The translations under genes were made by a program, and so were the position numbers. The notes under the pieces were generated by a model. That model was not told where the DNA came from, ran no database searches, and saw only the letters and a program-made list of their open reading frames with translations. Source: an uncultured Sphingomonadaceae bacterium (GTDB taxonomy: Bacteria; Pseudomonadota; Alphaproteobacteria; Sphingomonadales; Sphingomonadaceae). From it: a DNA stretch of 64,000 bases. This document shows positions 1-64,000 of the stretch, in pieces. Every line of letters begins with the position of its first letter. The stretch's first letter is position 1. The DNA is taken from the NCBI GenBank assembly GCA_947501695.1, contig CANMWO010000002.1, positions 434,001 to 498,000 on the forward strand, given 5' to 3'.

Positions 1-1
1 C

Positions 2-277
2 CAGCTAAAGGAACTGTGTGGTCTGACCGATGGGAATCTCAGCCGTCACATGCAGGTTCTTGAAGAAGCCGGCATGGTCGAGCTCCGCAAAGGATATGAG
101 GGCAAAAGACCGCATACCAATTGTCGGCTCACCGACGAAGGGCGTCTCCGTTTTTCCGAATATCTGCTGGTTTTAGAGCAGGTCCTGCGAGGAGCGGCCA
201 GTGCACCGTCTCCTGAACGCAAAGACAATTCAGATGACGATAGCAGCCCGTTGGGGCTTTCCCCTAAACCAGCATAG
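2..277 (+). CDS. Winged-helix transcriptional regulator (5' end outside window)
   Basis: The reading frame is open from base 2, so the N-terminus lies outside the window; the first ATG visible at 50 is internal. The visible part reads as a winged helix: a recognition helix (LTDGNLSRHMQVLEE) followed by a beta-wing (GYEGKRPHTNCRLTDEGR). This matches the stand-alone winged-helix family related to MarR/ArsR (PF13601-like). A Ser/Asp-rich tail ends 11 bases before the PEP-CTERM protein gene, so it is probably the first gene of the exosortase operon and may regulate it. The family call is good; the target is inferred from context. Confidence 0.75.
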   Translation, partial: QLKELCGLTDGNLSRHMQVLEEAGMVELRKGYEGKRPHTNCRLTDEGRLRFSEYLLVLEQVLRGAASAPSPERKDNSDDDSSPLGLSPKPA

Positions 278-288
278 AGAAACAGAAA

Positions 289-2682
289 ATGAGCGATACA
301 AAACGCGTGGAATGGACAAAGCCTTATGGCGGTCTAGCACTCACATTTGGAGTAATAATCCCCGGGATTACAATCTTGATCGAACTCGTCACGCAGATGT
401 GTGCAGATGCGTTTTTTGATCCCCTGCCTACTTGGCCGATGACATTGCTGGTCGCGGCAGTACCGATAGCCAATTTACATCTTTGGTATGCTTCTCGTTC
501 GGAAGCCAACGTGTCTCCGTGGGCATTGCGGTTCTATGGGGCAACCCTCCTGATTTCCCTCATATACGCGTTGATCATGTTGCCGCTCTATCCGCTTGCC
601 GTGATAGGCATCATATATTTCGGTATCGGCCTGCTGCCCATGGCGCCTTTGTTCACTGCGATATTCATGGGGCTCGGTATCAGCCGATTATCTGAAGTGC
701 ATTCTAGCATCTGGAAGCATTTTTTCACTGGAATGGGTATCGGCCTTGTTTTGCTAATCGCTGCTGATCTTCCCACCAGTGCAACCCGAATCGCCATTAA
801 CATGGCTGAAAAAAGCGATGACACCGATGCAGCGACATTGATGCGGTGGATCGGTAGCGAAGATGACTTGCTTCGCCTCGCCCACGGCGCAACCGGCCGT
901 GCTGGCGGACTTAGTAGTATAATCTTGACCGGTGAGTGGGGCTTCGACCTTTGGGGTAATGGTTTGGCAAATGAAACCATGACAGCCCGGCGGCTCTATT
1001 TCCGGACGACAGGGCGTGCGTATAATAGCAGTGAAAATGCTGGCATCTTAAAAACTGGCAGACAACGTTGGATTTGGGATGGCGATCAAGGCGGTGACGT
1101 CGTGGGCGGCCATGTTGACACGTTATCTTTGGTAAGTTCTCGCATTGATGGCTCCATCTCGGCTGGGAATAACGTCGCCTATAGCGAATGGACGGTGGAA
1201 ATTGCCAACAAGGATAGCCGAGGCGGCGAAGCACGTTTCACTATGGTTCTTCCCGAAGGTGGTGTTGCTTCTAGAGCAACTCTTTGGATCAATGGTGAAC
1301 CGCGCGAAGCGAGCATCGCGGGCCGCGCAGAAGTGAAAGCGGCCTATAAAAAGATTGTGCAACGCCAACGCGACCCCTTGCTGGTAACAACCTCGGGCAA
1401 CGGTCGATTACTGGTTCAGGCTTTTCCGGTGCCGGCTAATGGTGTGATGAAATTCAGGATCGGCTTTTCCGCTCCCCTTTCAATCGCCAACGATGGAGCA
1501 CGTTCCATTGCCATGCCGGCAATCGTTGAACAGAATTTTCGCATCACAGACGATTTGAAGCACAGCATCTGGATGGAAGGTGACATTCCAATACGCCAAA
1601 CAGGCTGGGCGGTTAGTACAGCCAAAGACGGCGCAACGAGGCTGCGTGCGTCGCTCGAAGATCAGGAATTACGCTTGAAGCGCCCGCGTATCATGGCGGA
1701 AAAAATTGATGGCCCCGTTTTCATGACGGCAACGATAGACTCTGGAAAAAAAGGGCCGCTTGTTGCGGTTCAACAGAGTATTACGAGGAAGCGGGGCAAC
1801 AGCTTGGGTGGCATCACTATTCTGCTCGATGGATCGACGTCCAACGAAAATGCCGCAGAAGCGCTGTCTGATGCCCTGGATGGAATAGCGACGAAAACTC
1901 CGGTTGGGTTATTAATCGCTGCGGATGATCCGATCATAGTTGATCGTGCGCCATGGTCCGAAACGCAAAAGGCCAAATTTGTTGACGCCATTGCTGATGC
2001 GGATTTTGTTGGCGGAATTGACAATATACCGACACTTGTCAATGCGCTCGAGAATAGCTTGGGCGGCGAAGACGTTATATTATGGGTTCACGGTCCACAG
2101 CCTGTTGAATTCGCGGCATCGAAATCTGTGCTCGAACAATCTCTGGAACGTGGCGGGGCGGTCAAACCGAAATTGCTACGCTATCAAGCGACGCCCGGGC
2201 GTACATTTACAGTGCAAGGAGCGGCCATATTTGAAACAGCGCGAGAGGTTTCGCCGAGCGGGAATGTGGAAACCGATTTGCGTGCTTTGCTCTCAGACAT
2301 CACATCCACAGAACCGAGCTGGCAGATTGAACGCTCTGCCACCCAAAAAGAAGGGCCTGGATCTCCGCATATAGTCCGACTTTGGGCTGCAAAGGAGTTG
2401 GCAATCGCTGCGCTCTATGAGGGTGAAGAACGGGAGCAGGCGATTAATCTGGCGTACCAACTGAACATCATCACCCCGGTTAGCGGTGCTGTGGTTCTGG
2501 AGACCGATCAAAATTATGATGAGAACGGTCTACCCGTACCCTCTTCCGATGAAGTGCCTAGCGTACCCGAACCGCATGAATGGGCGTTGATCATCTTGCT
2601 GATATTGTTTGTCGGCTGGGCCATCAGGCGCAGAGGTTATTCGTTAGACCAGCTCTTCTCCAGACCACTAGCAAGTACATGA
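289..2682 (+). CDS. Polytopic VIT-domain protein with C-terminal PEP-CTERM sorting signal
   Basis: A 797-residue membrane protein. Residues 14-165 hold about four or five hydrophobic segments. A large extracytoplasmic part follows, with a VIT (vault/inter-alpha-trypsin) domain at roughly 299-395. Near the C-terminus is a PEP-CTERM tripartite signal: VPEP at 759-762, a hydrophobic helix, then Arg-Arg-Arg at 780-782. Most PEP-CTERM proteins have only a signal peptide plus the C-terminal helix; a multi-spanning form resembles the PEP_integral (TIGR02921) type. About 15 residues follow the Arg cluster, more than usual. The stop overlaps the exosortase start (ATGA), which points to translational coupling and a dedicated sortase-substrate pair. 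The biochemical role is unknown. Confidence 0.8.
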   Translation: MSDTKRVEWTKPYGGLALTFGVIIPGITILIELVTQMCADAFFDPLPTWPMTLLVAAVPIANLHLWYASRSEANVSPWALRFYGATLLISLIYALIMLPLYPLAVIGIIYFGIGLLPMAPLFTAIFMGLGISRLSEVHSSIWKHFFTGMGIGLVLLIAADLPTSATRIAINMAEKSDDTDAATLMRWIGSEDDLLRLAHGATGRAGGLSSIILTGEWGFDLWGNGLANETMTARRLYFRTTGRAYNSSENAGILKTGRQRWIWDGDQGGDVVGGHVDTLSLVSSRIDGSISAGNNVAYSEWTVEIANKDSRGGEARFTMVLPEGGVASRATLWINGEPREASIAGRAEVKAAYKKIVQRQRDPLLVTTSGNGRLLVQAFPVPANGVMKFRIGFSAPLSIANDGARSIAMPAIVEQNFRITDDLKHSIWMEGDIPIRQTGWAVSTAKDGATRLRASLEDQELRLKRPRIMAEKIDGPVFMTATIDSGKKGPLVAVQQSITRKRGNSLGGITILLDGSTSNENAAEALSDALDGIATKTPVGLLIAADDPIIVDRAPWSETQKAKFVDAIADADFVGGIDNIPTLVNALENSLGGEDVILWVHGPQPVEFAASKSVLEQSLERGGAVKPKLLRYQATPGRTFTVQGAAIFETAREVSPSGNVETDLRALLSDITSTEPSWQIERSATQKEGPGSPHIVRLWAAKELAIAALYEGEEREQAINLAYQLNIITPVSGAVVLETDQNYDENGLPVPSSDEVPSVPEPHEWALIILLILFVGWAIRRRGYSLDQLFSRPLAST

Positions 2683-3464
2683 TTCAGGCACGTTATGCCG
2701 TGTTGCTTCTGGCGGCCGCATATTGGGATGCTTGGCGCTTGCTCATTGGACGGATTGGTGACGGAGCGGCTGCAATTCCCATTTTGATATTGTTGGTCGG
2801 CTTTGCGATTGCCTGGATCAAGCTAACGACTGACCGCCGGGTTCCTGCAATTTTGGTGGGTATCGTCCTTGCCGCATTTATCATCGTTTCAATATGGGGG
2901 ACAGCAATGATCAAAATTGGTGTCGCCTTGATTGCAATCATGATGGTTGTCCATCGCGGATTTGGGGGAAAAAGGCCACCCTTCGCAGCAATCGGTGTTG
3001 GCCTGATGGCACTCCCAATATTACCATCACTTGATTTCTATCTGGCTTGGCCGATGCGCCAATTGTCTGCAACATTAACCGCCGGACTGTTGAGATTAAA
3101 CGGATTCTCCGTGCATGTCGAAGGTGTTGCAATCGCATGGCAGGATCAACTGCTGCTGTTTGATGGCCCATGCAGCGGTATCAGAATGCTATGGGCCGCA
3201 TTGTTACTGACCAGCATATTATCGCTGATCGGCCGGATTGGTGCATGGCGTTACGGAGCCGCATTGGTCATCACAGCGGTTCTTGCAATCTTTGCCAACG
3301 CTTTGCGCGCGGCGAGCTTATTCTATCTGGAAACCGGATTTGTTCCAAGAATGGAAGGGCCAGTTTTTCATGAACTGGTTGGCATATCATCCTTCGTTAT
3401 GCTGGGAGTGTTGCTGGTCTATGGATTTTACAAGCAGGATGAAAGGATGCCAAAATGCGCCTGA
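2679..3464 (+). CDS. Exosortase (EpsH/Xrt family)
   Basis: Integral membrane transpeptidase-like enzyme expected to cleave PEP-CTERM proteins. The start at 2679 gives 261 residues and overlaps the upstream stop by four bases. All three family hallmarks are visible: the catalytic Cys165 in GPCSGIRML, Arg210 in ANALRAAS, and His231 in FHELVG. About eight hydrophobic segments span the protein. It lies between a PEP-CTERM protein and an EpsI-like protein, with no exopolysaccharide genes nearby, so it is probably a narrow-target exosortase; I cannot assign the Xrt subtype. It overlaps the next gene by 10 bases. Confidence 0.88.
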   Translation: MIQARYAVLLLAAAYWDAWRLLIGRIGDGAAAIPILILLVGFAIAWIKLTTDRRVPAILVGIVLAAFIIVSIWGTAMIKIGVALIAIMMVVHRGFGGKRPPFAAIGVGLMALPILPSLDFYLAWPMRQLSATLTAGLLRLNGFSVHVEGVAIAWQDQLLLFDGPCSGIRMLWAALLLTSILSLIGRIGAWRYGAALVITAVLAIFANALRAASLFYLETGFVPRMEGPVFHELVGISSFVMLGVLLVYGFYKQDERMPKCA

Positions 3465-3967
3465 TCATTCTCGCTATTCTAACCGGTGGAGCCGCGTTTT
3501 CGCCATTGGTGCCCGAAAAGGAAAGCGGAGCGAAAATACCCTCTTCCTGGCCAACTCAGTTTGACGAGAAAATCCTGTCGCCCTTGCCGGCAGCTGCGGC
3601 TGATAGATATTTCCAAAACGGGTTTCCTGGCCATGTTGCTCGTTTTTCCGACGGGCGGAGACAGATTGTTTTGCGGCAAGTGAATGAAGCAACCCGAAAA
3701 CTCCACCCGGCCCGCGATTGCTTTCAGGCACTGGGATATACCATCGATAATGCTGCCATGGAGCGTACGGACCAGAGACAGGCGCGATCCTGCTTTGATG
3801 CCGCGAAAGACGGCAAAACCCTCCGCATCTGTGAGGCGGTGACAGATGCGGAAGGCAATAGCTTTCCTGAAGTGTCAGCTTGGTACTGGCCGGCTCTTAC
3901 CGGTCAATCAAAGGGACCATGGCTCGCCGCGACGACAGTCGAAACTGTCAACCGCTCGACACCATGA
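3455..3967 (+). CDS. EpsI-like exosortase-associated protein
   Basis: A 170-residue protein with one N-terminal hydrophobic segment, probably exported. The stretch LHPARDCFQALGYTI resembles the EpsI signature in which a Pro and a Cys precede a Gly-rich turn, and the C-terminal part (SAWYWPAL, GPWLAATTVE) fits the beta-rich end of EpsI-like domains. EpsI-like proteins accompany or are fused to exosortases. An AAAGGA Shine-Dalgarno sequence precedes the ATG, which lies inside the exosortase gene. Its 3' end overlaps the convergent rtcA gene by 20 bases. The call rests on motif resemblance plus position. Confidence 0.6.
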   Translation: MRLIILAILTGGAAFSPLVPEKESGAKIPSSWPTQFDEKILSPLPAAAADRYFQNGFPGHVARFSDGRRQIVLRQVNEATRKLHPARDCFQALGYTIDNAAMERTDQRQARSCFDAAKDGKTLRICEAVTDAEGNSFPEVSAWYWPALTGQSKGPWLAATTVETVNRSTP

Positions 3968-4961
3968 ACACGCCGTTTTCTTGCTGATCAAATTCGAATT
4001 TTCGACCCGTGAAACGTTCAATGATGTCAGCGCCGGTTCTTGCATGCTGGCTGGGCTTCACCGTTGTAAATGATCCTCCACCCGCAAGGGCAAATGGGAG
4101 AAGCAGCTGATCCGCAAGATAGGGACCCGCAAAAGCATCGCTTTCCATATAACCCTTCATCCGGTTAGCCGCCGTTTTTGCAAGCCGTTCAGCTTTCAGA
4201 CCCAGCTTGCCAAAGCCGCCTACCACTTCAGTAACATGCTCATATTCGGCCTCAAGAAGCAGAATATTCCCCGGCCCCTGATCTTCGGGAAGCTGACGTA
4301 CACCAATGACATCTTCATCCCATTGCAGAACTTTTCGGGCTGCTTTTACTTCGCGTTCCGCCACTTCTTGGGGCAGTCCCGTGAACATTGCCGTTCCGAT
4401 GACTGAGCGTAGTTCGCCGCGATCAATACAATCCATCCGCTTTAGCGGTGCTGGATCGATATCAATCTCGATTTTACCACCACCACGTGGATAGAAGCCG
4501 TGGCGCACCAGTCGCGCAGAGACTTTTGGTCCCATACGATTGATAATCGGTAGGAACGATCGTTCTATAAAATCAAACGGAGGGGCGAGCATATTATGAG
4601 TGCCCCCTTCCAGCGTGATATGCGAAGCTGTGTCTGCGTATAAAAGCGGCGGAAGAACCGTTTGCAGGACTAGATTTGTGCTGCCTGCCGTACCAACCGC
4701 AAACTTGTAGTTTCCGGCCTTCGTTTTTCCAGGCCGAAAAGTGATTTCGGAGGCACCCACAGCGAGGCCTTCGCAAACGGATTCGCTAATCGCACAGACG
4801 GCTTCAAGTGCTGTCACATGCTGACGCATCATCCCGGTCTTCTCGCGCTTACCGCGAATATTTGTAATCTGAAAAGGCTCTCCAGTGATAAGCGAGAGCG
4901 ATGCAGAGGTTCTGAGAACCTGTCCGCCGCCTTCGCCTTCTGAGCCATCAATAATAATCAT
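3948..4961 (-). CDS. rtcA: RNA 3'-terminal phosphate cyclase
   Basis: RtcA converts RNA 3'-phosphates to 2',3'-cyclic phosphates using ATP through a covalent RtcA-(histidinyl)-AMP intermediate. The 337-residue length is normal. Family signatures seen: N-terminal IDGSEGEGGGQVLRTS, RGKREKTGMMRQH, YPRGGGKIE in the middle, and the nucleophile His306 in PSQHARTGAD near the C-terminus. It is the last gene of a minus-strand operon after rtcB and an RlaP-type nucleotidyltransferase, overlapping the latter by four bases. Expression is probably under the sigma-54/RtcR control seen upstream of rtcB. Confidence 0.95.
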   Translation of the reverse strand: MIIIDGSEGEGGGQVLRTSASLSLITGEPFQITNIRGKREKTGMMRQHVTALEAVCAISESVCEGLAVGASEITFRPGKTKAGNYKFAVGTAGSTNLVLQTVLPPLLYADTASHITLEGGTHNMLAPPFDFIERSFLPIINRMGPKVSARLVRHGFYPRGGGKIEIDIDPAPLKRMDCIDRGELRSVIGTAMFTGLPQEVAEREVKAARKVLQWDEDVIGVRQLPEDQGPGNILLLEAEYEHVTEVVGGFGKLGLKAERLAKTAANRMKGYMESDAFAGPYLADQLLLPFALAGGGSFTTVKPSQHARTGADIIERFTGRKFEFDQQENGVFMVSSG

Positions 4962-5758
4962 GAGTTCACCAGTTCTAAAAATATCTCTTCGGCACGCGCG
5001 TAGAATCTATCGTCTTCCCTTGATTTTCCGGAAACTTCAGACGCGCGGCCCAATTCATTGTTTATAAGCGTATCGACTAGCGGTTTCCGCGCGCCATTGC
5101 TCTTTTCGTTTGTTGTCTTTTTGGCTTCAACCAATTCATCGATATCAGCAACCAAGCTATCTGTTAGGTCACTGGCATCAATCAATGCTTGCAGGTTCAT
5201 TGGCGGTCTTTGGCCAGGGCGATTGCGCAGAAAACGGATCGCTAGGGCTGGCCGCAAAGAATAGAAGTATTTTTTGACAGGGACGTCGCCCTCAACTTCT
5301 ATCCAGCGCTGTGCATTGTTCCGTCCAAGATTGGCGTAATGATGTGCCAAAGCCCGGCCGTCAAATACCTGATCAGCCAATGTCCCTAAAGCATCCACAA
5401 CGGGATGATCCTGCCGATATCGGATCGGCGATTCAATCCATTCGCTAACTACGGCATTGGATTTCATTAAAAGACCAAGGCCTTTACGAATGTCCCAGCC
5501 ATTGAGATCAATCTCATCCAAGATTGGTTGTTCGATTACATCCCGTCCGGGACGTAGGCTCAGATACCAATCGCGTGTCCGGACATAGATAAATCGCACG
5601 TCATAATCGCTATCAGGTGAAGGAAACCCCCACGCCCGCGACCCGGACTCAACAGCCATTAATATGCGGACATTTTCTTCAGTTTCGATTTTGGCAAGAC
5701 GGCTTTCAATCTCTGTCTGAACGCCCATTGGAATGGTGTCGATTTTGATGTGCGACAT
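4958..5758 (-). CDS. RlaP-type nucleotidyltransferase of RNA-repair operon
   Basis: A 266-residue DNA-polymerase-beta-superfamily nucleotidyltransferase (PF10127/COG3541 type). The active-site signature GSRAWGFPSPDSDYDV (residues about 39-54) contains the Gly-Ser pair and the paired Asp metal ligands. This family, called RlaP, recurs beside RNA ligases and is thought to act on RNA ends, perhaps adding nucleotides during repair; the exact reaction is not established as far as I know. It sits 30 bases after rtcB and overlaps rtcA by four bases, so the three are probably co-transcribed. GGGAA serves as a Shine-Dalgarno sequence. Confidence 0.85.
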   Translation of the reverse strand: MSHIKIDTIPMGVQTEIESRLAKIETEENVRILMAVESGSRAWGFPSPDSDYDVRFIYVRTRDWYLSLRPGRDVIEQPILDEIDLNGWDIRKGLGLLMKSNAVVSEWIESPIRYRQDHPVVDALGTLADQVFDGRALAHHYANLGRNNAQRWIEVEGDVPVKKYFYSLRPALAIRFLRNRPGQRPPMNLQALIDASDLTDSLVADIDELVEAKKTTNEKSNGARKPLVDTLINNELGRASEVSGKSREDDRFYARAEEIFLELVNS

Positions 5759-5788
5759 AAGTAATTCCCAAAAGCCGGTGTGTGAAGG

Positions 5789-7015
5789 TCATCCCTTCAC
5801 ACACACAACCTGTTTCAGCGTATGGACAATCTCGACGAGATCATCCTGCGCGGCCATGACCGCTTCGATAGGCTTATAGACCTTTGGCGTTTCATCGAGC
5901 ACACCGATATCCTTCCGGCATTCAACGCCTTTGGTATCTTCAATATGCTCTTCCAGCGTCACTGCTTTCTTGGCCTCGGTCCGCGACATCACGCGGCCAG
6001 CGCCATGGCTGCAGCTTTCAAAGGACTCCCGGTTTCCGAGGCCCCGAACAATGAACGATTTTGCGCCCATTGATCCTGGAATAATGCCCATCATGCCCTT
6101 GGAGGCACGCACGGCACCTTTCCGGGTGATGAGAACATCTTCACCAAAATGCCGTTCCCGATTGACGTAGTTATGGTGGCAGTTAATCGCCTCCATTTCC
6201 GCATCAAACGGTTTTGCAATCTGACTGCGCAGCGCCTTGATGACATTTTTCATCATCATCTGGCGGTTTGCCGCGGCAAAATCCTGTGCCCAGCCCACCG
6301 CCTCGACATAGTCATCGAAATGGTCGGTCCCTTCCGGGAAATAGGCCAGATTCTGATCCGGCAGATTGATATGCCATTTGCGCATATCTTGCTTGGCCAG
6401 TTCAATGAACTGCGAGCCAATGGCGTTACCTACGCCCCGCGAACCACTGTGCAGCATCACCCACACCCGGTCTTCGGTATCAAGGCATAGTTCAATAAAG
6501 TGGTTGCCTGTACCGAGCGTACCGAGATGCGCGATGTTATTGGTGTTCTTAAACCGAGGATATTTGTCCGTGATCCGATCAAAACGCGCAGACAGCGGCG
6601 CCCATGCATCGGTGATCTCATTTGTAGCATCACCCCATGAACCTTTGTCCCGCCGACCCCGACCTACCGACCGGCCATGTGGCACGGCAGCTTCGATCGC
6701 ACTCCGAATGCCTTCCAGATTATCCGGAAGGTCACTTGCCATAAGCGAAGTTTGAGCGGCCATCATGCCGCAACCAATATCAACACCAACGGCGGCTGGA
6801 ATAACAGCGCCCTTGGTTGGAATAACCGAACCAATGGTCGCGCCGATGCCGATATGGACATCGGGCATGACTGCAAGATGGCCGAAGATAAATGGCATCT
6901 GCGCCGCTTTTGAAAGCTGAACGCGGGCTCCATCATCAACTGGGACACCGCGTGTCCACATTTTGATCGGGTGTCCGCCTTCAACGTCCAAATATTCATA
7001 TTTTGTATCGACCAT
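5789..7015 (-). CDS. rtcB: RNA-splicing ligase RtcB
   Basis: GTP- and Mn-dependent ligase joining RNA 2',3'-cyclic phosphate or 3'-phosphate ends to 5'-OH ends. I chose the ATG at 7015 (408 residues, as in E. coli) over one six codons upstream, because AAGGAG lies eight bases before it. Metal and catalytic residues are all present: Asp79 and Cys82 in GVDIGCG, His172 in GTGNHFIEL, His189 in LHSGSRG, His280/281 in NCHHNYV, and His337 in CSHGAGR, the residue guanylylated in the family. The tRNA at 7078-7153 and the sigma-54 promoter at 7253-7269 lie directly upstream. Confidence 0.96.
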   Translation of the reverse strand: MVDTKYEYLDVEGGHPIKMWTRGVPVDDGARVQLSKAAQMPFIFGHLAVMPDVHIGIGATIGSVIPTKGAVIPAAVGVDIGCGMMAAQTSLMASDLPDNLEGIRSAIEAAVPHGRSVGRGRRDKGSWGDATNEITDAWAPLSARFDRITDKYPRFKNTNNIAHLGTLGTGNHFIELCLDTEDRVWVMLHSGSRGVGNAIGSQFIELAKQDMRKWHINLPDQNLAYFPEGTDHFDDYVEAVGWAQDFAAANRQMMMKNVIKALRSQIAKPFDAEMEAINCHHNYVNRERHFGEDVLITRKGAVRASKGMMGIIPGSMGAKSFIVRGLGNRESFESCSHGAGRVMSRTEAKKAVTLEEHIEDTKGVECRKDIGVLDETPKVYKPIEAVMAAQDDLVEIVHTLKQVVCVKG

Positions 7016-7077
7016 TGCAGGTCTCCTTATCATATTCTTTAGCAGCCAAGGGCCACATGGATAGGATCATAAAAATC

Positions 7078-7153
7078 TGGTCAGGACGGCTGGACTTGAA
7101 CCAACAACATCATGCTTCCAAAGCACACGCTCTACCGATTGAACTACATCCTG
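7078..7153 (-). tRNA. tRNA-like gene, anticodon UGG (Pro), in leader of rtcB operon
   Basis: Folds into a full 76-nt cloverleaf with encoded CCA (7078-7080): acceptor CAGGATG/CGTCCTG with C1-G72 and A73; D-stem GTTC/GAGC; anticodon stem TGTGC/GCATG with two G-U pairs; loop TTTGGAA placing UGG at 7118-7120; T-arm GTTGG-TTCAAGT-CCAGC. C1-G72, A73, G35 and G36 are Pro identity features, but position 37 is A where tRNA-Pro normally has G. From memory, the D-arm and variable region look closer to tRNA-Trp. It sits 62 bases upstream of rtcB and downstream of a sigma-54 promoter. It may be a working tRNA, a substrate or decoy for the repair system, or a regulatory tRNA-like RNA. Confidence 0.8.
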
Positions 7154-7158
7154 CTTTT

Positions 7159-7203
7159 GGAAACCTCGGGAGCGGCTGGCCCATTCCAGCCGCTCCGGTT
7201 TCC
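7159..7203 (-). ncRNA. Strong hairpin directly 5' of the rtcB-leader tRNA
   Basis: In the minus-strand RNA an 18-bp stem forms: 7 bp (GGAAACC/GGTTTCC) plus 11 bp (GGAGCGGCTGG/CCAGCCGCTCC), separated by a three-base bulge on one side, with a six-base loop. Five bases (AAAAG) separate it from the first base of the tRNA. No U-tract follows, so it is not an obvious intrinsic terminator. Together with the tRNA it would make a structured RNA of about 165 nt from the predicted start near 7243. Y-RNAs of some RNA-repair operons also combine a long stem with a tRNA-like part; any homology here is inference. Confidence 0.6.
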
Positions 7204-7252
7204 GCCTCATCCGGTTGACCATGTTTGCTCAATCAATCGGACGCTCATAGCA

Positions 7253-7269
7253 TTGCAGCGACCGTGCCA
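7253..7269 (-). promoter_or_regulatory. Sigma-54 promoter of the RNA-repair operon
   Basis: Read on the minus strand the site is TGGCACG-GTCG-CTGCAA. This matches the sigma-54 (RpoN) consensus TGGCACG-N4-TTGC at every position except the first T of the -12 element, with exact GG-to-GC spacing. Transcription would start near 7243 and run through the hairpin, the tRNA, rtcB, the RlaP gene and rtcA. The adjacent divergent gene is the sigma-54 activator rtcR, which controls such operons in E. coli. Confidence 0.88.
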
Positions 7270-7417
7270 GTTTTACGATTTCCGGTGAAAATAATATTTA
7301 AGATATTGAATAATATACGATAACTGTAATTTCTTGAATTACTCTTATTCTTCCAATCTGCGTAGAGCTTTCAATTATTATATATCTTTAGATAATATTT
7401 TATCCTATAAGATAATA

Positions 7418-9016
7418 ATGAAACCTCTCGTTGTCATTGGATTTTTGGGCTCCACGCTCGATGCAGCAAAGTTTGGGCCGTCGCGGTGGAATAAATGGCG
7501 GCCATCCCTGTCAATTGTCATGCAAGAAGATTTGCGCGTTGATCGCTTCGTCCTTTTACATGGAAAGCTGCATAACCGGCTGGCTGATCAAATTGCGGAA
7601 GACATTGAATCAGTTTCGCCCGAGACCACGGTGGATCAGAAATTCTTGGAATTTGACGATCCGTGGGAATTTGAGGAGGTTTATGGCAAGCTTCTCGACT
7701 TTGCCCGGGGCTATCCATTTGACCCTGACAAAGAAGATTATCTGATACACATCACGACTGGCACGCACGTGGCGCAAATTTGTCTCTTCCTGTTAACCGA
7801 AGCGCGTTATTTGCCGGGCCGCTTACTGCAGACGCAACCGGGCGGGAGTGTGAAGGGTAATGTCCTCGGCCGTGTCAGCATGATAGACTTGGATCTTTCC
7901 CGCTACGACAGCATCGCTTCGCGCTTTTCGATCCAAACGGCAGAGGATTCATCCTTCCTTAAATCCGGTATCGAGACGAAGAACATAGCATTCAACACGT
8001 TGATTGATGAGATAGAACAAGTCGCGGGGCGATCCAAAGCACCTATTCTGCTAACTGGTCCAACGGGTGCGGGCAAAAGCCAATTGGCACGCCGTATCTA
8101 CGAACTGAAAAAACTCAAGCATCAGGTTTCCGGCAGCTTTGTTGAAGTAAACTGTGCGACCCTGCGCGGCGACAGCGCCATGTCCGCTCTGTTTGGTCAT
8201 ACCAAAGGGGCCTTTACAGGCGCTGCTACTGAAAGAGCGGGGCTTTTGCGGACAGCCAACAAGGGTATGCTTTTCCTCGATGAGATTGGGGAGCTTGGTG
8301 CCGACGAGCAAGCAATGATATTGCGCGCGATTGAAGATAAGCGGTTTCTGCCGGTTGGCGCAGATAAGGAGGCCGATTCAGATTTTCAGTTGATTGTGGG
8401 TACCAACAAGGACCTTTCTGCAGCCGTTGCCAATGGAACGTTCCGCGATGACTTGCTTGCTCGCCTAAATCTCTGGACCTTTGCTCTTCCAGGACTTGCT
8501 GACCGTAAAGAGGATATTGAGCCCAATCTTGATTATGAGCTCGATCGCTTTGCTGAGCGAGAAGGAAATCGGGTGACATTCAATAAAGAAGCACGAGATA
8601 GATATCTGAAATTTGCAAGTTCCCCGAATGCGCTCTGGTCTGGCAACTTCCGCGATCTGGCTGCCAGCGTAACGCGAATGGCCACATTGTCTCCCGAAGG
8701 AAGAATAGGGCGGGAAACGGTTGATCTCGAAATCATGAAACTAGGCCGCCTGTGGCAAGGCGGTGTCGTCGAAAAGAACGACGGCATGCATGCATTGTTT
8801 AGCGATGAAGAGCTAAATGCGCTCGATCCATTTGATCGTGTACAGTTAGCGGAAGTTGTTAATGTCAGCCGAAATAGCAAATCAATGTCGGAAGCCGGGC
8901 GGACGTTGTTCGCGTCATCCCGTCAGCGGCGCAAAAGCGCCAATGATGCCGATCGTTTGAAAAAATATCTCGCCCGCTTTGGCTTAAGTTGGGCTGAAAT
9001 AAATGCGGAGGCATAA
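7418..9016 (+). CDS. rtcR: RtcR, CARF-domain sigma-54 activator of RNA repair
   Basis: Activates rtcBA transcription with sigma-54 RNA polymerase. I place the start at 7418 (532 residues), because alignment by eye with E. coli RtcR begins at MKPLVVIGFLGSTLD; the 28 codons upstream do not look like RtcR. Domains: an N-terminal CARF domain (1-180) with the ligand-pocket segment HITTGTHVAQI (111-121); an AAA+ domain with Walker A GPTGAGKS (214-221), the sigma-54-contacting GAFTGA loop (264-269) and Walker B GMLFLDE (283-289); and a C-terminal HTH region. The CARF domain is thought to sense cyclic-phosphate RNA ends. It is divergent from the operon it should control. Confidence 0.95.
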   Translation: MKPLVVIGFLGSTLDAAKFGPSRWNKWRPSLSIVMQEDLRVDRFVLLHGKLHNRLADQIAEDIESVSPETTVDQKFLEFDDPWEFEEVYGKLLDFARGYPFDPDKEDYLIHITTGTHVAQICLFLLTEARYLPGRLLQTQPGGSVKGNVLGRVSMIDLDLSRYDSIASRFSIQTAEDSSFLKSGIETKNIAFNTLIDEIEQVAGRSKAPILLTGPTGAGKSQLARRIYELKKLKHQVSGSFVEVNCATLRGDSAMSALFGHTKGAFTGAATERAGLLRTANKGMLFLDEIGELGADEQAMILRAIEDKRFLPVGADKEADSDFQLIVGTNKDLSAAVANGTFRDDLLARLNLWTFALPGLADRKEDIEPNLDYELDRFAEREGNRVTFNKEARDRYLKFASSPNALWSGNFRDLAASVTRMATLSPEGRIGRETVDLEIMKLGRLWQGGVVEKNDGMHALFSDEELNALDPFDRVQLAEVVNVSRNSKSMSEAGRTLFASSRQRRKSANDADRLKKYLARFGLSWAEINAEA

Positions 9017-9022
9017 CAACGC

Positions 9023-9463
9023 ATGAAAACGATATTATTCGATATTGATGGGACGCTTGCCAATATCGAGCACAGACGCAATTACGTCGCCAAAGATAAA
9101 CCGGACTGGAAATCCTTCAATGCGGAGATGGGCGGAGATATCCCCAATGCACCGATCGTGGCATTGTATAAATCCCTTTGGGCATCGGACGCCTATGAAC
9201 TCATTCTGGTAACCGGACGAAATGAACGTTCAAGAGTACTGACGGAGCAATGGCTTGCCTGGAACGAGATTCCATTCGATCAAATATTGATGCGACCTGA
9301 CAATGATTTCAGAGCCGATCACATCATCAAGGAAGAGATTTTAAATCACTTATTGGCTGCAGGAAAAGCGATCGAATTTGTTGTCGATGATCGTCAGCAA
9401 GTTGTCGACATGTGGCGCCGCAATGGGATCACTTGTTTGCAATGCGATGTTGGCGATTTCTAA
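9023..9463 (+). CDS. HAD phosphatase of polynucleotide 3'-phosphatase type
   Basis: A 146-residue HAD-superfamily protein without a large cap. Motif I FDIDGTLANI has both catalytic Asp residues (7 and 9), motif II is LVTGRNE, and motif IV is VVDDRQQVVDMW. This compact form with the E-x-R-x-x-Y segment after motif I resembles the 3'-phosphatase domain of T4 polynucleotide kinase. It starts six bases after rtcR with a GGAGG upstream, so it belongs to the same transcript. It probably removes 3' or cyclic phosphates from RNA ends, complementing RtcA/RtcB; the substrate is inferred from context. Confidence 0.78.
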   Translation: MKTILFDIDGTLANIEHRRNYVAKDKPDWKSFNAEMGGDIPNAPIVALYKSLWASDAYELILVTGRNERSRVLTEQWLAWNEIPFDQILMRPDNDFRADHIIKEEILNHLLAAGKAIEFVVDDRQQVVDMWRRNGITCLQCDVGDF

Positions 9464-9492
9464 ATCTGGAAAAAATGAAGCAAGATACCAAC

Positions 9493-12213
9493 CTATCGCC
9501 ACTGCGATCTACGATCTACAAAACGCTGGAAACCAGCAGCCATGGAACTTGATCTCGCTTGCAAAAGAAGCTTCCGTCCTTCTTTTTGCCGTGAGAAAAT
9601 CAGCTTAACCGGACCAATATGCTTGTTCCAACGATGCGCAAAATATTCTGCATTATCCCTGTGGGTTGCCAATAGTGATGGCACAGCATGATAATCTTTG
9701 CGGATGATGGAACCAAAAAGACTCTTCCGGACAAGAAAATAGCGCGGGTTTTCTATCGGCCCCAAAATTTCGGAAAGCGCATCTAGGAATATTCTCTCCT
9801 CCGCCCGTGACGCGTTATGCAGAATGACATTGTGATGGCCTCTTATGCTGGGTTCGATTTCAACTTCATAAGCACTAGGGAGACTTTTAAGTGCATCAAT
9901 ATGCGACAGGCTCTCTAGCAGCACATCGCCGACTTGTTTGAGACTACGTTCCAAAGTGCCATTTTTGATGAACAACCGTGTGGCCAGATAGAGCTTTGGA
10001 AGCGAATAAATCAATGTTAGGCCGCCAAATATCATCGCCAGTGTCGCAATTTCCCTGATGGATTGAAACTGCCGCAAGGCTCCAGCTGCAGAAGTAAAGC
10101 TGCCGAGAACGGCGCTAATGGAAAGATATTGCAACGTTTGATCATATGACCCTGCTCTGGGGGCATAATTTGCCTCCGCAATTTTATGCACGTGTGAGCG
10201 CTGCTCGGCATCACCAAGCGAGTAAGTCCATTTTTGCGCAATCTCGGAACGCTGTCTGGCATAAGCGAACATATGTTCGTTCTTGCCATCAATATGTTCA
10301 ACATCCCAATCATGGGAGGAGATATCGAGCCGGCCAATACCGTTGCTAATATGATCCGAAATGCCGTTTGAAATACCCTCAAACATCTCAAAACGCTGAC
10401 AAAGCAACCGCATATCGCTGCCCAGTTTTTCCATCTCGAGCTTAAACGGCCCAAAGGGCGTGTCCCAAACAAATCTGGCGACAGAAGATGGCCAAAGCTG
10501 ATCAGATTGCGGCTCGACAGTTGCCAAATGCCAGATATTGGCGACCTTGTCAGGAGCATCGCGATCAATTCGGATCGCCCGCCCACGCATTTGATTGGAC
10601 AGCATGTAGGAACCAACGTTGCTTGCCAGAACAAGCGTGTTAATTGTTGGCGCGTCCCAGCCTTCACCAAGCAATGCCTGCGTGCCTATCAGGATACGAA
10701 TGGCACCGAGATTGAATAGATGCGTAACCAACCGGACAATCTTCTGGTTACTCTTTCCTTCTACCCGTAATTGGGAATAGCCGGGACAACCCGCTAGTGC
10801 CTTAAGCTTGATTTGGCTTTCGGGAATATCTGCAGTTTTGGCTGCATCCGATAGCATCAAACAAGCTGAATCCGGGAGGATCACAAGCGTACCGGTTAAC
10901 ACCCCGATCCGGTCTTCATTCAATTCTGCACGGCGCAATGTCTCAAATATGGGAACAACACCAAGTTTGGCTGGCTTGAAGAGTTGACCGGGATTGCGCG
11001 GCAAATCGGCGGCTCTAACATAATCGGTCAAAACCACCATGCGCAAACCATTGGCAAGGTGCTTGTGCTCTCTCTCTGCGATTTCAACAATCGAATCCAG
11101 CTTGGCCAGGCTGCCCGCCATTGCCTTAAGCACAGCACGACTTTCCAGCAATTTCACCCGGTTATTTTCTATGAGCCCCAGCTGGCGCAGTCGTTTTTCA
11201 GTCTGCTTTACAAGGCTCGTTGGATGTGTGGACAGGTCTTTATAGTCAAAAATGTACCCGTTTAGAAATGTCTGAAACCAAGGCGGTGAAAGCATCGGTA
11301 TATTTTCGTTTTCAACACCAAGTAGTTCGAGTGGCTCATCTGGCAATTCAGCATTGCCTGCTGCCATTAGGATCAACATGGAGGACAAATATTCTGGGTC
11401 GCCCAATATCGCCTCTTCATGAAGCTCGGGACCAGCCATCCACGGATGGTTTTTAAGATATTCTATAAATGCTTCATCTGAAAGCAAGTCGGATATCAGC
11501 GTCGCAATACCTCTGCGGCGTTCTTCCAGCAAATCTAACTCGTTTTGCTGGGGGAGCGAGAAATGAACGAAATCCTGGTGCGGACACAAATCTCCATTGC
11601 GTACTAGCTCAGGAACTGAAATTTCCGCATCAATCGCGCCGCATAGATCATCATAGCGCGACCATTCTGCATAGCTTGCATCATAAGGCGGAGTGGCGGT
11701 CAAGGCGACCAAGGTGGCATTGGGTAGTGCGTCAACCAAATCGTTCAGGGCTCTCCACCATTCCCGGCGCAGATGGTGCGCTTCATCAACGATAATCGTT
11801 ATTCCGTCCTCGGCACCAAACAAATCAATCAGTCGTTTAAAATCTGGCCTTTGATGTTCTTCACCCTCTCCCGCTTCAAATTTCCAGAGAGCGTGCAGCG
11901 CTTGATAGGTCGCGCTGGTCATAGTTTTCGGAGTTTTAAGATCATAGGAAATGTCGTTTGAGTCTAGTGCTTCAGCTGACAAAAACATTTCAAAAAGGCG
12001 TTCAGACCATTGGTTGCGAATTGTCAGCGTTGGCGACAATATTAGCGCTGGCCTCCCCAATTCTCGCATGACCTCAAGGCCAAGAACTGTTTTTCCAGAG
12101 CCGGGAGCCGCGACGATATGAAGCTTTGTATCTTCCAGATGGCCTCGCAATTCATCAAGGACACGTTGCTGGTAGTCACGCCATTGACCCTGAAACTGCA
12201 TACGAGAGAACAT
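9493..12213 (-). CDS. Superfamily 2 DEAD/DEAH-type helicase with internal membrane segments
   Basis: A large helicase, about 906 residues from the ATG at 12213; an in-frame TTG at 12249 is another possible start. Motifs: a DYQQRVLDEL Q-like segment, Walker A APGSGKT, motif II IIVDEAHH, motif III ALTATPP, and a C-terminal RecA domain with LLGEGWDAP and QMRGRAIR. Two hydrophobic stretches (about residues 705-755) follow the helicase core, which is unusual, and a C-terminal domain of unknown type follows. Such helicases are common in defence islands. It converges on the RNA-repair HAD gene, 29 bases away. Function unknown; a defence role is inference. Confidence 0.75.
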   Translation of the reverse strand: MFSRMQFQGQWRDYQQRVLDELRGHLEDTKLHIVAAPGSGKTVLGLEVMRELGRPALILSPTLTIRNQWSERLFEMFLSAEALDSNDISYDLKTPKTMTSATYQALHALWKFEAGEGEEHQRPDFKRLIDLFGAEDGITIIVDEAHHLRREWWRALNDLVDALPNATLVALTATPPYDASYAEWSRYDDLCGAIDAEISVPELVRNGDLCPHQDFVHFSLPQQNELDLLEERRRGIATLISDLLSDEAFIEYLKNHPWMAGPELHEEAILGDPEYLSSMLILMAAGNAELPDEPLELLGVENENIPMLSPPWFQTFLNGYIFDYKDLSTHPTSLVKQTEKRLRQLGLIENNRVKLLESRAVLKAMAGSLAKLDSIVEIAEREHKHLANGLRMVVLTDYVRAADLPRNPGQLFKPAKLGVVPIFETLRRAELNEDRIGVLTGTLVILPDSACLMLSDAAKTADIPESQIKLKALAGCPGYSQLRVEGKSNQKIVRLVTHLFNLGAIRILIGTQALLGEGWDAPTINTLVLASNVGSYMLSNQMRGRAIRIDRDAPDKVANIWHLATVEPQSDQLWPSSVARFVWDTPFGPFKLEMEKLGSDMRLLCQRFEMFEGISNGISDHISNGIGRLDISSHDWDVEHIDGKNEHMFAYARQRSEIAQKWTYSLGDAEQRSHVHKIAEANYAPRAGSYDQTLQYLSISAVLGSFTSAAGALRQFQSIREIATLAMIFGGLTLIYSLPKLYLATRLFIKNGTLERSLKQVGDVLLESLSHIDALKSLPSAYEVEIEPSIRGHHNVILHNASRAEERIFLDALSEILGPIENPRYFLVRKSLFGSIIRKDYHAVPSLLATHRDNAEYFAHRWNKHIGPVKLIFSRQKEGRKLLLQARSSSMAAGFQRFVDRRSQWR

Positions 12214-12364
12214 AGCGCTATTGATCTTTGATAGATGCACAAGGGTCAATCAAATTCTTAGCCAACGCGTGCCCAGCTAGTCGATGAAAGGGATGGCGTG
12301 CTACCCCGGTGCTGCCCGGGGCATTATCTGGTTAAGCAATATTGCTTTAAGTAACTGAGAAATA

Positions 12365-12441
<77 letters not shown>

Positions 12442-12522
12442 TTGGTGCTATATTAGCGAACAAGCGCTTAGCAGCGGGCGGGCCGCTTTGCCAATCACTA
12501 ATTTGGTCGATAGCCCGCTAAT

Positions 12523-12933
12523 TTAGTCGTCGGTCTTTTCGCGCTTGGTCTTGGAGATTTCTTGAAACTTTCCCAGACCACAGGCAGCCCGGGTTTCTAT
12601 CCGTCCAGCGGTGTTATCCAGCACGCGGATGATATCGACATTGCATAGGCGATTGGTCGACGTGCGATAGGAGAAGGCCTCTTCAAAGCCCAAACCACTG
12701 CATCTATTTGGCAGCTTGTTACGATAAATGTCGCCGTTGCGCATTTTGAAATCGATGGTCTGATCATCAATAACATTGGTCGAGCGGATTTGAGACCGGT
12801 TGACGCAACTTTTCGGCTCGCCGACTTTCTCGATGATATATTTATCGTCTTTCGACCGTTTCTCGCCAGCATAGGCGGCTCCGGTTGCGGCAAGAATGGA
12901 ACCGATTAGGATCGGGGCAAATAACTTCATCAT
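12523..12933 (-). CDS. Secreted DUF6491-family protein
   Basis: AAGGAG just upstream selects the tandem ATG pair at 12933/12930 over the ATG at 12963. The product has a signal peptide (LFAPILIGSILAATGAAYA) and a small mature domain with four Cys, in the segments SCVNRSQIRSTNV, NRCSGLGF, RLCNVD and AACGLG, likely forming two disulfides in the periplasm. The RSQIRS and FSYRTSTNRLC segments match DUF6491 proteins common in sphingomonads and Caulobacter relatives. The function of the family is not known. Confidence 0.7.
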   Translation of the reverse strand: MMKLFAPILIGSILAATGAAYAGEKRSKDDKYIIEKVGEPKSCVNRSQIRSTNVIDDQTIDFKMRNGDIYRNKLPNRCSGLGFEEAFSYRTSTNRLCNVDIIRVLDNTAGRIETRAACGLGKFQEISKTKREKTDD

Positions 12934-13026
12934 ATATCTCCTTGCATTCAATCCCCACATCAATTTTTCGAAAATAGGCTTTGGGGGATTTCTGCAAGCT
13001 GAACGATTTTTAGGACCAATGGAGGT

Positions 13027-13677
13027 TCAGGCAGCCGTTGAAGGTGGTGGCGTTTTCTTCTTAAAGCGACACAGGTCTGCCAATGGGCAGCGCCAGCATT
13101 CCGGCTTGCGCGCCTTGCAGATATAGCGGCCGTGCAGGATCAACCAGTGATGGGCGTGGACACGGAACGGACCGGGGGTTTGTTTATCGAGCTTTTTCTC
13201 GACGGCCAACACCGTTTTGCCAGGGGCCAGTCCGGTGCGATTTCCGACCCGAAAAATATGCGTATCCACCGCAAAAGTTTCTGCGCCAAAGGCACAGTTC
13301 ATCACAACATTGGCGGTTTTTCGGCCAACGCCGGGAAGTTTGGTAAGTTCATCGCGGTCTGCCGGCACTTCCCCGCCATAGTCGGCAATCAGCATTTCGG
13401 ACAGAGCAATGACGTTCTTTGCTTTCGTATTATAAAGCCCGATGGTCTTGATATGCTCTTTCAGGCCATCGAGGCCGAGATCAACCATCTGTTGCGGCTT
13501 TGTTACCTGTTCGAAAAGCAACCGTGTCGCCTTGTTAACACCAATATCGGTGGATTGCGCGGACAGGGCTACGGCGACGACCAGCTGATAAACATTGCCG
13601 TAATTCAGCTCTGTCTCTGGCGACGGATTGTCCGCCGCCAGCCGCGAATAAAATTCGAAAATATCGTCTTTTTTCAT
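13027..13677 (-). CDS. nth: Endonuclease III
   Basis: Bifunctional DNA glycosylase/AP lyase for oxidised pyrimidines in base excision repair. Its 216 residues are normal for the family. The HhH motif LPGVGRKTANVV carries the catalytic Lys, the catalytic Asp is in VDTHIFRV, and the C-terminal 4Fe-4S loop is C-x6-C-x2-C-x5-C (CKARKPECWRCPLADLC). It ends in a Pro/Thr tail. dapB ends 10 bases upstream on the same strand, so the two are probably co-transcribed. Confidence 0.96.
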   Translation of the reverse strand: MKKDDIFEFYSRLAADNPSPETELNYGNVYQLVVAVALSAQSTDIGVNKATRLLFEQVTKPQQMVDLGLDGLKEHIKTIGLYNTKAKNVIALSEMLIADYGGEVPADRDELTKLPGVGRKTANVVMNCAFGAETFAVDTHIFRVGNRTGLAPGKTVLAVEKKLDKQTPGPFRVHAHHWLILHGRYICKARKPECWRCPLADLCRFKKKTPPPSTAA

Positions 13678-13687
13678 GCGTCTGCTA

Positions 13688-14422
13688 TCATTTCAGGCCG
13701 AGCATATCGGTCATGTCATAGCGGCCGGGTTGTTGCTGGGTAAGCCACAATGCCGCCTTGACCGCACCGCGCGCAAAAATCATCCGATTTTCGGCGCGAT
13801 GACCCAGTTCAATGCGCTCTTCATCCGTAGCCAATATGACTTGATGGTCACCGGCCACTGATCCGCCGCGCAGCGATGCAAAGCCGATCGCGCCTTTCTC
13901 TCTCGCACCTGTCTGCCCATCACGCCCGCGCTCGCTATGATCGTCCAGACTGACCCCGCGCCCCTGTGCAGCAGCTTCGCCCAATAGAATGGCCGTGCCG
14001 GATGGAGCATCGACTTTGTACCGGTGATGCATTTCGACAATTTCAATATCCCAGTCATCGCCGAGGCGGGACGCAGCTTCTTTCACCAGCGCCGCCAGCA
14101 TGTTGACGCCCAATGACGTGTTTCCGGTCTGCAGCACGGGAACTGTCTTGGCGGCTGCATCGATGGACAGGTGATGCGCGGGTTCAAGGCCGGTGGTTCC
14201 AACCAGCATCGGTTTGCCAGCCTCTGCGCATAGATCCAAACGGTGGCTCAGGCCATCCGGTATCGAGAAATCAACCAGCACATCGCTCTCTGCAAGCAGT
14301 GCCGCAAAATCATCATCCTGATCCACGCCACCGGCATGACTAAGTTCTTCCTGCTCGCCAATGGCGTTCACGAGGGCATGGCCCATCCGGCCCTGGCTGC
14401 CGATAATCCCGATTGATGTCAT
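13688..14422 (-). CDS. dapB: 4-hydroxy-tetrahydrodipicolinate reductase
   Basis: NAD(P)H-dependent reductase of the diaminopimelate/lysine pathway. I start it at 14422 (244 residues), since MTSIGIIGSQGRMG is the usual N-terminus with its GxxGRMG nucleotide-binding loop; the ATG at 14500 would add 26 unrelated residues. The active-site segment EMHHRYKVDAPSGTA is intact, with the His pair and the substrate-binding Lys. It is divergent from a sirtuin gene across 52 bases and followed closely by nth. lysA, a later enzyme of the same pathway, is also in the window (31702). Confidence 0.95.
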   Translation of the reverse strand: MTSIGIIGSQGRMGHALVNAIGEQEELSHAGGVDQDDDFAALLAESDVLVDFSIPDGLSHRLDLCAEAGKPMLVGTTGLEPAHHLSIDAAAKTVPVLQTGNTSLGVNMLAALVKEAASRLGDDWDIEIVEMHHRYKVDAPSGTAILLGEAAAQGRGVSLDDHSERGRDGQTGAREKGAIGFASLRGGSVAGDHQVILATDEERIELGHRAENRMIFARGAVKAALWLTQQQPGRYDMTDMLGLK

Positions 14423-14474
14423 AAGTTCCCACCCTAGGCTTGCATTATTTTGCAGAAGCTGCTGGCATAGCGTT

Positions 14475-15179
14475 ATGCGCGAAATAAACAATATTGTCAT
14501 TCTGACCGGTGCGGGAATTAGCGCGGAAAGCGGTGTTGCAACCTTTCGCGGACCCGATGGCCTGTGGGAAGGCCACCGAGTAGAAGATGTCGCTACGCCA
14601 GAGGCGTTTCAGCGCGACCCGGCGCTGGTCCAGAAATTTTATGATGAGCGGCGGAGCACATTGCAGACCGTACATCCCAACGCGGCCCATAAAGCGCTGG
14701 CCAAGCTAGATGCGCAGTGGGGGGGCGACCTTTTGGTGGTGACGCAAAATGTCGATGACCTGCATGACCGGGCTGGCTCGCAGCGTCTGATTCACATGCA
14801 TGGCGAGCTGTTAAGCGGACTATGTCTGGCTTGCGGTGAGCGCTCTGCGGTGACCGAACAGTTATCGAACGGTCCTGCTTGTCCCCATTGTGACGAGATA
14901 GCGCTACGGCCCGATATCGTCTGGTTTGGCGAAATGCCTTATCAAATGGAGCGGATAGAGCTGGCTTTGGTCCAGTGCGACTTGTTCGTCTCGATTGGAA
15001 CGTCTGGTGCTGTTTATCCGGCAGCCGGGTTTGTCCGGTCGGCGCAGCATTACGGTGCCAAGACATTGGAGATGAATCTGGACCCGTCTGACGGCAGCCT
15101 GTATTTTGACGAAAGCCGGATGGGTAAAGCGGGAGAATTGGTCCCGGCTTGGGTAGAGGATGTCTTGAACAATGCCTGA
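14475..15179 (+). CDS. cobB: NAD-dependent protein deacylase, sirtuin (CobB type)
   Basis: Removes acyl groups from protein lysines using NAD+. The ATG at 14475 gives 234 residues beginning MREINNIVILTGAGISAESGVATFRG, with the sirtuin GAGxSxxSGIxxFR signature; the upstream extension is antisense to dapB. TQNVDDLH and the catalytic His in IHMHGEL are present, followed by a four-Cys zinc site (CLAC and CPHC). The short N-terminus fits class III sirtuins. Its last codons overlap the start of the next gene. Confidence 0.93.
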   Translation: MREINNIVILTGAGISAESGVATFRGPDGLWEGHRVEDVATPEAFQRDPALVQKFYDERRSTLQTVHPNAAHKALAKLDAQWGGDLLVVTQNVDDLHDRAGSQRLIHMHGELLSGLCLACGERSAVTEQLSNGPACPHCDEIALRPDIVWFGEMPYQMERIELALVQCDLFVSIGTSGAVYPAAGFVRSAQHYGAKTLEMNLDPSDGSLYFDESRMGKAGELVPAWVEDVLNNA

Positions 15180-15519
15180 CATGAAAGGCCAGTGTCATTG
15201 CGGAGCAGTGCAAATCATCATCCCGTCGCTGCCGACTGAAAGAATAGAATGCAATTGCTCATGGTGCCGAAAAAGTGGCTGGACAGGCGGTTATTGGAAT
15301 CCATCTGCCGTGAAAGTGGTTGCAAAGCCAGAAGTGCTAAATGGTCGTGTGCAAGGCGACAAGACCATCACTCTGTGGAACTGCAAAATATGCGGTTCGC
15401 ATACCCATTGGACGCCGCTAACCGCCCCGCCGGAGCGCATGGGCATCAATATGCGAATGTTTGATCCGACAGACTGGCAAGACTTGCCGGTTCGGAAAGT
15501 TGATGGTGCCAGCTTTTAG
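15172..15519 (+). CDS. GFA-domain (CENP-V/Gfa-like) zinc protein
   Basis: A 115-residue protein with the GFA fold signature: N-terminal KGQCHCGAVQ, CNCSWCRKSG, and a later CKICGSHTH, together making the two zinc sites of glutathione-dependent formaldehyde-activating-like proteins. The start is 15172, or 15181 if the Met-Lys-Gly form is used. It overlaps the sirtuin stop by eight bases. Most members of this large family have no proven enzymatic activity, so no specific reaction is assigned. Confidence 0.85.
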   Translation: MPDMKGQCHCGAVQIIIPSLPTERIECNCSWCRKSGWTGGYWNPSAVKVVAKPEVLNGRVQGDKTITLWNCKICGSHTHWTPLTAPPERMGINMRMFDPTDWQDLPVRKVDGASF

Positions 15520-15528
15520 GTCAGAGGA

Positions 15529-15939
15529 TCAATTAAGCAGATTGACCGTCACAAACAAATAGATCACCCAAAGCGCCATCGCGAGGATGGATAAAGTGGA
15601 TCCCATAACGCCCAATTGCCGGAACTTTATCGTCTTATCGGCAAAATGCTGGTACATTCCATAAATATGGACCACCCTTGCGACAAGAAAAAGCCCGGCC
15701 AATCCGGTCAGCGTCCAGTGATGGGCATCGGTCAATTCAAGCAACGCCAGCAATAAAATGGCTATCGGCGCGTTTTCGACCAAATTGGAATGACAGCCGC
15801 GTACCATGTCCATTTTTGGATCGCTGCCTGCGCCAAAGCCGGTTTCGGTGCGCAAACGCTGTCCTACCACCTTGAACAGCAGAAATATCATCAGCAAAGC
15901 GCAAATGGCGGCGGTTAAAGCAGTTACCGGTAATGTCAT
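15529..15939 (-). CDS. MAPEG-family membrane protein
   Basis: A 136-residue protein with four hydrophobic helices. It carries the MAPEG-like segment RGCHSNLVENAPIAILLLALLE, including the conserved N-x-x-E-x-x-P pattern used in glutathione binding by eukaryotic microsomal glutathione transferases, and ARVVHIYGMY. Bacterial members are poorly characterised. It lies on the minus strand between a convergent GFA gene and the moeB-like gene. Confidence 0.85.
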   Translation of the reverse strand: MTLPVTALTAAICALLMIFLLFKVVGQRLRTETGFGAGSDPKMDMVRGCHSNLVENAPIAILLLALLELTDAHHWTLTGLAGLFLVARVVHIYGMYQHFADKTIKFRQLGVMGSTLSILAMALWVIYLFVTVNLLN

Positions 15940-15996
15940 TTAGTGATCCCCTTCGACAATAACTTCCTGATTGCGGATTACGGGCCGCAACGCAAG

Positions 15997-16779
15997 TTAG
16001 CTGGCCGTTTCCCTGCCACAACTTTTGCATTCAGGGTCTTTGGGCAGATTGAGGCTACGCATGGATGGACGCAGACCATCAAATAGCTGCAACTTGCCGG
16101 CAGGATCCTCGCCAAAGCCTGTTACAACCCGAATGGCCTCCATCGCGGCAAAGCTGCCCATCAACCCGACCATAGCGCCCAGCACGCCAACCTCCGAGCA
16201 ATTGTCGCAATCATCGGGATCCAGTGCATCGCCTACAAAACAGCGATAGCAGGGCTTGTCCTCTTCCCATCCCCGAAAAACACCAAGCTGCCCTTGAAAT
16301 TGACCGATGGCGGCGGACACCAGCGGGACACGATGGGCAAGCGAATAGTCAGACACCAAAAGCCGCGTCTGGTAATTGTCAGAACCATCCAAAATAACAT
16401 CAAATTGGCCAAAAAATGCTGCGGCGTCTTCAGAAAAATGCTGCGCGGTAAGCCTTTGATTAACTATGTTTATTACAACATCTGGATTGGTTTTTTGTGC
16501 TGCTTTTTTTGCAACATCAACTTTTGGTAGTCCAATGTCTTCGGTGGAGAATAAAACCTGACGTTGAAGGTTAGACAAGGATACCACATCGTCATCAATG
16601 ATCGTCATCGCACCGATCCCAGCGGCGGCGAGATATTGAATGGCCGGACAGCCTATACCCCCAGCCCCGACGATCAGAATGTGAGCGCCGAGAATCTTCT
16701 TTTGACCGATGCCGCCAATATCTTTCAGGACGATATGGCGAGCATATCGGTCAAGCTGTTCGTCGGTTAAATCGCTCAT
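15997..16779 (-). CDS. moeB: MoeB/ThiF-type adenylyltransferase
   Basis: E1-like enzyme that adenylates the C-terminal Gly-Gly of a sulfur-carrier protein such as MoaD or ThiS. In 260 residues it shows the nucleotide-binding GAGGIGCPAIQYLAAAG, the Asp/Arg-rich DDDVVSLSNLQRQVLF, DGSDNYQTR, and two CxxC pairs for zinc (CYRC and CKSC). It lacks a C-terminal rhodanese domain. MoeB and ThiF cannot be separated from sequence alone and no moa/thi genes are nearby. Its start overlaps the preceding gene stop by four bases. Confidence 0.88.
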   Translation of the reverse strand: MSDLTDEQLDRYARHIVLKDIGGIGQKKILGAHILIVGAGGIGCPAIQYLAAAGIGAMTIIDDDVVSLSNLQRQVLFSTEDIGLPKVDVAKKAAQKTNPDVVINIVNQRLTAQHFSEDAAAFFGQFDVILDGSDNYQTRLLVSDYSLAHRVPLVSAAIGQFQGQLGVFRGWEEDKPCYRCFVGDALDPDDCDNCSEVGVLGAMVGLMGSFAAMEAIRVVTGFGEDPAGKLQLFDGLRPSMRSLNLPKDPECKSCGRETAS

Positions 16780-17180
16780 TCAGGCCAGCGGAAATGCATC
16801 GCCGTTTTATACCATTTCGTTTTGCCATTCGCCGCTATGGGCCCGGCTTTGTTTCCATATTTGGAAAGGTGATTGACCATGTAGACTTCCAGTTCCCGGC
16901 AACCGCTTTCAACCGGTACGATTTTCGCCAACTCGCCATCAGGTGTTACCAATATCGCTGCCTCAATTCGCGCATAGACCCATTGCTCGGCGGTAGGCAA
17001 TTTACAGTTCGCTTTTTTGGCGGCGCGTTCGGCTGCCATTTCATGACGCTGCATAAAGTATATCGGCTTGCTAAACTGTGCTGTTTCCAAAACAGAATAG
17101 TCGGCTGGTATGGCAGAAATTTCTGCGGTGCCTTGTGTGGTAGTGCTAGCAAGAGCCATGGCAAAAAGAAGGTCAATCAT
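16776..17180 (-). CDS. Small exported protein, possibly TonB C-terminal-like
   Basis: A 134-residue protein with a short hydrophobic N-terminus (IDLLFAMALA) that may be a signal peptide. The C-terminal half (AAILVTPDGELAKIVPVESG ... WYKTAMHFRWPE) has the strand pattern of TonB C-terminal-like domains in small sphingomonad proteins. This is tentative. It lies between dut and moeB, overlapping moeB by four bases. Confidence 0.5.
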   Translation of the reverse strand: MIDLLFAMALASTTTQGTAEISAIPADYSVLETAQFSKPIYFMQRHEMAAERAAKKANCKLPTAEQWVYARIEAAILVTPDGELAKIVPVESGCRELEVYMVNHLSKYGNKAGPIAANGKTKWYKTAMHFRWPE

Positions 17181-17215
17181 GGGGTATTCCTTTCTAAAAG
17201 CGTAAGATTACGAAT

Positions 17216-17662
17216 TTATACACCAGTGGAACCGAAACCACCAGTACCGCGTGCAGTATCATCAAGTATATTTACTTCCACTAGATTTCCGCGCTGCACA
17301 GGTGCCACAACAATCTGTGCAATCCGGTCACCGCGTTCGACGATGAACTCCTCTTCACCCAAATTGGCAAGAATCACTTTTATCTCACCGCGATAGTCGC
17401 TGTCGATAGTCCCCGGTGAATTGAGAACGGATATCCCTTTTTTCAATGCCAGTCCGGAGCGCGGACGAACCTGTACTTCATAACCTTCTGGAATGGCGAA
17501 AGCGAAACCCGTTCCGACGAGGCCGCGTTTTCCTGGCGCGATCGAGGCGGCTTCGGCGGCGCGTACATCCATGCCAGCGGAACCACTGGTTTCATAACTT
17601 GGCAAAGGCAGGTCGCCCGCACCCTCCAGCCGCTTCACGGCTATCTCAATCGGTTCAAACAT
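17216..17662 (-). CDS. dut: dUTP diphosphatase
   Basis: Hydrolyses dUTP to dUMP and pyrophosphate, keeping uracil out of DNA and feeding dTMP synthesis. Its 148 residues carry the five trimeric-dUTPase motifs, including [32 protein letters not shown] with the catalytic Asp, RGDRIAQIV, and C-terminal [10 protein letters not shown]. It follows coaBC by six bases, an arrangement common in alphaproteobacteria and gammaproteobacteria. Confidence 0.96.
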
Positions 17663-17668
17663 AGTCTC

Positions 17669-18940
17669 TCAAATCTCTTCGATGATTTTACTTACCAGCC
17701 GTCGGGCGACTTCTGGCTTGGGAAGACGTTCCCATATTTCAGTGCCACCGGCGGTGACAATATGCACGCTATTCTCCGCGCCGCCCATGACGTCGCCGGA
17801 AACATCATTGGCCACGATCCAGTCACATGCTTTTTTGGCCAATTTCGAACGGGCGTGCTCTTCAATCTTCTCGGTTTCAGCGGCAAATCCGATGAGTAGT
17901 CCGGGACGTTTTTCATGCCGAGCAAGGCCTGCTAAAATATCAGGATTCTCGACCAATTCGAGTGGCGCAGGGGCATCCCCCTTTTGCTTCTTGATTTTCT
18001 GTTCGGCGCGCGTGTCTGCCCGCCAATCGGCGACGGCAGCTACCATGACCGCTACATCAGAAGGCAGTGCATCATGCACAGCCGCTTCCATTTCCAATGC
18101 GGTCTCGACATCGACTCGCATCACACCTGCAGGGGTTGGCAGGTGAACCGGTCCAGCAACTAGAGTTACCTGTGCACCTGCTTCAGCGGCGGCGGCTGCA
18201 ATCGCGAAGCCCTGACGACCGGACGACCGGTTAGCGATATAGCGCACCGGATCAATCGGCTCGCGGGTCGGACCGGCAGTAATGAGAACATGTTTGCCGT
18301 GCAGAGGACGATGTTGATCGGGGGCGAAGGCGGGCTGGCCTTCCAACGGATTGCGGCCCAATTCATTTTCACCGATCAGTGCGGAAGATTCAGCTTCACC
18401 GCCCAAATGGCGCATAATTTCAGCCATTACAGCAGGTGGTTCAGGTAGACGGCCCGGTCCAAATTCACCACAGGCCATGTCGCCTTCATCGGGCGGCATG
18501 ACGACTAGGCCATCAGCGCGCAATTGTTCGATATTGCGCTGGGTCGCCGGATGATCCCACATGCGAACGTTCATCGCTGGCACAGCCAGCACTTGCGTAT
18601 CGGTGGCGAGCAGCAAGGTTGTCGCCAGATCATCGGCAATGCCGCCCGCCATCTTCGCCAACAAATTGGCCGTCGCAGGACAAACTACCACCAGATCGGC
18701 CTCACGCGACAATTGAATATGCCCCATTTCGGTTTCGTCTTTCAAAGACCAGAGCGTTGTGTGCACCTCATTCTCGGAAAGCGCCGCCAGCGTCATCGGC
18801 GTAACAAATTGCGCTCCCGATTCGGTGAGAACACAGCGCACTGTCATCCCCGCCTTCTTGATCAGGCGGATAAGCTCGGACGATTTATAGGCAGCAATGC
18901 CTCCGCCGATTATCAGAAGGATGTGTTTGGGTGTACTCAT
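17669..18940 (-). CDS. coaBC: Bifunctional phosphopantothenoylcysteine decarboxylase/synthetase
   Basis: Catalyses two consecutive steps of coenzyme A synthesis. The N-terminal flavin decarboxylase (CoaC, about 1-190) has GGGIAAYKSSELIR, the PAMNVRMWDHPA segment with its Asn, and the active-site Cys in MACGEFGPGRLPEP. The C-terminal synthetase (CoaB) has ITAGPTREPIDPVRYIANRSSGRQG and IVANDVSG. Its 423 residues are normal. Its start overlaps the membrane-protein gene upstream by four bases, and dut follows. Confidence 0.96.
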   Translation of the reverse strand: MSTPKHILLIIGGGIAAYKSSELIRLIKKAGMTVRCVLTESGAQFVTPMTLAALSENEVHTTLWSLKDETEMGHIQLSREADLVVVCPATANLLAKMAGGIADDLATTLLLATDTQVLAVPAMNVRMWDHPATQRNIEQLRADGLVVMPPDEGDMACGEFGPGRLPEPPAVMAEIMRHLGGEAESSALIGENELGRNPLEGQPAFAPDQHRPLHGKHVLITAGPTREPIDPVRYIANRSSGRQGFAIAAAAAEAGAQVTLVAGPVHLPTPAGVMRVDVETALEMEAAVHDALPSDVAVMVAAVADWRADTRAEQKIKKQKGDAPAPLELVENPDILAGLARHEKRPGLLIGFAAETEKIEEHARSKLAKKACDWIVANDVSGDVMGGAENSVHIVTAGGTEIWERLPKPEVARRLVSKIIEEI

Positions 18941-19374
18941 TCAGATACCATAGCAAACTTGTGGAAGATTGCAGCAAGTGTAATCCCAGACAATGATCCA
19001 CATAAAAAGACAAAGGGTTGTTCAGGCCATTGTTCAGAGAATATTAGCGCAGCCAAACTGAACAGAAATCCCCCCGCCATTGCCCCAACGGCTGTCCAAA
19101 CGACAAATTCTTGGCATACCTCGTGTTTGTCGGCGAGCATCATTCCGATTGCTCCTGAAACAAGGGCGATTGGATAAATAACTAGGAGTCCAAAAAGCAA
19201 TCCGATTAAGCCGATGGTCGATTGATGTAGGAAATCGGTGGGAGTGAATGTAAATTCCATATAGTCGCTAACATATATGGTATAATTCCAATAAATCAGA
19301 GCGGCTAACAAACCCGTCAGAGTAGCAGAAACCAGAGCTGGGGTTGCTGCTTCTCGAAAGACCTGTTTGATCAT
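18937..19374 (-). CDS. Four-helix membrane protein of unknown function
   Basis: I start it at 19374, where the ATG overlaps the ubiB stop by one base (TAATG), giving 145 residues; the longer frame only re-reads ubiB. Four hydrophobic helices are visible: LVSATLTGLLAALIYW, STIGLIGLLFGLLVIYPIALVSGAIGM (possibly two) and AVGAMAGGFLFSLAALIF, plus a weaker C-terminal one. I do not recognise the family. Position between ubiB and coaBC in a tight operon shows it is expressed with them, but says little about function. Confidence 0.6.
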   Translation of the reverse strand: MIKQVFREAATPALVSATLTGLLAALIYWNYTIYVSDYMEFTFTPTDFLHQSTIGLIGLLFGLLVIYPIALVSGAIGMMLADKHEVCQEFVVWTAVGAMAGGFLFSLAALIFSEQWPEQPFVFLCGSLSGITLAAIFHKFAMVSE

Positions 19375-20930
19375 TACCCCCACATCCAAAGCGCGCCTGC
19401 GCCAGCCGCCGCTGCAATAACGGCCGTCAGAACATAGCGCCAGAAACCACCGCCATTGCCCGGCTTTCGGCGTTCCCACATTAATTCGACCTCTGCGACC
19501 GGCAATGCAGGCGGTGCGCCGCCTTGGCGCGGCAATTGTGCATCTAATCGTCGGACAATATCGGGCAACATCATCAGCGTATCCACGTCGGAATTAATCC
19601 GGTCGGCAATGGCCGCTTCTGGCCCCAGTTCGCCGCGTATCCAGTTTTTCACATAAGGGCCGCTGGCGTCCCACATGTTAATGCCGGGATTAAGATCGGT
19701 CGCGATCCCCTCGACCATCACCATGGTTTTTTGCAACAACAACAGATGCGGCTGGGTTTCCATGTCGAAATCGCGGGTGATGGCGAATAGACCGTCGAGC
19801 ATATCACCTACGGAAAGCTCGCTAACAGGCTTGCCGCGCATGGGTTCACCAACTGCGCGCAGGGCCGTTGCAAAATCTTCCATGCTATGATGATCGGGCA
19901 CATATTGCGCTTCGAAATGGATTTCCGCGACGCGTTTATAATTGCCAGTGGTCAGGCCATAAAGAATTTCAGCGAGCCAGAAGCGCGCTTTCTTGTTGAT
20001 CCGACCCATGATGCCAAAGTCGATCGCGACGATTGTGCCATCGGCTTTTACGAACAAATTACCCTGATGCATGTCGGCATGAAAATAGCCCGCCTCAATC
20101 GCCTGTTTCAGGAACGTGTGGACCAACCGATTAGCAATATCATCGAGATCATGGCCAGCCGCTATCAAATCATCACGTCGCGAAATCTTGATGCCGTCGA
20201 CCCAGTCGAGCGTCAGCACCCGGCCGGAAGTCCGGTCCCAATCAATGGCCGGAATTTCAAATTGTTCGACATTCGCCATATGCTCAGCGAGCTCAGAGGC
20301 CGACGCGGCTTCCCGACGCAAATCGAGTTCGCGCATCGTCCAGCGGCGGAAATTGGCGATGACCAGTTGCGGTCGGAGCCGTTTGGCCTCCTCGCCGCCC
20401 ATGGCTTCGAGATGGGCAGCCGCCCATTCATAGGTCTCGATGTCGGCGGTGAATTTCTTGATAATACCGGGGCGCAGAACTTTAACGGCGACCGCCTTGC
20501 CTTCAATCGTCGTAGCACGATGGACTTGAGCGATGGACGCGGCGCCAACTGGCTCCGGGTCAATTTCGCTGTATAGCGCGTCGACGGGTTTTCCGAGACT
20601 GGCTTCTATTTCATCCTTGATGCTGTCAAAAGAAACCGGCGGTAAATTGTCTTGCAACTGCAAAAGATCGCGCGCCGCCTCTTCGCCGATTATATCGGGC
20701 CGTGTCGCGAGTGTCTGACCCAGTTTGATCGCCGCAGGCCCGATGGCCTGAAGCGCGGCCGAATAATTAGGCGTCTTGGGCTGGATCGTCCCGAGCCGCG
20801 CAATGCGAAACAGACGCCGCACTTGTGGCGGTGTCGCCTTATGCTTCTCTATGTCACGCAGCGCACCATGTTTGGCGAGCGTGCGGCCCCATTTAAGCAG
20901 GCGGAAGATATGGGTTCTGGATGATGTCAT
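19374..20930 (-). CDS. ubiB: UbiB, ABC1/ADCK-type atypical kinase for ubiquinone synthesis
   Basis: Required for ubiquinone biosynthesis and first linked to the C5-hydroxylation step; now seen as an atypical kinase/ATPase. The ATG at 20930 gives 518 residues; an ATG at 20981 would run into the ubiE end. Signatures: the KxGQ motif in AAIKLGQTLATRPD, Ala-rich loop replaced pattern GAASIAQVH, VAVKVLRPG, catalytic-loop FHADMHQGNLFV, and metal-binding AIDFGIMG. The C-terminus has the paired hydrophobic membrane segment usual for UbiB. It starts 13 bases after ubiE. Confidence 0.95.
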   Translation of the reverse strand: MTSSRTHIFRLLKWGRTLAKHGALRDIEKHKATPPQVRRLFRIARLGTIQPKTPNYSAALQAIGPAAIKLGQTLATRPDIIGEEAARDLLQLQDNLPPVSFDSIKDEIEASLGKPVDALYSEIDPEPVGAASIAQVHRATTIEGKAVAVKVLRPGIIKKFTADIETYEWAAAHLEAMGGEEAKRLRPQLVIANFRRWTMRELDLRREAASASELAEHMANVEQFEIPAIDWDRTSGRVLTLDWVDGIKISRRDDLIAAGHDLDDIANRLVHTFLKQAIEAGYFHADMHQGNLFVKADGTIVAIDFGIMGRINKKARFWLAEILYGLTTGNYKRVAEIHFEAQYVPDHHSMEDFATALRAVGEPMRGKPVSELSVGDMLDGLFAITRDFDMETQPHLLLLQKTMVMVEGIATDLNPGINMWDASGPYVKNWIRGELGPEAAIADRINSDVDTLMMLPDIVRRLDAQLPRQGGAPPALPVAEVELMWERRKPGNGGGFWRYVLTAVIAAAAGAGALWMWG

Positions 20931-20943
20931 GCTATGGAAATGC

Positions 20944-21681
20944 TCAGACTTTCCAGCCGCTATGAATGGCGACGAGGCCACCCATCATCGGCTCAACCTT
21001 GGTCTGGGAAAAGCCCGCATCTTCAATCATATCGCGAAATTTTTCCATTGGCGGAAACCGGTCGATGGATTCGGCAAGATAGCGATAGCTATCTTCATCA
21101 CCCGCCACAGCCTTGCCGATTTTTGGCAACACTCGGTGCGAGTAAAAATCATAGATCTCGCCAAACCCGGGCCATAAAGTCTTGGAAAACTCCATACAGT
21201 AAAACCGGCCTCCATAGCGCAACACGCGGTGCGCCTCGGCCAAAGCCTTCTCAATATGCGTGACATTGCGGATACCGAAGACAATCGTATAGGCATCGAA
21301 ATGGGCATCCGGAAAATTTAATTGCTCGGCATTTTGTTCGCTCCAGACTAACCGGCCTTCGCCTTTCTTGATCGCGCGGTCGAGCCCCTCGGACAGCATG
21401 TCCGGGTTGATATCGGCAACCGTGATATTCGCGCCGCTGTCGACCATACGAAAAGCTATGTCACCCGTCCCGCCAGCCATATCGAGTATCTCTTCACCTT
21501 CGCGGGGCTTAACCCGGCGAGCGAAACGGTCTTTCCAGAGCCGGTGTGTGCCCGCGCTCATCGCGTCGTTCATCACATCATATTTGCTCGCGACGTTAGA
21601 AAAGACCTGACCAACACGGCCGACCTTTTCGTCTTCATCCACTTCTTCATAGCCGAAGGAGACAGTCTTGGTTTCGATCAT
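20944..21681 (-). CDS. ubiE: Ubiquinone/menaquinone biosynthesis C-methyltransferase
   Basis: SAM-dependent methyltransferase of quinone synthesis. The ATG at 21681 (245 residues, MIETKTVSFGYEEV) matches the usual N-terminus; the ATG at 21762 gives an unrelated extension. Motifs: VFSNVASKYDVMNDAMSAGTHRLWKD, the SAM loop LDMAGGTGDIAF, ITVADINPDML, and the UbiE signature YDFYSHRVLPKIGKAVAGD. It is first in the ubiE-ubiB-membrane protein-coaBC-dut operon and divergent from mutM. Confidence 0.96.
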   Translation of the reverse strand: MIETKTVSFGYEEVDEDEKVGRVGQVFSNVASKYDVMNDAMSAGTHRLWKDRFARRVKPREGEEILDMAGGTGDIAFRMVDSGANITVADINPDMLSEGLDRAIKKGEGRLVWSEQNAEQLNFPDAHFDAYTIVFGIRNVTHIEKALAEAHRVLRYGGRFYCMEFSKTLWPGFGEIYDFYSHRVLPKIGKAVAGDEDSYRYLAESIDRFPPMEKFRDMIEDAGFSQTKVEPMMGGLVAIHSGWKV

Positions 21682-21855
21682 ATATAGGTTGCTCGCGTCT
21701 TTAGTATCGGACTCCAGAATTGGATTGGCAGAATCTGGATGACAGAATCTGTCCGGAGACAATTTTCGGAAACAGCTTTAGACGACGCTTGGCAGCACTG
21801 CAATCACCCTGTAGCTGCTGGATAGAGCGATAGCTGCGATAATTTAAGGGGCATG

Positions 21856-22668
21856 ATGCCAGAACTACCAGAAGTTGAAACTACCGTGGCGGGATTGCGC
21901 CCGGTGCTAGAGGGCAAAAGATTGACCTTGGTCGAGCCACGCCGCGCCGATTTGCGCCGTCCTATCCCGACTGATTTGCGCCAACGCATGACTGGCGCAC
22001 GGGTTTCCGGGTTGTCGCGCCGCGCCAAATATGGGCTGATCGAGACGGATCGCGGAGATGTGATGATCTTTCACCTCGGTATGTCGGGACGCTGGCGGAT
22101 TGATCCGACCGAACTAGAGAAACATGACCACCTGTTGCTGGAAACCGAAGAAAACCGGCGACTGGTCCTGAACGACCCGCGTCGCTTTGGCTCACTCGAC
22201 TTGATTCGGGCGGATGAGGTCAATGAATTTGGACCGTTTGCAGCTATGGGGCCAGAGCCCTTAGGCGATGCGTTTAACGGCGCCTATCTCAAAGCAGTGA
22301 CCAAGGATCGCAAAGCACCGATCAAGCAATTGCTACTCGATCAACGCAATGTTGCCGGGCTGGGTAACATATATGTCTGTGAGGCCCTGCATATGGCCGG
22401 CATAGCGCCAAGTCGTATGGGCGGTGGTATATCGAAACCGCGCTATGACAAACTGGTTATAGCTATTAAAATGGTGCTAAAAGCGGCTATAGCGGCTGGC
22501 GGGTCATCCCTACGTGATTTTGTGCAACCCGATGGAGAATTGGGTTATTTTTCAAAGGAATGGTTAGTCTATGGCCGCGAAGGAGAAGATTGTGCCTGTG
22601 GCGCTCCGGTCCTGCGCAAGGTCGATGGCGGACGATCCACCTTTTACTGCCGAAAATGCCAGAGTTGA
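21856..22668 (+). CDS. mutM: Formamidopyrimidine-DNA glycosylase
   Basis: Base-excision glycosylase/AP lyase for 8-oxoguanine and formamidopyrimidines. I choose the second ATG (21856), because the catalytic nucleophile is the N-terminal Pro exposed by Met removal (MPELPEVET); AAGGGG lies five bases before the start codon pair. Further residues: Lys in GRRAKYG-type SRRAKYGLIE, NDPRRFGSL, LDQRNVAGLGNIYVCE and the C-terminal zinc finger (CACG and YCRKCQ). Its 270 residues are normal. It is followed by rpsT. Confidence 0.96.
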   Translation: MPELPEVETTVAGLRPVLEGKRLTLVEPRRADLRRPIPTDLRQRMTGARVSGLSRRAKYGLIETDRGDVMIFHLGMSGRWRIDPTELEKHDHLLLETEENRRLVLNDPRRFGSLDLIRADEVNEFGPFAAMGPEPLGDAFNGAYLKAVTKDRKAPIKQLLLDQRNVAGLGNIYVCEALHMAGIAPSRMGGGISKPRYDKLVIAIKMVLKAAIAAGGSSLRDFVQPDGELGYFSKEWLVYGREGEDCACGAPVLRKVDGGRSTFYCRKCQS

Positions 22669-22807
22669 TACCTAAGCTGAAAACCCTCTACTCATCTGTG
22701 ACTAAGCTATTGACGGGAATCACCAACAGAGCTAATGACCGCCGACTTGAGCCAAGGTTGCATAAGTGATTTGTGGCTATCCAGCATTTCAGTTTTGAGG
22801 AAATTTC

Positions 22808-23071
22808 ATGGCTAATACGCCGCAAGCAAAGAAACGTATCCGTCGCAACGAGCGTCGCACGGTCATTAACAAGAACCGCGTGAGCCAGATTCGCACGAAG
22901 ATTAAAACCGTTGAAGCGGCTTTAGAAGCAGGCGATAAAACCGCTGCAGCCACCGCTCTTGCTGCTGTTCAGCCAGAATTGGCCCGCGGTGTTGCACGCG
23001 GTGTGTTCCACAAAAACACAGCATCGCGCAAATTCAGTCGTTTGACAAAACGAGTTGCTGCTCTCGCGTAA
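22808..23071 (+). CDS. rpsT: 30S ribosomal protein S20
   Basis: An 87-residue basic protein starting [22 protein letters not shown] with the C-terminal [14 protein letters not shown], characteristic of S20, which binds the 5' domain of 16S rRNA. A GAGGAA Shine-Dalgarno sequence precedes the ATG. The gene has a strong terminator at 23115-23144. The 139-base gap after mutM suggests its own promoter. Confidence 0.97.
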
Positions 23072-23114
23072 GAAGTTCTGGCTAAGGCCAGATAGGCAAA
23101 TATGAAAAGAATCA

Positions 23115-23144
23115 CCCGCTAGATTTCTGGCGGGTTTTCTTTTG
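23115..23144 (+). terminator. Rho-independent terminator after rpsT, probably bidirectional
   Basis: The stem CCCGCTAG/CTGGCGGG (one G-U pair) with a four-base ATTT loop is followed by TTTTCTTTT on the plus strand. On the minus strand the same hairpin is followed by a T-rich stretch as well, so it can also stop transcripts of the convergent gene ending at 23151. Confidence 0.9.
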
Positions 23145-23150
23145 CTCGAA

Positions 23151-24167
23151 TCATATCAACATCAACCCCTCATGGCGAATCGCTGCTAAAAACCCTGCCA
23201 TCCCCTCCTTGGCTTCATCGCCCAATTCTATGAATATCCGGCGACCATCTCTTTCATCAGCTTTGCGCTGGAGAATATTTTCATCGGTCATGGTTTTTAT
23301 CCAACGCAGCGCCGTGGTCGGCGGGACGGACGCGGCAATGCAGAGACTCGAAACCGCAACCTTGGTTCCTTCAAGCTGCGCAGCCATCAGATCGAGCAAC
23401 ATGTCCCATGCGGGATCTGCAAATAGTTCCGCATCAAAATATTGATCCCGCAACCGCCTGGCCCGGATCAATCCCCGCACTTCGTCGGCAGATATCCCGC
23501 CGACGGGCACAGCGGGCAGATGTTCTGGTCCGCGATCATTATCCAGACCCTGCAGATCAGCTGACGATCCGGCCTTAAATCCGATTGGTGTATCGGCCAA
23601 CTTTGACTGCGATCCTTTTTCCAGAAACGGACTGTCTATCAAACGCCTTTCGCCAGAGGGCAGTTCTGGACCGGACAATTTTACCAGCGCTTTGGCTATG
23701 CGTTCGACATCGGCTGAGATTTTCTTGAGATCCACCAGATCAATCTCGTCCCGGTCAGCGAACAAGCTACTAATCGGGCGCTGCGTTCGGTGTTCCAGTG
23801 ATACAAACAATTCCGCCACGCTGTCGCTTAGCAGATGTTCGACATGGGGATAGTCTACCGCTGCCAATATGGTGTCCAACAAGTCTAGATCAGTGCGTAT
23901 CAGCATAGGTAGATTGGATGCTTCACAGAAGCGCTCGATCTGATCCAGAGCTTTTTGCTGGATATTGTCCCATTCGGTAATCTGAATCACGATGGCAGCA
24001 ATATTCATCCGGTCCGCGAGATCGTCCGACTCAAAACCGATCGGCAAAAGCGCGCACCGACCGCCAAGCAATTCAATAGCATGAACATAAAGAGCTCTGA
24101 GCGCTGCATCACCGGAAACCAATAAAATCTGACCGCCCCAAATGTCATCCTGCGTATTTTGATCCAT
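23151..24167 (-). CDS. MarR-like winged-helix protein with N-terminal receiver-like domain
   Basis: A 338-residue protein. Residues about 12-115 (GGQILLVSGDAALRALYVHAI, then alternating strands and helices) look like a degenerate response-regulator/Rossmann domain without a clear phospho-acceptor Asp. The C-terminal part (about 245-335) is a MarR-type winged helix: SSLCIAASVPPTTALRWIKTM as recognition region and ADERDGRRIFIEL as wing. Proteins with this build are frequent in sphingomonads. It probably binds DNA; the target is not visible. Confidence 0.65.
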   Translation of the reverse strand: MDQNTQDDIWGGQILLVSGDAALRALYVHAIELLGGRCALLPIGFESDDLADRMNIAAIVIQITEWDNIQQKALDQIERFCEASNLPMLIRTDLDLLDTILAAVDYPHVEHLLSDSVAELFVSLEHRTQRPISSLFADRDEIDLVDLKKISADVERIAKALVKLSGPELPSGERRLIDSPFLEKGSQSKLADTPIGFKAGSSADLQGLDNDRGPEHLPAVPVGGISADEVRGLIRARRLRDQYFDAELFADPAWDMLLDLMAAQLEGTKVAVSSLCIAASVPPTTALRWIKTMTDENILQRKADERDGRRIFIELGDEAKEGMAGFLAAIRHEGLMLI

Positions 24168-24559
24168 AGTGATATATTACTCTTTCGAAGTGATCAGTTT
24201 AATCGGTCTGTGTTCGTCACCTAACACCATCTAATCTGCCTTTAATAATCGTATCGTAATGTAACGCAATGTTTCTTGGCATTGTTCGGCAGATACTCAA
24301 GTCACCTTCCTAGTTATAGTCATTTTGTGGCCATCGCGGCGCGATATTGAAGTCTGTAAGGGAGTCATTAAGGTGCATACTATTGTAAAATAGTGTATTT
24401 TCTTTCGCATAAATCTATCGACAAACAAATTTTTCGTCAAAAACCAGTTGCTCTCCATGAAAAACTATCGGCGAGTCGCATTATATTGTCGTTCAATGGT
24501 GGTTCAGCATGATAGACTTACGATATTAAACAGATGGTGGGCAAGTTGAAGGAATCACA
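24168..24559. other. Intergenic region between divergent regulator and lipoprotein genes
   Basis: AT-rich, with no credible ORF or RNA gene. It contains an inverted repeat ACTATT-GTAA-AATAGT at 24379-24394, which could be an operator, and must hold the promoters for the two divergent genes. I see nothing else in it. Confidence 0.4.
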
Positions 24560-25228
24560 ATGACAGCGTCTCGGATTAGGAATTCAAAGCATATCAAACT
24601 GACAATTTTTGCGCCCGTCGCCTTTTTGGCACTGGGCGCTTGCGCGAGTCCGTTTCGTGCCGATGTCCAGCGGTTTGACGCCTTGCCACCCGCACAGGGA
24701 CAGAGCTTTACGGTTGTCGCTTCAGACCCGGAGCTTTCCGGCGGACTGGAATTCACACAATATGCCGCCCTTGTTGAGCAACATATGGCTGATTTGGGTT
24801 ACCAACGCAGCGATGATCCATCTGCAGCGCAGTTGATTGTCAGCATGGACTATGATGTCGACAAGGGTCGTGAAAAAGTGGTTAGCGACCATAGTCCCTT
24901 CTTTGCCACAGGATTTTACGGTCGCCGCAGCCGCTTCTATGGGCGTCATCGGTATCGCTATGGTTTCCACGACCCGTTCCTGTTCGGCGGTCATGGCTTT
25001 TCTGGCTATGGCGGTCTGCGCAGCTTTACGGTTTTCACCACAGCATTAGATATGAAGATTGACCGGCAAGCCGATGGCGAACGCCTGTTTGAAGGAAAGG
25101 CCGAGGCTTTGTCGCGGTCAAAAAATCTGACTTATCTGGTACCGAATCTGGTCGAAGCGATGTTCACCGATTTCCCTGGCAACAGCGGTGAAAGAATTCG
25201 TATCTCTGTGGCACCAGAGAAGAAATAA
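24560..25228 (+). CDS. DUF4136-type lipoprotein
   Basis: A 222-residue outer-membrane-type lipoprotein: signal peptide ending in the lipobox LGAC (Cys about residue 28), then a domain of the DUF4136 type (TFTVVASDPELSGGLEFTQYAALVEQHMADLGYQ, followed by a conserved C-terminal region ending LVEAMFTDFPG). A Gly/Tyr/Arg/His-rich insert (FYGRRSRFYGRHRYRYGFHD) lies in the middle, typical of this family in sphingomonads. Function unknown. It converges on dnaA. Confidence 0.8.
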   Translation: MTASRIRNSKHIKLTIFAPVAFLALGACASPFRADVQRFDALPPAQGQSFTVVASDPELSGGLEFTQYAALVEQHMADLGYQRSDDPSAAQLIVSMDYDVDKGREKVVSDHSPFFATGFYGRRSRFYGRHRYRYGFHDPFLFGGHGFSGYGGLRSFTVFTTALDMKIDRQADGERLFEGKAEALSRSKNLTYLVPNLVEAMFTDFPGNSGERIRISVAPEKK

Positions 25229-25277
25229 CCAACTCAAACCCCGCCGAAGTCGGCATAAAGCCGTTACATCTGCTCGG

Positions 25278-26753
25278 TCAGCTTTCCAGCTGACGGAGCA
25301 GCATGCGGACATCATTGTCCATTTCGGTATCCTCACCGCGCAATTGTTCCACCAGCTTCACTGCATGGATAACCGTGCTGTGATCGCGACCGCCAAATTT
25401 GCGACCAATTTCTGGATAACTGCGGGGGGTCATCACCTTAGCCAGATACATGGCAACCTGTCGCGGGCGTGCCACCGCACGCGCGCGCCGTTTCGATGAC
25501 ATCTCGTTGCGATCGAGTCGATAATATTCACAAACGGTGCGCTGGATTTCGTCAATCGTGATCCGGCGGCGACATGCGCTCAATATGTCCGACAATTGTT
25601 CTTCGGCCAGCTCCTTGGTAATCGGGCGACCAGTCAGCTGGGAATAGGCAAGCAGCTTATTAAGGCCGCCTTCCAACTCGCGCAGATTGCGGCTGATCGT
25701 CCGAGCGAGAAACTCAACCACATCTTCAGAGACTTGCTGATGCGGCAGGGTGGTCAGACGGTGATGCAAGATATCGCGGCGCAGTTCGAGGCCTGCAGAT
25801 TGGATATCAGCCACCAAACCCATCGATAACCGTGACAACAGTCGCTGGTCCACCCCGTCAAGCGCTTGTGGCGGACGGTCAGCAGCAACAACGACACGCT
25901 TGCCACGACTGATCAACGAATCAACCGTATGAAGAAACTCTTCCTGCGTCGAATTTTTGCCAACGATAAACTGAATATCATCGATCATCAGCAAGTCCGC
26001 TTCGCGCAGCGCTGCCTTAAACTCCATCGTTTCATTGCTGCGCATGGCAGAAACAAATTCAATCATGAACCGTTCGGCGGACATATAGATGACGCGTGCG
26101 GTTGGACATTCAGCCCGATAGGCATGACCGATCGCATGCATGAGATGGGTTTTACCCTGCCCGGTCGAAGATTGCAGGTATAGCGGATTGAAAAGCGGGT
26201 TTTCCTTTGCGGCCATACGCTGCGCGGCGCTTTGCGCGAGCACATTGCTATTGCCAGCAATAAATTCTTCGAATGTCATGCGCGGATCAAGGTCGAGCTG
26301 GAATTTTCCAGTTTTTGGGATCGCACTACCTTGATCGGCGACAGCTGCATTGCCTTGCTTGACTTGCGCAATCCGGGCAGCGCCGGCCTTGGCAGAAAAA
26401 CTAATATTCCTTACGTCGGAAAAGTGGCCTTTCCAAGCCAGAGCCAAGCGCTCGGCATAACGCTCACGGACCCAATTGGCGGCAAATTCAGAAGGCAGTA
26501 CCAGCTGCAAATCACCACTGTCCGAATCGAACCGCGCAAGTTTAATCGGTTTGATCCATTGACCAAAAATTTGCGCGCCCAAATCCCGGCGCAATCCAGA
26601 ACAGATTGTCTGCCATGCATCAGCAAGCTGAGCAGCAACATCATCTTTCGTCTCTGAATTCCGAATTTCCACGCTAACGGCTCCCGCCCCCTTGGTTTTT
26701 GCCTCAATGGACGGATTCGCGCCTGAATTTCCTGTACTTTGTACCACTAACAT
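25278..26753 (-). CDS. dnaA: Chromosomal replication initiator DnaA
   Basis: AAA+ protein that binds DnaA boxes and melts the origin. The four-domain layout is seen: N-terminal domain I (WQTICSGLRRDLGAQIFGQWIKPI), a linker, the AAA+ core with Walker A GQGKTHLMHAIG and Walker B LLMIDDIQFI, and a C-terminal HTH with signature GRDHSTVIHA. ATG is at 26753, but GGGGG touches it directly; a GTG two codons later has better spacing, so the start is uncertain by two codons. Two perfect DnaA boxes lie upstream. Confidence 0.97.
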   Translation of the reverse strand: MLVVQSTGNSGANPSIEAKTKGAGAVSVEIRNSETKDDVAAQLADAWQTICSGLRRDLGAQIFGQWIKPIKLARFDSDSGDLQLVLPSEFAANWVRERYAERLALAWKGHFSDVRNISFSAKAGAARIAQVKQGNAAVADQGSAIPKTGKFQLDLDPRMTFEEFIAGNSNVLAQSAAQRMAAKENPLFNPLYLQSSTGQGKTHLMHAIGHAYRAECPTARVIYMSAERFMIEFVSAMRSNETMEFKAALREADLLMIDDIQFIVGKNSTQEEFLHTVDSLISRGKRVVVAADRPPQALDGVDQRLLSRLSMGLVADIQSAGLELRRDILHHRLTTLPHQQVSEDVVEFLARTISRNLRELEGGLNKLLAYSQLTGRPITKELAEEQLSDILSACRRRITIDEIQRTVCEYYRLDRNEMSSKRRARAVARPRQVAMYLAKVMTPRSYPEIGRKFGGRDHSTVIHAVKLVEQLRGEDTEMDNDVRMLLRQLES

Positions 26754-27027
26754 CCCCCGACTTATCTCTAACCCGCATTAAAGCGGGGCCGCTCATCAAC
26801 CAGCAAAAAATCCAGCCTTTGTAATCAGTTCCCAGCCAAAGAAACCGTAAGGCACGGAAAAACCTATGCTGAAAACACGTTTTCAACGGTATTTTTCAAA
26901 TGTCATAGAGGCCAGGATTTTTAAATCCCTAACCGCCAGCCGATGTTTCTTACTAAGCGTGTCTGAGTGAGTCGAGCAAGGCCGTCGGTGTAAAAAAAAT
27001 GAAATAATCTTATTGACAGCGGTAAGC

Positions 27028-27036
27028 TGTGGAAAA
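27028..27036 (-). promoter_or_regulatory. DnaA box
   Basis: TTTTCCACA on the minus strand matches the consensus TTWTNCACA. It lies 275 bases upstream of dnaA at the edge of an AT-rich stretch. Confidence 0.7.
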
Positions 27037-27080
27037 AGAGAAAAATACCTTTAAAGTATTGATAATATTATATTTTATCC

Positions 27081-27089
27081 TGTGGATAA
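27081..27089 (-). promoter_or_regulatory. DnaA box
   Basis: TTATCCACA on the minus strand is the canonical high-affinity box. It lies 53 bases from the other box, in the same orientation. Confidence 0.75.
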
Positions 27090-27273
27090 TCAGGCATAAC
27101 GTGCGAATCGCGGAAGGAGCTTGGGTTTTACAATTAGTCACAAATATGTGCACGACCGGTATCAATCAGCCACCTCTATTTTTGGAATTTGCAGAAGCCT
27201 GAGGAAAGGTGCTTGCCAAAGCGCTCATGATTTGGCAGTGGCCGCGAACGCTTCATAGGCCTGACCTATGCAA

Positions 27274-27349
<76 letters not shown>

Positions 27350-27406
27350 TTATCTCTGCGGGTTTCAGAGAATTTGGGAATTTCCGATTTTGCACACATG
27401 TACAAG

Positions 27407-27589
27407 CTACCATATCAGAGACTTAGCCTGTTCTTGCATGTAGCTCGGCGAATATCGCGCATAGTGCTTCTCTGCTATTTTGACTGTAGTGTGCAGATAT
27501 TGGGCGATTTTTTCCATCGAAACGTTATCCCGTGCCATCCAAACGCCTGCCGTATGACGAAAAACATGCGGACTACATTTGATTTCAGC
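27407..27589 (-). pseudogene. Tyrosine recombinase (phage-type integrase) C-terminal remnant
   Basis: Reading the minus strand between an in-frame TGA and a TAG gives about 60 residues that match the end of a phage integrase: CSPHVFRHTAGVWMAR (the H-x-x-R box), MEKIAQYLHTTVKIAEKHYARYSP (with the Tyr nucleophile), then a short tail. Upstream coding sequence is missing. The fragment lies 58 bases from the 3' end of tRNA-Val, the classic integration position. It is a decayed gene, not a working recombinase. Confidence 0.8.
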
Positions 27590-27596
27590 TCACTCG

Positions 27597-28093
27597 GTTA
27601 ATTGGACGCAAGCCCAAGGGACCGGCAAATCAACCGGCCTGCAATATCTCTGCGGCGAACGGTTCTTTATTGATCATATGCCCGATTTCCACAGTAATGA
27701 CAGCTTTCAGCAATTGCATGGAGCTTGATGTGTCGAGGTGCGGAAATGCCCGCAATGACCAAGGCCGAAGTCCATGACGTGAAGCAATTTCTATCTTGAG
27801 CGGTTGAAAAATTCCGTCCTCCCTGCGGCAAAATGCCGATCATCGTACCGCGCCGCTATGCCTTTGCCGGTTCGATCAATTCCGAAGAGGGCGACTATCT
27901 AAGCGACCCCACTGGCGCACGTCGCTTTTGGCCCATCGCTACGCAAACGATCGATCTCGAGGGCATATCGCGTGACCGTGATTTGATTTGGGTCGAAACG
28001 GTGCTGCGCTTCCAAGCTAGCGCTCCGATCAGACTTGACACTAGCGTCCAAATTAACCGGCTTTTAGATGTTTTACATGATTTTACTCATTGA
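27597..28093 (+). pseudogene. Broken VapE-type primase/helicase gene
   Basis: Three pieces of one protein can be read. Frame one (from about 27597): QAQGTGKSTGLQYLCGE, a Walker A, then FFIDHMPDFHSND, ending at TGA 27726-27728 where the family expects Trp. After a frame change near 27738: AEMPAMTKAEVHDVKQFLS, a second in-frame TGA at 27797-27799, then KFRPPCGK, IVPRRYAFAGSIN, YLSDPTGARRFWPI and RDRDLIWVE. These match virulence-associated protein E (phage/island primase-helicase). The N-terminal part is absent and the C-terminus fades out. Confidence 0.8.
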
Positions 28094-28128
28094 GACATTT
28101 TATACGCGGAAAAGCATAGGGTTGATCA

Positions 28129-29238
28129 GTGATTGCAGAAAGTTACAAGGCAAATGCACCGAGCGATTACCGAACAGCACTAAACGCTGTCCGTGGCTTT
28201 GCTGCTCTTATCGTCGCCTTCTATCATCTGAAAAACTATTCTGATTTCGACTGGTTTGAAGCCATCCCGCCGATGCGGTTCGGTTATATCGGCGTCGATT
28301 TCTTCTTTGTCCTAAGCGGCTTGATTATCTCGCATACCTATCTCCAGCGCAGCTATGGCGCTGATCGCGGGTTCTGGCTGAAATTCATCTGGTACCGGCT
28401 GGCGCGACTTGTGCCTGTCCATTTTCTAATAATGACCGCGATGCTAATTGCCGCTCTGATCGCGCCAACCCCGCTCACCGGACAACAGTTAATCGATTGG
28501 CTTGGGCAAACGCTCCTAGTTCGGCAATGGTTCCTGCCGGATGCCTACACTTGGAACTCTCCCGCATGGTCTATCAGTGCGGAGTTGTTCGCTTATATCG
28601 CCGTATTTCCGATCATGGCTTGGCTGGCTCCCTCACTCAAAACCAAATGGGATGCCGTGAAGCTCATGGGCGTTGGCCTGTTACTTCTTTCGGCGCTGTT
28701 ACTGGCGCACGGCACGGTCAATGTATCCCATAGCGGTGGGCCATTGATCCGCGTTGTTGGCGGTTTCATTATGGGTAGCGGCCTGTTCGTGCTGTTGTCT
28801 TACTACCACCAAAGCGTTACCTGGGACCGGCGATTTTTGGGCTTGCTGATACTTGCTCCAATCATCGTGTCCGTGATGTTCGCGGTCCGCTCGATAGTGC
28901 TCGCAGATCTGCTGTTCATAGCATATTTCGTTGCCGTGATTAGCTGCATCTATTTGGCCCAAGGCCGCATCGCTTCGCTGCTCTCGTCACGGCCTCTGTT
29001 CTGGTTTGGTGAAGTGTCGTTTGCCCTGTATCTCTGTCACATACCAGTCATGCGGCTGTGTGTGTTTGTCGCCAATAAATTCGGGTTGGGTCAGGGTCTT
29101 TGGTTTGGACTGGTCGCGCTCGTGCTATCGATCGGAGTGGCGCACCTGCTCTATCGCTATGTTGAGACACCTTCGCGCCATTTCATGCGCCGCTGGTACA
29201 AACGCAAAAGTGGACAGGGAAAGCTTAGTTTCGGTTAA
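28129..29238 (+). CDS. Acyltransferase family 3 membrane protein
   Basis: A 369-residue protein starting with GTG at 28129. The N-terminal NAVRGFAALIVAFYHL carries the Arg and His pair of acyltransferase-3 enzymes, followed by IGVDFFFVLSGLIISHTY, WYRLARLVPVHF and about ten hydrophobic helices. The C-terminal YRYVETPSRHFMR is typical. Such enzymes O-acylate surface polysaccharides or lipids at the inner membrane. It sits among remnants of an integrated element next to tRNA-Val and could be cargo of it; no intact polysaccharide genes are nearby. No clear Shine-Dalgarno sequence. Confidence 0.85.
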   Translation: MIAESYKANAPSDYRTALNAVRGFAALIVAFYHLKNYSDFDWFEAIPPMRFGYIGVDFFFVLSGLIISHTYLQRSYGADRGFWLKFIWYRLARLVPVHFLIMTAMLIAALIAPTPLTGQQLIDWLGQTLLVRQWFLPDAYTWNSPAWSISAELFAYIAVFPIMAWLAPSLKTKWDAVKLMGVGLLLLSALLLAHGTVNVSHSGGPLIRVVGGFIMGSGLFVLLSYYHQSVTWDRRFLGLLILAPIIVSVMFAVRSIVLADLLFIAYFVAVISCIYLAQGRIASLLSSRPLFWFGEVSFALYLCHIPVMRLCVFVANKFGLGQGLWFGLVALVLSIGVAHLLYRYVETPSRHFMRRWYKRKSGQGKLSFG

Positions 29239-29335
29239 TCTCGTACCGGTCGCCGTGGCGCAGGAACAAGCCCTTCTCGATCAAGCGCAAGACGGCGCGA
29301 TGCTCATAGGATAAGCTCGGGCGCGCAGTCGCGCC
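29225..29335 (-). pseudogene. Short C-terminal coding fragment, probably element debris
   Basis: A 36-codon frame on the minus strand between two stops reads ARPSLSYEHRAVLRLIEKG then FLRHGDRYEINRN, which looks like the end of a small winged-helix or phage protein. There is no start and it overlaps the acyltransferase end. It is probably a leftover of the same element; weak evidence. Confidence 0.3.
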
Positions 29336-29404
29336 TTATTGGCACGTAGCCAAGGCGACGGACGTCGTCGCCCGGCGCTTGAGGTCCAATAAACAACTCC
29401 ACCC

Positions 29405-29998
29405 TCACCCCTCCGCCAGCGTTTCTTCCATCAACATAGCCGCTCTCGCGCCATCCCAGTCCATCGCACCGATCACCCGCCAAACTTCCTTGCCGCTGGC
29501 ATCATAGAGCACGGTGGTCGGCATCAGCCCTGATCCGAATCCAAAGCTCAGGCCATTTTCCTGATCGGTATAAGCTTCCAGTTCATTGAAATCCGCTTCG
29601 GCGAAGAAGGGATCGACTTTCTCTGCGCCCTGAATGTCCTGCGATACCACCAGCACTTTCATCCGGTCTTTCTCGCGTGCAGCCAATTCATCCAGCATCG
29701 GCATTTCAACGATACAGGGCGCGCACCAAGTCGCCCAGATGTTCACCAGCACCGGTTTACCGATAAAGTCTGACAGGCTGACCGTCTTGCCGTCGGGGTC
29801 CTTGAAAGGCGTATCGACCATCGCGCTGCCGCGCTGGGAAATATCCAGACGCCCGACCAGACCGCTATCGCTTTCGATGGTCTCGCCCTCTTGAGCACCA
29901 TCATTAACTTGCTCCGCTTCATCAGATTGCTTATCGCCAGATTGTACACCACAACCAACAAGCATCGCCGGCAGGCATAGAAACAGGAATAATCGCAT
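29405..29998 (-). CDS. TlpA-like thioredoxin-fold lipoprotein
   Basis: I start it at 29998 (197 residues), where a signal peptide with lipobox LVGC begins; the longer frame runs back over argH. After an acidic linker comes a TlpA/ResA-like thioredoxin fold with the redox motif WCAPC in [18 protein letters not shown] and a cis-Pro in LMPTTVLYD. It probably reduces disulfides of periplasmic or secreted proteins, for example in cytochrome c assembly; the partner is not visible. It is divergent from argH across 28 bases. Confidence 0.85.
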
Positions 29999-30026
29999 CA
30001 CTAATCGCACATCAGATTCCAACAGC

Positions 30027-31397
30027 ATGTGGGGCGGCAGGTTTGCCGATGGCCCTTCATCTATTATGCGCGAGATAAACGCGTCTATCCCGTTCGACAA
30101 GAAGTTATGGCAGCAGGACATCCGCGCATCGCTTGCGCATGTCGCGATGCTCGCCAAACAAGGGATAGTCGAGGCGGAAGATGCCACGCAGATCATCGAA
30201 GGCCTCAATCAAATCGCGCAGGAATATGAAGCAGACGGCGTTCCTGAAAATCTCGACCTTGAAGATATTCACATGACCATCGAAGCGCGACTGACAGAGA
30301 TTGTTGGTCCTGTCGCAGGGCGATTGCACACGGCGCGGTCACGCAATGATCAGGTTGCGACTTCTTTCCGTTTGTGGGTCCGCGATGCCATGGATGATGT
30401 TTCCAATAGTCTTTGGGATTTGCGGGAAGCGTTGATCGCCCGCGCCAAGGAACAGGCTGACACGATCATGCCAGGTTTTACCCATTTGCAAGTCGCGCAA
30501 CCGATTACCATGGGCCATCATTTGCTCGCTTATTATGAAATGTTTACCCGCGATAGCAGCCGGTTTTGGGCGGCCAAGCAGCGATTGGATGAATGTCCAT
30601 TGGGAGCCGCAGCACTTGCCGGAACCGGCTTTCCCAATGATCGCCAAATGACCGCAGAGACTTTGGGCTTTGAAACCGCAACAGCCAACTCAATGGACAG
30701 TGTATCAGACCGTGATTTCGCGCTCGACTATTTGATGGCCGCATCGCAAACCGCCCTGCACTTGTCGCGGCTGGCCGAAGAGATCATCATCTGGGCCTCT
30801 CAGCCCTTTGGTTTTGTGAAGCTATCTGACCAATGGTCTACCGGCAGCTCGATCATGCCGCAAAAACGCAATCCTGACGCAGCCGAGCTAGTGCGCGGTC
30901 ATGCGGGACGCATTGTCGGCTGCCTGAATGCGCTGATGATGACAATGAAGGGCCTGCCGTTGGCTTATTCAAAGGATATGCAGGACGATAAGCCGCCGGT
31001 ATTTGAAGCCCATGATCTACTTGGTCTATCGATCGCTGCGATGACTGGCATCATCGAAAGTGTAACCTTTGTACCCGAACGGATGCGTGAAGCTGCCGAT
31101 AGCGGCTTTTCCACCGCGACCGATCTTGCCGACTGGCTAGTACGAGAGGTCAATATTCCATTCCGCGAAGCCCATCACATCACCGGGTCGGCGGTCAAAC
31201 TGTGCGAAGAGCGTGGATGCGGTCTTGCCGACCTAAGTGCCAAAGACCTTGTCACCATCGACCCCAGAGTAGAGGACTATGACATGCCAGATTTAAGCGT
31301 CGAAGGCTCTGTCGCAAGCCGGACCAGCTATGGCGGAACCGCGCCGGAGCAGGTAAGACAACGGATAGCAGAATTGGAACAAACGAATCGCTTATGA
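30027..31397 (+). CDS. argH: Argininosuccinate lyase
   Basis: Splits argininosuccinate into arginine and fumarate, the last step of arginine synthesis. Its 456 residues are normal. It starts [12 protein letters not shown] and carries [27 protein letters not shown] and the fumarase-superfamily signature [15 protein letters not shown] with the catalytic Ser. Its stop overlaps the start of a small lipoprotein gene by four bases; lysA follows. Confidence 0.97.
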
Positions 31398-31642
31398 ATA
31401 ATTTTGGAAAAATCGCGGCATTGGCCTCTCTGATAATATTGTCTGCCTGCGGCAATCGCGGGTCGCTTGAACCAGTCAAGGGACAATCCTTACCGCCCGC
31501 AGCTTATGGCGAGGCTGAAAAGGCAACCAGTAAGGAATTGCTGACCCCTTCCACACAGGCACAACCGGAACGGAGCGACGAATTGCTTCGCCGGTCGGAG
31601 AAACGGCAGGACGATAAATTCGACCTGCCCCCGCCTGGCTAA
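31394..31642 (+). CDS. Small lipoprotein between argH and lysA
   Basis: An 82-residue protein with a signal peptide and lipobox LSAC, a conserved [11 protein letters not shown] segment after the Cys, and a hydrophilic Pro-rich tail. This fits the short lipoproteins (PF13627; YifL/LptM and LppL-like) commonly found just before lysA or dapF. In E. coli LptM assists LptD assembly; a similar role here is only inferred. It overlaps argH by four bases. Confidence 0.75.
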
Positions 31643-31701
31643 TCCCGCTTTTCGCCAATATCCTAGTGCCGCCAAATTCCTAATTCCGAAAGCCTCGTTC
31701 G

Positions 31702-32961
31702 ATGGACCATTTTCAACTTAAAGATGGCGTGCTGCATGCCGAAGACGTCGCGCTCTCCGACATTGCAGAGCAGGTCGGAACCCCCGTTTATGTCTATTCC
31801 CGCGCCACGCTGGAACGGCATGCCCGTGTGTTTCGTGAAGGGTTGAAAGACGCTGGTAAGATCCATCTTGCCTTTGCTGTGAAATCCAATCCCAATCTCG
31901 CGGTGCTCAAAATCCTCGCTAATCAGGGCTATGGCGCTGACGTGGTGTCCGGCGGGGAATTGGAACGCGCTTTGGCGGCCGGAATGAAGGCAGACGATAT
32001 CGTCTTTTCCGGCGTCGGCAAAAGTCGCGCAGAACTTACCCTCGGCCTAGACAAGGGCATCGGGCAGTTTAATCTCGAATCCGAAGAAGAGGGCCAGATG
32101 CTGGCCGAGATCGCAGCATCACGAGGCGAGAATGCTTCCGCTACGCTGCGTGTCAATCCGGATGTCGATGCAGGAACACATGCGAAAATTTCCACCGGCA
32201 AAGCAGAAAATAAATTTGGCGTCGCGATCGATGTTGCTCCTGATATTTTTGCGCGATTGTCGAAGCTTGAAGGCTTAAATCTGCGGGGCGTTGCGGTGCA
32301 TATCGGCAGCCAGCTGCAAAACCTCGACCCGCTCGAAAAATGCTATACGCGTATGGGACAGCTGCTCAGCGACTTGCGCAGCGCGGGTCACGCAATCACG
32401 CATGTCGATCTCGGTGGCGGTCTTGGCGTGCCCTATAAACCCGAAGAAAATCCGCCTAGCCCCGCCGACTACGGCGCGATGGTCGCGCGCGTGACCGAAG
32501 GTTGGGACGTCACCTTGATGTTCGAACCCGGCCGCGTGATTGCCGGCAATAGCGGCGTGATGATGACGCAGGTCATCCGCATCAAACCCGGCGTGAACAG
32601 CGACTTTGTGATTGTTGATGCGGCAATGAATGACCTGATGCGACCTGCCATTTATGACGCGTGGCATCATTTCGAAGCCGTCCAGCCAACTGGCGACAGC
32701 ATGACCGCATCCATTGTCGGTCCGATTTGCGAAAGCAGCGATATCTTTGCCAAAGAACGCGAAGTAGACCGGGTGCAGACCGATGATCTGGGTATATTTC
32801 GGACCGCAGGCGCTTATGGTGCCACGATGGCCAATACCTATAACAGCCGTCCGCTTGTTCCAGAGGTGCTGGTCGATGGCGATAAATACGCGGTGGTGGC
32901 CGAGCGGATTGAACCGTCGACCATCATGGCCGCAGAACATGTGCCGGACTGGTTGAAATAG
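31702..32961 (+). CDS. lysA: Diaminopimelate decarboxylase
   Basis: PLP enzyme converting meso-diaminopimelate to lysine. In 419 residues it shows the PLP-lysine segment LAFAVKSNPNLAVL, SGGELERAL, HIGSQLQNLDP, the Gly-rich phosphate loop DLGGGLG, FEPGRVIAGN, and GPICESSD with the catalytic Cys. It is in an argH-lipoprotein-lysA-cysG-like operon; the next gene starts two bases after its stop. Confidence 0.97.
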   Translation: MDHFQLKDGVLHAEDVALSDIAEQVGTPVYVYSRATLERHARVFREGLKDAGKIHLAFAVKSNPNLAVLKILANQGYGADVVSGGELERALAAGMKADDIVFSGVGKSRAELTLGLDKGIGQFNLESEEEGQMLAEIAASRGENASATLRVNPDVDAGTHAKISTGKAENKFGVAIDVAPDIFARLSKLEGLNLRGVAVHIGSQLQNLDPLEKCYTRMGQLLSDLRSAGHAITHVDLGGGLGVPYKPEENPPSPADYGAMVARVTEGWDVTLMFEPGRVIAGNSGVMMTQVIRIKPGVNSDFVIVDAAMNDLMRPAIYDAWHHFEAVQPTGDSMTASIVGPICESSDIFAKEREVDRVQTDDLGIFRTAGAYGATMANTYNSRPLVPEVLVDGDKYAVVAERIEPSTIMAAEHVPDWLK

Positions 32962-32963
32962 CC

Positions 32964-33734
32964 GTGGACCAACTGCCGATCTTTGTGACGCTGAAAGACC
33001 GCAAAGTCATATTGCTCGGCAGCGGAGAAATGGCGGATGCGAAGCGGCGGCTCTATCAACGCGCCGGGGCGATCATTACCGATGATGAACAGGCCGATGC
33101 CGCGCTGGCGGTGGTTGCGCTTGAAGATGATGATGAAGCCGCAGCGGCGGTCAAGCGCCTGAGAGCGCGCGGCCTGCTGGTCAATGCCGTCGATCGGTCC
33201 GTCCTCTGCGATTATACCACGCCAGCCATTATCGATCGTGATCCGGTGCTGATCGCCATTGGCACCGGCGGCGCATCTGCGGGACTAGCAAAAGCCGTAC
33301 GGCAACGGTTGGAACAAATGCTGCCTGCAGGATTGGGACAGCTTGCCCGCGGTCTGTTTGCCGCTCGTGACCGGATCAAAAGCCTCTGGCCGGACGGGGC
33401 TGATCGCCGCCGCGCAATTGATGCTGCGCTTAACCCCGGCGGGACGCTCGACCCATTTACCGATCATGATGCAAAGGCCATTGATCTTTGGCTGGAAGAT
33501 CCGGCGGCAGGCAATCCGACAGGAGTGATTGCGTTAAAGCTTCACAGCGCCGACCCCGATGATCTGACTATCAAACAGGCACGGCTTTTGGGTCAGGCCG
33601 ATGCGATATATGCACAAAGCGATGTTCCGGAAGCGATATTAACCCGCGCGCGCGCGGATGCAGAACGCTTTGATCTGGAGGCATTTGATGCGACACAGGT
33701 CACAGGGCTGACATTAGTGATACGCTACGGGTAA
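32964..33734 (+). CDS. Siroheme synthase-like precorrin-2 dehydrogenase with truncated methyltransferase part
   Basis: A 256-residue protein starting with GTG at 32964. The N-terminal 110 residues (LPIFVTLKDRKVILLGSGEMADAKRRLY ... NAVDRSVLCDYTTPAIIDRDPVLIAIGTGGASAGLAKAVRQRLE) match the CysG N-terminal NAD-dependent dehydrogenase/ferrochelatase. Near the C-terminus, ALKLHSADPDDLTIKQARLLGQADAIYA resembles only the start of the uroporphyrinogen methyltransferase domain, which is cut short. The role is probably in siroheme synthesis; the stub may be non-catalytic. It follows lysA by two bases. Confidence 0.75.
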   Translation: MDQLPIFVTLKDRKVILLGSGEMADAKRRLYQRAGAIITDDEQADAALAVVALEDDDEAAAAVKRLRARGLLVNAVDRSVLCDYTTPAIIDRDPVLIAIGTGGASAGLAKAVRQRLEQMLPAGLGQLARGLFAARDRIKSLWPDGADRRRAIDAALNPGGTLDPFTDHDAKAIDLWLEDPAAGNPTGVIALKLHSADPDDLTIKQARLLGQADAIYAQSDVPEAILTRARADAERFDLEAFDATQVTGLTLVIRYG

Positions 33735-33751
33735 GCAAAGCAGGGGGCAGA

Positions 33752-34222
33752 ATGACACTGGCATTGGCACAGAGCGATATCATAACGGTGCTGCAAACCG
33801 CGCTGGCACCAGCCTTTCTCTTGGTAGCGGTCGGCGGGATGTTGGGGCTATTTGCTGGCCGGCTCGCCCGGATTATTGATCGGTCGCGAATCTTGCAGGA
33901 CTTGTTCAACGAAACCGAAGGCTATGAGCATCAATGCATTGTCGATGAGCTGCACGACCTACAACTGCGGATCAAAATCGTGAACAGCGCGATCTATCTC
34001 AGCGTTATAAGCGCTATTGTTGCCTGCATTCTTATCGGATTGCTCTTTGTGATGGGGCTGACGGGTTTGAACCTGTCCGCTGTCATCGCGGGCGCGTTCA
34101 TTATCGCGATGAGCTTGCTGTCGATTGCTCTCATCCAATTTCTGCGGGAAGTCCGCATTGGTGTGAAGGACTTCATGATCCGTGAGGAATATTTGGAAAG
34201 TCACGACAGCAACGCGAGCTGA
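33752..34222 (+). CDS. DUF2721 membrane protein
   Basis: A 156-residue protein with three hydrophobic helices: ALAPAFLLVAVGGMLGLFAGRLARIIDRSR, and two after a short amphipathic segment (AIYLSVISAIVACILIGLLF, LSAVIAGAFIIAMSLLSIALIQF). The N-terminal helix followed by RLARIIDR is typical of DUF2721. Function unknown. Confidence 0.8.
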   Translation: MTLALAQSDIITVLQTALAPAFLLVAVGGMLGLFAGRLARIIDRSRILQDLFNETEGYEHQCIVDELHDLQLRIKIVNSAIYLSVISAIVACILIGLLFVMGLTGLNLSAVIAGAFIIAMSLLSIALIQFLREVRIGVKDFMIREEYLESHDSNAS

Positions 34223-34338
34223 GCACTCTCAAGCAAAACCCGAGAAATGGTCAACACACCGCAATCTGATCGTCACTGGTTGCTCGTCCTGTAGGATGAA
34301 GGCCTTCAAAGCAGGCGGGACCAGCTGAAGGAACTATC

Positions 34339-34521
34339 ATGCACAAGCTAACAGCCCTCGCAACCGCAGCATCCCTGACTCTTATCCTGGGAGCTTGCGT
34401 CGCTGGCAATGAAGATATCGAGTCATCATCGGACAAATATGAGCCAGAAGGGTTTGATCCCGAACGCGGCCTTGAACCTCCCGAGACCGAATCAACTGAG
34501 CCATCAGAACCGCAAAAATGA
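34339..34521 (+). CDS. Very small acidic lipoprotein
   Basis: Sixty residues: a signal peptide ending in lipobox LGAC, then an acidic, Pro/Glu-rich hydrophilic tail without Cys. GAAGGA precedes the ATG by eight bases, which supports translation. No family recognised. The hairpin just downstream has no T-run on this strand. Confidence 0.6.
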   Translation: MHKLTALATAASLTLILGACVAGNEDIESSSDKYEPEGFDPERGLEPPETESTEPSEPQK

Positions 34522-34539
34522 AAAGAGCCAAAAGTGAAA

Positions 34540-34574
34540 AGAGGCTGTCGATCGCGATTGGATCGACAGCCTCT
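34540..34574 (-). terminator. Intrinsic terminator on the minus strand
   Basis: A perfect 14-bp stem (AGAGGCTGTCGATC and complement) with a seven-base loop. In the minus-strand direction it runs into TTTCACTTTT, a T-rich tail; on the plus strand no T-run follows. It therefore most likely ends transcripts coming from the small unit at 34622-34726. Confidence 0.75.
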
Positions 34575-34621
34575 AAGCATGGGTCAGCGGTTGGAAGTGC
34601 CGCTGCCGGGTTGCCTGATCG

Positions 34622-34681
34622 CTAAATCAGAGTTGCTCCCCGAACGGATTTTTCCGACCCCTGTGCTGAACCATGAGACAT
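34622..34681 (-). CDS. Tiny ORF (19 codons) with near-perfect Shine-Dalgarno sequence
   Basis: The minus strand has AAAGGAGGTG, almost full anti-SD complementarity, seven bases before an ATG that opens MSHGSAQGSEKSVRGATLI and a TAG stop. An in-frame ATG at 34726 would extend it to 34 codons, but the SD then lies inside. The coding unit is followed by the terminator at 34540-34574. It may encode a real small protein or be the ribosome-loading part of a regulatory RNA. No family recognised. Confidence 0.45.
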   Translation of the reverse strand: MSHGSAQGSEKSVRGATLI

Positions 34682-34886
34682 CGGACCACCTCCTTTCGCT
34701 TGTTGATAAGATACGAACTGTTGCATTGAAAATCTCCGCTTGTTCGACATAATGAATGTGAATCAAACCGCACATGCGATCAAGACTTGAATTATTTTAA
34801 TTTGCTGTCAGAATATCGCGTTCCGCGGCTGACCGTCTCATCGCATCACCCCCACCATCCGGCACACAAATGTTCGCTACATGCGG

Positions 34887-35444
34887 CTAGTTGCGGCAAT
34901 CCTCAACGACGCGGGTAAATTCCGGCCAAATCGGGATGGCGAGCGATGCCAATCCGCTTGTTTGAACCGCAAACCGGCCGCGGCTAAAGGCAATACGGTC
35001 CATCATATAGTCGGTAACTGGCAGCGCGATGGCAGCATAGTTGAGCGGTCCACCACTGTTGCGTGCAGGATAACTTTGCAGACCGGAACTGGCCCGTAGC
35101 GTCATTTGCGCGCCGCTATTGGCAACTGTGCCCTCACGCGACAGAAACAACTGATTGCGACCCTGATCACAGCGTATCATGAAGGTGGCTTCTGCATTGG
35201 GCGCGCCAAATAAAGCGATCGAGCCGCGATCATCCCGTCGATAGACCCAATCACCTTCAGCCAGCGGCCAATCTGTCCAGTCACCACTAAGTGGTTCTGG
35301 CGCGGGCGGTGGGGCCGGAGCTGGCGCGGGTGCGGGTGCGGGTGCGGGCGCCGGGGTATCCGTTGGAGCAGGCGTTGGTGATGGCACCACGCCGGAACAA
35401 CCGGACGCTAACAATATGGCGGGAAAGGCAAAAATGATTCTCAT
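34887..35444 (-). CDS. Lipoprotein with Pro-Ala repeat linker
   Basis: I start it at 35444, where a signal peptide with lipobox LASGC begins (185 residues). A Pro-Ala repeat linker follows (about 10 PA units, coded by a simple repeat near 35290-35385), probably spanning the space to the peptidoglycan or outer membrane. The C-terminal 130 residues (DWPLAEGDWVYRRDDRGSIALFG, then FMIRCDQGR and MTLRASSG) form an unassigned beta-rich domain seen in sphingomonads. It is divergent from tlyA. Confidence 0.7.
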   Translation of the reverse strand: MRIIFAFPAILLASGCSGVVPSPTPAPTDTPAPAPAPAPAPAPAPPPAPEPLSGDWTDWPLAEGDWVYRRDDRGSIALFGAPNAEATFMIRCDQGRNQLFLSREGTVANSGAQMTLRASSGLQSYPARNSGGPLNYAAIALPVTDYMMDRIAFSRGRFAVQTSGLASLAIPIWPEFTRVVEDCRN

Positions 35445-35492
35445 ATATCGAATATGGTCAAAAGCATCGGCTTCGGCTAGTCCCAATCTTAT

Positions 35493-36293
35493 ATGACATC
35501 AGATGAAGCCCGCCCGGCGAAAACCGCTCCACCCACTGAGGTGGGTAAAGTAAAACCAGCAAAACTGCGAATTGACCAGATATTGGTGGAGCGCGGACTG
35601 GCAGAAAGTCGCGCTAAGGCGCAAGCATACATCATGGCCGGCTTGGTAACAGCCGGCGATCAGAAGGTCGACAAACCCGGCCAGAAATATCTAAATGACA
35701 TATCCGTCGATCTCAAAGGCAAAGATCACCCCTGGGTCTCGCGCGGCGGGATCAAGCTCAATCACGCGCTGGACCATTTTGATATCTCAGTAACCGACAT
35801 GACAGCAATTGACGTTGGTAGCAGCACCGGCGGTTTCACCGATGTCATGCTGAGCCGGGGTGTGGCTAAGGTTTACGCGGTAGATAGCGGCACCAACCAG
35901 CTTGCATGGAAATTGCGGCAAGATGATCGGGTAGTGGTCCATGAACAAACCAGCGCGCGAATATTGACGGACACACATATCCCCGAGCCGGTTGATCTGA
36001 TCGTCTGCGATGCCAGCTTCATTTCGCTGACCAAAGTACTCGACCGGCCCATGACCTTTGCAAAACCGGGGGCGCAGATGGTCGCGCTGATCAAGCCGCA
36101 ATTTGAAGCGGAACGCGCGGATGTTGGTAAAGGCGGCGTGGTCCGTGATGCCGCCGTGCATGACCAGGTTTGTGAAAAGGTTCGCGACTGGTTGATCAGC
36201 AAAGGCTGGACCGTAAGCGGTGTGGCTCAAAGCCCGATTACCGGACCAAAGGGCAATGTCGAATTTTTGATCTTTGCCGTTAAACCGCAATAA
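35493..36293 (+). CDS. tlyA: TlyA-family rRNA 2'-O-methyltransferase
   Basis: A 266-residue protein with an N-terminal S4 RNA-binding domain (LRIDQILVERGLAESRAKAQAYIMAGLV) and an FtsJ-like Rossmann methyltransferase domain (VSRGGIKLNHALDHF, IDVGSSTGGFTDVMLSRG, VCDASFISLTKVL, LIKPQFE). TlyA enzymes methylate ribosomal RNA at Cm1409 and/or Cm1920; some relatives act as hemolysin-named proteins. An S4 domain plus the K-D-K-E-like set (Lys in RGGIKL, Asp, Lys, Glu) supports methyltransferase activity. Confidence 0.9.
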   Translation: MTSDEARPAKTAPPTEVGKVKPAKLRIDQILVERGLAESRAKAQAYIMAGLVTAGDQKVDKPGQKYLNDISVDLKGKDHPWVSRGGIKLNHALDHFDISVTDMTAIDVGSSTGGFTDVMLSRGVAKVYAVDSGTNQLAWKLRQDDRVVVHEQTSARILTDTHIPEPVDLIVCDASFISLTKVLDRPMTFAKPGAQMVALIKPQFEAERADVGKGGVVRDAAVHDQVCEKVRDWLISKGWTVSGVAQSPITGPKGNVEFLIFAVKPQ

Positions 36294-36354
36294 TGGCTCA
36301 CACTGAGATCAGACGGCTTGCCATTAGTCTCGGCGGCTATTAGCGCATCATCAC

Positions 36355-37521
36355 ATGGCAAACTCTACAGACAATACGCCCGTCCCCTTCGGCATTGACC
36401 AGGGTCTTTCGATAATGCACCTCGTTGATGAAGGTGTCACATGGCTGAGCAATAATTATATTGAGCTGCTTGTCACCATCGCAATCGGCACCCTCATCTT
36501 CTTTGTGCTCGGGGCGATAAAACGATACGCGGCCCGGCAAGTGAGCAATAATGAAGGCCTGATCGGTTATCGTGCCATCATCACCCAGGCGATTGCCCGG
36601 ACCAGCAAGTTTTTCATGTTCATGGTCTCTGCGCAATTGGTAGCAAGCTATTCCAACGCGCCGGCCGACATTGCTCAGATCGTGGGCTTTCTGTTCACAA
36701 TTTCTATAGTGGTGCAGGTTGCGATCTGGCTGCGTGAACTGATCCTCGGCTTTTTCACCCGTAAACTGTCCGCTGATCCGAGCCAGAGCGATACTCTGCA
36801 GAACGCAATGTCGCTGATCCGTGTGCTGGTTACCTGCGTGATTTTTGCGATTGCGACCATTGTCATTCTCGACAATCTCGGTGTCGATGTCACCGGCCTG
36901 GTCGCGGGTCTTGGTGTGGGCGGTATTGCCATTGGCCTTGCTGCACAGGGGATATTTTCCGATCTGTTCGCAGCGCTTTCGATCATCTTCGACAAGCCGT
37001 TTCGACGCGGTGAATTTATTAGCTATGACAATACCACCGGCAGGATAGAAGAAATTGGTTTAAAAAGTACCCGGCTTCGAGCCGTCACTGGAGAGGAAAT
37101 CATTATTTCCAACACCAATTTGCTCGACAAGGAAATCACCAATCTCACCCAATTGGGCCGCCGCCGGACGCGTTATGGCATTGGGGTTATTTATCAAACA
37201 GAGCCAGATGATGCGCGGCGTATTCCTGGCTTGCTGAAACAGATAGTCGAAGATAATGGCGCCAAATTTATCCGCTCCGGCTTTGTCGGCTTTGGCGACA
37301 GCTCAATCAATTTCGAACTCGATTTTGACATTATGAGCAGTGACTATGAGGTCGTCTACGAGGGTCGCCACAAAATCGGCCTGGCCATATTGCAAAAATT
37401 CAATGAGGAAGGTCTGGAATTTGCTTATCCTACGCAAACTACCTTTACCTCTGCGCCAGATGGCAAGATGATCATGCCCTATCCAGAAGGCGGCTTTCCG
37501 GTTCATATTCAAGAGAGCTAG
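36355..37521 (+). CDS. MscS-family mechanosensitive channel
   Basis: A 388-residue membrane protein with four or five N-terminal helices and the MscS pore helix VAGLGVGGIAIGLAAQGIFSDLFAALSIIFDKPF, the Gly/Ala-rich TM3 of the family, followed by the cytoplasmic beta domain (RRGEFISYDNTTGRIEEIGLKSTRLRAVTGEEIIISNT). The C-terminal alpha/beta domain is short. It would release solutes on hypo-osmotic shock. Confidence 0.92.
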   Translation: MANSTDNTPVPFGIDQGLSIMHLVDEGVTWLSNNYIELLVTIAIGTLIFFVLGAIKRYAARQVSNNEGLIGYRAIITQAIARTSKFFMFMVSAQLVASYSNAPADIAQIVGFLFTISIVVQVAIWLRELILGFFTRKLSADPSQSDTLQNAMSLIRVLVTCVIFAIATIVILDNLGVDVTGLVAGLGVGGIAIGLAAQGIFSDLFAALSIIFDKPFRRGEFISYDNTTGRIEEIGLKSTRLRAVTGEEIIISNTNLLDKEITNLTQLGRRRTRYGIGVIYQTEPDDARRIPGLLKQIVEDNGAKFIRSGFVGFGDSSINFELDFDIMSSDYEVVYEGRHKIGLAILQKFNEEGLEFAYPTQTTFTSAPDGKMIMPYPEGGFPVHIQES

Positions 37522-37655
37522 CTTGCCGTAGCGTCAGCGCAAAGACAATAACTTGTCAGGACCAGTGGCAAAGAAAAACCTTGTTAATTGCCCGATTAAA
37601 AGAGACAATGCGCGCCAAATTCGACTCAAAAATCTCACTATAAAGGAACTTAATC

Positions 37656-38834
37656 ATGCGTGACGCAGTCATCGTTTCCACCGCCCGGACCCCTATCGGA
37701 CGCGCCTATAAAGGTGCTTTCAACGCAACAGCGGGCCCAACACTCGGCGCTTATGCAGCAAAAGCAGCTGTGGAACGCGCTGGCATTGATCCAGCTTCCG
37801 TTGATGATGTAGTCTGGGGCAGCGCGCTGCAGCAAGGTTCACAGGGCGGAAACCTCGGACGTAACGTAGCACTCCGCTCCGGTTTTCCGATTGAAGTGCC
37901 CGGCATGACATTGGACCGCCAATGTTCATCCGGTTTGATGGCTATTGCAACAGCGTCCAAGCAGGTCACAATTGACCGCATGGATGTCGTTGTTGGTGGC
38001 GGACAGGATTCCATTTCTACCGTGCAAACTCCTGAAATGCGCATGGCACCGGACAAAGCGTTGGTGGCGATGCATGACGATATCTACATGCCAATGTTGC
38101 AAACTGCTGAGGTAGTTGGCGCGCGCTATGGCATTTCCCGCGAAGCTTGCGACGAATATGCGCTGAAATCCCAACAACGCACCGCAGCAGCTCAGGAAGC
38201 TGGTAAGTTTGACGACGAAATTGTCGAGGTTACTGCAACCATGGGTGTTCAGGACAAGGAAACCAAAGAGATTTCCATGCACGAAATCACGCTCAGCAAA
38301 GATGAAGGCAATCGCCCATCAACAACGCTGGAAGGTTTGCAATCTCTGAAACCTGTGCTCGGCGAAGACAAAATCATTACCGCTGGTAACGCGTCCCAGC
38401 TTTCCGACGGTAGCTCTGCCAGTGTGGTTATGGAAGCAAGTGCCGCAGAAAAAGCCGGCCTGAACCCGCTTGGCCGTTATGTCGGCATGGCGGTTGCTGG
38501 CACCAAGCCTGATGAAATGGGCATTGGTCCGGTTTTCGCGATCCCCAAATTGCTCGAACGCTTCAACCTGAAAATGGATGATATCGGTCTTTGGGAACTG
38601 AACGAAGCCTTTGCTGTACAGGTGCTTTATTGCCAACAGAAGCTAGGCATTCCTGACGAGCTGTTGAACGTCAATGGCGGCTCCATCTCCATCGGTCACC
38701 CTTATGGCATGACCGGCGCACGTTGCACCGGCCACGCACTGATCGAAGGCAAGCGCCGCGGCGCGAAATATGCCGTGGTTACGATGTGCATCGGTGGCGG
38801 ACAAGGCGCAGCCGGCTTGTTCGAAATACTCTAG
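37656..38834 (+). CDS. Thiolase (acetyl-CoA acetyltransferase/acyltransferase)
   Basis: A 392-residue type II thiolase. The acyl-accepting Cys90 lies in [11 protein letters not shown], the His348 in [13 protein letters not shown] and the second catalytic Cys378 in [11 protein letters not shown]. It either condenses two acetyl-CoA or cleaves 3-ketoacyl-CoA; sequence alone does not decide between atoB/phaA and fadA-like roles. It is followed by a short hairpin and an ABM-fold gene. Confidence 0.92.
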
Positions 38835-38849
38835 ACAGGACAAATATCC

Positions 38850-38877
38850 CGGGGCTGACACAATGATGTCGGCCCCG
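38850..38877. other. Intergenic hairpin between thiolase and ABM genes
   Basis: An 11-bp stem (CGGGGCTGACA with TGTCGGCCCCG, one G-U pair) around a six-base loop. No T-tract follows on the plus strand, so it may be a processing or stability element, or a weak terminator. Confidence 0.4.
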
Positions 38878-38905
38878 ACCCAACAAAAACATAAGAGGAT
38901 GGATC

Positions 38906-39199
38906 ATGACAGCAGTAGGCGTAGTGGCGACTTTAACGGTAGCAGAAGGTAAAAATGCAGATTTCGAAGTAGCCTTTAAAGAGCTGATGGCGGCCGTCCA
39001 GGAAAATGAGCCCGGCAATGAATTTTACTCTGTCTTCCAGTGCAAGGATAATCCCCAGCAATATAAGGTGCTTGAACGCTATGTCGATCAGGCGGCTCTG
39101 GATGCCCACGGCAAATCCGACCATTTCCGCGCCAGCGGCCCCAAGCTTGCCCCTTGCATGGCGGCCGCTCCTGTGATCGAGCATCTCGACGGCATCTAG
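38906..39199 (+). CDS. Antibiotic biosynthesis monooxygenase (ABM) fold protein
   Basis: A 97-residue ferredoxin-like ABM protein (VGVVATLTVAEGKNADFEVAFKELMAAVQENEPGNEFYSVFQCKDNP ... YVDQAALDAHGKSDHFRA), with the conserved Glu-Pro and Asp-x-x-His-Ser-His-like pattern. GAGGATGG precedes the ATG. Functions vary in this family, from quinol monooxygenase to heme degradation; none can be assigned here. Confidence 0.85.
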   Translation: MTAVGVVATLTVAEGKNADFEVAFKELMAAVQENEPGNEFYSVFQCKDNPQQYKVLERYVDQAALDAHGKSDHFRASGPKLAPCMAAAPVIEHLDGI

Positions 39200-39274
39200 C
39201 TGGATCAATCATCACAAATGGCACAATGCCGGCGACGTGATACCGGTAAGCCCCGGTCTCATCGCTGGTGTGGT

Positions 39275-40219
39275 TTAATCGGCGTTGCGAGAGGTGAGTT
39301 CTTTCTCAACTCGTTGCAACATTGCAGAGCTCTGCATCGAAGCGGACACATCCGCTGGCGAGTTATAGAGCGAGCTCAGTAATACCAAGTCCATTTCACT
39401 AGCCGAAGCGGGGCGCTTGCTATCCGGTTGAACGGAATCGAATAGAGCAAGAATGGAATAGGCGGGTGCTTTGCTGGCCTGATCTTCTCTCGTATCAATA
39501 TAGGAACGCATCGCCGCATAATCGGCAATCTGAACGGTTGTCAGATCAACCAGCGCATCTTTTTCGATTAGCAAGAAAGAATGGGTCATATTCTGTTCGG
39601 TTGTTCGCTTTATCCTCGACTTCACGTTTGAATTCATTGTTGCAACTTCAGTCTTTGCTTGTTCATCAGTTGGAAGAATGTCCGTTTCATCCGAATTTTG
39701 CAGAGCACCGGTTTCAGCCGAACCGGTTTGAATGCGTTTCCACGCGTAAGCCGGGCCGCCACTGTTGGCGATCCGCGCTCTCTGATGCGGTGCCATACTG
39801 CCAAATACCCGTGATCTTTTTTTCCGCAACGTTGAAATGGCTTCTTCGCCATCGGCCACGACCATAACGAAGACATTGGGGGCACAGCCCTCACCGGCAA
39901 CCTTCATATCAGCGGCCATGGCGATGCCACGCATACGTTGTTCTACTTGTTTTACATTCTGCTCAGATAAACCAACGACTTTAGGACAAACGGCGCCCGG
40001 GAAGCGGGCATATTGTCCTTCGTGCCGTCCGCCTTTCGGCGTCGCGATGGTTGTCCGGATAAAGTCGGCAATAGCATCTTTTGTCGTTTTGGTCCCGGTG
40101 ACAACAATATCATCGTCCGAGGACCGTGGATCGGTAAGCGTTGCGATCGAAGGAGCTGGAAAGAGCGCAATTCCCGTCACCAATCCTAAACCGACGAGAA
40201 TATTCTGCTTCATTTTCAT
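39275..40219 (-). CDS. Conserved exported protein of unknown function
   Basis: A 314-residue protein with a signal peptide (NILVGLGLVTGIALFPAPSIA) and a DDDIVVTGTK segment like those after the signal in sphingomonad TonB-dependent proteins, but no beta-barrel. A core domain (ARFPGAVCPKVVGLSEQNVKQVEQRMRGIA ... CAPNVFVMVV) with paired Cys follows. I know similar proteins only as uncharacterised sphingomonad secreted proteins. GGAG lies upstream of the start. Confidence 0.65.
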   Translation of the reverse strand: MKMKQNILVGLGLVTGIALFPAPSIATLTDPRSSDDDIVVTGTKTTKDAIADFIRTTIATPKGGRHEGQYARFPGAVCPKVVGLSEQNVKQVEQRMRGIAMAADMKVAGEGCAPNVFVMVVADGEEAISTLRKKRSRVFGSMAPHQRARIANSGGPAYAWKRIQTGSAETGALQNSDETDILPTDEQAKTEVATMNSNVKSRIKRTTEQNMTHSFLLIEKDALVDLTTVQIADYAAMRSYIDTREDQASKAPAYSILALFDSVQPDSKRPASASEMDLVLLSSLYNSPADVSASMQSSAMLQRVEKELTSRNAD

Positions 40220-40387
40220 AGCAAGCTCCTTTTCACCACAGAAGCTTGCACAATGTGCGTTTGATGTAAAGCCAGCTGCCAGTGGCTGCTGGCAATTAGA
40301 GAAGAAGCAAGCTGACGGGTGCTAGCCAAATACCATTAGCTATAACACTACTATACATATGCGTTTTGTTGCGCCACATATCGGCAT

Positions 40388-41161
40388 ATGGAACTGCAGC
40401 TAGAAAATAAAACTGTCCTCGTCACCGCAGGTAGCAAGGGTATCGGATTAGCAACGGCATTGGGCTTTCACAAATGTGGCGCCAAAGTCGCCATTTGCGG
40501 TCGTTCACAAGATAGTCTGGATGCAGCCGCCGCTCAGATGCCCGGCTGTTTAGCGCTGACAGGCGATGTATCAAAATCAGAAGATATTGACCGAGTCATC
40601 CACGAGGTCACAGCAAAATTCGATGGTATCGATATATTGGTGAACAACGCAGGTGGGCCACCGCCCGGTCTTTTTGCAGAGCTCGCGGACGAGGATTGGG
40701 ATAAAGCGATAGAGTTGACTTTAATGTCCGTCATCCGTGCAACGCGGTTGGTACTGCCTCATATGCGCTCCCAGAAATGGGGACGGATCATCAATATTTC
40801 CTCCTCTGGCGTGAAACAACCTGTTCCGGGCCTGACCTTATCCAATAGTATTAGAATGGCTGTACTGGGCTGGGCCAAGACGCTCGCTAATCAAGTCGCG
40901 GGCGATAATGTGCTGGTGAACACGGTTTGCCCGGGATTCACAAACACCGACAGGGTTACGCAAATCCTTGAAGCGCAATCTGCAGCTTCGGGCAAGACTA
41001 CTAACGAAATTGCCGCCGCGATTGCCGCTGCAATTCCGATGCAACGGATCGGTCAACCAGAAGAGGTCGCCAATCTAGCCGTTTTCCTTGGATCAGAAGC
41101 GGCAAGCTATATCACGGGAACATCCATCCAAGTAGACGGTGGATCAGTACAAGGGTTCTGA
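40388..41161 (+). CDS. SDR-family protein lacking the usual catalytic Tyr and Lys
   Basis: A 257-residue Rossmann protein of the short-chain dehydrogenase family: TAGSKGIG cofactor loop, NNAGG (86-90), active-site Ser around 138-140, and PGFTNTDR. Where a classical SDR has Tyr-x-x-x-Lys, this one has Ser152 and Arg156 (LSNSIRMAV). This subgroup with a SN-x-x-R motif occurs in several bacteria and its activity is unclear, so a standard ketoreductase role should not be assumed. Stand-alone gene. Confidence 0.8.
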   Translation: MELQLENKTVLVTAGSKGIGLATALGFHKCGAKVAICGRSQDSLDAAAAQMPGCLALTGDVSKSEDIDRVIHEVTAKFDGIDILVNNAGGPPPGLFAELADEDWDKAIELTLMSVIRATRLVLPHMRSQKWGRIINISSSGVKQPVPGLTLSNSIRMAVLGWAKTLANQVAGDNVLVNTVCPGFTNTDRVTQILEAQSAASGKTTNEIAAAIAAAIPMQRIGQPEEVANLAVFLGSEAASYITGTSIQVDGGSVQGF

Positions 41162-41405
41162 AACGGCTAGCCAACATTGGGAAAGAGATGATAAACAATA
41201 GTCAGCCGTCGACCAAGTTAATAGTGGCTTATCCCAAAGCTCTTCAATAAGTTGATATGAAAATAAATGGGCCGATTGGTGTACGCAGGTGCTTGAACGA
41301 TTAAGCGCGGGGCAGCGGCAAAGCTGTCTATTGTGGTGCCCATAAAGGGATCAACGAATAAAGCGCAGAGCCAAAAAATTTGGCCGATAGATACAGGGGA
41401 ATATC

Positions 41406-41906
41406 ATGCTGAGCGAGAAGCGGCGAACATTGCTGGTACTGAACGGGGTTGGATTGCTGATTTCCTCAGCTCTCGCAGGTTGGCTCTACTTCTTTTTCCT
41501 GTTGGGAGCACTTGATCTGTGGCCGCTATTTACAGATATTCCAGTTGAAATTGGTGGTGACCGGCGCGCATGGAACATGGCGCATCTTGAAGGCATCACC
41601 AATGGTTTGATCTTGATCGCACTGGCCGCTGTAGCGCCGTTTGTGCGACTGGGAGCCAAAGGCCAGACATGGCTGTTCTGGTCATCGCTGACTTATGCTT
41701 GGCTTTTTACACTGCCGGCCATTGCCAATGCGGTTTTCGGCACGAGGGGTCTTGAATTTGGTGGCGGGCCCTTCCCCGGTGACGTGACAATCAATAACAT
41801 CATTTATCTGTTCGGCTGGCCGCCAATTGTCGCGGTGCACATTGGTTTCGGGTTGTTCGCATGGGGCGCATGGCGACATTATAAAACATTGGGGAACCCG
41901 TCATGA
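41406..41906 (+). CDS. Four-helix membrane protein, HAB mutase/StyC-like
   Basis: A 166-residue integral membrane protein with four helices. The segment NMAHLEGITNGLILIALA recalls the conserved HLEG-x-x-NG motif of styrene-oxide isomerase/hydroxylaminobenzene mutase-type proteins, which use a heme-binding four-helix bundle. This is a motif resemblance only. It overlaps the next gene by four bases, so the pair is probably co-translated. Confidence 0.6.
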   Translation: MLSEKRRTLLVLNGVGLLISSALAGWLYFFFLLGALDLWPLFTDIPVEIGGDRRAWNMAHLEGITNGLILIALAAVAPFVRLGAKGQTWLFWSSLTYAWLFTLPAIANAVFGTRGLEFGGGPFPGDVTINNIIYLFGWPPIVAVHIGFGLFAWGAWRHYKTLGNPS

Positions 41907-42787
41907 GCAATATGTTATCGCGCGATGGCTATCCCGATATCATCGTCCGTTCGATCCCCTTTGCCTTTGATGAGCAAATTAATCCTGTTTGGCATCCCGA
42001 CCGCCCCGAATGGAGTCACATGCTCAACGGTGCGTCACTCACCATGCCCTATCTGGAACCGTTTCTGATCAAGACGGTCAAAGAAGGATTGAAAAATGCC
42101 AGCAATCAGGAACTGAAAAAAGACGTCTATGGTTTCATTGGCCAAGAGGGACAGCATTATCAGAACCATCGCCGCTATAACGAGATATTGAAGCAGGGCC
42201 ACTATCCCGATTTGGCCGATGTCGAAGCGAATATGGAAAGTGATTACCGGCGCTTGCAAGGCAAGAGCCTGCGCTGGCGTGTGGCCTATGCTGCCGGATT
42301 TGAAACCATGACCATGGGCATAACCGAATGGTTGATCAAAGACCGGCGGGACCTTTTTGCTGGTGCCGATCCTGCAGTAACCTCTCTGGTTTTATGGCAT
42401 ATGGTCGAAGAAACGGAACATAAGAATGTTGCATTTGATCTGTATCAGGACCTGTTCGGTTCCTATTGGTCGCGCGTCTGGGGCTTGATTTTTGCGACCT
42501 ATCATGTGGCGAAGTTTAGCCGTCAAGCTTATAGAAAGATGCTGAAAAAGGACGGCTTATGGAAAAGCTGGCGGAGCCGGTTGCGGCTCTATCGAATGAT
42601 CGCGCGATTTTTTGTGAACATCTCGCCAGCCATGATCAAATCTGTGCTGCCCGGCTATCATCCCAGCAAGATTGAAGACCCCGACTGGGTATCGCGCTGG
42701 ACCAACGCTTATGCCCATTTGCCGAAAAACAGCATTCCGCTGCTCAATACGGCGGATCCTGAAATCCCGGCACAATTCTCCACCTAG
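41903..42787 (+). CDS. PF10118-type metal-dependent hydrolase
   Basis: A 294-residue protein with a ferritin-like di-metal pattern: GQEGQHYQNHRRYN (E-x-x-H) and MVEETEHKNVAFDLYQ (E-E-x-E-H), plus FETMTMGITEW. These match the 'predicted metal-dependent hydrolase' family PF10118. No substrate is established for the family as far as I know. It is coupled to the StyC-like membrane protein, so the two may act on the same hydrophobic compound; inference. Confidence 0.8.
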   Translation: MSNMLSRDGYPDIIVRSIPFAFDEQINPVWHPDRPEWSHMLNGASLTMPYLEPFLIKTVKEGLKNASNQELKKDVYGFIGQEGQHYQNHRRYNEILKQGHYPDLADVEANMESDYRRLQGKSLRWRVAYAAGFETMTMGITEWLIKDRRDLFAGADPAVTSLVLWHMVEETEHKNVAFDLYQDLFGSYWSRVWGLIFATYHVAKFSRQAYRKMLKKDGLWKSWRSRLRLYRMIARFFVNISPAMIKSVLPGYHPSKIEDPDWVSRWTNAYAHLPKNSIPLLNTADPEIPAQFST

Positions 42788-42819
42788 ACCGGGTAAGCGT
42801 CGTCGCTCGTTTGATCTGG

Positions 42820-43746
42820 CTATGGCTTTTTCGGTTTGCGCGCCCGCAGCGCCACCAGCAATCCCGCCATCGCCAATAGCGCGCCGGCGGCTGGCAAAGC
42901 GGTCCACACATAATTCTCAAACAGGGTCGATAATATCATCGCCACGACCGGTACCAGCACGCTGGAATAGGCCGCTTTTCCTGCGCCGATTTCTCTAAGC
43001 AGAGAAAAATAGAGTGGGAAGGTAATGACCGAACCGACAATCGCAAGATAGACTATGCCGCCAAGATAGGCCGCGCGCATTTCGATGACTGGTGGCCCGA
43101 CCGTGATCCATGACAAGATGACGTTGATCAGCGCACCCCAGAACATAGCCCATGCCAATAATGTGAGGATCGGATAGCTTTTGAGTTTCGGTAGAGCCTG
43201 CATCACATTGGCGACAGAGGCAGACAATATCCCGCCAACCGCTAGCGCCACGCCCAAGAGAACATCGGCAAGTGTCGCAGGTGAGCTTTTATATTCGTGC
43301 CAGAATAGCAGCCCGATCCCGACTGCGGCAATGGCCGATCCCGCCATAAAGGCACCGTTAATTCGTTGGCCTAGGAATATCCGGCCCAATATCGCATTGG
43401 GTACCATAAGCAGAGCAAAGAGCACTGCCACCAGGCCAGAGGTAATAAAAAGTTCGGCATTATAGACAAAGTTAAAGTTGAACGAGAATTGGGCGATGCC
43501 GATCAGAACCGCCCAGAATTGCCCTTTTGTTCCCAGCCGAAATGGCAGCCGCTTGAAGCCGACCAGCACGAACATTGCGGCCGCAGCGATCATGAACCGG
43601 TAGCTGACGGACCAGCTCGGCGGAACGTCGGAAATCTGATCCTTGATCACCAGCCAGGTCGAGCCCCAGATCACGGAAACCAATAGAAATGGCAGTAATA
43701 TTCGCGGCGTCAGTAAACTGGCTTCGCCGCCCTGCTGAGCGCTCAT
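42820..43746 (-). CDS. EamA/DMT-family transporter
   Basis: I start it at 43746 (308 residues), overlapping the threonine aldolase stop by four bases; the longer frame only re-reads that gene. Ten hydrophobic helices, with the N-terminal LLPFLLVSVIWGSTWLVIKDQ typical of EamA proteins, a duplicated five-helix layout and a Lys/Arg-rich C-terminus. Probably an exporter of small metabolites or amino acids; its link to threonine aldolase might mean amino-acid export. Confidence 0.87.
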   Translation of the reverse strand: MSAQQGGEASLLTPRILLPFLLVSVIWGSTWLVIKDQISDVPPSWSVSYRFMIAAAAMFVLVGFKRLPFRLGTKGQFWAVLIGIAQFSFNFNFVYNAELFITSGLVAVLFALLMVPNAILGRIFLGQRINGAFMAGSAIAAVGIGLLFWHEYKSSPATLADVLLGVALAVGGILSASVANVMQALPKLKSYPILTLLAWAMFWGALINVILSWITVGPPVIEMRAAYLGGIVYLAIVGSVITFPLYFSLLREIGAGKAAYSSVLVPVVAMILSTLFENYVWTALPAAGALLAMAGLLVALRARKPKKP

Positions 43747-44744
43747 AGGGCTCGAATCGCCTCTGCCAATGGACGGATTTCTTCCGCGCTCTGGTTCCAA
43801 CTGGTTACCAGCCGCGCCTGTCCTTCGCCCCAATCGTAAAAGTCAAATCCGGCGTTGCGGAGAATTTCCGCTTCGGTTGTCGAAAGTTTGATGAATATCT
43901 CATTGGCTTCAACGGGATAGAGCAATCGTTCGCTGGCAGCATCCGCGATGATCTGCGCGCCCTGATTGGCCGCGCGCGCATTGTCCAGCCACAAGTCACC
44001 CTCGAGCATCGCCAATATCTGTGCGGCAAGATAGCGGCCCTTGGACTGTAAATGGCCAGCGCGCTTCCGGCGATAATGGGTTTCGCGCGCCAGGTCCTTG
44101 TCAAAAAATACCAAAGCCTCGGCGCCCATGCCGCCATTTTTGACGAAACCAAAGCTCAGCACATCGACGCCCGCTTTCCATGTCACGTCAGCCGGATGAC
44201 AGCCCAGCGTGGCAACCGCATTGGCAAAGCGCGCGCCATCCATATGCAAACCAAGGCTGCGTTGTTTGCAAACTTCCGAGACCGCGGCCACTTCGTCCGG
44301 CGTATAGATCAAGCCATATTCTGAAGCATTGGTGATAGATACTGCCGCCGGCTGCACCTGATGCACATCATCCCGGATCGCGGCACACATAGTATCAATA
44401 GTATCGGGCGAAAGTTTCGCGCCTGCCCCTCCTGCAAGCATGAGTTTCGCGCCGCCGGTGTAAAAACCGGGCGCTCCGGCTTCGTCCTGTTCGATATGTG
44501 CTTCTTCGTGGCAAATCACACCCTGGTGCGGCTGGCACAGCGCGGCCAAAGCCAGCGAGTTGGCTGCTGTTCCGGTGGCAACCCACATCGCCTCGACATC
44601 GGTGCCAAACAGTCCAGAAAAAGCACTGCTCAATTGCGCGCTCAACGCATCGCCATCATAAGCGGTATCTTGGCTATTAGCCGCAGCCAAAGCTGCCATC
44701 ACCTTAGGATGGACGGACGCTGCATTGTCAGAGAAAAATCGCAT
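43743..44744 (-). CDS. ltaE: Low-specificity L-threonine aldolase
   Basis: PLP-dependent enzyme cleaving threonine or allo-threonine to glycine and acetaldehyde. In 333 residues it shows FFSDNAASVHPKVM at the N-terminus, GTAANSLAL, HMDGARFANAV and the PLP-lysine segment SFGFVKNGGMGAEAL. The stop overlaps the start of a DMT transporter gene. Confidence 0.92.
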   Translation of the reverse strand: MRFFSDNAASVHPKVMAALAAANSQDTAYDGDALSAQLSSAFSGLFGTDVEAMWVATGTAANSLALAALCQPHQGVICHEEAHIEQDEAGAPGFYTGGAKLMLAGGAGAKLSPDTIDTMCAAIRDDVHQVQPAAVSITNASEYGLIYTPDEVAAVSEVCKQRSLGLHMDGARFANAVATLGCHPADVTWKAGVDVLSFGFVKNGGMGAEALVFFDKDLARETHYRRKRAGHLQSKGRYLAAQILAMLEGDLWLDNARAANQGAQIIADAASERLLYPVEANEIFIKLSTTEAEILRNAGFDFYDWGEGQARLVTSWNQSAEEIRPLAEAIRAL

Positions 44745-44907
44745 AAGATGGCCATGCTGTGAAGCGGCCGCTGCGTCAAGATTGTGATTACATTATCGTC
44801 GATCGCGGCCTACCGCTCCGAGAAAATCAGATCACTCAATAAACCAAAATTTTGCGTCATAGGCAGTGGTTTACACCTTATGAATCAGGTGTTCCGTTCG
44901 CCCGATA

Positions 44908-47259
44908 TCAAGCTTTTTTACGCTTCGGCTCTGTTGTAATTGGAACCTCAGCCGCCGGCAGATAAATCGTTTCAACATTGGGAACCGACACATTATTTGA
45001 CCGCAGATCGGTATATTCACCCAGCGCTTCCGCCTTACCGTACAGGAAGCCTTGCACCTGATCGCAGCCTTCTATGCGCAGCTCGTCGACCTGGTCTTCG
45101 CGCTCAACACCTTCGGCAGTCGTCGTCATGCCAAGATTCTGCGCCAGACTTATAACCGAGCGGATAATCGCACGACAATCTTCGCGTGTATCAATTTCGC
45201 TTACGAAACAGCGATCAATTTTGATCTTGTCGAATGGGAAGCTGCGAAGATAATTGAGCGAACTATAGCCGGTACCAAAATCATCCAGCGAGATACGAAT
45301 GCCAAGATTGCGTAGCGTATGCAGTGTACGGATATTGGCTTCGCTATCCTGCATCAAGATGCTTTCTGTGATTTCCAACTCTAATCGATTGGGGTCGACC
45401 CCGGAGTGCGCTAGCGCGTTGACGATCGTCGACACCAAGCTTGCGCTGCGCATTTGGGTGGGTGACAGGTTTATTGCGACCGTCAGGTTTTCATCCCATA
45501 TTGCGGCATCATCCAACGCCTTGCGAATAACCCACTCGCCCAATTGGACAATCATTCCGGTTTCTTCTGCTACCCCAATAAAATCATCCGGCATAACAAC
45601 GCCGCGTACTGGATGCACCCATCGCAACAGGGCTTCATAGCCGATTTTCTTTTGCGTTTTCAGGTCAACAAGCGGCTGGTAGTGTAGGCGCATTTCATCA
45701 CGGCCCAAAGATGCTCGTAAGTCGAGTTCCAGATTCCGGCGCGCTTCGGCGGCAATATCCATGCCTTTTTCGAAACTGGCGACACGGTTGCGACCATCGC
45801 CTTTTGCAGAATAGAGGGCTAGATCAGCATATTTTAGAAGCTGATTGGCATCGGCCATATCGTGGCTCCACGCCGCGACACCGACACTCACACCGGCTAT
45901 GACATTGTGGTCATCAACCATGAACGGCTCGCCAACCTGTTCGACAATGGCATCTGCCACTGCGGCAACTTCATAGGCTCTTGAACCGGTTAATAACAAT
46001 GCAAATTCATCGCCGCCAATGCGCGCCAGCAAATCACCTGGCTTAGCCAGTGTTTCGAGCCTGCGGGCAATCATTTGCAGCAGCTTGTCACCAATGGGAT
46101 GGCCCAATGTATCATTAATCGCTTTGAAGTGATCAAGGTCGAAAAAGATGAGTGCGATTTCGTCGTCTGGCTCAGCTCTATGAACAGTGCGATTCAGTGT
46201 CTCGGTAAACAGTCGCCGATTGGGCAAATCTGTAAGACCGTCAAAATGAGCCATATAGCTGACTTTAGCTTCCGCATTTTTTTGTGCGGTAATATCTTCG
46301 ATCACACCGCGCATCGCGATATTATCGGTGTCTGTTGTGTCGTCTGTCGCCCGGGCGCTGATCGTCCACCATTGCTGGCCACCGCCAACATCCACAGAAA
46401 CTGTCATATCCCGAAAGGAACGACCATTGCTAATATGATCGGTCAACCGCGCGCACTGTTCTTTGTCCTCAATCAACGACACGATCTTCATTCCGTTCAT
46501 CGTCTCACGGGGGTGTTGGGCCGCTTCTGCAAAACGATCACATACGTCAATCAATCGCCCCTCTGAATCGACAGAGAAAAGCCAGTTTGATGCTTGTTCT
46601 TCAAAATCATTCAGCAGTAATTTAACTGTTTCTGCTGATCTCTGGATTTCCTGTCCAGTCGTTAGCTGCTTGGCAAAATTCTCAAATATATTGCCGCAAT
46701 TAACATATAGAACCGCTGCGAACATGGTCAGTAATGCGATGGCCGCATAGCTCTCAATCCCGCCAAGATAGAGCAAACCTGCGGTCAGACCGATATACAT
46801 GATGATGGTCCAGGCCCGCGATGCTTCTGGAATGTGCCGGAATGATACGACGGCTGTACTCATTTTTCCGGCCCCGATAATAGCCAGAAGCATCAATTGA
46901 TTGGGCGTCGCAACGGGTAACAGGCAAGCCACACCCGCGCCCCACATATGGGCGTAGCCAGCCGCATTAAATGTAACGCGCTTTTTCAGCCCCAACATTT
47001 GTTCACGAGACAATTCCACGATTTCGGACTGCTTAGCCAGATAAAGCCGTGTGATGGAAAGATAGGCAAACATGCCATACCAAAGGACATGCATGGCCAG
47101 TGGCGCTTGATTAAAAAACAATATCGACAATATGACAGCGTTGACAATATTCGCGAATACAGTCACGCGCACAGACTTACCATGTTCGGTAAGTTGTTCC
47201 CGTAAAATCAGGTCTTGGTCGGATTGCCCGAGCCCCCCGATCTTTTTGTCTTCTAACAT
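44908..47259 (-). CDS. Membrane-bound PAS-GGDEF-EAL protein (c-di-GMP turnover)
   Basis: ATG at 47259 (783 residues) is favoured over GTG at 47271, since GGGGA sits before it. About six N-terminal helices form a membrane sensor (up to about 205), then a PAS domain (about 225-325), a GGDEF domain with IGGDEFALLL and the upstream FDLDHFKAINDTLGH, and an EAL domain with YEALLRWVHP, ELEITESILM and DDFGTGYSSLNYL. Both the GGDEF and EAL signatures look intact, so it could make and degrade c-di-GMP. Confidence 0.95.
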   Translation of the reverse strand: MLEDKKIGGLGQSDQDLILREQLTEHGKSVRVTVFANIVNAVILSILFFNQAPLAMHVLWYGMFAYLSITRLYLAKQSEIVELSREQMLGLKKRVTFNAAGYAHMWGAGVACLLPVATPNQLMLLAIIGAGKMSTAVVSFRHIPEASRAWTIIMYIGLTAGLLYLGGIESYAAIALLTMFAAVLYVNCGNIFENFAKQLTTGQEIQRSAETVKLLLNDFEEQASNWLFSVDSEGRLIDVCDRFAEAAQHPRETMNGMKIVSLIEDKEQCARLTDHISNGRSFRDMTVSVDVGGGQQWWTISARATDDTTDTDNIAMRGVIEDITAQKNAEAKVSYMAHFDGLTDLPNRRLFTETLNRTVHRAEPDDEIALIFFDLDHFKAINDTLGHPIGDKLLQMIARRLETLAKPGDLLARIGGDEFALLLTGSRAYEVAAVADAIVEQVGEPFMVDDHNVIAGVSVGVAAWSHDMADANQLLKYADLALYSAKGDGRNRVASFEKGMDIAAEARRNLELDLRASLGRDEMRLHYQPLVDLKTQKKIGYEALLRWVHPVRGVVMPDDFIGVAEETGMIVQLGEWVIRKALDDAAIWDENLTVAINLSPTQMRSASLVSTIVNALAHSGVDPNRLELEITESILMQDSEANIRTLHTLRNLGIRISLDDFGTGYSSLNYLRSFPFDKIKIDRCFVSEIDTREDCRAIIRSVISLAQNLGMTTTAEGVEREDQVDELRIEGCDQVQGFLYGKAEALGEYTDLRSNNVSVPNVETIYLPAAEVPITTEPKRKKA

Positions 47260-47352
47260 CTTATTCCCCACAAATTGTGAGGTAGAGGGAAAATGTAAAT
47301 ATTTTACTATTTCCTCTATTTTACATAGCTTTACAGCTCGTCAGAGGCTCCG

Positions 47353-47532
47353 CTAGCGTTTCTTCGCTATTTTGAGTTTGTCGGCCTTAGCGCGTTTTTT
47401 GATTGATTCCTCACTGCGGGTCAGAGCTTTGGAAATCGCCTTCAGGGTCATCCCCTTTTTCGCAAAAGCATGGAGCTTTTGGATTTCTTCGCTGTTCCAC
47501 GGCTGTTTGTGGCGTTCAAAATGCTCTTTCAT
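47353..47532 (-). CDS. 59-residue SANT/Myb- or HTH-like DNA-binding protein
   Basis: A small frame of MKEHFERHKQPWNSEEIQKL, then HAFAKKGMTLKAISKALTRSEESIKKRAKADKL and a basic tail. The Trp followed by Glu-Glu-x-x-x-Leu and a helix-turn-helix (MTLKAISKALTRSEESIKKRA) look like a SANT/Myb-type or GcrA-like DNA-binding motif. Its ATG overlaps the photolyase-like stop by one base (TAATG), indicating coupled translation. Confidence 0.65.
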   Translation of the reverse strand: MKEHFERHKQPWNSEEIQKLHAFAKKGMTLKAISKALTRSEESIKKRAKADKLKIAKKR

Positions 47533-48746
47533 TATAGCTCCATTCCGATAGCTCGCAGTGCATCCGGTGCCTTTTTCTTCACCGGGTGAAAGCCTTTTGT
47601 CGCCAGTGGCCAGATCGCGGCATCATAATCCCGCACCACCCACCGGACATTATTACCCCTTAACTCCTTGCTAATCGAATCTTTCAGCGCACCAACCGGC
47701 AGCCATGGCGACAAGAGACGCTCCATCCTGGCATTGGCCATAACAGCGCTCAATTTTTCACCCTTGTTCCACATGACGGCATCACAATCAAAATGCTCTG
47801 CCGCGCGGGTCACAGCGTCAGCCACGGCTTCGTTTGAAAAGGCGCGCACCTTTTCCGAAACACCTTTGGGACTCTTTCCATCCGGACCGCTCACGCCAAT
47901 GATTAGCGATGGTTTCTGAGGCAATATGAGGCTTTCGGGATGGCAATCCTCTTCATGCACCAAAAGCGCAAAGGCCGAAGCGGCTGGCGGTGCAGGCGGA
48001 ATCTTAAACGGCCGCAATTTGTAAGTTTTGTCCTCTTCCAGCGGGATAGTTTCTGCTGCCAAACCTATCGGCGTGAAACGACCATCCGTGAATTGCGTGA
48101 TATTCTCTTTTGTCGCGAGATAAGTTTTGCCTTTGGTGTGCAATCCACCGACCCAGCGCCATGACAACGTGTTGGAAGCAGCGTCACCATCAATCAAATG
48201 TTGAAGAAAAAAGTCCGCGCCTAGCTCCCAGGGCAGCTTCAAAGTAAAGATCCAGATACTGGCAAACCACATCCGCGCATGGTTATGAAGATAGCCCGTC
48301 TCGACGAGTTCCTTCGCCCAATGATCAAATGCATCAATGCCGGTCCGGCCTTCTTTAGCCTGTTCAAAAGCTTTACGCACACTGCCCTGCGTTTTGAGCT
48401 GTCGAAATTTGGCATCCCTATTCGTGACATAGTCGGCCCATACTTCGGGACGCTGTTCCAGCCAGCCCTTGAAATAGCCGCGCCAGAGCACTTCCGCGAT
48501 AAATTTATCCGCACCCTGCGCGCCATGGGCTTTTATCGCGGCGGCAATTAGTTCCTGTTCGGAGAGCAGCTTATGCCGGATATAGGGTGATAGCTTCGAG
48601 ACATTGTCACGCCACTTATCCTGTTCGATATCAGCATCCGAACCATAGTCAAAATTGCGCTTATGTGCATAATTATGGCCGATATTGGGGGTGAAATCGG
48701 CAAGTCGCGATAATGCGACGGCTCTTGTGGGTGCGGGGTGTGTCAT
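47532..48746 (-). CDS. Photolyase/cryptochrome-related FAD-binding protein, apparently permuted
   Basis: I start at 48746 (404 residues). The N-terminal 250 residues are the photolyase FAD-binding helical domain: LSPYIRHKLLSE, EVLWRGYFKGWL, TGYLHNHARMWFASIW, and QHLIDGDAASNTLSWRWVGG. The usual N-terminal alpha/beta antenna domain is not in front; instead about 140 residues follow at the C-terminus (ALLVHEEDCHPESL, AVADAVTRAAEHFDCDAVMW) that look like it, so domain order seems swapped. DNA repair or blue-light sensing is likely. A small HTH-like gene is coupled downstream. Confidence 0.8.
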   Translation of the reverse strand: MTHPAPTRAVALSRLADFTPNIGHNYAHKRNFDYGSDADIEQDKWRDNVSKLSPYIRHKLLSEQELIAAAIKAHGAQGADKFIAEVLWRGYFKGWLEQRPEVWADYVTNRDAKFRQLKTQGSVRKAFEQAKEGRTGIDAFDHWAKELVETGYLHNHARMWFASIWIFTLKLPWELGADFFLQHLIDGDAASNTLSWRWVGGLHTKGKTYLATKENITQFTDGRFTPIGLAAETIPLEEDKTYKLRPFKIPPAPPAASAFALLVHEEDCHPESLILPQKPSLIIGVSGPDGKSPKGVSEKVRAFSNEAVADAVTRAAEHFDCDAVMWNKGEKLSAVMANARMERLLSPWLPVGALKDSISKELRGNNVRWVVRDYDAAIWPLATKGFHPVKKKAPDALRAIGMEL

Positions 48747-48818
48747 GGCGGCCCTATCGCAGCAATGAGCAAGCTTGCCAACTATACAGTTGGCCCGGGC
48801 CACCTAAGCGATTGATGG

Positions 48819-49394
48819 TCAAGCCTGCCAACATTCCGCCATATGGTCATCAACCATTCCGATGGCCTGCATATAGGCATAGATAATCGTGCTGCCGACG
48901 AAGCTCATTCCTCGCTTTTTCAGGTCTTTGGAGATCGCATCGCTAATCGGTGATGTAGCCAGCATTTCGGAACTATTTTTCGGTCGGTTTACGATCGGCT
49001 CTCCATCAACATGGGCCCAAAGCCAGCTATCAAAACTACCAAATTCCTTCTGCATTTCCAAAAAGATCAAAGCGTTTTTGCGAGTAGAATAGATTTTCAA
49101 CCTATTCCTGATGATCCCCTCATCCTCTCGCAAAACTTCCAGCTCCCCGTCAGTCATCACTGCCACACGCGCGATATCAAAGCCGTGAAAAGCACGACGA
49201 TAACCATCCCGTTTCCGCAGCACCGTCTCCCAACTTAATCCGGCTTGTGCGCCTTCTAATATCAGATTTTCGAATAATTTCTGATCGCCATGCTCGGGAA
49301 CGCCCCATTCTTCATCATGATAAAGTCCGTAAAATTCTTTACCCGCTTGGCCGCCAAAACAGCGATGCTTTCCGTCTGAACCGATGATTGTCAT
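48819..49394 (-). CDS. tag: DNA-3-methyladenine glycosylase I
   Basis: Removes 3-methyladenine from DNA. Its 191 residues are family length. It begins with the zinc-binding CFGGQ segment, then YHDEEWGVPEHGDQKLFENLILEGAQAGLSWETVLRKRDGYRRAFHGFD, and ends with the conserved MSFVGSTIIYAYMQAIGMVDDHMAECW including the His/Cys zinc ligands. It is next to the photolyase-like gene, making a small DNA-repair cluster. Confidence 0.95.
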   Translation of the reverse strand: MTIIGSDGKHRCFGGQAGKEFYGLYHDEEWGVPEHGDQKLFENLILEGAQAGLSWETVLRKRDGYRRAFHGFDIARVAVMTDGELEVLREDEGIIRNRLKIYSTRKNALIFLEMQKEFGSFDSWLWAHVDGEPIVNRPKNSSEMLATSPISDAISKDLKKRGMSFVGSTIIYAYMQAIGMVDDHMAECWQA

Positions 49395-49444
49395 GGACCG
49401 ACCTTAAAACTACGGCGCCATTTTGGATAGCCCGAAGGCTGAAC

Positions 49445-50779
49445 CTATTCGGCAGGTTGAATATCGGGCTCTGCCTTATCCGCAGACGGCCACCAGCCAA
49501 TTTTTACTTTCAACCAGTTAATGGCGCGCGGTATCGGCGCGTTGCGATCCATCCATTCGGCATATTCCTTATAGGCAGGGTCGCTGAGCAGATGCTTTTC
49601 TTCGGTTTTCGCACGCCAGTAATAGACGCCGCTAACCGCCGCGATAATAACAGTGTTTCGCACCATATCTGTGAAGCTGTTCGAAGTGACCAGAAAGGGC
49701 ATGGTCGCCAGCCACCAGTATAGATTTTTGGCGACATAGGCAGGGTGTTTGGTGAATCGATAGGGTCCGTTGGTCAGGATCCCGCGATGGGTTAGATTGG
49801 AAAAGCGCAAGCCAAAAGCAACAGTGGCCCATGCGTAGATGGCTGTTAATACAACCAATATCCCGCCCCATATCGCTAAGATGGTATCATGGCCTTCAAG
49901 CCAAAAGGCCCAATCTGCCGTGTTGACATGATAGTTGAGCGGACCATCCATCAAGATGAACGGCGGATAGCAAATCAATGCTGCAACCCAGCCTGCCAGA
50001 TAGGGATTGGCGGTGCGAATATGGGCATCCAACGGCTTCATAGTCAGCAGATAACCAACGGTAGCAAATTGCACATCGACCACGAACATCGCGATAATCA
50101 ACCAGTGGGCGATGGCAACCGGATTACTGATCACCTGCACTATATCGAGACGCACAATATCTCCAAATCCACCCGGTACGATCGAAATCATAAACGCGAG
50201 GAAAAAGCCTTTCACAGCCCAAGCACGCAGATGGTGAAAAATCTGTTCGCGATCATATTCACCGCCATGGTCCTTGTTTCCAGCACCCATTAGGAATTGT
50301 CCGAAATGCCAAGCGCCGTCACGTGGTTCAACGAACCGCCGGTCCATCCACATCACATAGGGTATCGATAGTCCAAAAACGAAGGGCGCCGCCGTTTCCA
50401 TCATTTTCATCGAAAACTGATATTGGCCAGTCCAATACCAACGTCCCACACAATAGATTAGCGCGATAATCGCCCAAGTTGCCCAAAGTCCTGCAAGCTT
50501 GGCGACGCTGACGTCAAAAGTCTGTTTGAACGGTCTCGGGTTATTCCAGTCGATTCCGGTAGAGGCCCGCAAATGCACCTTGTCATAGAGCAATGACCAG
50601 ATCACCATAGGAACGCCGCAAGCAGCACAAGCAACCAATGCAGAATATGGCCCATCCATGCCATATTGACGAGCAATTAGAATCCATAACACCAGCCCGA
50701 TCAGCCCAGCGATACCCACACCGCTGGACACCGCAGATTGCGGACGCGGGTCAACAGCGTCTGGTTTCTTTCCGAACAT
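49445..50779 (-). CDS. Sterol reductase/ICMT-like integral membrane protein
   Basis: A 444-residue protein with about ten hydrophobic helices. The C-terminal part (GLRFSNLTHRGILTNGPYRFTKHPAYVAKNLYWW ... YWRAKTEEKHLLSDPAYKEYAEWM) matches the isoprenylcysteine methyltransferase/delta-14-sterol-reductase superfamily, whose SAM- or NADPH-binding site lies in this R-x-x-x-H-P-x-Y and E-E-x-x-L region. The longer N-terminal half favours the sterol-reductase-like shape; methyltransferase or reductase cannot be decided. Confidence 0.75.
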   Translation of the reverse strand: MFGKKPDAVDPRPQSAVSSGVGIAGLIGLVLWILIARQYGMDGPYSALVACAACGVPMVIWSLLYDKVHLRASTGIDWNNPRPFKQTFDVSVAKLAGLWATWAIIALIYCVGRWYWTGQYQFSMKMMETAAPFVFGLSIPYVMWMDRRFVEPRDGAWHFGQFLMGAGNKDHGGEYDREQIFHHLRAWAVKGFFLAFMISIVPGGFGDIVRLDIVQVISNPVAIAHWLIIAMFVVDVQFATVGYLLTMKPLDAHIRTANPYLAGWVAALICYPPFILMDGPLNYHVNTADWAFWLEGHDTILAIWGGILVVLTAIYAWATVAFGLRFSNLTHRGILTNGPYRFTKHPAYVAKNLYWWLATMPFLVTSNSFTDMVRNTVIIAAVSGVYYWRAKTEEKHLLSDPAYKEYAEWMDRNAPIPRAINWLKVKIGWWPSADKAEPDIQPAE

Positions 50780-50956
50780 AGTTCTGCGCTTTAACCAGAA
50801 ATGGTAATTAACCAGTGAACATCAGTTTGCAGGCACGAATATTCTATGAATTTCCGACCTATTCCGTTATATTTTTTGGAAATTTGGCAATTGGCAACTT
50901 ATTGCATCACTCTGTAACTTATTGGATCGCATTATAAAATGATCATGGGAAAACAA

Positions 50957-52147
50957 ATGAGAAACCTCACTCTTGCTACTGGACTATCTATCGTTCTTAT
51001 CGCCTGTGGTAATGGCGACGACGCGTTAGCCACAAAGGATGGAGCAGAAGAGTCGCAAGCTTTTGCAGATATCTCGCCAGTTGATCGTAAACCTTTTGAA
51101 AAGACCGAAGTCGCGAGTTTCGATGAACCATGGGCTATGACCTTCCTGCCCGATGGCCGGATGCTGGTCACCGAGAAGAAGGGTAATTTATTTCTGGTTG
51201 ACCAGAAAGGCGAAAAAACCCCGATATTCAACATTCCAGAAGTAGATTATGGCGGGCAAGGTGGCTTTGGCGATGTCGTGCTATCCCCCGATTTTGCAAC
51301 CAGCGGACGCATCTATCTGAGTTGGGTTGAAGCTGGCGAAAATGATACGAGAGGCGCCGTTGTGGCGCATGCGGATCTGTCTTTGGCTCCGAATGAACCG
51401 GGCGTAGAAGCCGAAGCGCCTGCGCTTGCCAATCTTACGACAATCTGGACACAAAACCCCAAAACCACCGGCCGCGGTCATTATTCCCATCGCATGGTCT
51501 TTTCACCCGATGGCAAATATCTTTTTATTGGCTCTGGCGAACGTCAGAAATTTGACCCGTCACAGGATATGACCGGTAATCTCGGTAAGATTCTTCGAAT
51601 TTACCCTGACGGTAGCATTCCAGAAGATAATCCGTTTGTCGGTCAGGAAAATGTGCTTCCAGAGATCTGGTCGCTCGGACACCGCAATATCCTTGGCATG
51701 GCCTTTGATAGCGAAGGTAGGCTTTGGAACCAGGAAATGGGACCCAAGGATGGTGACGAATTAAACCTCGTCCAGCCGAAAGCCAATTATGGATATCCGA
51801 TTGTATCCGAAGGCGATCATTATGATGGCAAGAAAATTCCAAACCACGATACGCGTCCTGAATTCGCCGCTCCAAAAGTCGCTTGGGTTCCAACGATTGC
51901 ACCATCTGGAATGATCATCTATTCTGACGAACTCTTCCCGGCATGGAAAGGCAGTGCCTTTATCGGCGGGCTGGCAAGCGAAGCCATTATTCGCGTATCC
52001 TTTGATGGCGAAACCGCACAGGAAGCAGAGCGCTATGCAATGGACAAGCGCATCCGCGAAGTAGAACAGGGGCCTGAGGGTGCTCTATGGGTGCTCGAAG
52101 ATGGTGAAGGCGGCAGGCTGCTGAAGCTGACGCCTTCCAAACAGTAA
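50957..52147 (+). CDS. PQQ-dependent sugar dehydrogenase-like lipoprotein
   Basis: I use the ATG at 50957, since GGGAAA lies just before it; ATGs at 50939 and 50945 have no Shine-Dalgarno sequence. A signal peptide with lipobox LIAC is followed by the six-bladed beta-propeller of the soluble glucose/sorbosone dehydrogenase family (YliI/Asd type): [88 protein letters not shown]. These bind PQQ and oxidise aldose sugars; the substrate is unknown. Confidence 0.9.
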
Positions 52148-52151
52148 CTGT

Positions 52152-53018
52152 TTATGACGCAGCGGTCGTTGTTCCTGACAGATCGCTGAGGAACTGACGC
52201 ACCCGCTTGGCATTGGCACCAAGGTCGTGAACACCCACCCGCGACACCGAACGCATATCAATGATGCTGGCCGCGCCATTTTCTGCGGCGCGTGCCCGGA
52301 TTACAACATCGTCTTTGAAACGGAACAATGAGATAGTAGCGGTAGCTTCCAGATGGCCGGAAGCCGGATCAACATTGATCACCTCCCAGCCGCGATCTTC
52401 GGCCAGCCGCTTGGCTTTTTCAATGACTTCGGCGACGGGCTGATCAATCCGGACAGAGCGGATGTCGGGATAAGCATCCTGATGCAAGGTCGCCCAGCGC
52501 TGACGCGGGTTCATGCCTCGCATCTCGCCGTCATCGGCACCGGGGATATTATCCCAGTTGTCGGCACGCAAAGTCAGAACGGAAAATTGTGGCGTATCAG
52601 CCAGATCAGTGGTGATGTCATGAATCGCGGGAAGCGACCCGATCGTCATCGCATAGCTCGCCAGATAGCCGACAAAACCAAGCGAAACTATGGTTCCAAG
52701 ACCGAGCAGAGGCCAACGTGTCTTACGCTGTTTGCGGCGATCCAATATGATCCCGACGATCGCGATAATCAATGCAATCACAGCGATCAAGCCAGTCCAT
52801 GGCAAAATTCCGAGGCCAGCTTGCCAACCCCACAGGCCAATGCCGGACCCGAATGCAGATCCGAAAAACACGATCACGGCACTAATAGCTAAAACCAGTA
52901 CAATCCAACCTTTTGGGTCTTTGCGCAGCGCAGCCAGCCTTCCAGTCACTGGTCCGCTGGCATCAGCGATTGGTTGTTCTGTTTGTGGTTGCTGGTCCTG
53001 TTGACTATTCACTTGCAT
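52152..53018 (-). CDS. DUF1499 membrane protein
   Basis: AGGAGG three bases before the ATG at 53018 sets the start (288 residues). A charged N-terminus is followed by three hydrophobic helices (about 45-145), then the DUF1499 domain (ISDIT-like start, NPRQRWATLHQDAYPDIRSV, VEVIEKAKRLAEDRGWEVINVDPASGHLEATATISLFRFKDDVVIR). Function of the family is not established. Confidence 0.82.
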   Translation of the reverse strand: MQVNSQQDQQPQTEQPIADASGPVTGRLAALRKDPKGWIVLVLAISAVIVFFGSAFGSGIGLWGWQAGLGILPWTGLIAVIALIIAIVGIILDRRKQRKTRWPLLGLGTIVSLGFVGYLASYAMTIGSLPAIHDITTDLADTPQFSVLTLRADNWDNIPGADDGEMRGMNPRQRWATLHQDAYPDIRSVRIDQPVAEVIEKAKRLAEDRGWEVINVDPASGHLEATATISLFRFKDDVVIRARAAENGAASIIDMRSVSRVGVHDLGANAKRVRQFLSDLSGTTTAAS

Positions 53019-53177
53019 AACCCTCCTGTGATTGCTGTCTTTTAGACGCGGTGACGCCATAGTGCAATCAACACTGCAAGACCGATTTTAGCCCTATCAT
53101 ACTGCCGCTCGACACCACCCCTCAATGACGTTAAATGCGCCACTCTTGAAGTTGATCGACAGAATTGGACTTATCAT

Positions 53178-53702
53178 TTGACGACCATCATGCCCCTTGC
53201 CGAAATTGATCCTGCGCTGGTCGAAGATCTGCTCAACGCGGCCTTTGGCAAACTGCGCACCCAGCGCACCGCTTACAAAGTCCGTGAAGGCATGGACATG
53301 CTGGAAGGATTAAGCGTCGCAGCGGTGAATATGGCAGAAAATGAGCTGCTCGGCTCTTTGCAATGCTGGCCGGTCGCGCTCACTGATGACGCAGGCAAGA
53401 TGCATCCAATGATCATGGTGGGGCCCGTCGCTGTTTACCCTGATTGTCAAGGCGAAGGCATTGGCCAAGCGCTAATGAACGGCTTGCTCAAAGAACTACA
53501 GCAGGGAGAGAGCTTACCGCTAGTGATGATAGGCGATCCGGCTTATTATGACCGCTTCTTTGAATTCTCGCCTGAGCGGACAGGCGGATGGAGCCTGCCA
53601 GGGCCTTGGGATCCGGAGCGGTTGTTGGTGCGCGCATCAAAAGATGCTGTGTTACCCGAAAAGGGCAAGCTTGGCCCCTGGGTCCGTCCTGCAAGTAACT
53701 GA
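53178..53702 (+). CDS. GNAT-family N-acetyltransferase
   Basis: A 174-residue protein starting with TTG at 53178 or ATG at 53190. The acetyl-CoA loop is VGPVAVYPDCQGEGIGQALMNGLLKE and the C-terminal LVMIGDPAYYDRFFEFSPE is typical of YhbS-like GNAT proteins. The acceptor substrate is unknown. The start codon choice is uncertain since neither has a good Shine-Dalgarno sequence. Confidence 0.85.
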   Translation: MTTIMPLAEIDPALVEDLLNAAFGKLRTQRTAYKVREGMDMLEGLSVAAVNMAENELLGSLQCWPVALTDDAGKMHPMIMVGPVAVYPDCQGEGIGQALMNGLLKELQQGESLPLVMIGDPAYYDRFFEFSPERTGGWSLPGPWDPERLLVRASKDAVLPEKGKLGPWVRPASN

Positions 53703-53742
53703 ACCCGTTTACAAAAGCAACTTCCCACAATAGGCCATAACC

Positions 53743-54309
53743 ATGCCTTATACACCACCGCCTGAACTTGCTTCGCTGTCCCTTTCTGCAATTGCGGAAT
53801 TGGCGGAGGCTCAGGAATTGCCGCCGGTGGAAGAGTGGCAGCCGGAGGAAACCGGCGATAGCGAAATGCGTATCAACGCAGACGGCAGCTGGCTTCACCA
53901 AGGATCGCCGATCAACCGGCCCGCCATGGTGCGCGCTTTTTCAACCTTGCTTCGCCGCGAACCGGATGAGAGCTATGCGTTGGTCACACCCTATCAAAAG
54001 CTCAGCATCGCGGTGGAAGATGCACCATTTATAGCTGTTCAGATGGAAAGCGAAGGGCAAGGCAAGGATCGTAAAATGGCATTTCGGCTCAATACCGATC
54101 ATCTGGTTGTCGCCAATGCCGAGCACTCCCTGCGTTTCCCAGCTTCTGAGGAAGCTCCGCAACCCTATCTTCATGTACGCGGCGGACTTGAGGCGGTATT
54201 GGCGCGTCCGGTTTACTATGAGCTGGCGGAACAAGCGTTGGCGGATGATCTCGATCCGTTCGGGTTATGGAGCCACGGTGCCTTTTTTCCGATTGATAAG
54301 CCGGAATGA
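53743..54309 (+). CDS. DUF1285 protein
   Basis: A 188-residue cytoplasmic protein with the DUF1285 signature: EMRINADGSWLHQGSPINRPAMVRAFSTLLRREPDESYALVTPYQKLSI, FIAVQMESEG and a C-terminal FGLWSHGAFFPID. The family is widespread in alphaproteobacteria; function unknown. Its stop overlaps the next (Nudix) gene start by four bases. Confidence 0.88.
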   Translation: MPYTPPPELASLSLSAIAELAEAQELPPVEEWQPEETGDSEMRINADGSWLHQGSPINRPAMVRAFSTLLRREPDESYALVTPYQKLSIAVEDAPFIAVQMESEGQGKDRKMAFRLNTDHLVVANAEHSLRFPASEEAPQPYLHVRGGLEAVLARPVYYELAEQALADDLDPFGLWSHGAFFPIDKPE

Positions 54310-54917
54310 CGAGTTCGCTTGATCTGAGAACAAGACTAGCGCGGGCGCTGGAGAGCGGCCATGCCAATGATCTTGATCATGCGTTGTCGGACGAACGCAA
54401 TTTCATCAAAGATTTAGGCAGCCTGCGCAGTGCGGCGGTGCTAATCGCGATTACCGACCGACCCGAACCCGGCGTCATTTTGGTCCAACGCCCCGATTAT
54501 ATGCGCAGCCATCCGGGACAGGTCGCATTTCCCGGCGGCAAAATTGATCCCGAGGACAAAGACGCGATCCATGCTGCGCTTCGAGAAGCGGAAGAGGAAG
54601 TTAGTCTTGACCCCAAGTTGGTTGACATAATCGGACCGACCGACCGCTATCATTCCGGCAGCGGCTTTAATATCCAACCGATATTGAGCGTAATCCCGCC
54701 CGACCTGCCACTGGTGCCCTGCCCAGAAGAAGTGGACGACTGGTTTGAGGCACCGCTGAATTTCGTACTCGATCCAAAAAACCAAGACGCCCATGTCGGT
54801 GAATGGCGCGGTGCCAAACGCGAATATTATCAGATTAACTGGCAAAATCGTCGTATCTGGGGAATTACTGCGGGCATATTGGTCAACTTGTCGAAGCGGC
54901 TGGATTGGCTCTCATGA
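54306..54917 (+). CDS. CoA-pyrophosphatase Nudix hydrolase (NudL-type)
   Basis: A 203-residue Nudix hydrolase. The Nudix box GGKIDPEDKDAIHAALREAEEEVSL is complete (G-x5-E-x7-R-E-x-x-E-E), and HPGQVAFPGGKID plus the upstream QRPDYMRSHPG are typical of CoA/acyl-CoA pyrophosphatases. It is coupled to the DUF1285 gene upstream and the CCA-adding enzyme gene downstream by short overlaps (ATGA). Confidence 0.9.
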   Translation: MTSSLDLRTRLARALESGHANDLDHALSDERNFIKDLGSLRSAAVLIAITDRPEPGVILVQRPDYMRSHPGQVAFPGGKIDPEDKDAIHAALREAEEEVSLDPKLVDIIGPTDRYHSGSGFNIQPILSVIPPDLPLVPCPEEVDDWFEAPLNFVLDPKNQDAHVGEWRGAKREYYQINWQNRRIWGITAGILVNLSKRLDWLS

Positions 54918-56113
54918 AATTACCAGAAGCTCCATGGAATCAACGGCCATCGCTGAAAAGCCTTATCGCTGTGCTAGATGGTGGCAAAAGCGCCACTCGC
55001 TTTGTTGGCGGCGCTGTCCGCGATACGTTGCTTGGTCTGCCGGTAAAGGATATTGATGTAGCAACGATCCTGAAGCCCGACGCGGTAATGGCTCGCCTTA
55101 AAGGTGCCGGCATCAAAGTTGTTCCAACCGGCATCGAACATGGCACGGTCACCGCTGTCACAACAGATGGCCCCGTCGAAATCACCACCCTGCGCCGCGA
55201 TGTGTCGACCGATGGCCGCCGCGCCACCGTGGCGTTTAGCGATGACTGGAAAGAAGATGCGGCGCGCCGCGATTTTACCATCAACGCGCTATTTGCTGAC
55301 CCGCGAACGCTCGAGATTTACGACTATTTCGGTGGGCTGGCCGATCTGGAAAAACGCTATATCCGCTTCATCGGGTCTGCCGAGCAACGGATTGCCGAAG
55401 ATCATCTGCGGATCATGCGCTATTTTCGCTTTCTCGCTCGGTTCGGACAGCATGCTGTCGACCAAACAACATTTGATGCCTGCCGCAAGGCTTCTCGAGA
55501 ACTCGCCAACTTATCCCGGGAACGGGTAGCGGACGAATTGATGAAACTGCTCGCTGCGGCTGATCCGGTCTATGCCGTGCAGGAAATGATCGAGGCGGAT
55601 ATCTTTGCCAATATTGTTACCGAAATTGATACGAATGCCGGACAGATATTGGCCACGCTCATCTTGCGCGAAGAAGATCATGATATCTCACCAGATCCTG
55701 TGCGGCGACTGGTCGGCCTGTTCCCCAAAGACACGGACAAAGCGATAGAAATCACCACAGGCCTAAGATTTTCCAAGAAACTGCGCCGCGCCGTGGCATG
55801 CCGGTTGGCTGTGTTAGAACCGACTGTTTCGGATATCCCGGCAATCGCCTATCACCATGGGGCCGACGCCGCCCAAGATATCGCCTTATTATTTGCCGCA
55901 GATGATGAATTGGAAGCCAGCCTTGCCCAACTCAAAGGCTGGGTAAAGCCGGTCTTGCCCATGACCGGCGGCGACTTGATCGCTATGGGCCTCAAACCCG
56001 GGCCGATTGTGGCCGAGAGCCTGAAGACAGTCGAAGCCGCCTGGATTGCCGAACAGTTTCCGGGCGAAGACCGGGTGCGCACGCTTGCCCGCGATATTAT
56101 TACGGGCCTGTAG
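54914..56113 (+). CDS. cca: CCA tRNA nucleotidyltransferase
   Basis: Adds or repairs the 3' CCA of tRNAs. Start is ATG at 54914 (399 residues), overlapping the Nudix stop by four bases. The head domain shows RFVGGAVRDTLLG, DIDVAT with the catalytic Asp pair, VEITTLRRDVSTDGR and RRDFTINAL, followed by RIAEDHLRIMRYFRFLARFG in the neck. All tRNAs seen in the window already encode CCA, so it would mainly repair. Alphaproteobacterial-type class II enzyme. Confidence 0.94.
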   Translation: MKLPEAPWNQRPSLKSLIAVLDGGKSATRFVGGAVRDTLLGLPVKDIDVATILKPDAVMARLKGAGIKVVPTGIEHGTVTAVTTDGPVEITTLRRDVSTDGRRATVAFSDDWKEDAARRDFTINALFADPRTLEIYDYFGGLADLEKRYIRFIGSAEQRIAEDHLRIMRYFRFLARFGQHAVDQTTFDACRKASRELANLSRERVADELMKLLAAADPVYAVQEMIEADIFANIVTEIDTNAGQILATLILREEDHDISPDPVRRLVGLFPKDTDKAIEITTGLRFSKKLRRAVACRLAVLEPTVSDIPAIAYHHGADAAQDIALLFAADDELEASLAQLKGWVKPVLPMTGGDLIAMGLKPGPIVAESLKTVEAAWIAEQFPGEDRVRTLARDIITGL

Positions 56114-56159
56114 ATTTGAAAACCGCTGACCCCAACACCGATCATAAAAGGACAAATAT

Positions 56160-56999
56160 ATGAAAATCGAAAAAGATATGGTCTGCTTCATCACGGGTGG
56201 AGCCGCGGGCATTGGCTATGCCATTGCAGGGGCGCTGGCCTCGCGCGGGGCCAAGATCATGCTGGCCGATATCAATCAGGACAAGCTCGACGAGGCCGCC
56301 TCAGCGCTGACCGATAATGGCGCAGACGTTGCTACCGTCCTTTGCGATGTCGCGGATGAAGCGCAGATGCGTGCCGCCGCTCAGGCGACAATTGACCGGT
56401 TTGGCAAGGTTCATATCGTCGTTAACAATGCGGGTGTGGCACTAGGCGGCATGCCCGGCGAAATCGATATGAAAGACTGGCGCTGGATCGTCGATATCAA
56501 CCTGATCGGTGTTGCCCATGGCGTAGAAATATTCACGCCGCTGATACAGAGCCATGGCGAAGGTGGCTATTTCATCAACACGGCATCGATGGCCGGTCAC
56601 GGCGCCGCCCCCGGAATGGCGCCCTATAACGCAACCAAATTCGCGGTTGTCGGCTATTCCGAGGCCCTGAAGCTGGAACTCGCGCCCAGTAATATCGGTG
56701 TCAGCATCCTCTGCCCGGCATGGGTCAAAACCAATATTCACCGCAGCGCCTTTGATAAACCAACGGGTGGAAGCGACGAGAGCGATCCAAGGTTCAAGGA
56801 AATGGCTGCGGTCATTGATGGCGGGCTGGACCCAGTCGATGTTGCGGAATGGACTGCGCGGTGCGTCGAAGCAGATCGGCTATACATCTTCACCCATCCC
56901 GAATTTTCCGGCGCAATTGACCACCGCTATGCGATGATCAAAACAGACTATGATGCCTGCGCGGATTTTCCGGCGTTTCAAAAGAAAGATGCCGATTAA
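56160..56999 (+). CDS. Short-chain dehydrogenase/reductase
   Basis: A 279-residue SDR. The TGGAAGIGYAIA cofactor loop, CDVADEAQM, NNAGVALGG, catalytic Ser in NTASMAGHG and the YxxxK motif in PYNATKFAVVGYSEA are all present, so it is probably active. The acidic residue after strand 2 (LADIN) suggests NAD(H) preference. Substrate not recognisable. AAAGGA precedes the ATG. Confidence 0.88.
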   Translation: MKIEKDMVCFITGGAAGIGYAIAGALASRGAKIMLADINQDKLDEAASALTDNGADVATVLCDVADEAQMRAAAQATIDRFGKVHIVVNNAGVALGGMPGEIDMKDWRWIVDINLIGVAHGVEIFTPLIQSHGEGGYFINTASMAGHGAAPGMAPYNATKFAVVGYSEALKLELAPSNIGVSILCPAWVKTNIHRSAFDKPTGGSDESDPRFKEMAAVIDGGLDPVDVAEWTARCVEADRLYIFTHPEFSGAIDHRYAMIKTDYDACADFPAFQKKDAD

Positions 57000-57064
57000 G
57001 GCTGCTCGCCAAGACGGCAATTTGCTAACTCAATATCATGACAAGTGATATTGAAGGTCCGTAA

Positions 57065-57086
57065 TATCCCGAAAGCGGACACTAGC
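57065..57086 (+). repeat. Short interspersed repeat, AAAGCGGAC core, copy 1
   Basis: TATCCCGAAAGCGGACACTAGC. The same core recurs at 57617-57636, 58142-58160 and 58174-58194 on the plus strand, all intergenic. Confidence 0.7.
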
Positions 57087-57162
57087 ATTCAGTATACCGA
57101 ACAGCGGCAATTAGGTAGATTGCGGTCATTGCTTTTCGTAAAAGTTCTGCAATAAACCGATA

Positions 57163-57606
57163 ATGAATCATTCCGCTGCTAAAATTGCGCATCATTTTTT
57201 GTCGGTCGTATGGGACGGAAATCCGCCGGGCGAATCCGAGTTGAGCGCCGCACTGGATCAATTGCTATACAATTCGCATAGTGTCCCGTTTGCGGATTGT
57301 GCCGAAATCGATCTTGATCCTCCGGATAGAGACTATCCCGAACTGTTTAAGGCAGTTTCCGCTAGATTCCCCGCTCTTGGGTACTATCCGGTAGTTGACC
57401 CTTTAGAAACAGTTGATGGCGAAAAAACACTCGCAGACGCGATCGATGATATCGCTGATATTACAAACGACCTACGAGAAGTTGTTTGGCGTGATGAAAA
57501 CTTGGGAGCAGATGATGCGGCTTGGTATTTCCGCTTAATGTATTTTCATTGGGGAAATCACGCACGCAGGCTTTCAATGTATCTCCATGCGCAACAAACT
57601 GAATAA
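57163..57606 (+). CDS. DUF5063-like small protein
   Basis: A 147-residue acidic protein (AAKIAHHFLSVVWDG, LDQLLYNSHSVPFAD, FPALGYYPVVDPLE, DDIADITNDLREVVW, WYFRLMYFHWGNHARR). The pattern fits DUF5063 proteins, often encoded beside toxin/immunity-like or accessory genes. The gene is flanked on both sides by copies of the AAAGCGGAC repeat. Function unknown. Confidence 0.65.
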   Translation: MNHSAAKIAHHFLSVVWDGNPPGESELSAALDQLLYNSHSVPFADCAEIDLDPPDRDYPELFKAVSARFPALGYYPVVDPLETVDGEKTLADAIDDIADITNDLREVVWRDENLGADDAAWYFRLMYFHWGNHARRLSMYLHAQQTE

Positions 57607-57616
57607 ACTCCCACCA

Positions 57617-57636
57617 TATCCCGAAAGCGGACATTA
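57617..57636 (+). repeat. Short interspersed repeat, AAAGCGGAC core, copy 2
   Basis: TATCCCGAAAGCGGACATTAG, differing from copy 1 by one base. It lies 10 bases after the DUF5063-like gene. Confidence 0.7.
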
Positions 57637-57644
57637 GGTCGGCA

Positions 57645-58088
57645 TCATTTCGATTTTTCGTTTTTGCGCTCAAGCTTGAGTTGTCGAGGTCGATAAACTT
57701 CGTGATACCACCGTAGGGTTTTAGGAAGCTCATCGAAAAGCTTATCAACGTCTTGCCATCTTTTTGGCCATGGAAATCGCTTGTACGAGTTTGTGTGAAA
57801 ACGGATACCGGCCAGCCAAAGTTTTTCGACTTTCCTCCACTGCATGATGTTGGATTTTTTCGGGGCTTTGAACGATCTACCCATAAATGCTAGCGGGGAG
57901 CTACAGTTCGGGCAGGGTGCTAAATCGTCTCGCGGTTCGATTTTGAAACTCGTGCGACAACTAAAACAAGCATGTGCAACCAAATAACCGCCTCTTCGGT
58001 AATCGTTTTTGGCTGGAGGGACGATTACTCTTGAACCAGTTTTCTTTCTGATTTCCATTCGTCGAGCTTTTTCTTGCTTTGTCGTCAT
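57645..58088 (-). CDS. Zinc-ribbon protein of unknown function
   Basis: A 147-residue basic protein. Residues about 40-64 form a zinc ribbon (ACFSCRTSFKIEPRDDLAPCPNCSS: C-x2-C and C-x2-C), followed by a Trp/Lys/Arg-rich C-terminus (WRKVEKLWLAGIRFHTNSYKRFPWPKRWQDV). It probably binds nucleic acid. I do not recognise the family. It lies between repeat copies 2 and 3, on the strand opposite its neighbours. Confidence 0.55.
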   Translation of the reverse strand: MTTKQEKARRMEIRKKTGSRVIVPPAKNDYRRGGYLVAHACFSCRTSFKIEPRDDLAPCPNCSSPLAFMGRSFKAPKKSNIMQWRKVEKLWLAGIRFHTNSYKRFPWPKRWQDVDKLFDELPKTLRWYHEVYRPRQLKLERKNEKSK

Positions 58089-58128
58089 GATCGCATCTTA
58101 AGATACAATATTGGCCGATGCAATTAAC

Positions 58129-58194
58129 GTCCGCTTTTGCGCCCAAAGCGGACACTAGCGTTGTGACCGCTTCATCCCGAAAGCGGACGCTAGC
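58129..58194 (+). repeat. Repeat copies 3 and 4, one as an inverted repeat
   Basis: Copy 3 (58142-58160) forms a 9-bp palindrome with sequence just upstream: GTCCGCTTT (58130-58138) pairs with AAAGCGGAC (58145-58153), giving a hairpin. Copy 4 (58174-58194) is CCCGAAAGCGGACGCTAGC on the same strand. The palindromic form suggests that the other copies are half-sites. Confidence 0.65.
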
Positions 58195-58380
58195 CGGCAA
58201 TCTCAACGTCTCGCCTGAACCCGCTTTTGTAAATTGTCTGGGTGTCCGCCACACACATGGTTCGCGTTCCCTTTTGCTTTGCGCTGAAGGCGTCGATTTA
58301 ATTTAAGAACTTTCAAGCCTTGCATTCCAGCGAGCGGAATATTGCTCGCAAAATGGATGTAGTTCCGCAATAGACGCTTT

Positions 58381-59148
58381 ATGTGTATCGTCGCTTTTGC
58401 ATGGCAATCCCATCCGCGTTGGAAACTGATTGCTATCGGTAACCGCGATGAAATGCACGCTCGGCCAGCCCAAGCGCTTGGCCGTTGGGATGACCCGACC
58501 CATTTGCTAGCCGGGCGCGATACACAAGCGGGAGGTACGTGGCTGGGAGTTTCTGAACAGGGGCGTCTTGCAGTCGTTACCAATTTAAGCGGACATGGCA
58601 CACCCGACAGCGACAAGAAATCGCGCGGGGATCTTTTGAAAGACTTTCTATCCGGTGAAGGCCCTTATTCGGATTTCTCCACTCCCGATTTTCCGGATTT
58701 CAATCCGTTCAATCTGATCACGGTGACCCGCGACAAGGCTTTGATCCATTCCAATCGACCAAAATCTGTCAGCAATATTTTGATACCGGGCATATATGGC
58801 CTTTCGAATGGACCGCTGGACAAGCCGTGGCCAAAATCTGGCTACCTCAAAAATGCCCTAAAACAGTGGATGAATGAAAGCGCCGAATCTCCTGAACTTT
58901 TGCTCGACGCTCTGATGGATCAGACTAGTCATCGTCCGCAGATGGAAAGTGGGAATGATTCCGATGTCGCGCCTTCCTTCGAACCGCAATATTCCCCGAT
59001 ATTTATACGCAATCCTGTTTACGGAACACGGTGCAGCACCGTCGTTGCGATTGATCACAAAGGCAAAGGGTCGATAATCGAGCGGCGCTTTGCATCGTCG
59101 GGGACAACGACAGGGCAAACCGCCCTTGCCTTTTCCTGGCCGGTTTAA
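58381..59148 (+). CDS. NRDE-family (TANGO2-like) protein
   Basis: A 255-residue protein beginning MCIVAFAWQSHPRWKLIAIGNRDEMHARPA, with the NRDE motif that names the family, then AGRDTQAGGTWLGVSEQGRLAVVTN and a conserved C-terminal TRCSTVVAID segment. Human TANGO2 and bacterial HtpE relatives are linked to heme traffic, but function is not settled. A N-terminal Cys after Met suggests an Ntn-hydrolase-like fold; inference. Confidence 0.88.
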   Translation: MCIVAFAWQSHPRWKLIAIGNRDEMHARPAQALGRWDDPTHLLAGRDTQAGGTWLGVSEQGRLAVVTNLSGHGTPDSDKKSRGDLLKDFLSGEGPYSDFSTPDFPDFNPFNLITVTRDKALIHSNRPKSVSNILIPGIYGLSNGPLDKPWPKSGYLKNALKQWMNESAESPELLLDALMDQTSHRPQMESGNDSDVAPSFEPQYSPIFIRNPVYGTRCSTVVAIDHKGKGSIIERRFASSGTTTGQTALAFSWPV

Positions 59149-60314
59149 AGCATATGCGCGGCCGCCTCATCCCGATGTTTTTTAAGATATTTCATAAACG
59201 GTGTGCCGCCGGTTCCGACATCGGCGGTGTTACCAGCGCCGCCCTTTGACTGCTTGTTGATATAGCTCGCAGCATATTCGAGATGCCGGGTCCGGAACCG
59301 CGTCAGATTCTCCACACATTCGTTATAAAGCTCTGTCAAAATCGGCGAACCGGCGGACTGTATGAAAGGCCGCAAAACGCTATTTGCTCGAATATCGTCG
59401 ATATATTGACGATGTTCTGGCGGACGATAAATGTGCAGCTCATCCAGATAAGTGCGTAACGGGTCACCTGCATGATCTACGCCTAAAAACGCGTCCATGG
59501 ATGGTACAATGGAGGATTGCGATCCTGTTTGTCCGCGAAACACTTGGGGTTGCCCCGCGGTTTCTGCGACGCCTTCATAGATTAAGCCGCCGGACAGCGC
59601 CGGATTGTCTTTCCACCCGTGAATCCAGGGTCTGACGCGATGAAAATAGATATAGGGATCGCAGCGTTCCGGCATACGGCCAAAAATATCGTTCATATCA
59701 TCCCAGACCGCCGACATAGCGGACAAGCCTGATTCTATCGTATCGACATCCTGATCCCGGCATGCTTGCGCCAGCGCGGGAATAGCTGCCAGCATTTCCC
59801 CGGCTCGGGCTTCAATGGCGACATGAATCAGCACAAACCATGCTTCGTCCTGCCCGCCCAGGAAAGGTTGAAGCATATGAATATTGGAGAGATCTATCGG
59901 GCCATCAGCGTCAATCCGGGCCCAATTGTCGAGGACGTAGCTCGAATAAGTCAGCAACGGCGGCTGTTCGATGGACTGGCCCATTTGCCAGATTGGCACC
60001 GCAAGACATTGGGGTAAATGTTTCGGCGGCTCCGCTTCTCCCCAAATGTAAGCTTGTACGAGGAATGAAAAATGCACCATCGCAAGCCGCCGTTCCCCGA
60101 GACTCGACGAGGCGCAAAAATCGGTCAAATCCAACCGCGGCAAGCTTTCTATATGGCGCCGCACTGCTCCTGACGGGATTATTTTCGGTAACGCCATCGC
60201 AGCTTCGCGAATTGCTTCTAGTTCTTGGGGCAGCTTGATTTTTTCGGGATCAAAGGATGACAGGAAACCGCGCTCTTTAGAGATATCATATTTGCTGAGA
60301 TGAAAGGCTGCCAC
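59145..60314 (-). CDS. Indoleamine 2,3-dioxygenase
   Basis: Heme enzyme opening the indole ring of tryptophan to N-formylkynurenine. In 389 residues it shows the family C-terminal signature RFRTRHLEYAASYI with the proximal heme ligand His344 and the substrate loop GTGGTPFM. The N-terminal small domain (FSFLVQAYIWGEAEPPKHLP, AVPIWQMGQS) fits. Such IDO-type enzymes are much rarer in bacteria than tryptophan 2,3-dioxygenase. No kynureninase or formamidase is in the window. The Lrp-type regulator is divergent, 99 bases away. Confidence 0.85.
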   Translation of the reverse strand: MAAFHLSKYDISKERGFLSSFDPEKIKLPQELEAIREAAMALPKIIPSGAVRRHIESLPRLDLTDFCASSSLGERRLAMVHFSFLVQAYIWGEAEPPKHLPQCLAVPIWQMGQSIEQPPLLTYSSYVLDNWARIDADGPIDLSNIHMLQPFLGGQDEAWFVLIHVAIEARAGEMLAAIPALAQACRDQDVDTIESGLSAMSAVWDDMNDIFGRMPERCDPYIYFHRVRPWIHGWKDNPALSGGLIYEGVAETAGQPQVFRGQTGSQSSIVPSMDAFLGVDHAGDPLRTYLDELHIYRPPEHRQYIDDIRANSVLRPFIQSAGSPILTELYNECVENLTRFRTRHLEYAASYINKQSKGGAGNTADVGTGGTPFMKYLKKHRDEAAAHML

Positions 60315-60375
60315 ATCTTGTTCCTTGCGATAATTGCTGAGAACACAATATTACATCAAATGGGGCGCAAGGTGC

Positions 60376-60404
60376 TTGTCTATTGACGTATATTTGGACA
60401 TAAT
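60376..60404 (+). promoter_or_regulatory. Possible promoter of the Lrp-type regulator
   Basis: TTGTCT, a 17-base spacer and CATAAT (five of six to the -10 consensus) lie 10 bases before the lrp-like ATG, so the transcript would be nearly leaderless. Also the natural place for an Lrp operator controlling the divergent dioxygenase gene. Confidence 0.4.
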
Positions 60405-60413
60405 ACGCAATAT

Positions 60414-60866
60414 ATGATCGAAATAGATAGTATCAGCCGCAATATATTGCACGCGCTAGAACAAGATGGCCGCCTTAGTAATATCGACCTTGCCGCTAAG
60501 GTTGGACTGTCTGCATCGGCCTGTTTGCGTCGAGTGCAAGACATGGAACGCAAAGGCTTGATCAAAGGCTATAGAGCTGTGCTTGATCCAACCGTTCGCG
60601 GCGCAGCGATCACGATTTTCGTCATGGTCGGCCTATCCGAACATCTTAAAAAAGATGCCCAGGCTTTTGAACAGGCAGTGGCGCGAGCGCCCGAGGTGCG
60701 CGAATGCCATAATATAACAGGATCAGTCGAATATCTGCTGCGTGTGGAAGTCGCGGATCTGGCGGCCTATAAAGCCTTTCATGCTGATATCCTCGGCACA
60801 TTGTCGCAGGTTGGCAGCATTACCTCCCATATTTGCCTAGGTTCACCCACTGACAAGCGAGCGTAA
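60414..60866 (+). CDS. Lrp/AsnC-family regulator
   Basis: A 150-residue regulator with N-terminal HTH (DSISRNILHALEQDGRLSNIDLAAKVGLSASACLRRVQDMERKGLIKGY) and C-terminal RAM ligand-binding domain (VRECHNITGSVEYLLRVEVADLAAYKAFHADIL). It is divergent from the indoleamine dioxygenase gene, so it probably controls it in response to tryptophan or a related amino acid. Inference from position. Confidence 0.9.
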   Translation: MIEIDSISRNILHALEQDGRLSNIDLAAKVGLSASACLRRVQDMERKGLIKGYRAVLDPTVRGAAITIFVMVGLSEHLKKDAQAFEQAVARAPEVRECHNITGSVEYLLRVEVADLAAYKAFHADILGTLSQVGSITSHICLGSPTDKRA

Positions 60867-60930
60867 CCTTAGCTTGAACAGAAGGTTGCTGTGTTGACTG
60901 CTGCATAGCGCCGAGAAAACAGGCTTAGCG

Positions 60931-61221
60931 TCAGGCTCTCTGATAGTGCTCGCGGTTGTCTTGTAAATGGGTGACCCGCAGACCAGGCATGCCAGCGCGT
61001 TCAATCGCTTGCTGCCAGGAAATAAATTCCTCGAGCGATATATTATAGTGATCGCAGGCTTCATCGGTTGTCAGCATGCCGCCATTGACTGCCGCCACGA
61101 CTTCCGCTTTTCGGCGTACCACCCATCTGGTGGTCGATTGATGCGGTAAATCAGCTTTGGTCATGGCTTCCCCTAAAGGGCCGATGACAATGGCCGGTCT
61201 TGGACGTTTGTTCTCGATCAT
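60931..61221 (-). CDS. sciP: SciP, CtrA inhibitory protein (DUF1153)
   Basis: A 96-residue protein. From IVIGPLGEAMTKADLP through TTRWVVRRKAEVVAAVNGGMLTTDEACDHYNISLEEFISWQQAIERAGMPGLRVT it matches SciP, which in Caulobacter binds CtrA-target promoters and blocks CtrA activation in G1. The Trp-Val-Val-Arg-Arg-Lys-Ala-Glu-Val segment is the hallmark. Its presence supports an alphaproteobacterial host with CtrA circuitry. Confidence 0.92.
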   Translation of the reverse strand: MIENKRPRPAIVIGPLGEAMTKADLPHQSTTRWVVRRKAEVVAAVNGGMLTTDEACDHYNISLEEFISWQQAIERAGMPGLRVTHLQDNREHYQRA

Positions 61222-61354
61222 ATTTACCTCTTACATGCCAGTCGGCATTTCTCTGCGTTTGCCCCCGCAAAAGAAAAATAGCGCTTTGGAGATAAACCAA
61301 CATCGAACGGATAAGGTTAACGGATCTGCGGTTCGCAGAAAGAACAATCAGGAG

Positions 61355-62539
61355 CTATTCGCGTAATATCGCATAAGTGGCGTCAACCAGAGATTGGCCG
61401 CGATCATTGAGCAATAATCCCATACCCATCTGGTTCATGGTGTAGCTAAATGCCAAACCATGTTCCGGATCAGCGAAGCCGATAGAGCCGCCGGCACCGA
61501 CATGACCAAAGGCCGCGTCACCGATAATGGCAGACATCTGGTCACCAGCGGGATAAGCGCGGTTGTCCATTGATTTCATGAAACCCGATGCAAAACGAGT
61601 CGGGGCAAGCAGCGTCGCATCAACCTGTGTCGCCGTCGAAACCTGTCCCATGTGGGCCAATCTCTCTGGCGAGACCAGCGTCACCCCTTTATGCGATCCG
61701 CCGAGCGCCAAAGGTTCGTACATTGCCACCTGACCGCGCGCATTGGATAGTCCTCCTGCGCCGCCAATCTCGGCTTTGTGAGCCAGCGGATCATTTTGAT
61801 TCCAACCGCCGCTATTGAGGAAAGAAAGCGCTTGAATCGATTGCGGATCGGTGAATAATTTTTGGGTAAATAAGGTCATTTCTGCACTTGGATCAGGTGT
61901 GGCCAATATGACCGGAGCGATCGGATGGGTGACATCGTCGGGCAATCCTATCCAAAAATCAGCGCCCAATGGTCCGGCAACTTCGTCCTGAAAAAACTGA
62001 CCCAGCGACTTGCCGGATACACGGCGTACCAGCTCGCCAACTGTCCAGCCAAAACTAACCATATGGTAGCCGTTGCGCGTTCCCGGTTCCCAAAAGGCTT
62101 GCTCATCCTCCAGCCGTTTGACCATGTAATCCCAGTCGAGATAACCGCCCGGCTTTACCGGTTCCCGCAAGGCTGGAACCGCACTTTCATGATTAAGCAT
62201 CATCTGCACGGTGGTCGTCTCTTTGCCGTTTTTGGCAAATTCCGGCCAATAGTCCGAAACCGGCGCGTGCAGTTTCAACAGGCCGCGGTCCACCAATATA
62301 TGAGCGCATAAGGCGGTTGCCGCCTTGGTGCAGGAGAAGATAATTGAAATTGTGTCGCGTTCCCAAGGGGTGTTGGTCGCTGGATCAGCCATGCCGCCCC
62401 AGAGATCGACGACTGTCTCGCCGTTGACGCTAACACAAACCGAAGCACCAACTTCGCCGCGCTCGGCAAAATTACGGGCGAACTCCGCCTCTACCCGTTC
62501 AAATTTTGCAGAGGTTGTGCCGCCGATATTTGCCGTCAT
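61355..62539 (-). CDS. Serine hydrolase, beta-lactamase/EstB-like
   Basis: A 394-residue protein from the ATG at 62539; a TTG at 62563 is less likely. The S-x-x-K nucleophile motif is in SIIFSCTKAATAL, and WEPGTRNGYHMVSFGWTVGELVRR carries the Tyr of the Y-x-x motif. The C-terminal GHVGAGGSIGFADPEHGLAFSYTMNQMG has the conserved His-x-Gly region. No signal peptide is seen, so it is more likely a cytoplasmic esterase or amidase than a resistance lactamase. Confidence 0.85.
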   Translation of the reverse strand: MTANIGGTTSAKFERVEAEFARNFAERGEVGASVCVSVNGETVVDLWGGMADPATNTPWERDTISIIFSCTKAATALCAHILVDRGLLKLHAPVSDYWPEFAKNGKETTTVQMMLNHESAVPALREPVKPGGYLDWDYMVKRLEDEQAFWEPGTRNGYHMVSFGWTVGELVRRVSGKSLGQFFQDEVAGPLGADFWIGLPDDVTHPIAPVILATPDPSAEMTLFTQKLFTDPQSIQALSFLNSGGWNQNDPLAHKAEIGGAGGLSNARGQVAMYEPLALGGSHKGVTLVSPERLAHMGQVSTATQVDATLLAPTRFASGFMKSMDNRAYPAGDQMSAIIGDAAFGHVGAGGSIGFADPEHGLAFSYTMNQMGMGLLLNDRGQSLVDATYAILRE

Positions 62540-62642
62540 GTCAATGATGCCTTTGATTGCCAATAGTATCAGACGGCTTGGCTCATCTCATCAATTTTTA
62601 CAACAGGATGATCTTCTGCGCGACTGAAATAGATGGCGGCGT

Positions 62643-62912
62643 TTAAGCGACGTCTCCATCGACAGGTTCGTGCAGATCATGGCCGTCAACCTGGAGCAGC
62701 CCCTCCATCACTGCGCAAGCGACCATATGGGTGCGGTTTTTTGCACGAAGCTTCAGCCGCACGTTCTCGACATGGCGGTCCACCGTCCGCGGCGCTATAT
62801 CAATATGCTGCGCCACTTCCTTGGTTGACAGCCCTTGGGCGATAAACTCCAGTATCTCATGCTCTCTCAGCGTGAGCACAGGACCGCTGGTCAAACTCTT
62901 TTGCTGTAACAT
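62643..62912 (-). CDS. Stand-alone LuxR-type HTH regulator
   Basis: An 89-residue protein consisting of little more than a LuxR/FixJ C-terminal HTH (LTLREHEILEFIAQGLSTKEVAQHIDIAPRTVDRHVENVRLKLRAKNRTHMVACAVMEGL). No receiver or autoinducer domain is present, so it belongs to the small GerE-like regulators. It is divergent from the Crp/Fnr gene across 530 bases. Confidence 0.88.
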   Translation of the reverse strand: MLQQKSLTSGPVLTLREHEILEFIAQGLSTKEVAQHIDIAPRTVDRHVENVRLKLRAKNRTHMVACAVMEGLLQVDGHDLHEPVDGDVA

Positions 62913-63442
62913 CACGAGGCTTACCTTCTATAGTATCGGACAGGTTACAAAACCTGCCGACGAACAAATGCCCCCATTTGTCTCTGTCCTATGGCTGCCA
63001 GCAATAATAACCCTGTGCGCTGGCACGCACATAGTGCGGTCCTGAAAGACCTATTCATTTGATTGTTGGTGGTTCCCTCCCCAACAACTCGTCGCATCAC
63101 ATATATCGTCGTAACATTGTCCTCCGACGATGTGCATTCTTTTACCTGCTTAGTACCGGTTGGAGATAGGATAAAAACGTCCATACCAACCGCTTGTATT
63201 TACAGTAATTTACATCTTATGTCCAATCCATCGGTAAATTTACCTAGTAAAAACTACCACGCAAAATCGCTTGGGAAACAGAACAGGCGAATCGCTGGAT
63301 AGACCAAATTCGGTCTCCTGCCCTACATAACGCTCACAAAACAAAAACAAGGTCGCATCTGAGGCCGGGTTGATATTCTGGGAATATCGGTCCGGAACAT
63401 AGGAAAAAGGGTCGTGCTGAGGTCTTAGAGGAGACAGCACGG
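62913..63442. promoter_or_regulatory. Long regulatory gap with two palindromes
   Basis: A 530-base region between divergent regulator genes, with no credible ORF. It holds a perfect 12-bp palindrome GGTAAATTTACC (63233-63244) and an inverted repeat GATATTC-TGG-GAATATC (63372-63388), the latter 54 bases before the Crp/Fnr start. Either could be an operator for these or outside regulators. Confidence 0.45.
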
Positions 63443-64000
63443 ATGCAATCGCTATTAACCGCACCTGCCATGATGCAGGGGCTTCATTCAAACTTGCGCT
63501 CGACCACTTTACGGTTTCGCGCAGGTCAATTAATCTTCGACGAAGGACAGAAAGCCAGCCGCTGGTATGAAGTGGTGCAGGGCACCGTTCGTACGTGCCG
63601 CTTCCATATGGATGGCCACCGGCATCTGACCGGGTTTTTCTTCAGCGGCGACGTTTTCGGCGCCGACTATGGTACCTATGGGACAGCTGCAGAGGCTGTA
63701 ACAGACGTCGTCGTGCGCTGTTATCGGGTCGGAGATATTACACAGGATTCGACGCCAAAGCCGCAGCTGGATGAGGCCGTTTCGATATTGTTTCGCGCCA
63801 TGTCGACAGCACAACGCTATCTGTTCATCATGGGCCACCGGACCGCGACCGAAAAGCTAGCGGCCTTTCTACTCTGTCTGAAACAGCAAGCCAATGACGA
63901 TCCCAACATCTTTGTTCCGATGTCGCGGAGCGACATTGCGGATTTCCTCGGTCTAACGGTTCATACAGTCAGTCGGACTTTTACGGATCTGGCGCGCCGC
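63443..64000 (+). CDS. Crp/Fnr-family regulator (3' end outside window)
   Basis: The ATG at 63443 follows GAGGAG by nine bases. The frame stays open to the window end (186 codons). It has a cNMP-binding-type beta-roll (LRFRAGQLIFDEGQKASRWYEVVQGTVR ... LTGFFFSGDVFGADYG), a dimer helix, and the start of a Crp-type HTH (MSRSDIADFLGLTVHTVSRTFTDLARR), close to FixK/FnrN recognition helices. The N-terminal Cys cluster of oxygen-sensing Fnr is absent, so it does not look like an iron-sulfur sensor. Confidence 0.9.
   Translation, partial: MQSLLTAPAMMQGLHSNLRSTTLRFRAGQLIFDEGQKASRWYEVVQGTVRTCRFHMDGHRHLTGFFFSGDVFGADYGTYGTAAEAVTDVVVRCYRVGDITQDSTPKPQLDEAVSILFRAMSTAQRYLFIMGHRTATEKLAAFLLCLKQQANDDPNIFVPMSRSDIADFLGLTVHTVSRTFTDLARR

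What the first reader, a model, noticed from the sequence alone, without database searches (positions are those of the whole stretch)
7078..7269. Sigma-54-driven hairpin plus tRNA in the leader of an RNA-repair operon
Seen: on the minus strand a near-consensus sigma-54 promoter, then an 18-bp hairpin (7159-7203), then five bases and a complete 76-nt tRNA (7078-7153), then rtcB. Known: RtcR senses damaged RNA ends, in E. coli/Salmonella tRNA fragments appear to activate it, and some Rtc operons carry Ro/Y-RNA genes with tRNA-like parts. Inference: the RNA could be a replacement tRNA made when tRNAs are cleaved, a decoy for an anticodon nuclease, a sensor substrate, or a Y-RNA analogue. The tRNA mixes Pro identity bases (C1-G72, A73, UGG) with A37 and a body that looks more like tRNA-Trp.
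Basis: partly seen in the sequence, partly recalled or inferred. Interest (0 to 1): 0.92.

Follow-up and report, generated by a model that had tools for sequence, protein, structure and literature searches.

The report
Extra tRNA heading RNA-repair operon
In some sphingomonad bacteria an unusual extra proline (or tryptophan) tRNA sits at the front of the RNA-repair genes that are normally switched on when tRNAs are cut, perhaps as a spare for the damaged ones, which has not been tested.

Summary
In detail: on the minus strand a sigma-54 element, an 18-pair hairpin, five bases and a complete CCA-ended tRNA-Pro(UGG) lie between divergent rtcR and rtcB-rlaP-rtcA. It is not accidental. Of 138 distinct RtcR loci counted, 99 (mostly sphingomonads) carry the same covarying leader hairpin; 23 of these 99 also have a tRNA in that slot: 16 intact tRNA-Pro(UGG), 2 tRNA-Trp(CCA)-like, 5 decayed. 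In 119 family genomes the hairpin matched strongly in the 13 with RtcR and in none of the other 106. The genome has its own ordinary tRNA-Pro(UGG). Leader tRNAs are not copies of it: their anticodon loops differ (C32 and/or A37), most have a split G18-G19, and among sequences compared the window's clade and the Trp pair are closest to phage tRNAs. Best reading: an RtcR-induced spare tRNA, perhaps nuclease-resistant. Rivals: decoy or sensor, passenger, processing element, Y-RNA analogue. Decayed copies, and tRNA-shaped RNAs with abnormal anticodons in other RtcR leaders, keep the decoy reading alive; a constitutive promoter is not excluded. Expression, charging and cleavage are untested. New variant of a known kind.

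The parts
7255..7269 (-). sigma-54 (-24/-12) promoter-like element TGGCACGGTCGCTGC
   Evidence: sequence; a sigma-54-like element upstream of the hairpin in 83 of 102 leaders by a loose regex; consensus recalled
7208..7243 (-). first leader hairpin, predicted only
   Evidence: fold; across leaders the energy is weak evidence (19 of 83 with z below -2, mononucleotide shuffles)
7159..7203 (-). second leader hairpin, 18 pairs; conserved inner 11 pairs with loop AAUGGG (model match 7161-7204)
   Evidence: fold; 99.3% of cells paired, 9 of 11 pairs with changes on both sides over 82 distinct sequences; model match 56.3 bits, by construction since the window's copy is in the model; no Rfam family over threshold
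7078..7153 (-). leader tRNA-Pro(UGG), CCA encoded, A37, C1-G72, A73
   Evidence: ARAGORN, Rfam, alignment and covariation of 17 leader tRNAs
5789..7015 (-). rtcB, RNA ligase, first protein gene after the tRNA (an in-frame ATG lies at 7033 as well)
   Evidence: Pfam PF01139, 431.9 bits
4958..5758 (-). RlaP, nucleotidyltransferase of RNA repair
   Evidence: Pfam PF10127, 273.3 bits
3948..4961 (-). rtcA, RNA 3'-terminal phosphate cyclase
   Evidence: Pfam PF01137 and PF05189
7421..9016 (+). rtcR, sensor and sigma-54 activator, divergent
   Evidence: Pfam PF06956 and PF00158
9023..9463 (+). PNKP-type HAD phosphatase directly after rtcR; its link to repair is inferred
   Evidence: Pfam PF25109, 123.7 bits; also after rtcR in L068 and L069, and in no other of the 80 loci

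Best explanation
The tRNA is an emergency spare, the first product of the RtcR-controlled RNA-repair transcript. Shown: a sigma-54 element, a conserved hairpin and a complete tRNA-Pro(UGG) precede rtcB and face rtcR; a tRNA occupies this slot in a subset of sphingomonads; most of these tRNAs keep anticodon, CCA end and proline identity bases while anticodon loop and elbow differ from the housekeeping tRNA. Inferred: when an anticodon nuclease cuts tRNAs, 5' halves ending in 2',3'-cyclic phosphate activate RtcR (shown in Salmonella, PMC7790460); the transcript then delivers repair enzymes and, after excision by RNase P and 3' processing, a fresh tRNA whose altered anticodon loop may escape the nuclease. 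It would parallel phage tRNAs that rescue translation from tRNA-cutting defences.
For: A tRNA in the slot in 23 of 99 distinct hairpin-bearing leaders, 18 of them intact. Cloverleaf over 17 sequences: 99.4% of cells paired against 90.8% in shuffles, 33 cells changed on both sides against 10.9. C1, G72, A73 and UGG all kept in 14 of 17. All 16 intact leader tRNA-Pro loops differ from TTTGGGA, carried by 18 of 19 sampled housekeeping tRNA-Pro(UGG) (the 19th TTTGGGT); T32 and G37 hold in 19 of 19. In this genome Pro-UGG and Trp have one housekeeping gene each, as have many other anticodons, and no Pro-CGG was named among 38 tRNAs; CCA+CCG are 315 of 510 proline codons in 25 long ORFs. Two tRNA types in one slot. 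tRNA-Trp(CCA) is cut and depleted in Salmonella when the operon is induced. No terminator-like site was found in 6950-7500.
Against: Five of 23 leader tRNAs are decayed (L040 lost a loop base and UGG, L076 has an insertion in the anticodon arm, L095 degenerate, L188 a weak match, L171 acceptor ends by eye), so the tRNA is dispensable in places; 76 of 99 leaders have none. L068 has U73, L071 U1. In 14 of 17 an extra C splits G18-G19. A37 would lack m1G37 (recalled), which should favour frameshifting. Two covariation measures are not or barely above shuffles (further pair types 374 of 500 as high; pairs changed on both sides 17 of 500). RtcR leaders elsewhere carry tRNA-shaped RNAs with abnormal anticodons. 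Weak sigma-70-like sites lie upstream. No expression, charging or cleavage data.
Confidence: 0.4

Rival explanations
1. Decoy or sensor: the RNA is a tRNA-shaped bait. It occupies the anticodon nuclease, or is cut itself and supplies the 5' half with cyclic phosphate that keeps RtcR active (feed-forward). Decoding is not needed.
For: Leaders of other families hold tandem tRNA-shaped RNAs with short anticodon loops or A34 anticodons (L226, L230, L237). L040 and L076 keep acceptor and T arms but have a broken anticodon loop. RtcR binds 5' tRNA halves in Salmonella, and the authors suggest YrlA's tRNA-like domain as a competitive inhibitor (PMC7790460 passages).
Against: Proline identity bases and UGG kept together in 14 of 17; a bait needs no proline or tryptophan identity. 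Salmonella YrlA was not cut. No tRNA in 76 of 99 hairpin-bearing leaders.
Confidence: 0.25
2. Ordinary passenger: a tRNA gene, perhaps of phage type, landed in a tolerant leader, is transcribed, and is lost repeatedly without consequence.
For: Patchy presence, at least 10 changes on the RtcR tree; decayed copies; closest sequences include phage tRNAs.
Against: Pairing kept through compensatory changes over 17 sequences; the same slot between hairpin and first gene each time; two tRNA types there; the split D-loop is shared by 14 of 17 and in 149 family genomes was found in tRNAs at rtc leaders only.
Confidence: 0.17
3. Leader-processing element: the tRNA is there to be cut out, so that RNase P and the 3' enzymes trim the mRNA just upstream of the ribosome-binding site, or insulate the first gene from the hairpins.
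For: The CCA lies about 14-24 nt before the first gene's start codon in 15 of the 18 intact cases, read.
Against: In the window and L069 the distance is about 62 nt, and in L177 longer. It does not explain the kept Pro or Trp identity; the leader exists without a tRNA in 76 of 99.
Confidence: 0.1
4. Y-RNA analogue: hairpins plus tRNA form an RNA that binds Rsr (Ro60) or PNPase and steers RNA decay.
For: Many of these operons encode rsr; Y RNAs carry tRNA-like domains (stated in PMC7790460).
Against: No rsr within the 6 kb held downstream in L069 and L089, which have the tRNA, nor among the window ORFs named by Pfam; in L043 and L062 rtcB follows directly. RNAs that look like separate tRNA mimics (by eye) lie between rsr and rtcB.
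Confidence: 0.08

Closest known systems
[quoted passage not shown] coli, Salmonella; PMC7790460)
   Same: rtcR next to and divergent from rtcB and rtcA, sigma-54 control; Salmonella also makes the tRNA-like YrlA RNA from the operon
   Different: here a complete CCA-ended tRNA with proline identity comes first, after a conserved hairpin; RlaP and a PNKP-type phosphatase are present; no rsr seen in the operon
Bacterial Y RNAs (YrlA family; Chen 2014 seen only as a citation, details recalled)
   Same: tRNA-shaped RNA in an RNA-repair operon
   Different: a whole tRNA with anticodon arm, acceptor stem and CCA; different place in the operon; not tied to rsr
Phage tRNAs that evade tRNA-cutting defences (PMC10264068: abstract and first third; PMC11555353: abstract and outline)
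   Same: extra tRNA with altered anticodon loop; the window and Trp leader tRNAs are closest to phage tRNAs among those compared
   Different: host chromosome, beside a damage sensor, placed before repair enzymes; resistance untested
Inducible trn operon of Anabaena sp. PCC 7120 (PMC10272220: search listing and start of abstract only)
   Same: non-housekeeping tRNA genes under regulated expression
   Different: 26 tRNA genes on a megaplasmid, repressed under standard culture; no link to Rtc seen

Membership tests
canonical tRNA-Pro(UGG) | cloverleaf, CCA, anticodon UGG | tested here: met
canonical tRNA-Pro(UGG) | C1-G72 and A73 (ProRS identity, recalled) | tested here: met
   met in the window; together with UGG in 14 of 17 leader tRNAs
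canonical tRNA-Pro(UGG) | G37 (m1G37 site, recalled) | tested here: not met
   A37 in 6 of 16 intact leaders, the window among them; G37 in 19 of 19 housekeeping
canonical tRNA-Pro(UGG) | adjacent G18G19 | tested here: met
   met in the window and its clade (3 of 17); split by a C in the other 14
canonical tRNA-Pro(UGG) | aminoacylation and decoding | not testable with these tools
   needs biochemistry
RtcR-controlled RNA repair operon | rtcR divergent from rtcB and rtcA with a sigma-54 element between | tested here: met
RtcR-controlled RNA repair operon | induction by tRNA halves | not testable with these tools
   shown elsewhere for Salmonella (PMC7790460)
bacterial Y RNA | match to a known Y RNA covariance model | tested here: inconclusive
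   at the leader only the tRNA family passed threshold; I did not check which Y RNA families Rfam holds
bacterial Y RNA | rsr encoded in the operon | tested here: not met
   the window runs tRNA-rtcB-RlaP-rtcA; rsr elsewhere in the genome was not searched
phage tRNA | closest relatives are phage tRNAs | tested here: inconclusive
   window 81% to phage EcP1, 71% to the nearest sampled housekeeping; L038 86% against 85%; L073 and L074 closer to housekeeping; one origin of all Pro leaders not rejected, p-AU 0.262
intrinsic terminator | hairpin followed by a T run | tested here: not met
   0 sites in 6950-7500

The most novel reading that the evidence does not exclude
Bacteria have put phage-type, nuclease-resistant tRNAs under their tRNA-damage sensor, so that the signal 'tRNAs are being cut' makes both the repair enzymes and an uncuttable replacement of a particular essential tRNA, with different lineages stocking different spares (Pro-UGG, Trp-CCA).
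Probability: 0.3. Interest if true: 0.9.

Novelty: new variant of a known kind. Interest (0 to 1): 0.74.

Why it matters
What Rtc repair operons do in bacteria, and what their tRNA-like RNAs are for, is still open. A tRNA that looks chargeable, placed behind the damage sensor's promoter, names a candidate victim (proline-UGG, or tryptophan) and makes the question testable: find the nuclease that cuts that tRNA. It would be a host counterpart to the phage habit of bringing spare tRNAs. The leader hairpin is in addition a conserved RNA element for which no Rfam match over threshold was found.

Tried and rejected
Phage origin as a firm claim: weakened by the control. The L038-type leader tRNA is up to 86% identical to a tRNA in 119 family genomes, shown for the best one to be housekeeping tRNA-Pro(UGG) (L201), about as close as the best phages (84.6% over the full length, 86.5% over 95%). 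Phage rows were taken as best hits from 50,697 records, which favours them; the Trp comparison rests on one housekeeping and three phage tRNA-Trp found (two in the tree), and the tree program warned of long branches meeting there. For the window's tRNA, 2 of 59 family genomes matched: itself and one partial at 77%. Independent origins of the Pro leaders: not established (p-AU 0.262 for all, 0.395 without the window clade).

Trp-like body: rejected. Terminator: rejected. Known Rfam leader: nothing over threshold; below threshold only chance-like matches, best a Chlorobi-1 match of 19.4 bits against a cut-off of 50. Hairpin elsewhere: four weak matches in 119 genomes (E 7.2e-4 to 8.6e-3: G117, G034, G043, G099), not followed; that search used strict filters. 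A D-loop pattern match in G123 lies in an ORF without a tRNA. A phage-like tRNA-Pro in G003, where one search found no RtcR, sits among ordinary chromosomal genes.

First hairpin: weak energy evidence. L167 as a tRNA-Trp remnant and L046 as a Pro remnant: seen by eye, not counted. Counts of hairpin leaders differ between scripts (90; 102 by looser patterns and weaker removal of duplicates; 111 of 150, which failed to remove duplicates; 99 of 138, which adds eight model hits, two of them at E 0.0022). One search is used. In the tree, L095 and L188 were labelled tRNA-free because their decayed tRNAs were found later, and 27 far loci outside the sphingomonad type and 3 short rows were left out.

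Not run: structure prediction, viral-contig scans, a search for anticodon nucleases in this genome.

Full report
What is there. On the minus strand between rtcR and rtcB the order is: sigma-54 element 7269-7255, a predicted first hairpin 7243-7208, a strong second hairpin 7203-7159, AAAAG, tRNA-Pro(UGG) 7153-7078, then rtcB, RlaP and rtcA; rtcR and a PNKP-type phosphatase lie on the other strand. The second hairpin is far more stable than its shuffles (z -5.53, 0 of 200). The only Rfam match over threshold here is the tRNA. The scan of 6950-7500 found no terminator-like site; it found five sigma-70-like sites (1.4 expected), of which two on the minus strand, 9 of 12 matches each, lie upstream of the sigma-54 element and could in principle read into the tRNA. 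From CCA to the rtcB start at 7015 are 62 bases.

The genome's own tRNAs. Of 40 tRNA matches, ARAGORN named 38, the one in question included; the two in L031 were not named. There is an ordinary tRNA-Pro(UGG) with G37 (L016), a tRNA-Pro(GGG), and no tRNA-Pro(CGG) among those named; the assembly has 7 contigs and may miss some. CCA plus CCG make 315 of 510 proline codons in 25 long ORFs picked automatically. The leader tRNA is at most 68% identical to any of the 37 other named tRNAs.

How widespread. RtcR searches gave 30 of 298 family genomes, 48 of 396 order genomes, 12 of 385 class genomes and 28 of 398 phylum genomes; these samples overlap and include the window's genome. Counting was done on 153 loci (L038-L190), 138 distinct; the 21 loci new are outside that count. 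Ninety-nine of the 138 have the second hairpin: mostly sphingomonads, but also records named Nitrospirillum, Minwuia and Hyphomonadaceae (L078, L099, L114). In the slot after it 16 have an intact tRNA-Pro(UGG), 2 a tRNA-Trp(CCA)-like RNA (L173, L175) and 5 a decayed tRNA. Of the five, L040 and L076 are clear, L095 was found by the model (44.6 bits), L188 is a weak match (18.9 bits, E 0.016), and L171 is an acceptor-end remnant read by eye. The first gene is rsr in some and rtcB in others, with or without the tRNA. On the RtcR tree of 114 rows, presence or absence changes at least 10 times.

The hairpin. Over 82 distinct sequences 99.3% of cells pair, 9 of 11 pairs show changes on both sides (0 of 500 shuffles), and the loop begins AAU in all but a few. 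In 119 family genomes its model gives one match of E 3.5e-4 or better in each of the 13 that had RtcR, upstream of rtcR each time (in G065 about 0.8 kb away), no such match in the other 106, and four weaker matches there. Several of these hairpins are in the model itself. It looks like a dedicated element of this leader. I have no direct clue to its function; binding of a repair protein to the leader RNA or mRNA stability are guesses.

The tRNAs. Seventeen leader tRNA-Pro sequences (16 intact plus L040) pair as a cloverleaf in 99.4% of cells, with 33 cells changed on both sides against 10.9 in shuffles; of the other measures, pairs changed on both sides were reached by 17 of 500 shuffles and further pair types by 374 of 500. 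C1, G72, A73 and UGG are kept together in 14 of 17; exceptions are L071 (U1), L068 (U73) and L040 (anticodon). Fourteen of 17 have an extra C between G18 and G19; the window's clade (3 of 17) has not. A pattern for the split loop occurs in 4 of 149 family genomes: three at rtc leaders and one in an ORF without a tRNA. All 16 intact anticodon loops differ from TTTGGGA: 13 have C32 and 6 have A37, the window among the latter. Of 19 sampled housekeeping tRNA-Pro(UGG), several identical, 18 have TTTGGGA and one TTTGGGT. That sample came from BLAST hits of a leader tRNA, so it is not random; from the same fetch I set aside L217 (Pro-GGG) and L215, a different tRNA-Pro with loop CTTGGAA in a genome where no RtcR was found.

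Relation to phage tRNAs. The nearest sequence found for the window tRNA is tRNA-Pro of phage EcP1 (81%), grouped with the window clade at 97/90 and 92/83. For the Trp leaders it is a tRNA of Bradyrhizobium phage BDU-MI-1 (81%, grouped 100/98, with a long-branch warning). For the other Pro leaders the picture is mixed: phage or alternative tRNAs are nearer for most, about equal for L038 and L072, and housekeeping tRNAs are nearer for L073 and L074. A single origin of all Pro leaders is not rejected (p-AU 0.262). Phage-type ancestry is therefore suggested for the Trp pair and the window's clade, and not shown.

Other lineages. Among 20 further loci scanned from the phylum search, L226, L230 and L237 have tRNA-shaped RNAs in the leader, as has L143 among the 80 named loci. 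L226 and L230 have two in tandem without CCA, one with a shortened anticodon loop and one with anticodon AAG; L237 has three, the last CCA-ended with anticodon AGT. They look like mimics rather than ordinary decoding tRNAs. tRNA-shaped RNA at the head of RtcR transcripts thus recurs; CCA-ended tRNAs with an ordinary bacterial anticodon I saw in hairpin-bearing leaders only.

Mechanism. In Salmonella RtcR binds 5' tRNA halves ending in 2',3'-cyclic phosphate, and tRNA-Trp(CCA) is among the tRNAs cut and depleted when the operon is induced (PMC7790460, passages and section 11). Phage tRNAs protect against tRNA-degrading defences (PMC11555353, abstract), and phage anticodon loops are proposed to be altered for that purpose (PMC10264068, abstract and first third). 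A phage of Sphingobium carries rtcB in its region of 24 tRNA genes (PMC5648845, passages). I favour an RtcR-induced spare tRNA at 0.4, decoy or sensor 0.25, passenger 0.17, processing element 0.1, Y-RNA analogue 0.08. Every functional step in this genus is inference.

In print. Six full-text searches of the open-licence library (19 of 20 and 20 of 31 hits shown) listed no paper whose title or shown abstract start describes a tRNA gene in an RtcR leader, and the words 'tRNA gene' do not occur in PMC7790460.

Noticed in passing
L031 (G000 contig C3, 389485-389629): Two adjacent sequences that match Rfam tRNA (43.7 and 58.0 bits) but are not called by ARAGORN; perhaps degenerate or mobile-element tRNAs.
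   Followed up: no
L226 1062-1207, L230 1062-1207, L237 2310-2524: Tandem tRNA-shaped RNAs with abnormal anticodons in RtcR leaders of other Pseudomonadota; the next protein looks like a slipin, by eye.
   Followed up: partly
L076 5656-5748: Leader tRNA-Pro of Sphingobium lactosutens with an insertion in the anticodon arm predicted to form its own hairpin; ARAGORN names it tRNA-Phe.
   Followed up: partly
L173 2352-2424, L175 1145-1217: Leader tRNA-Trp(CCA)-like RNAs of 73 nt with a short D arm, 81% identical to a Bradyrhizobium phage tRNA annotated as pseudo.
   Followed up: partly
L224 4980-5056 (genome G003): A tRNA-Pro(UGG) of phage-like type with A37 among ordinary chromosomal genes, in a genome where no RtcR was found.
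   Followed up: partly
L072, L085, L090 (leader): Several hundred extra bases between rtcR and the hairpin, perhaps an insertion element; in L072 the tRNA is still next to rsr.
   Followed up: no
window 289-3967 (+): VIT-domain protein, exosortase EpsH-like protein and a small protein without Pfam match, next to the repair operon.
   Followed up: no
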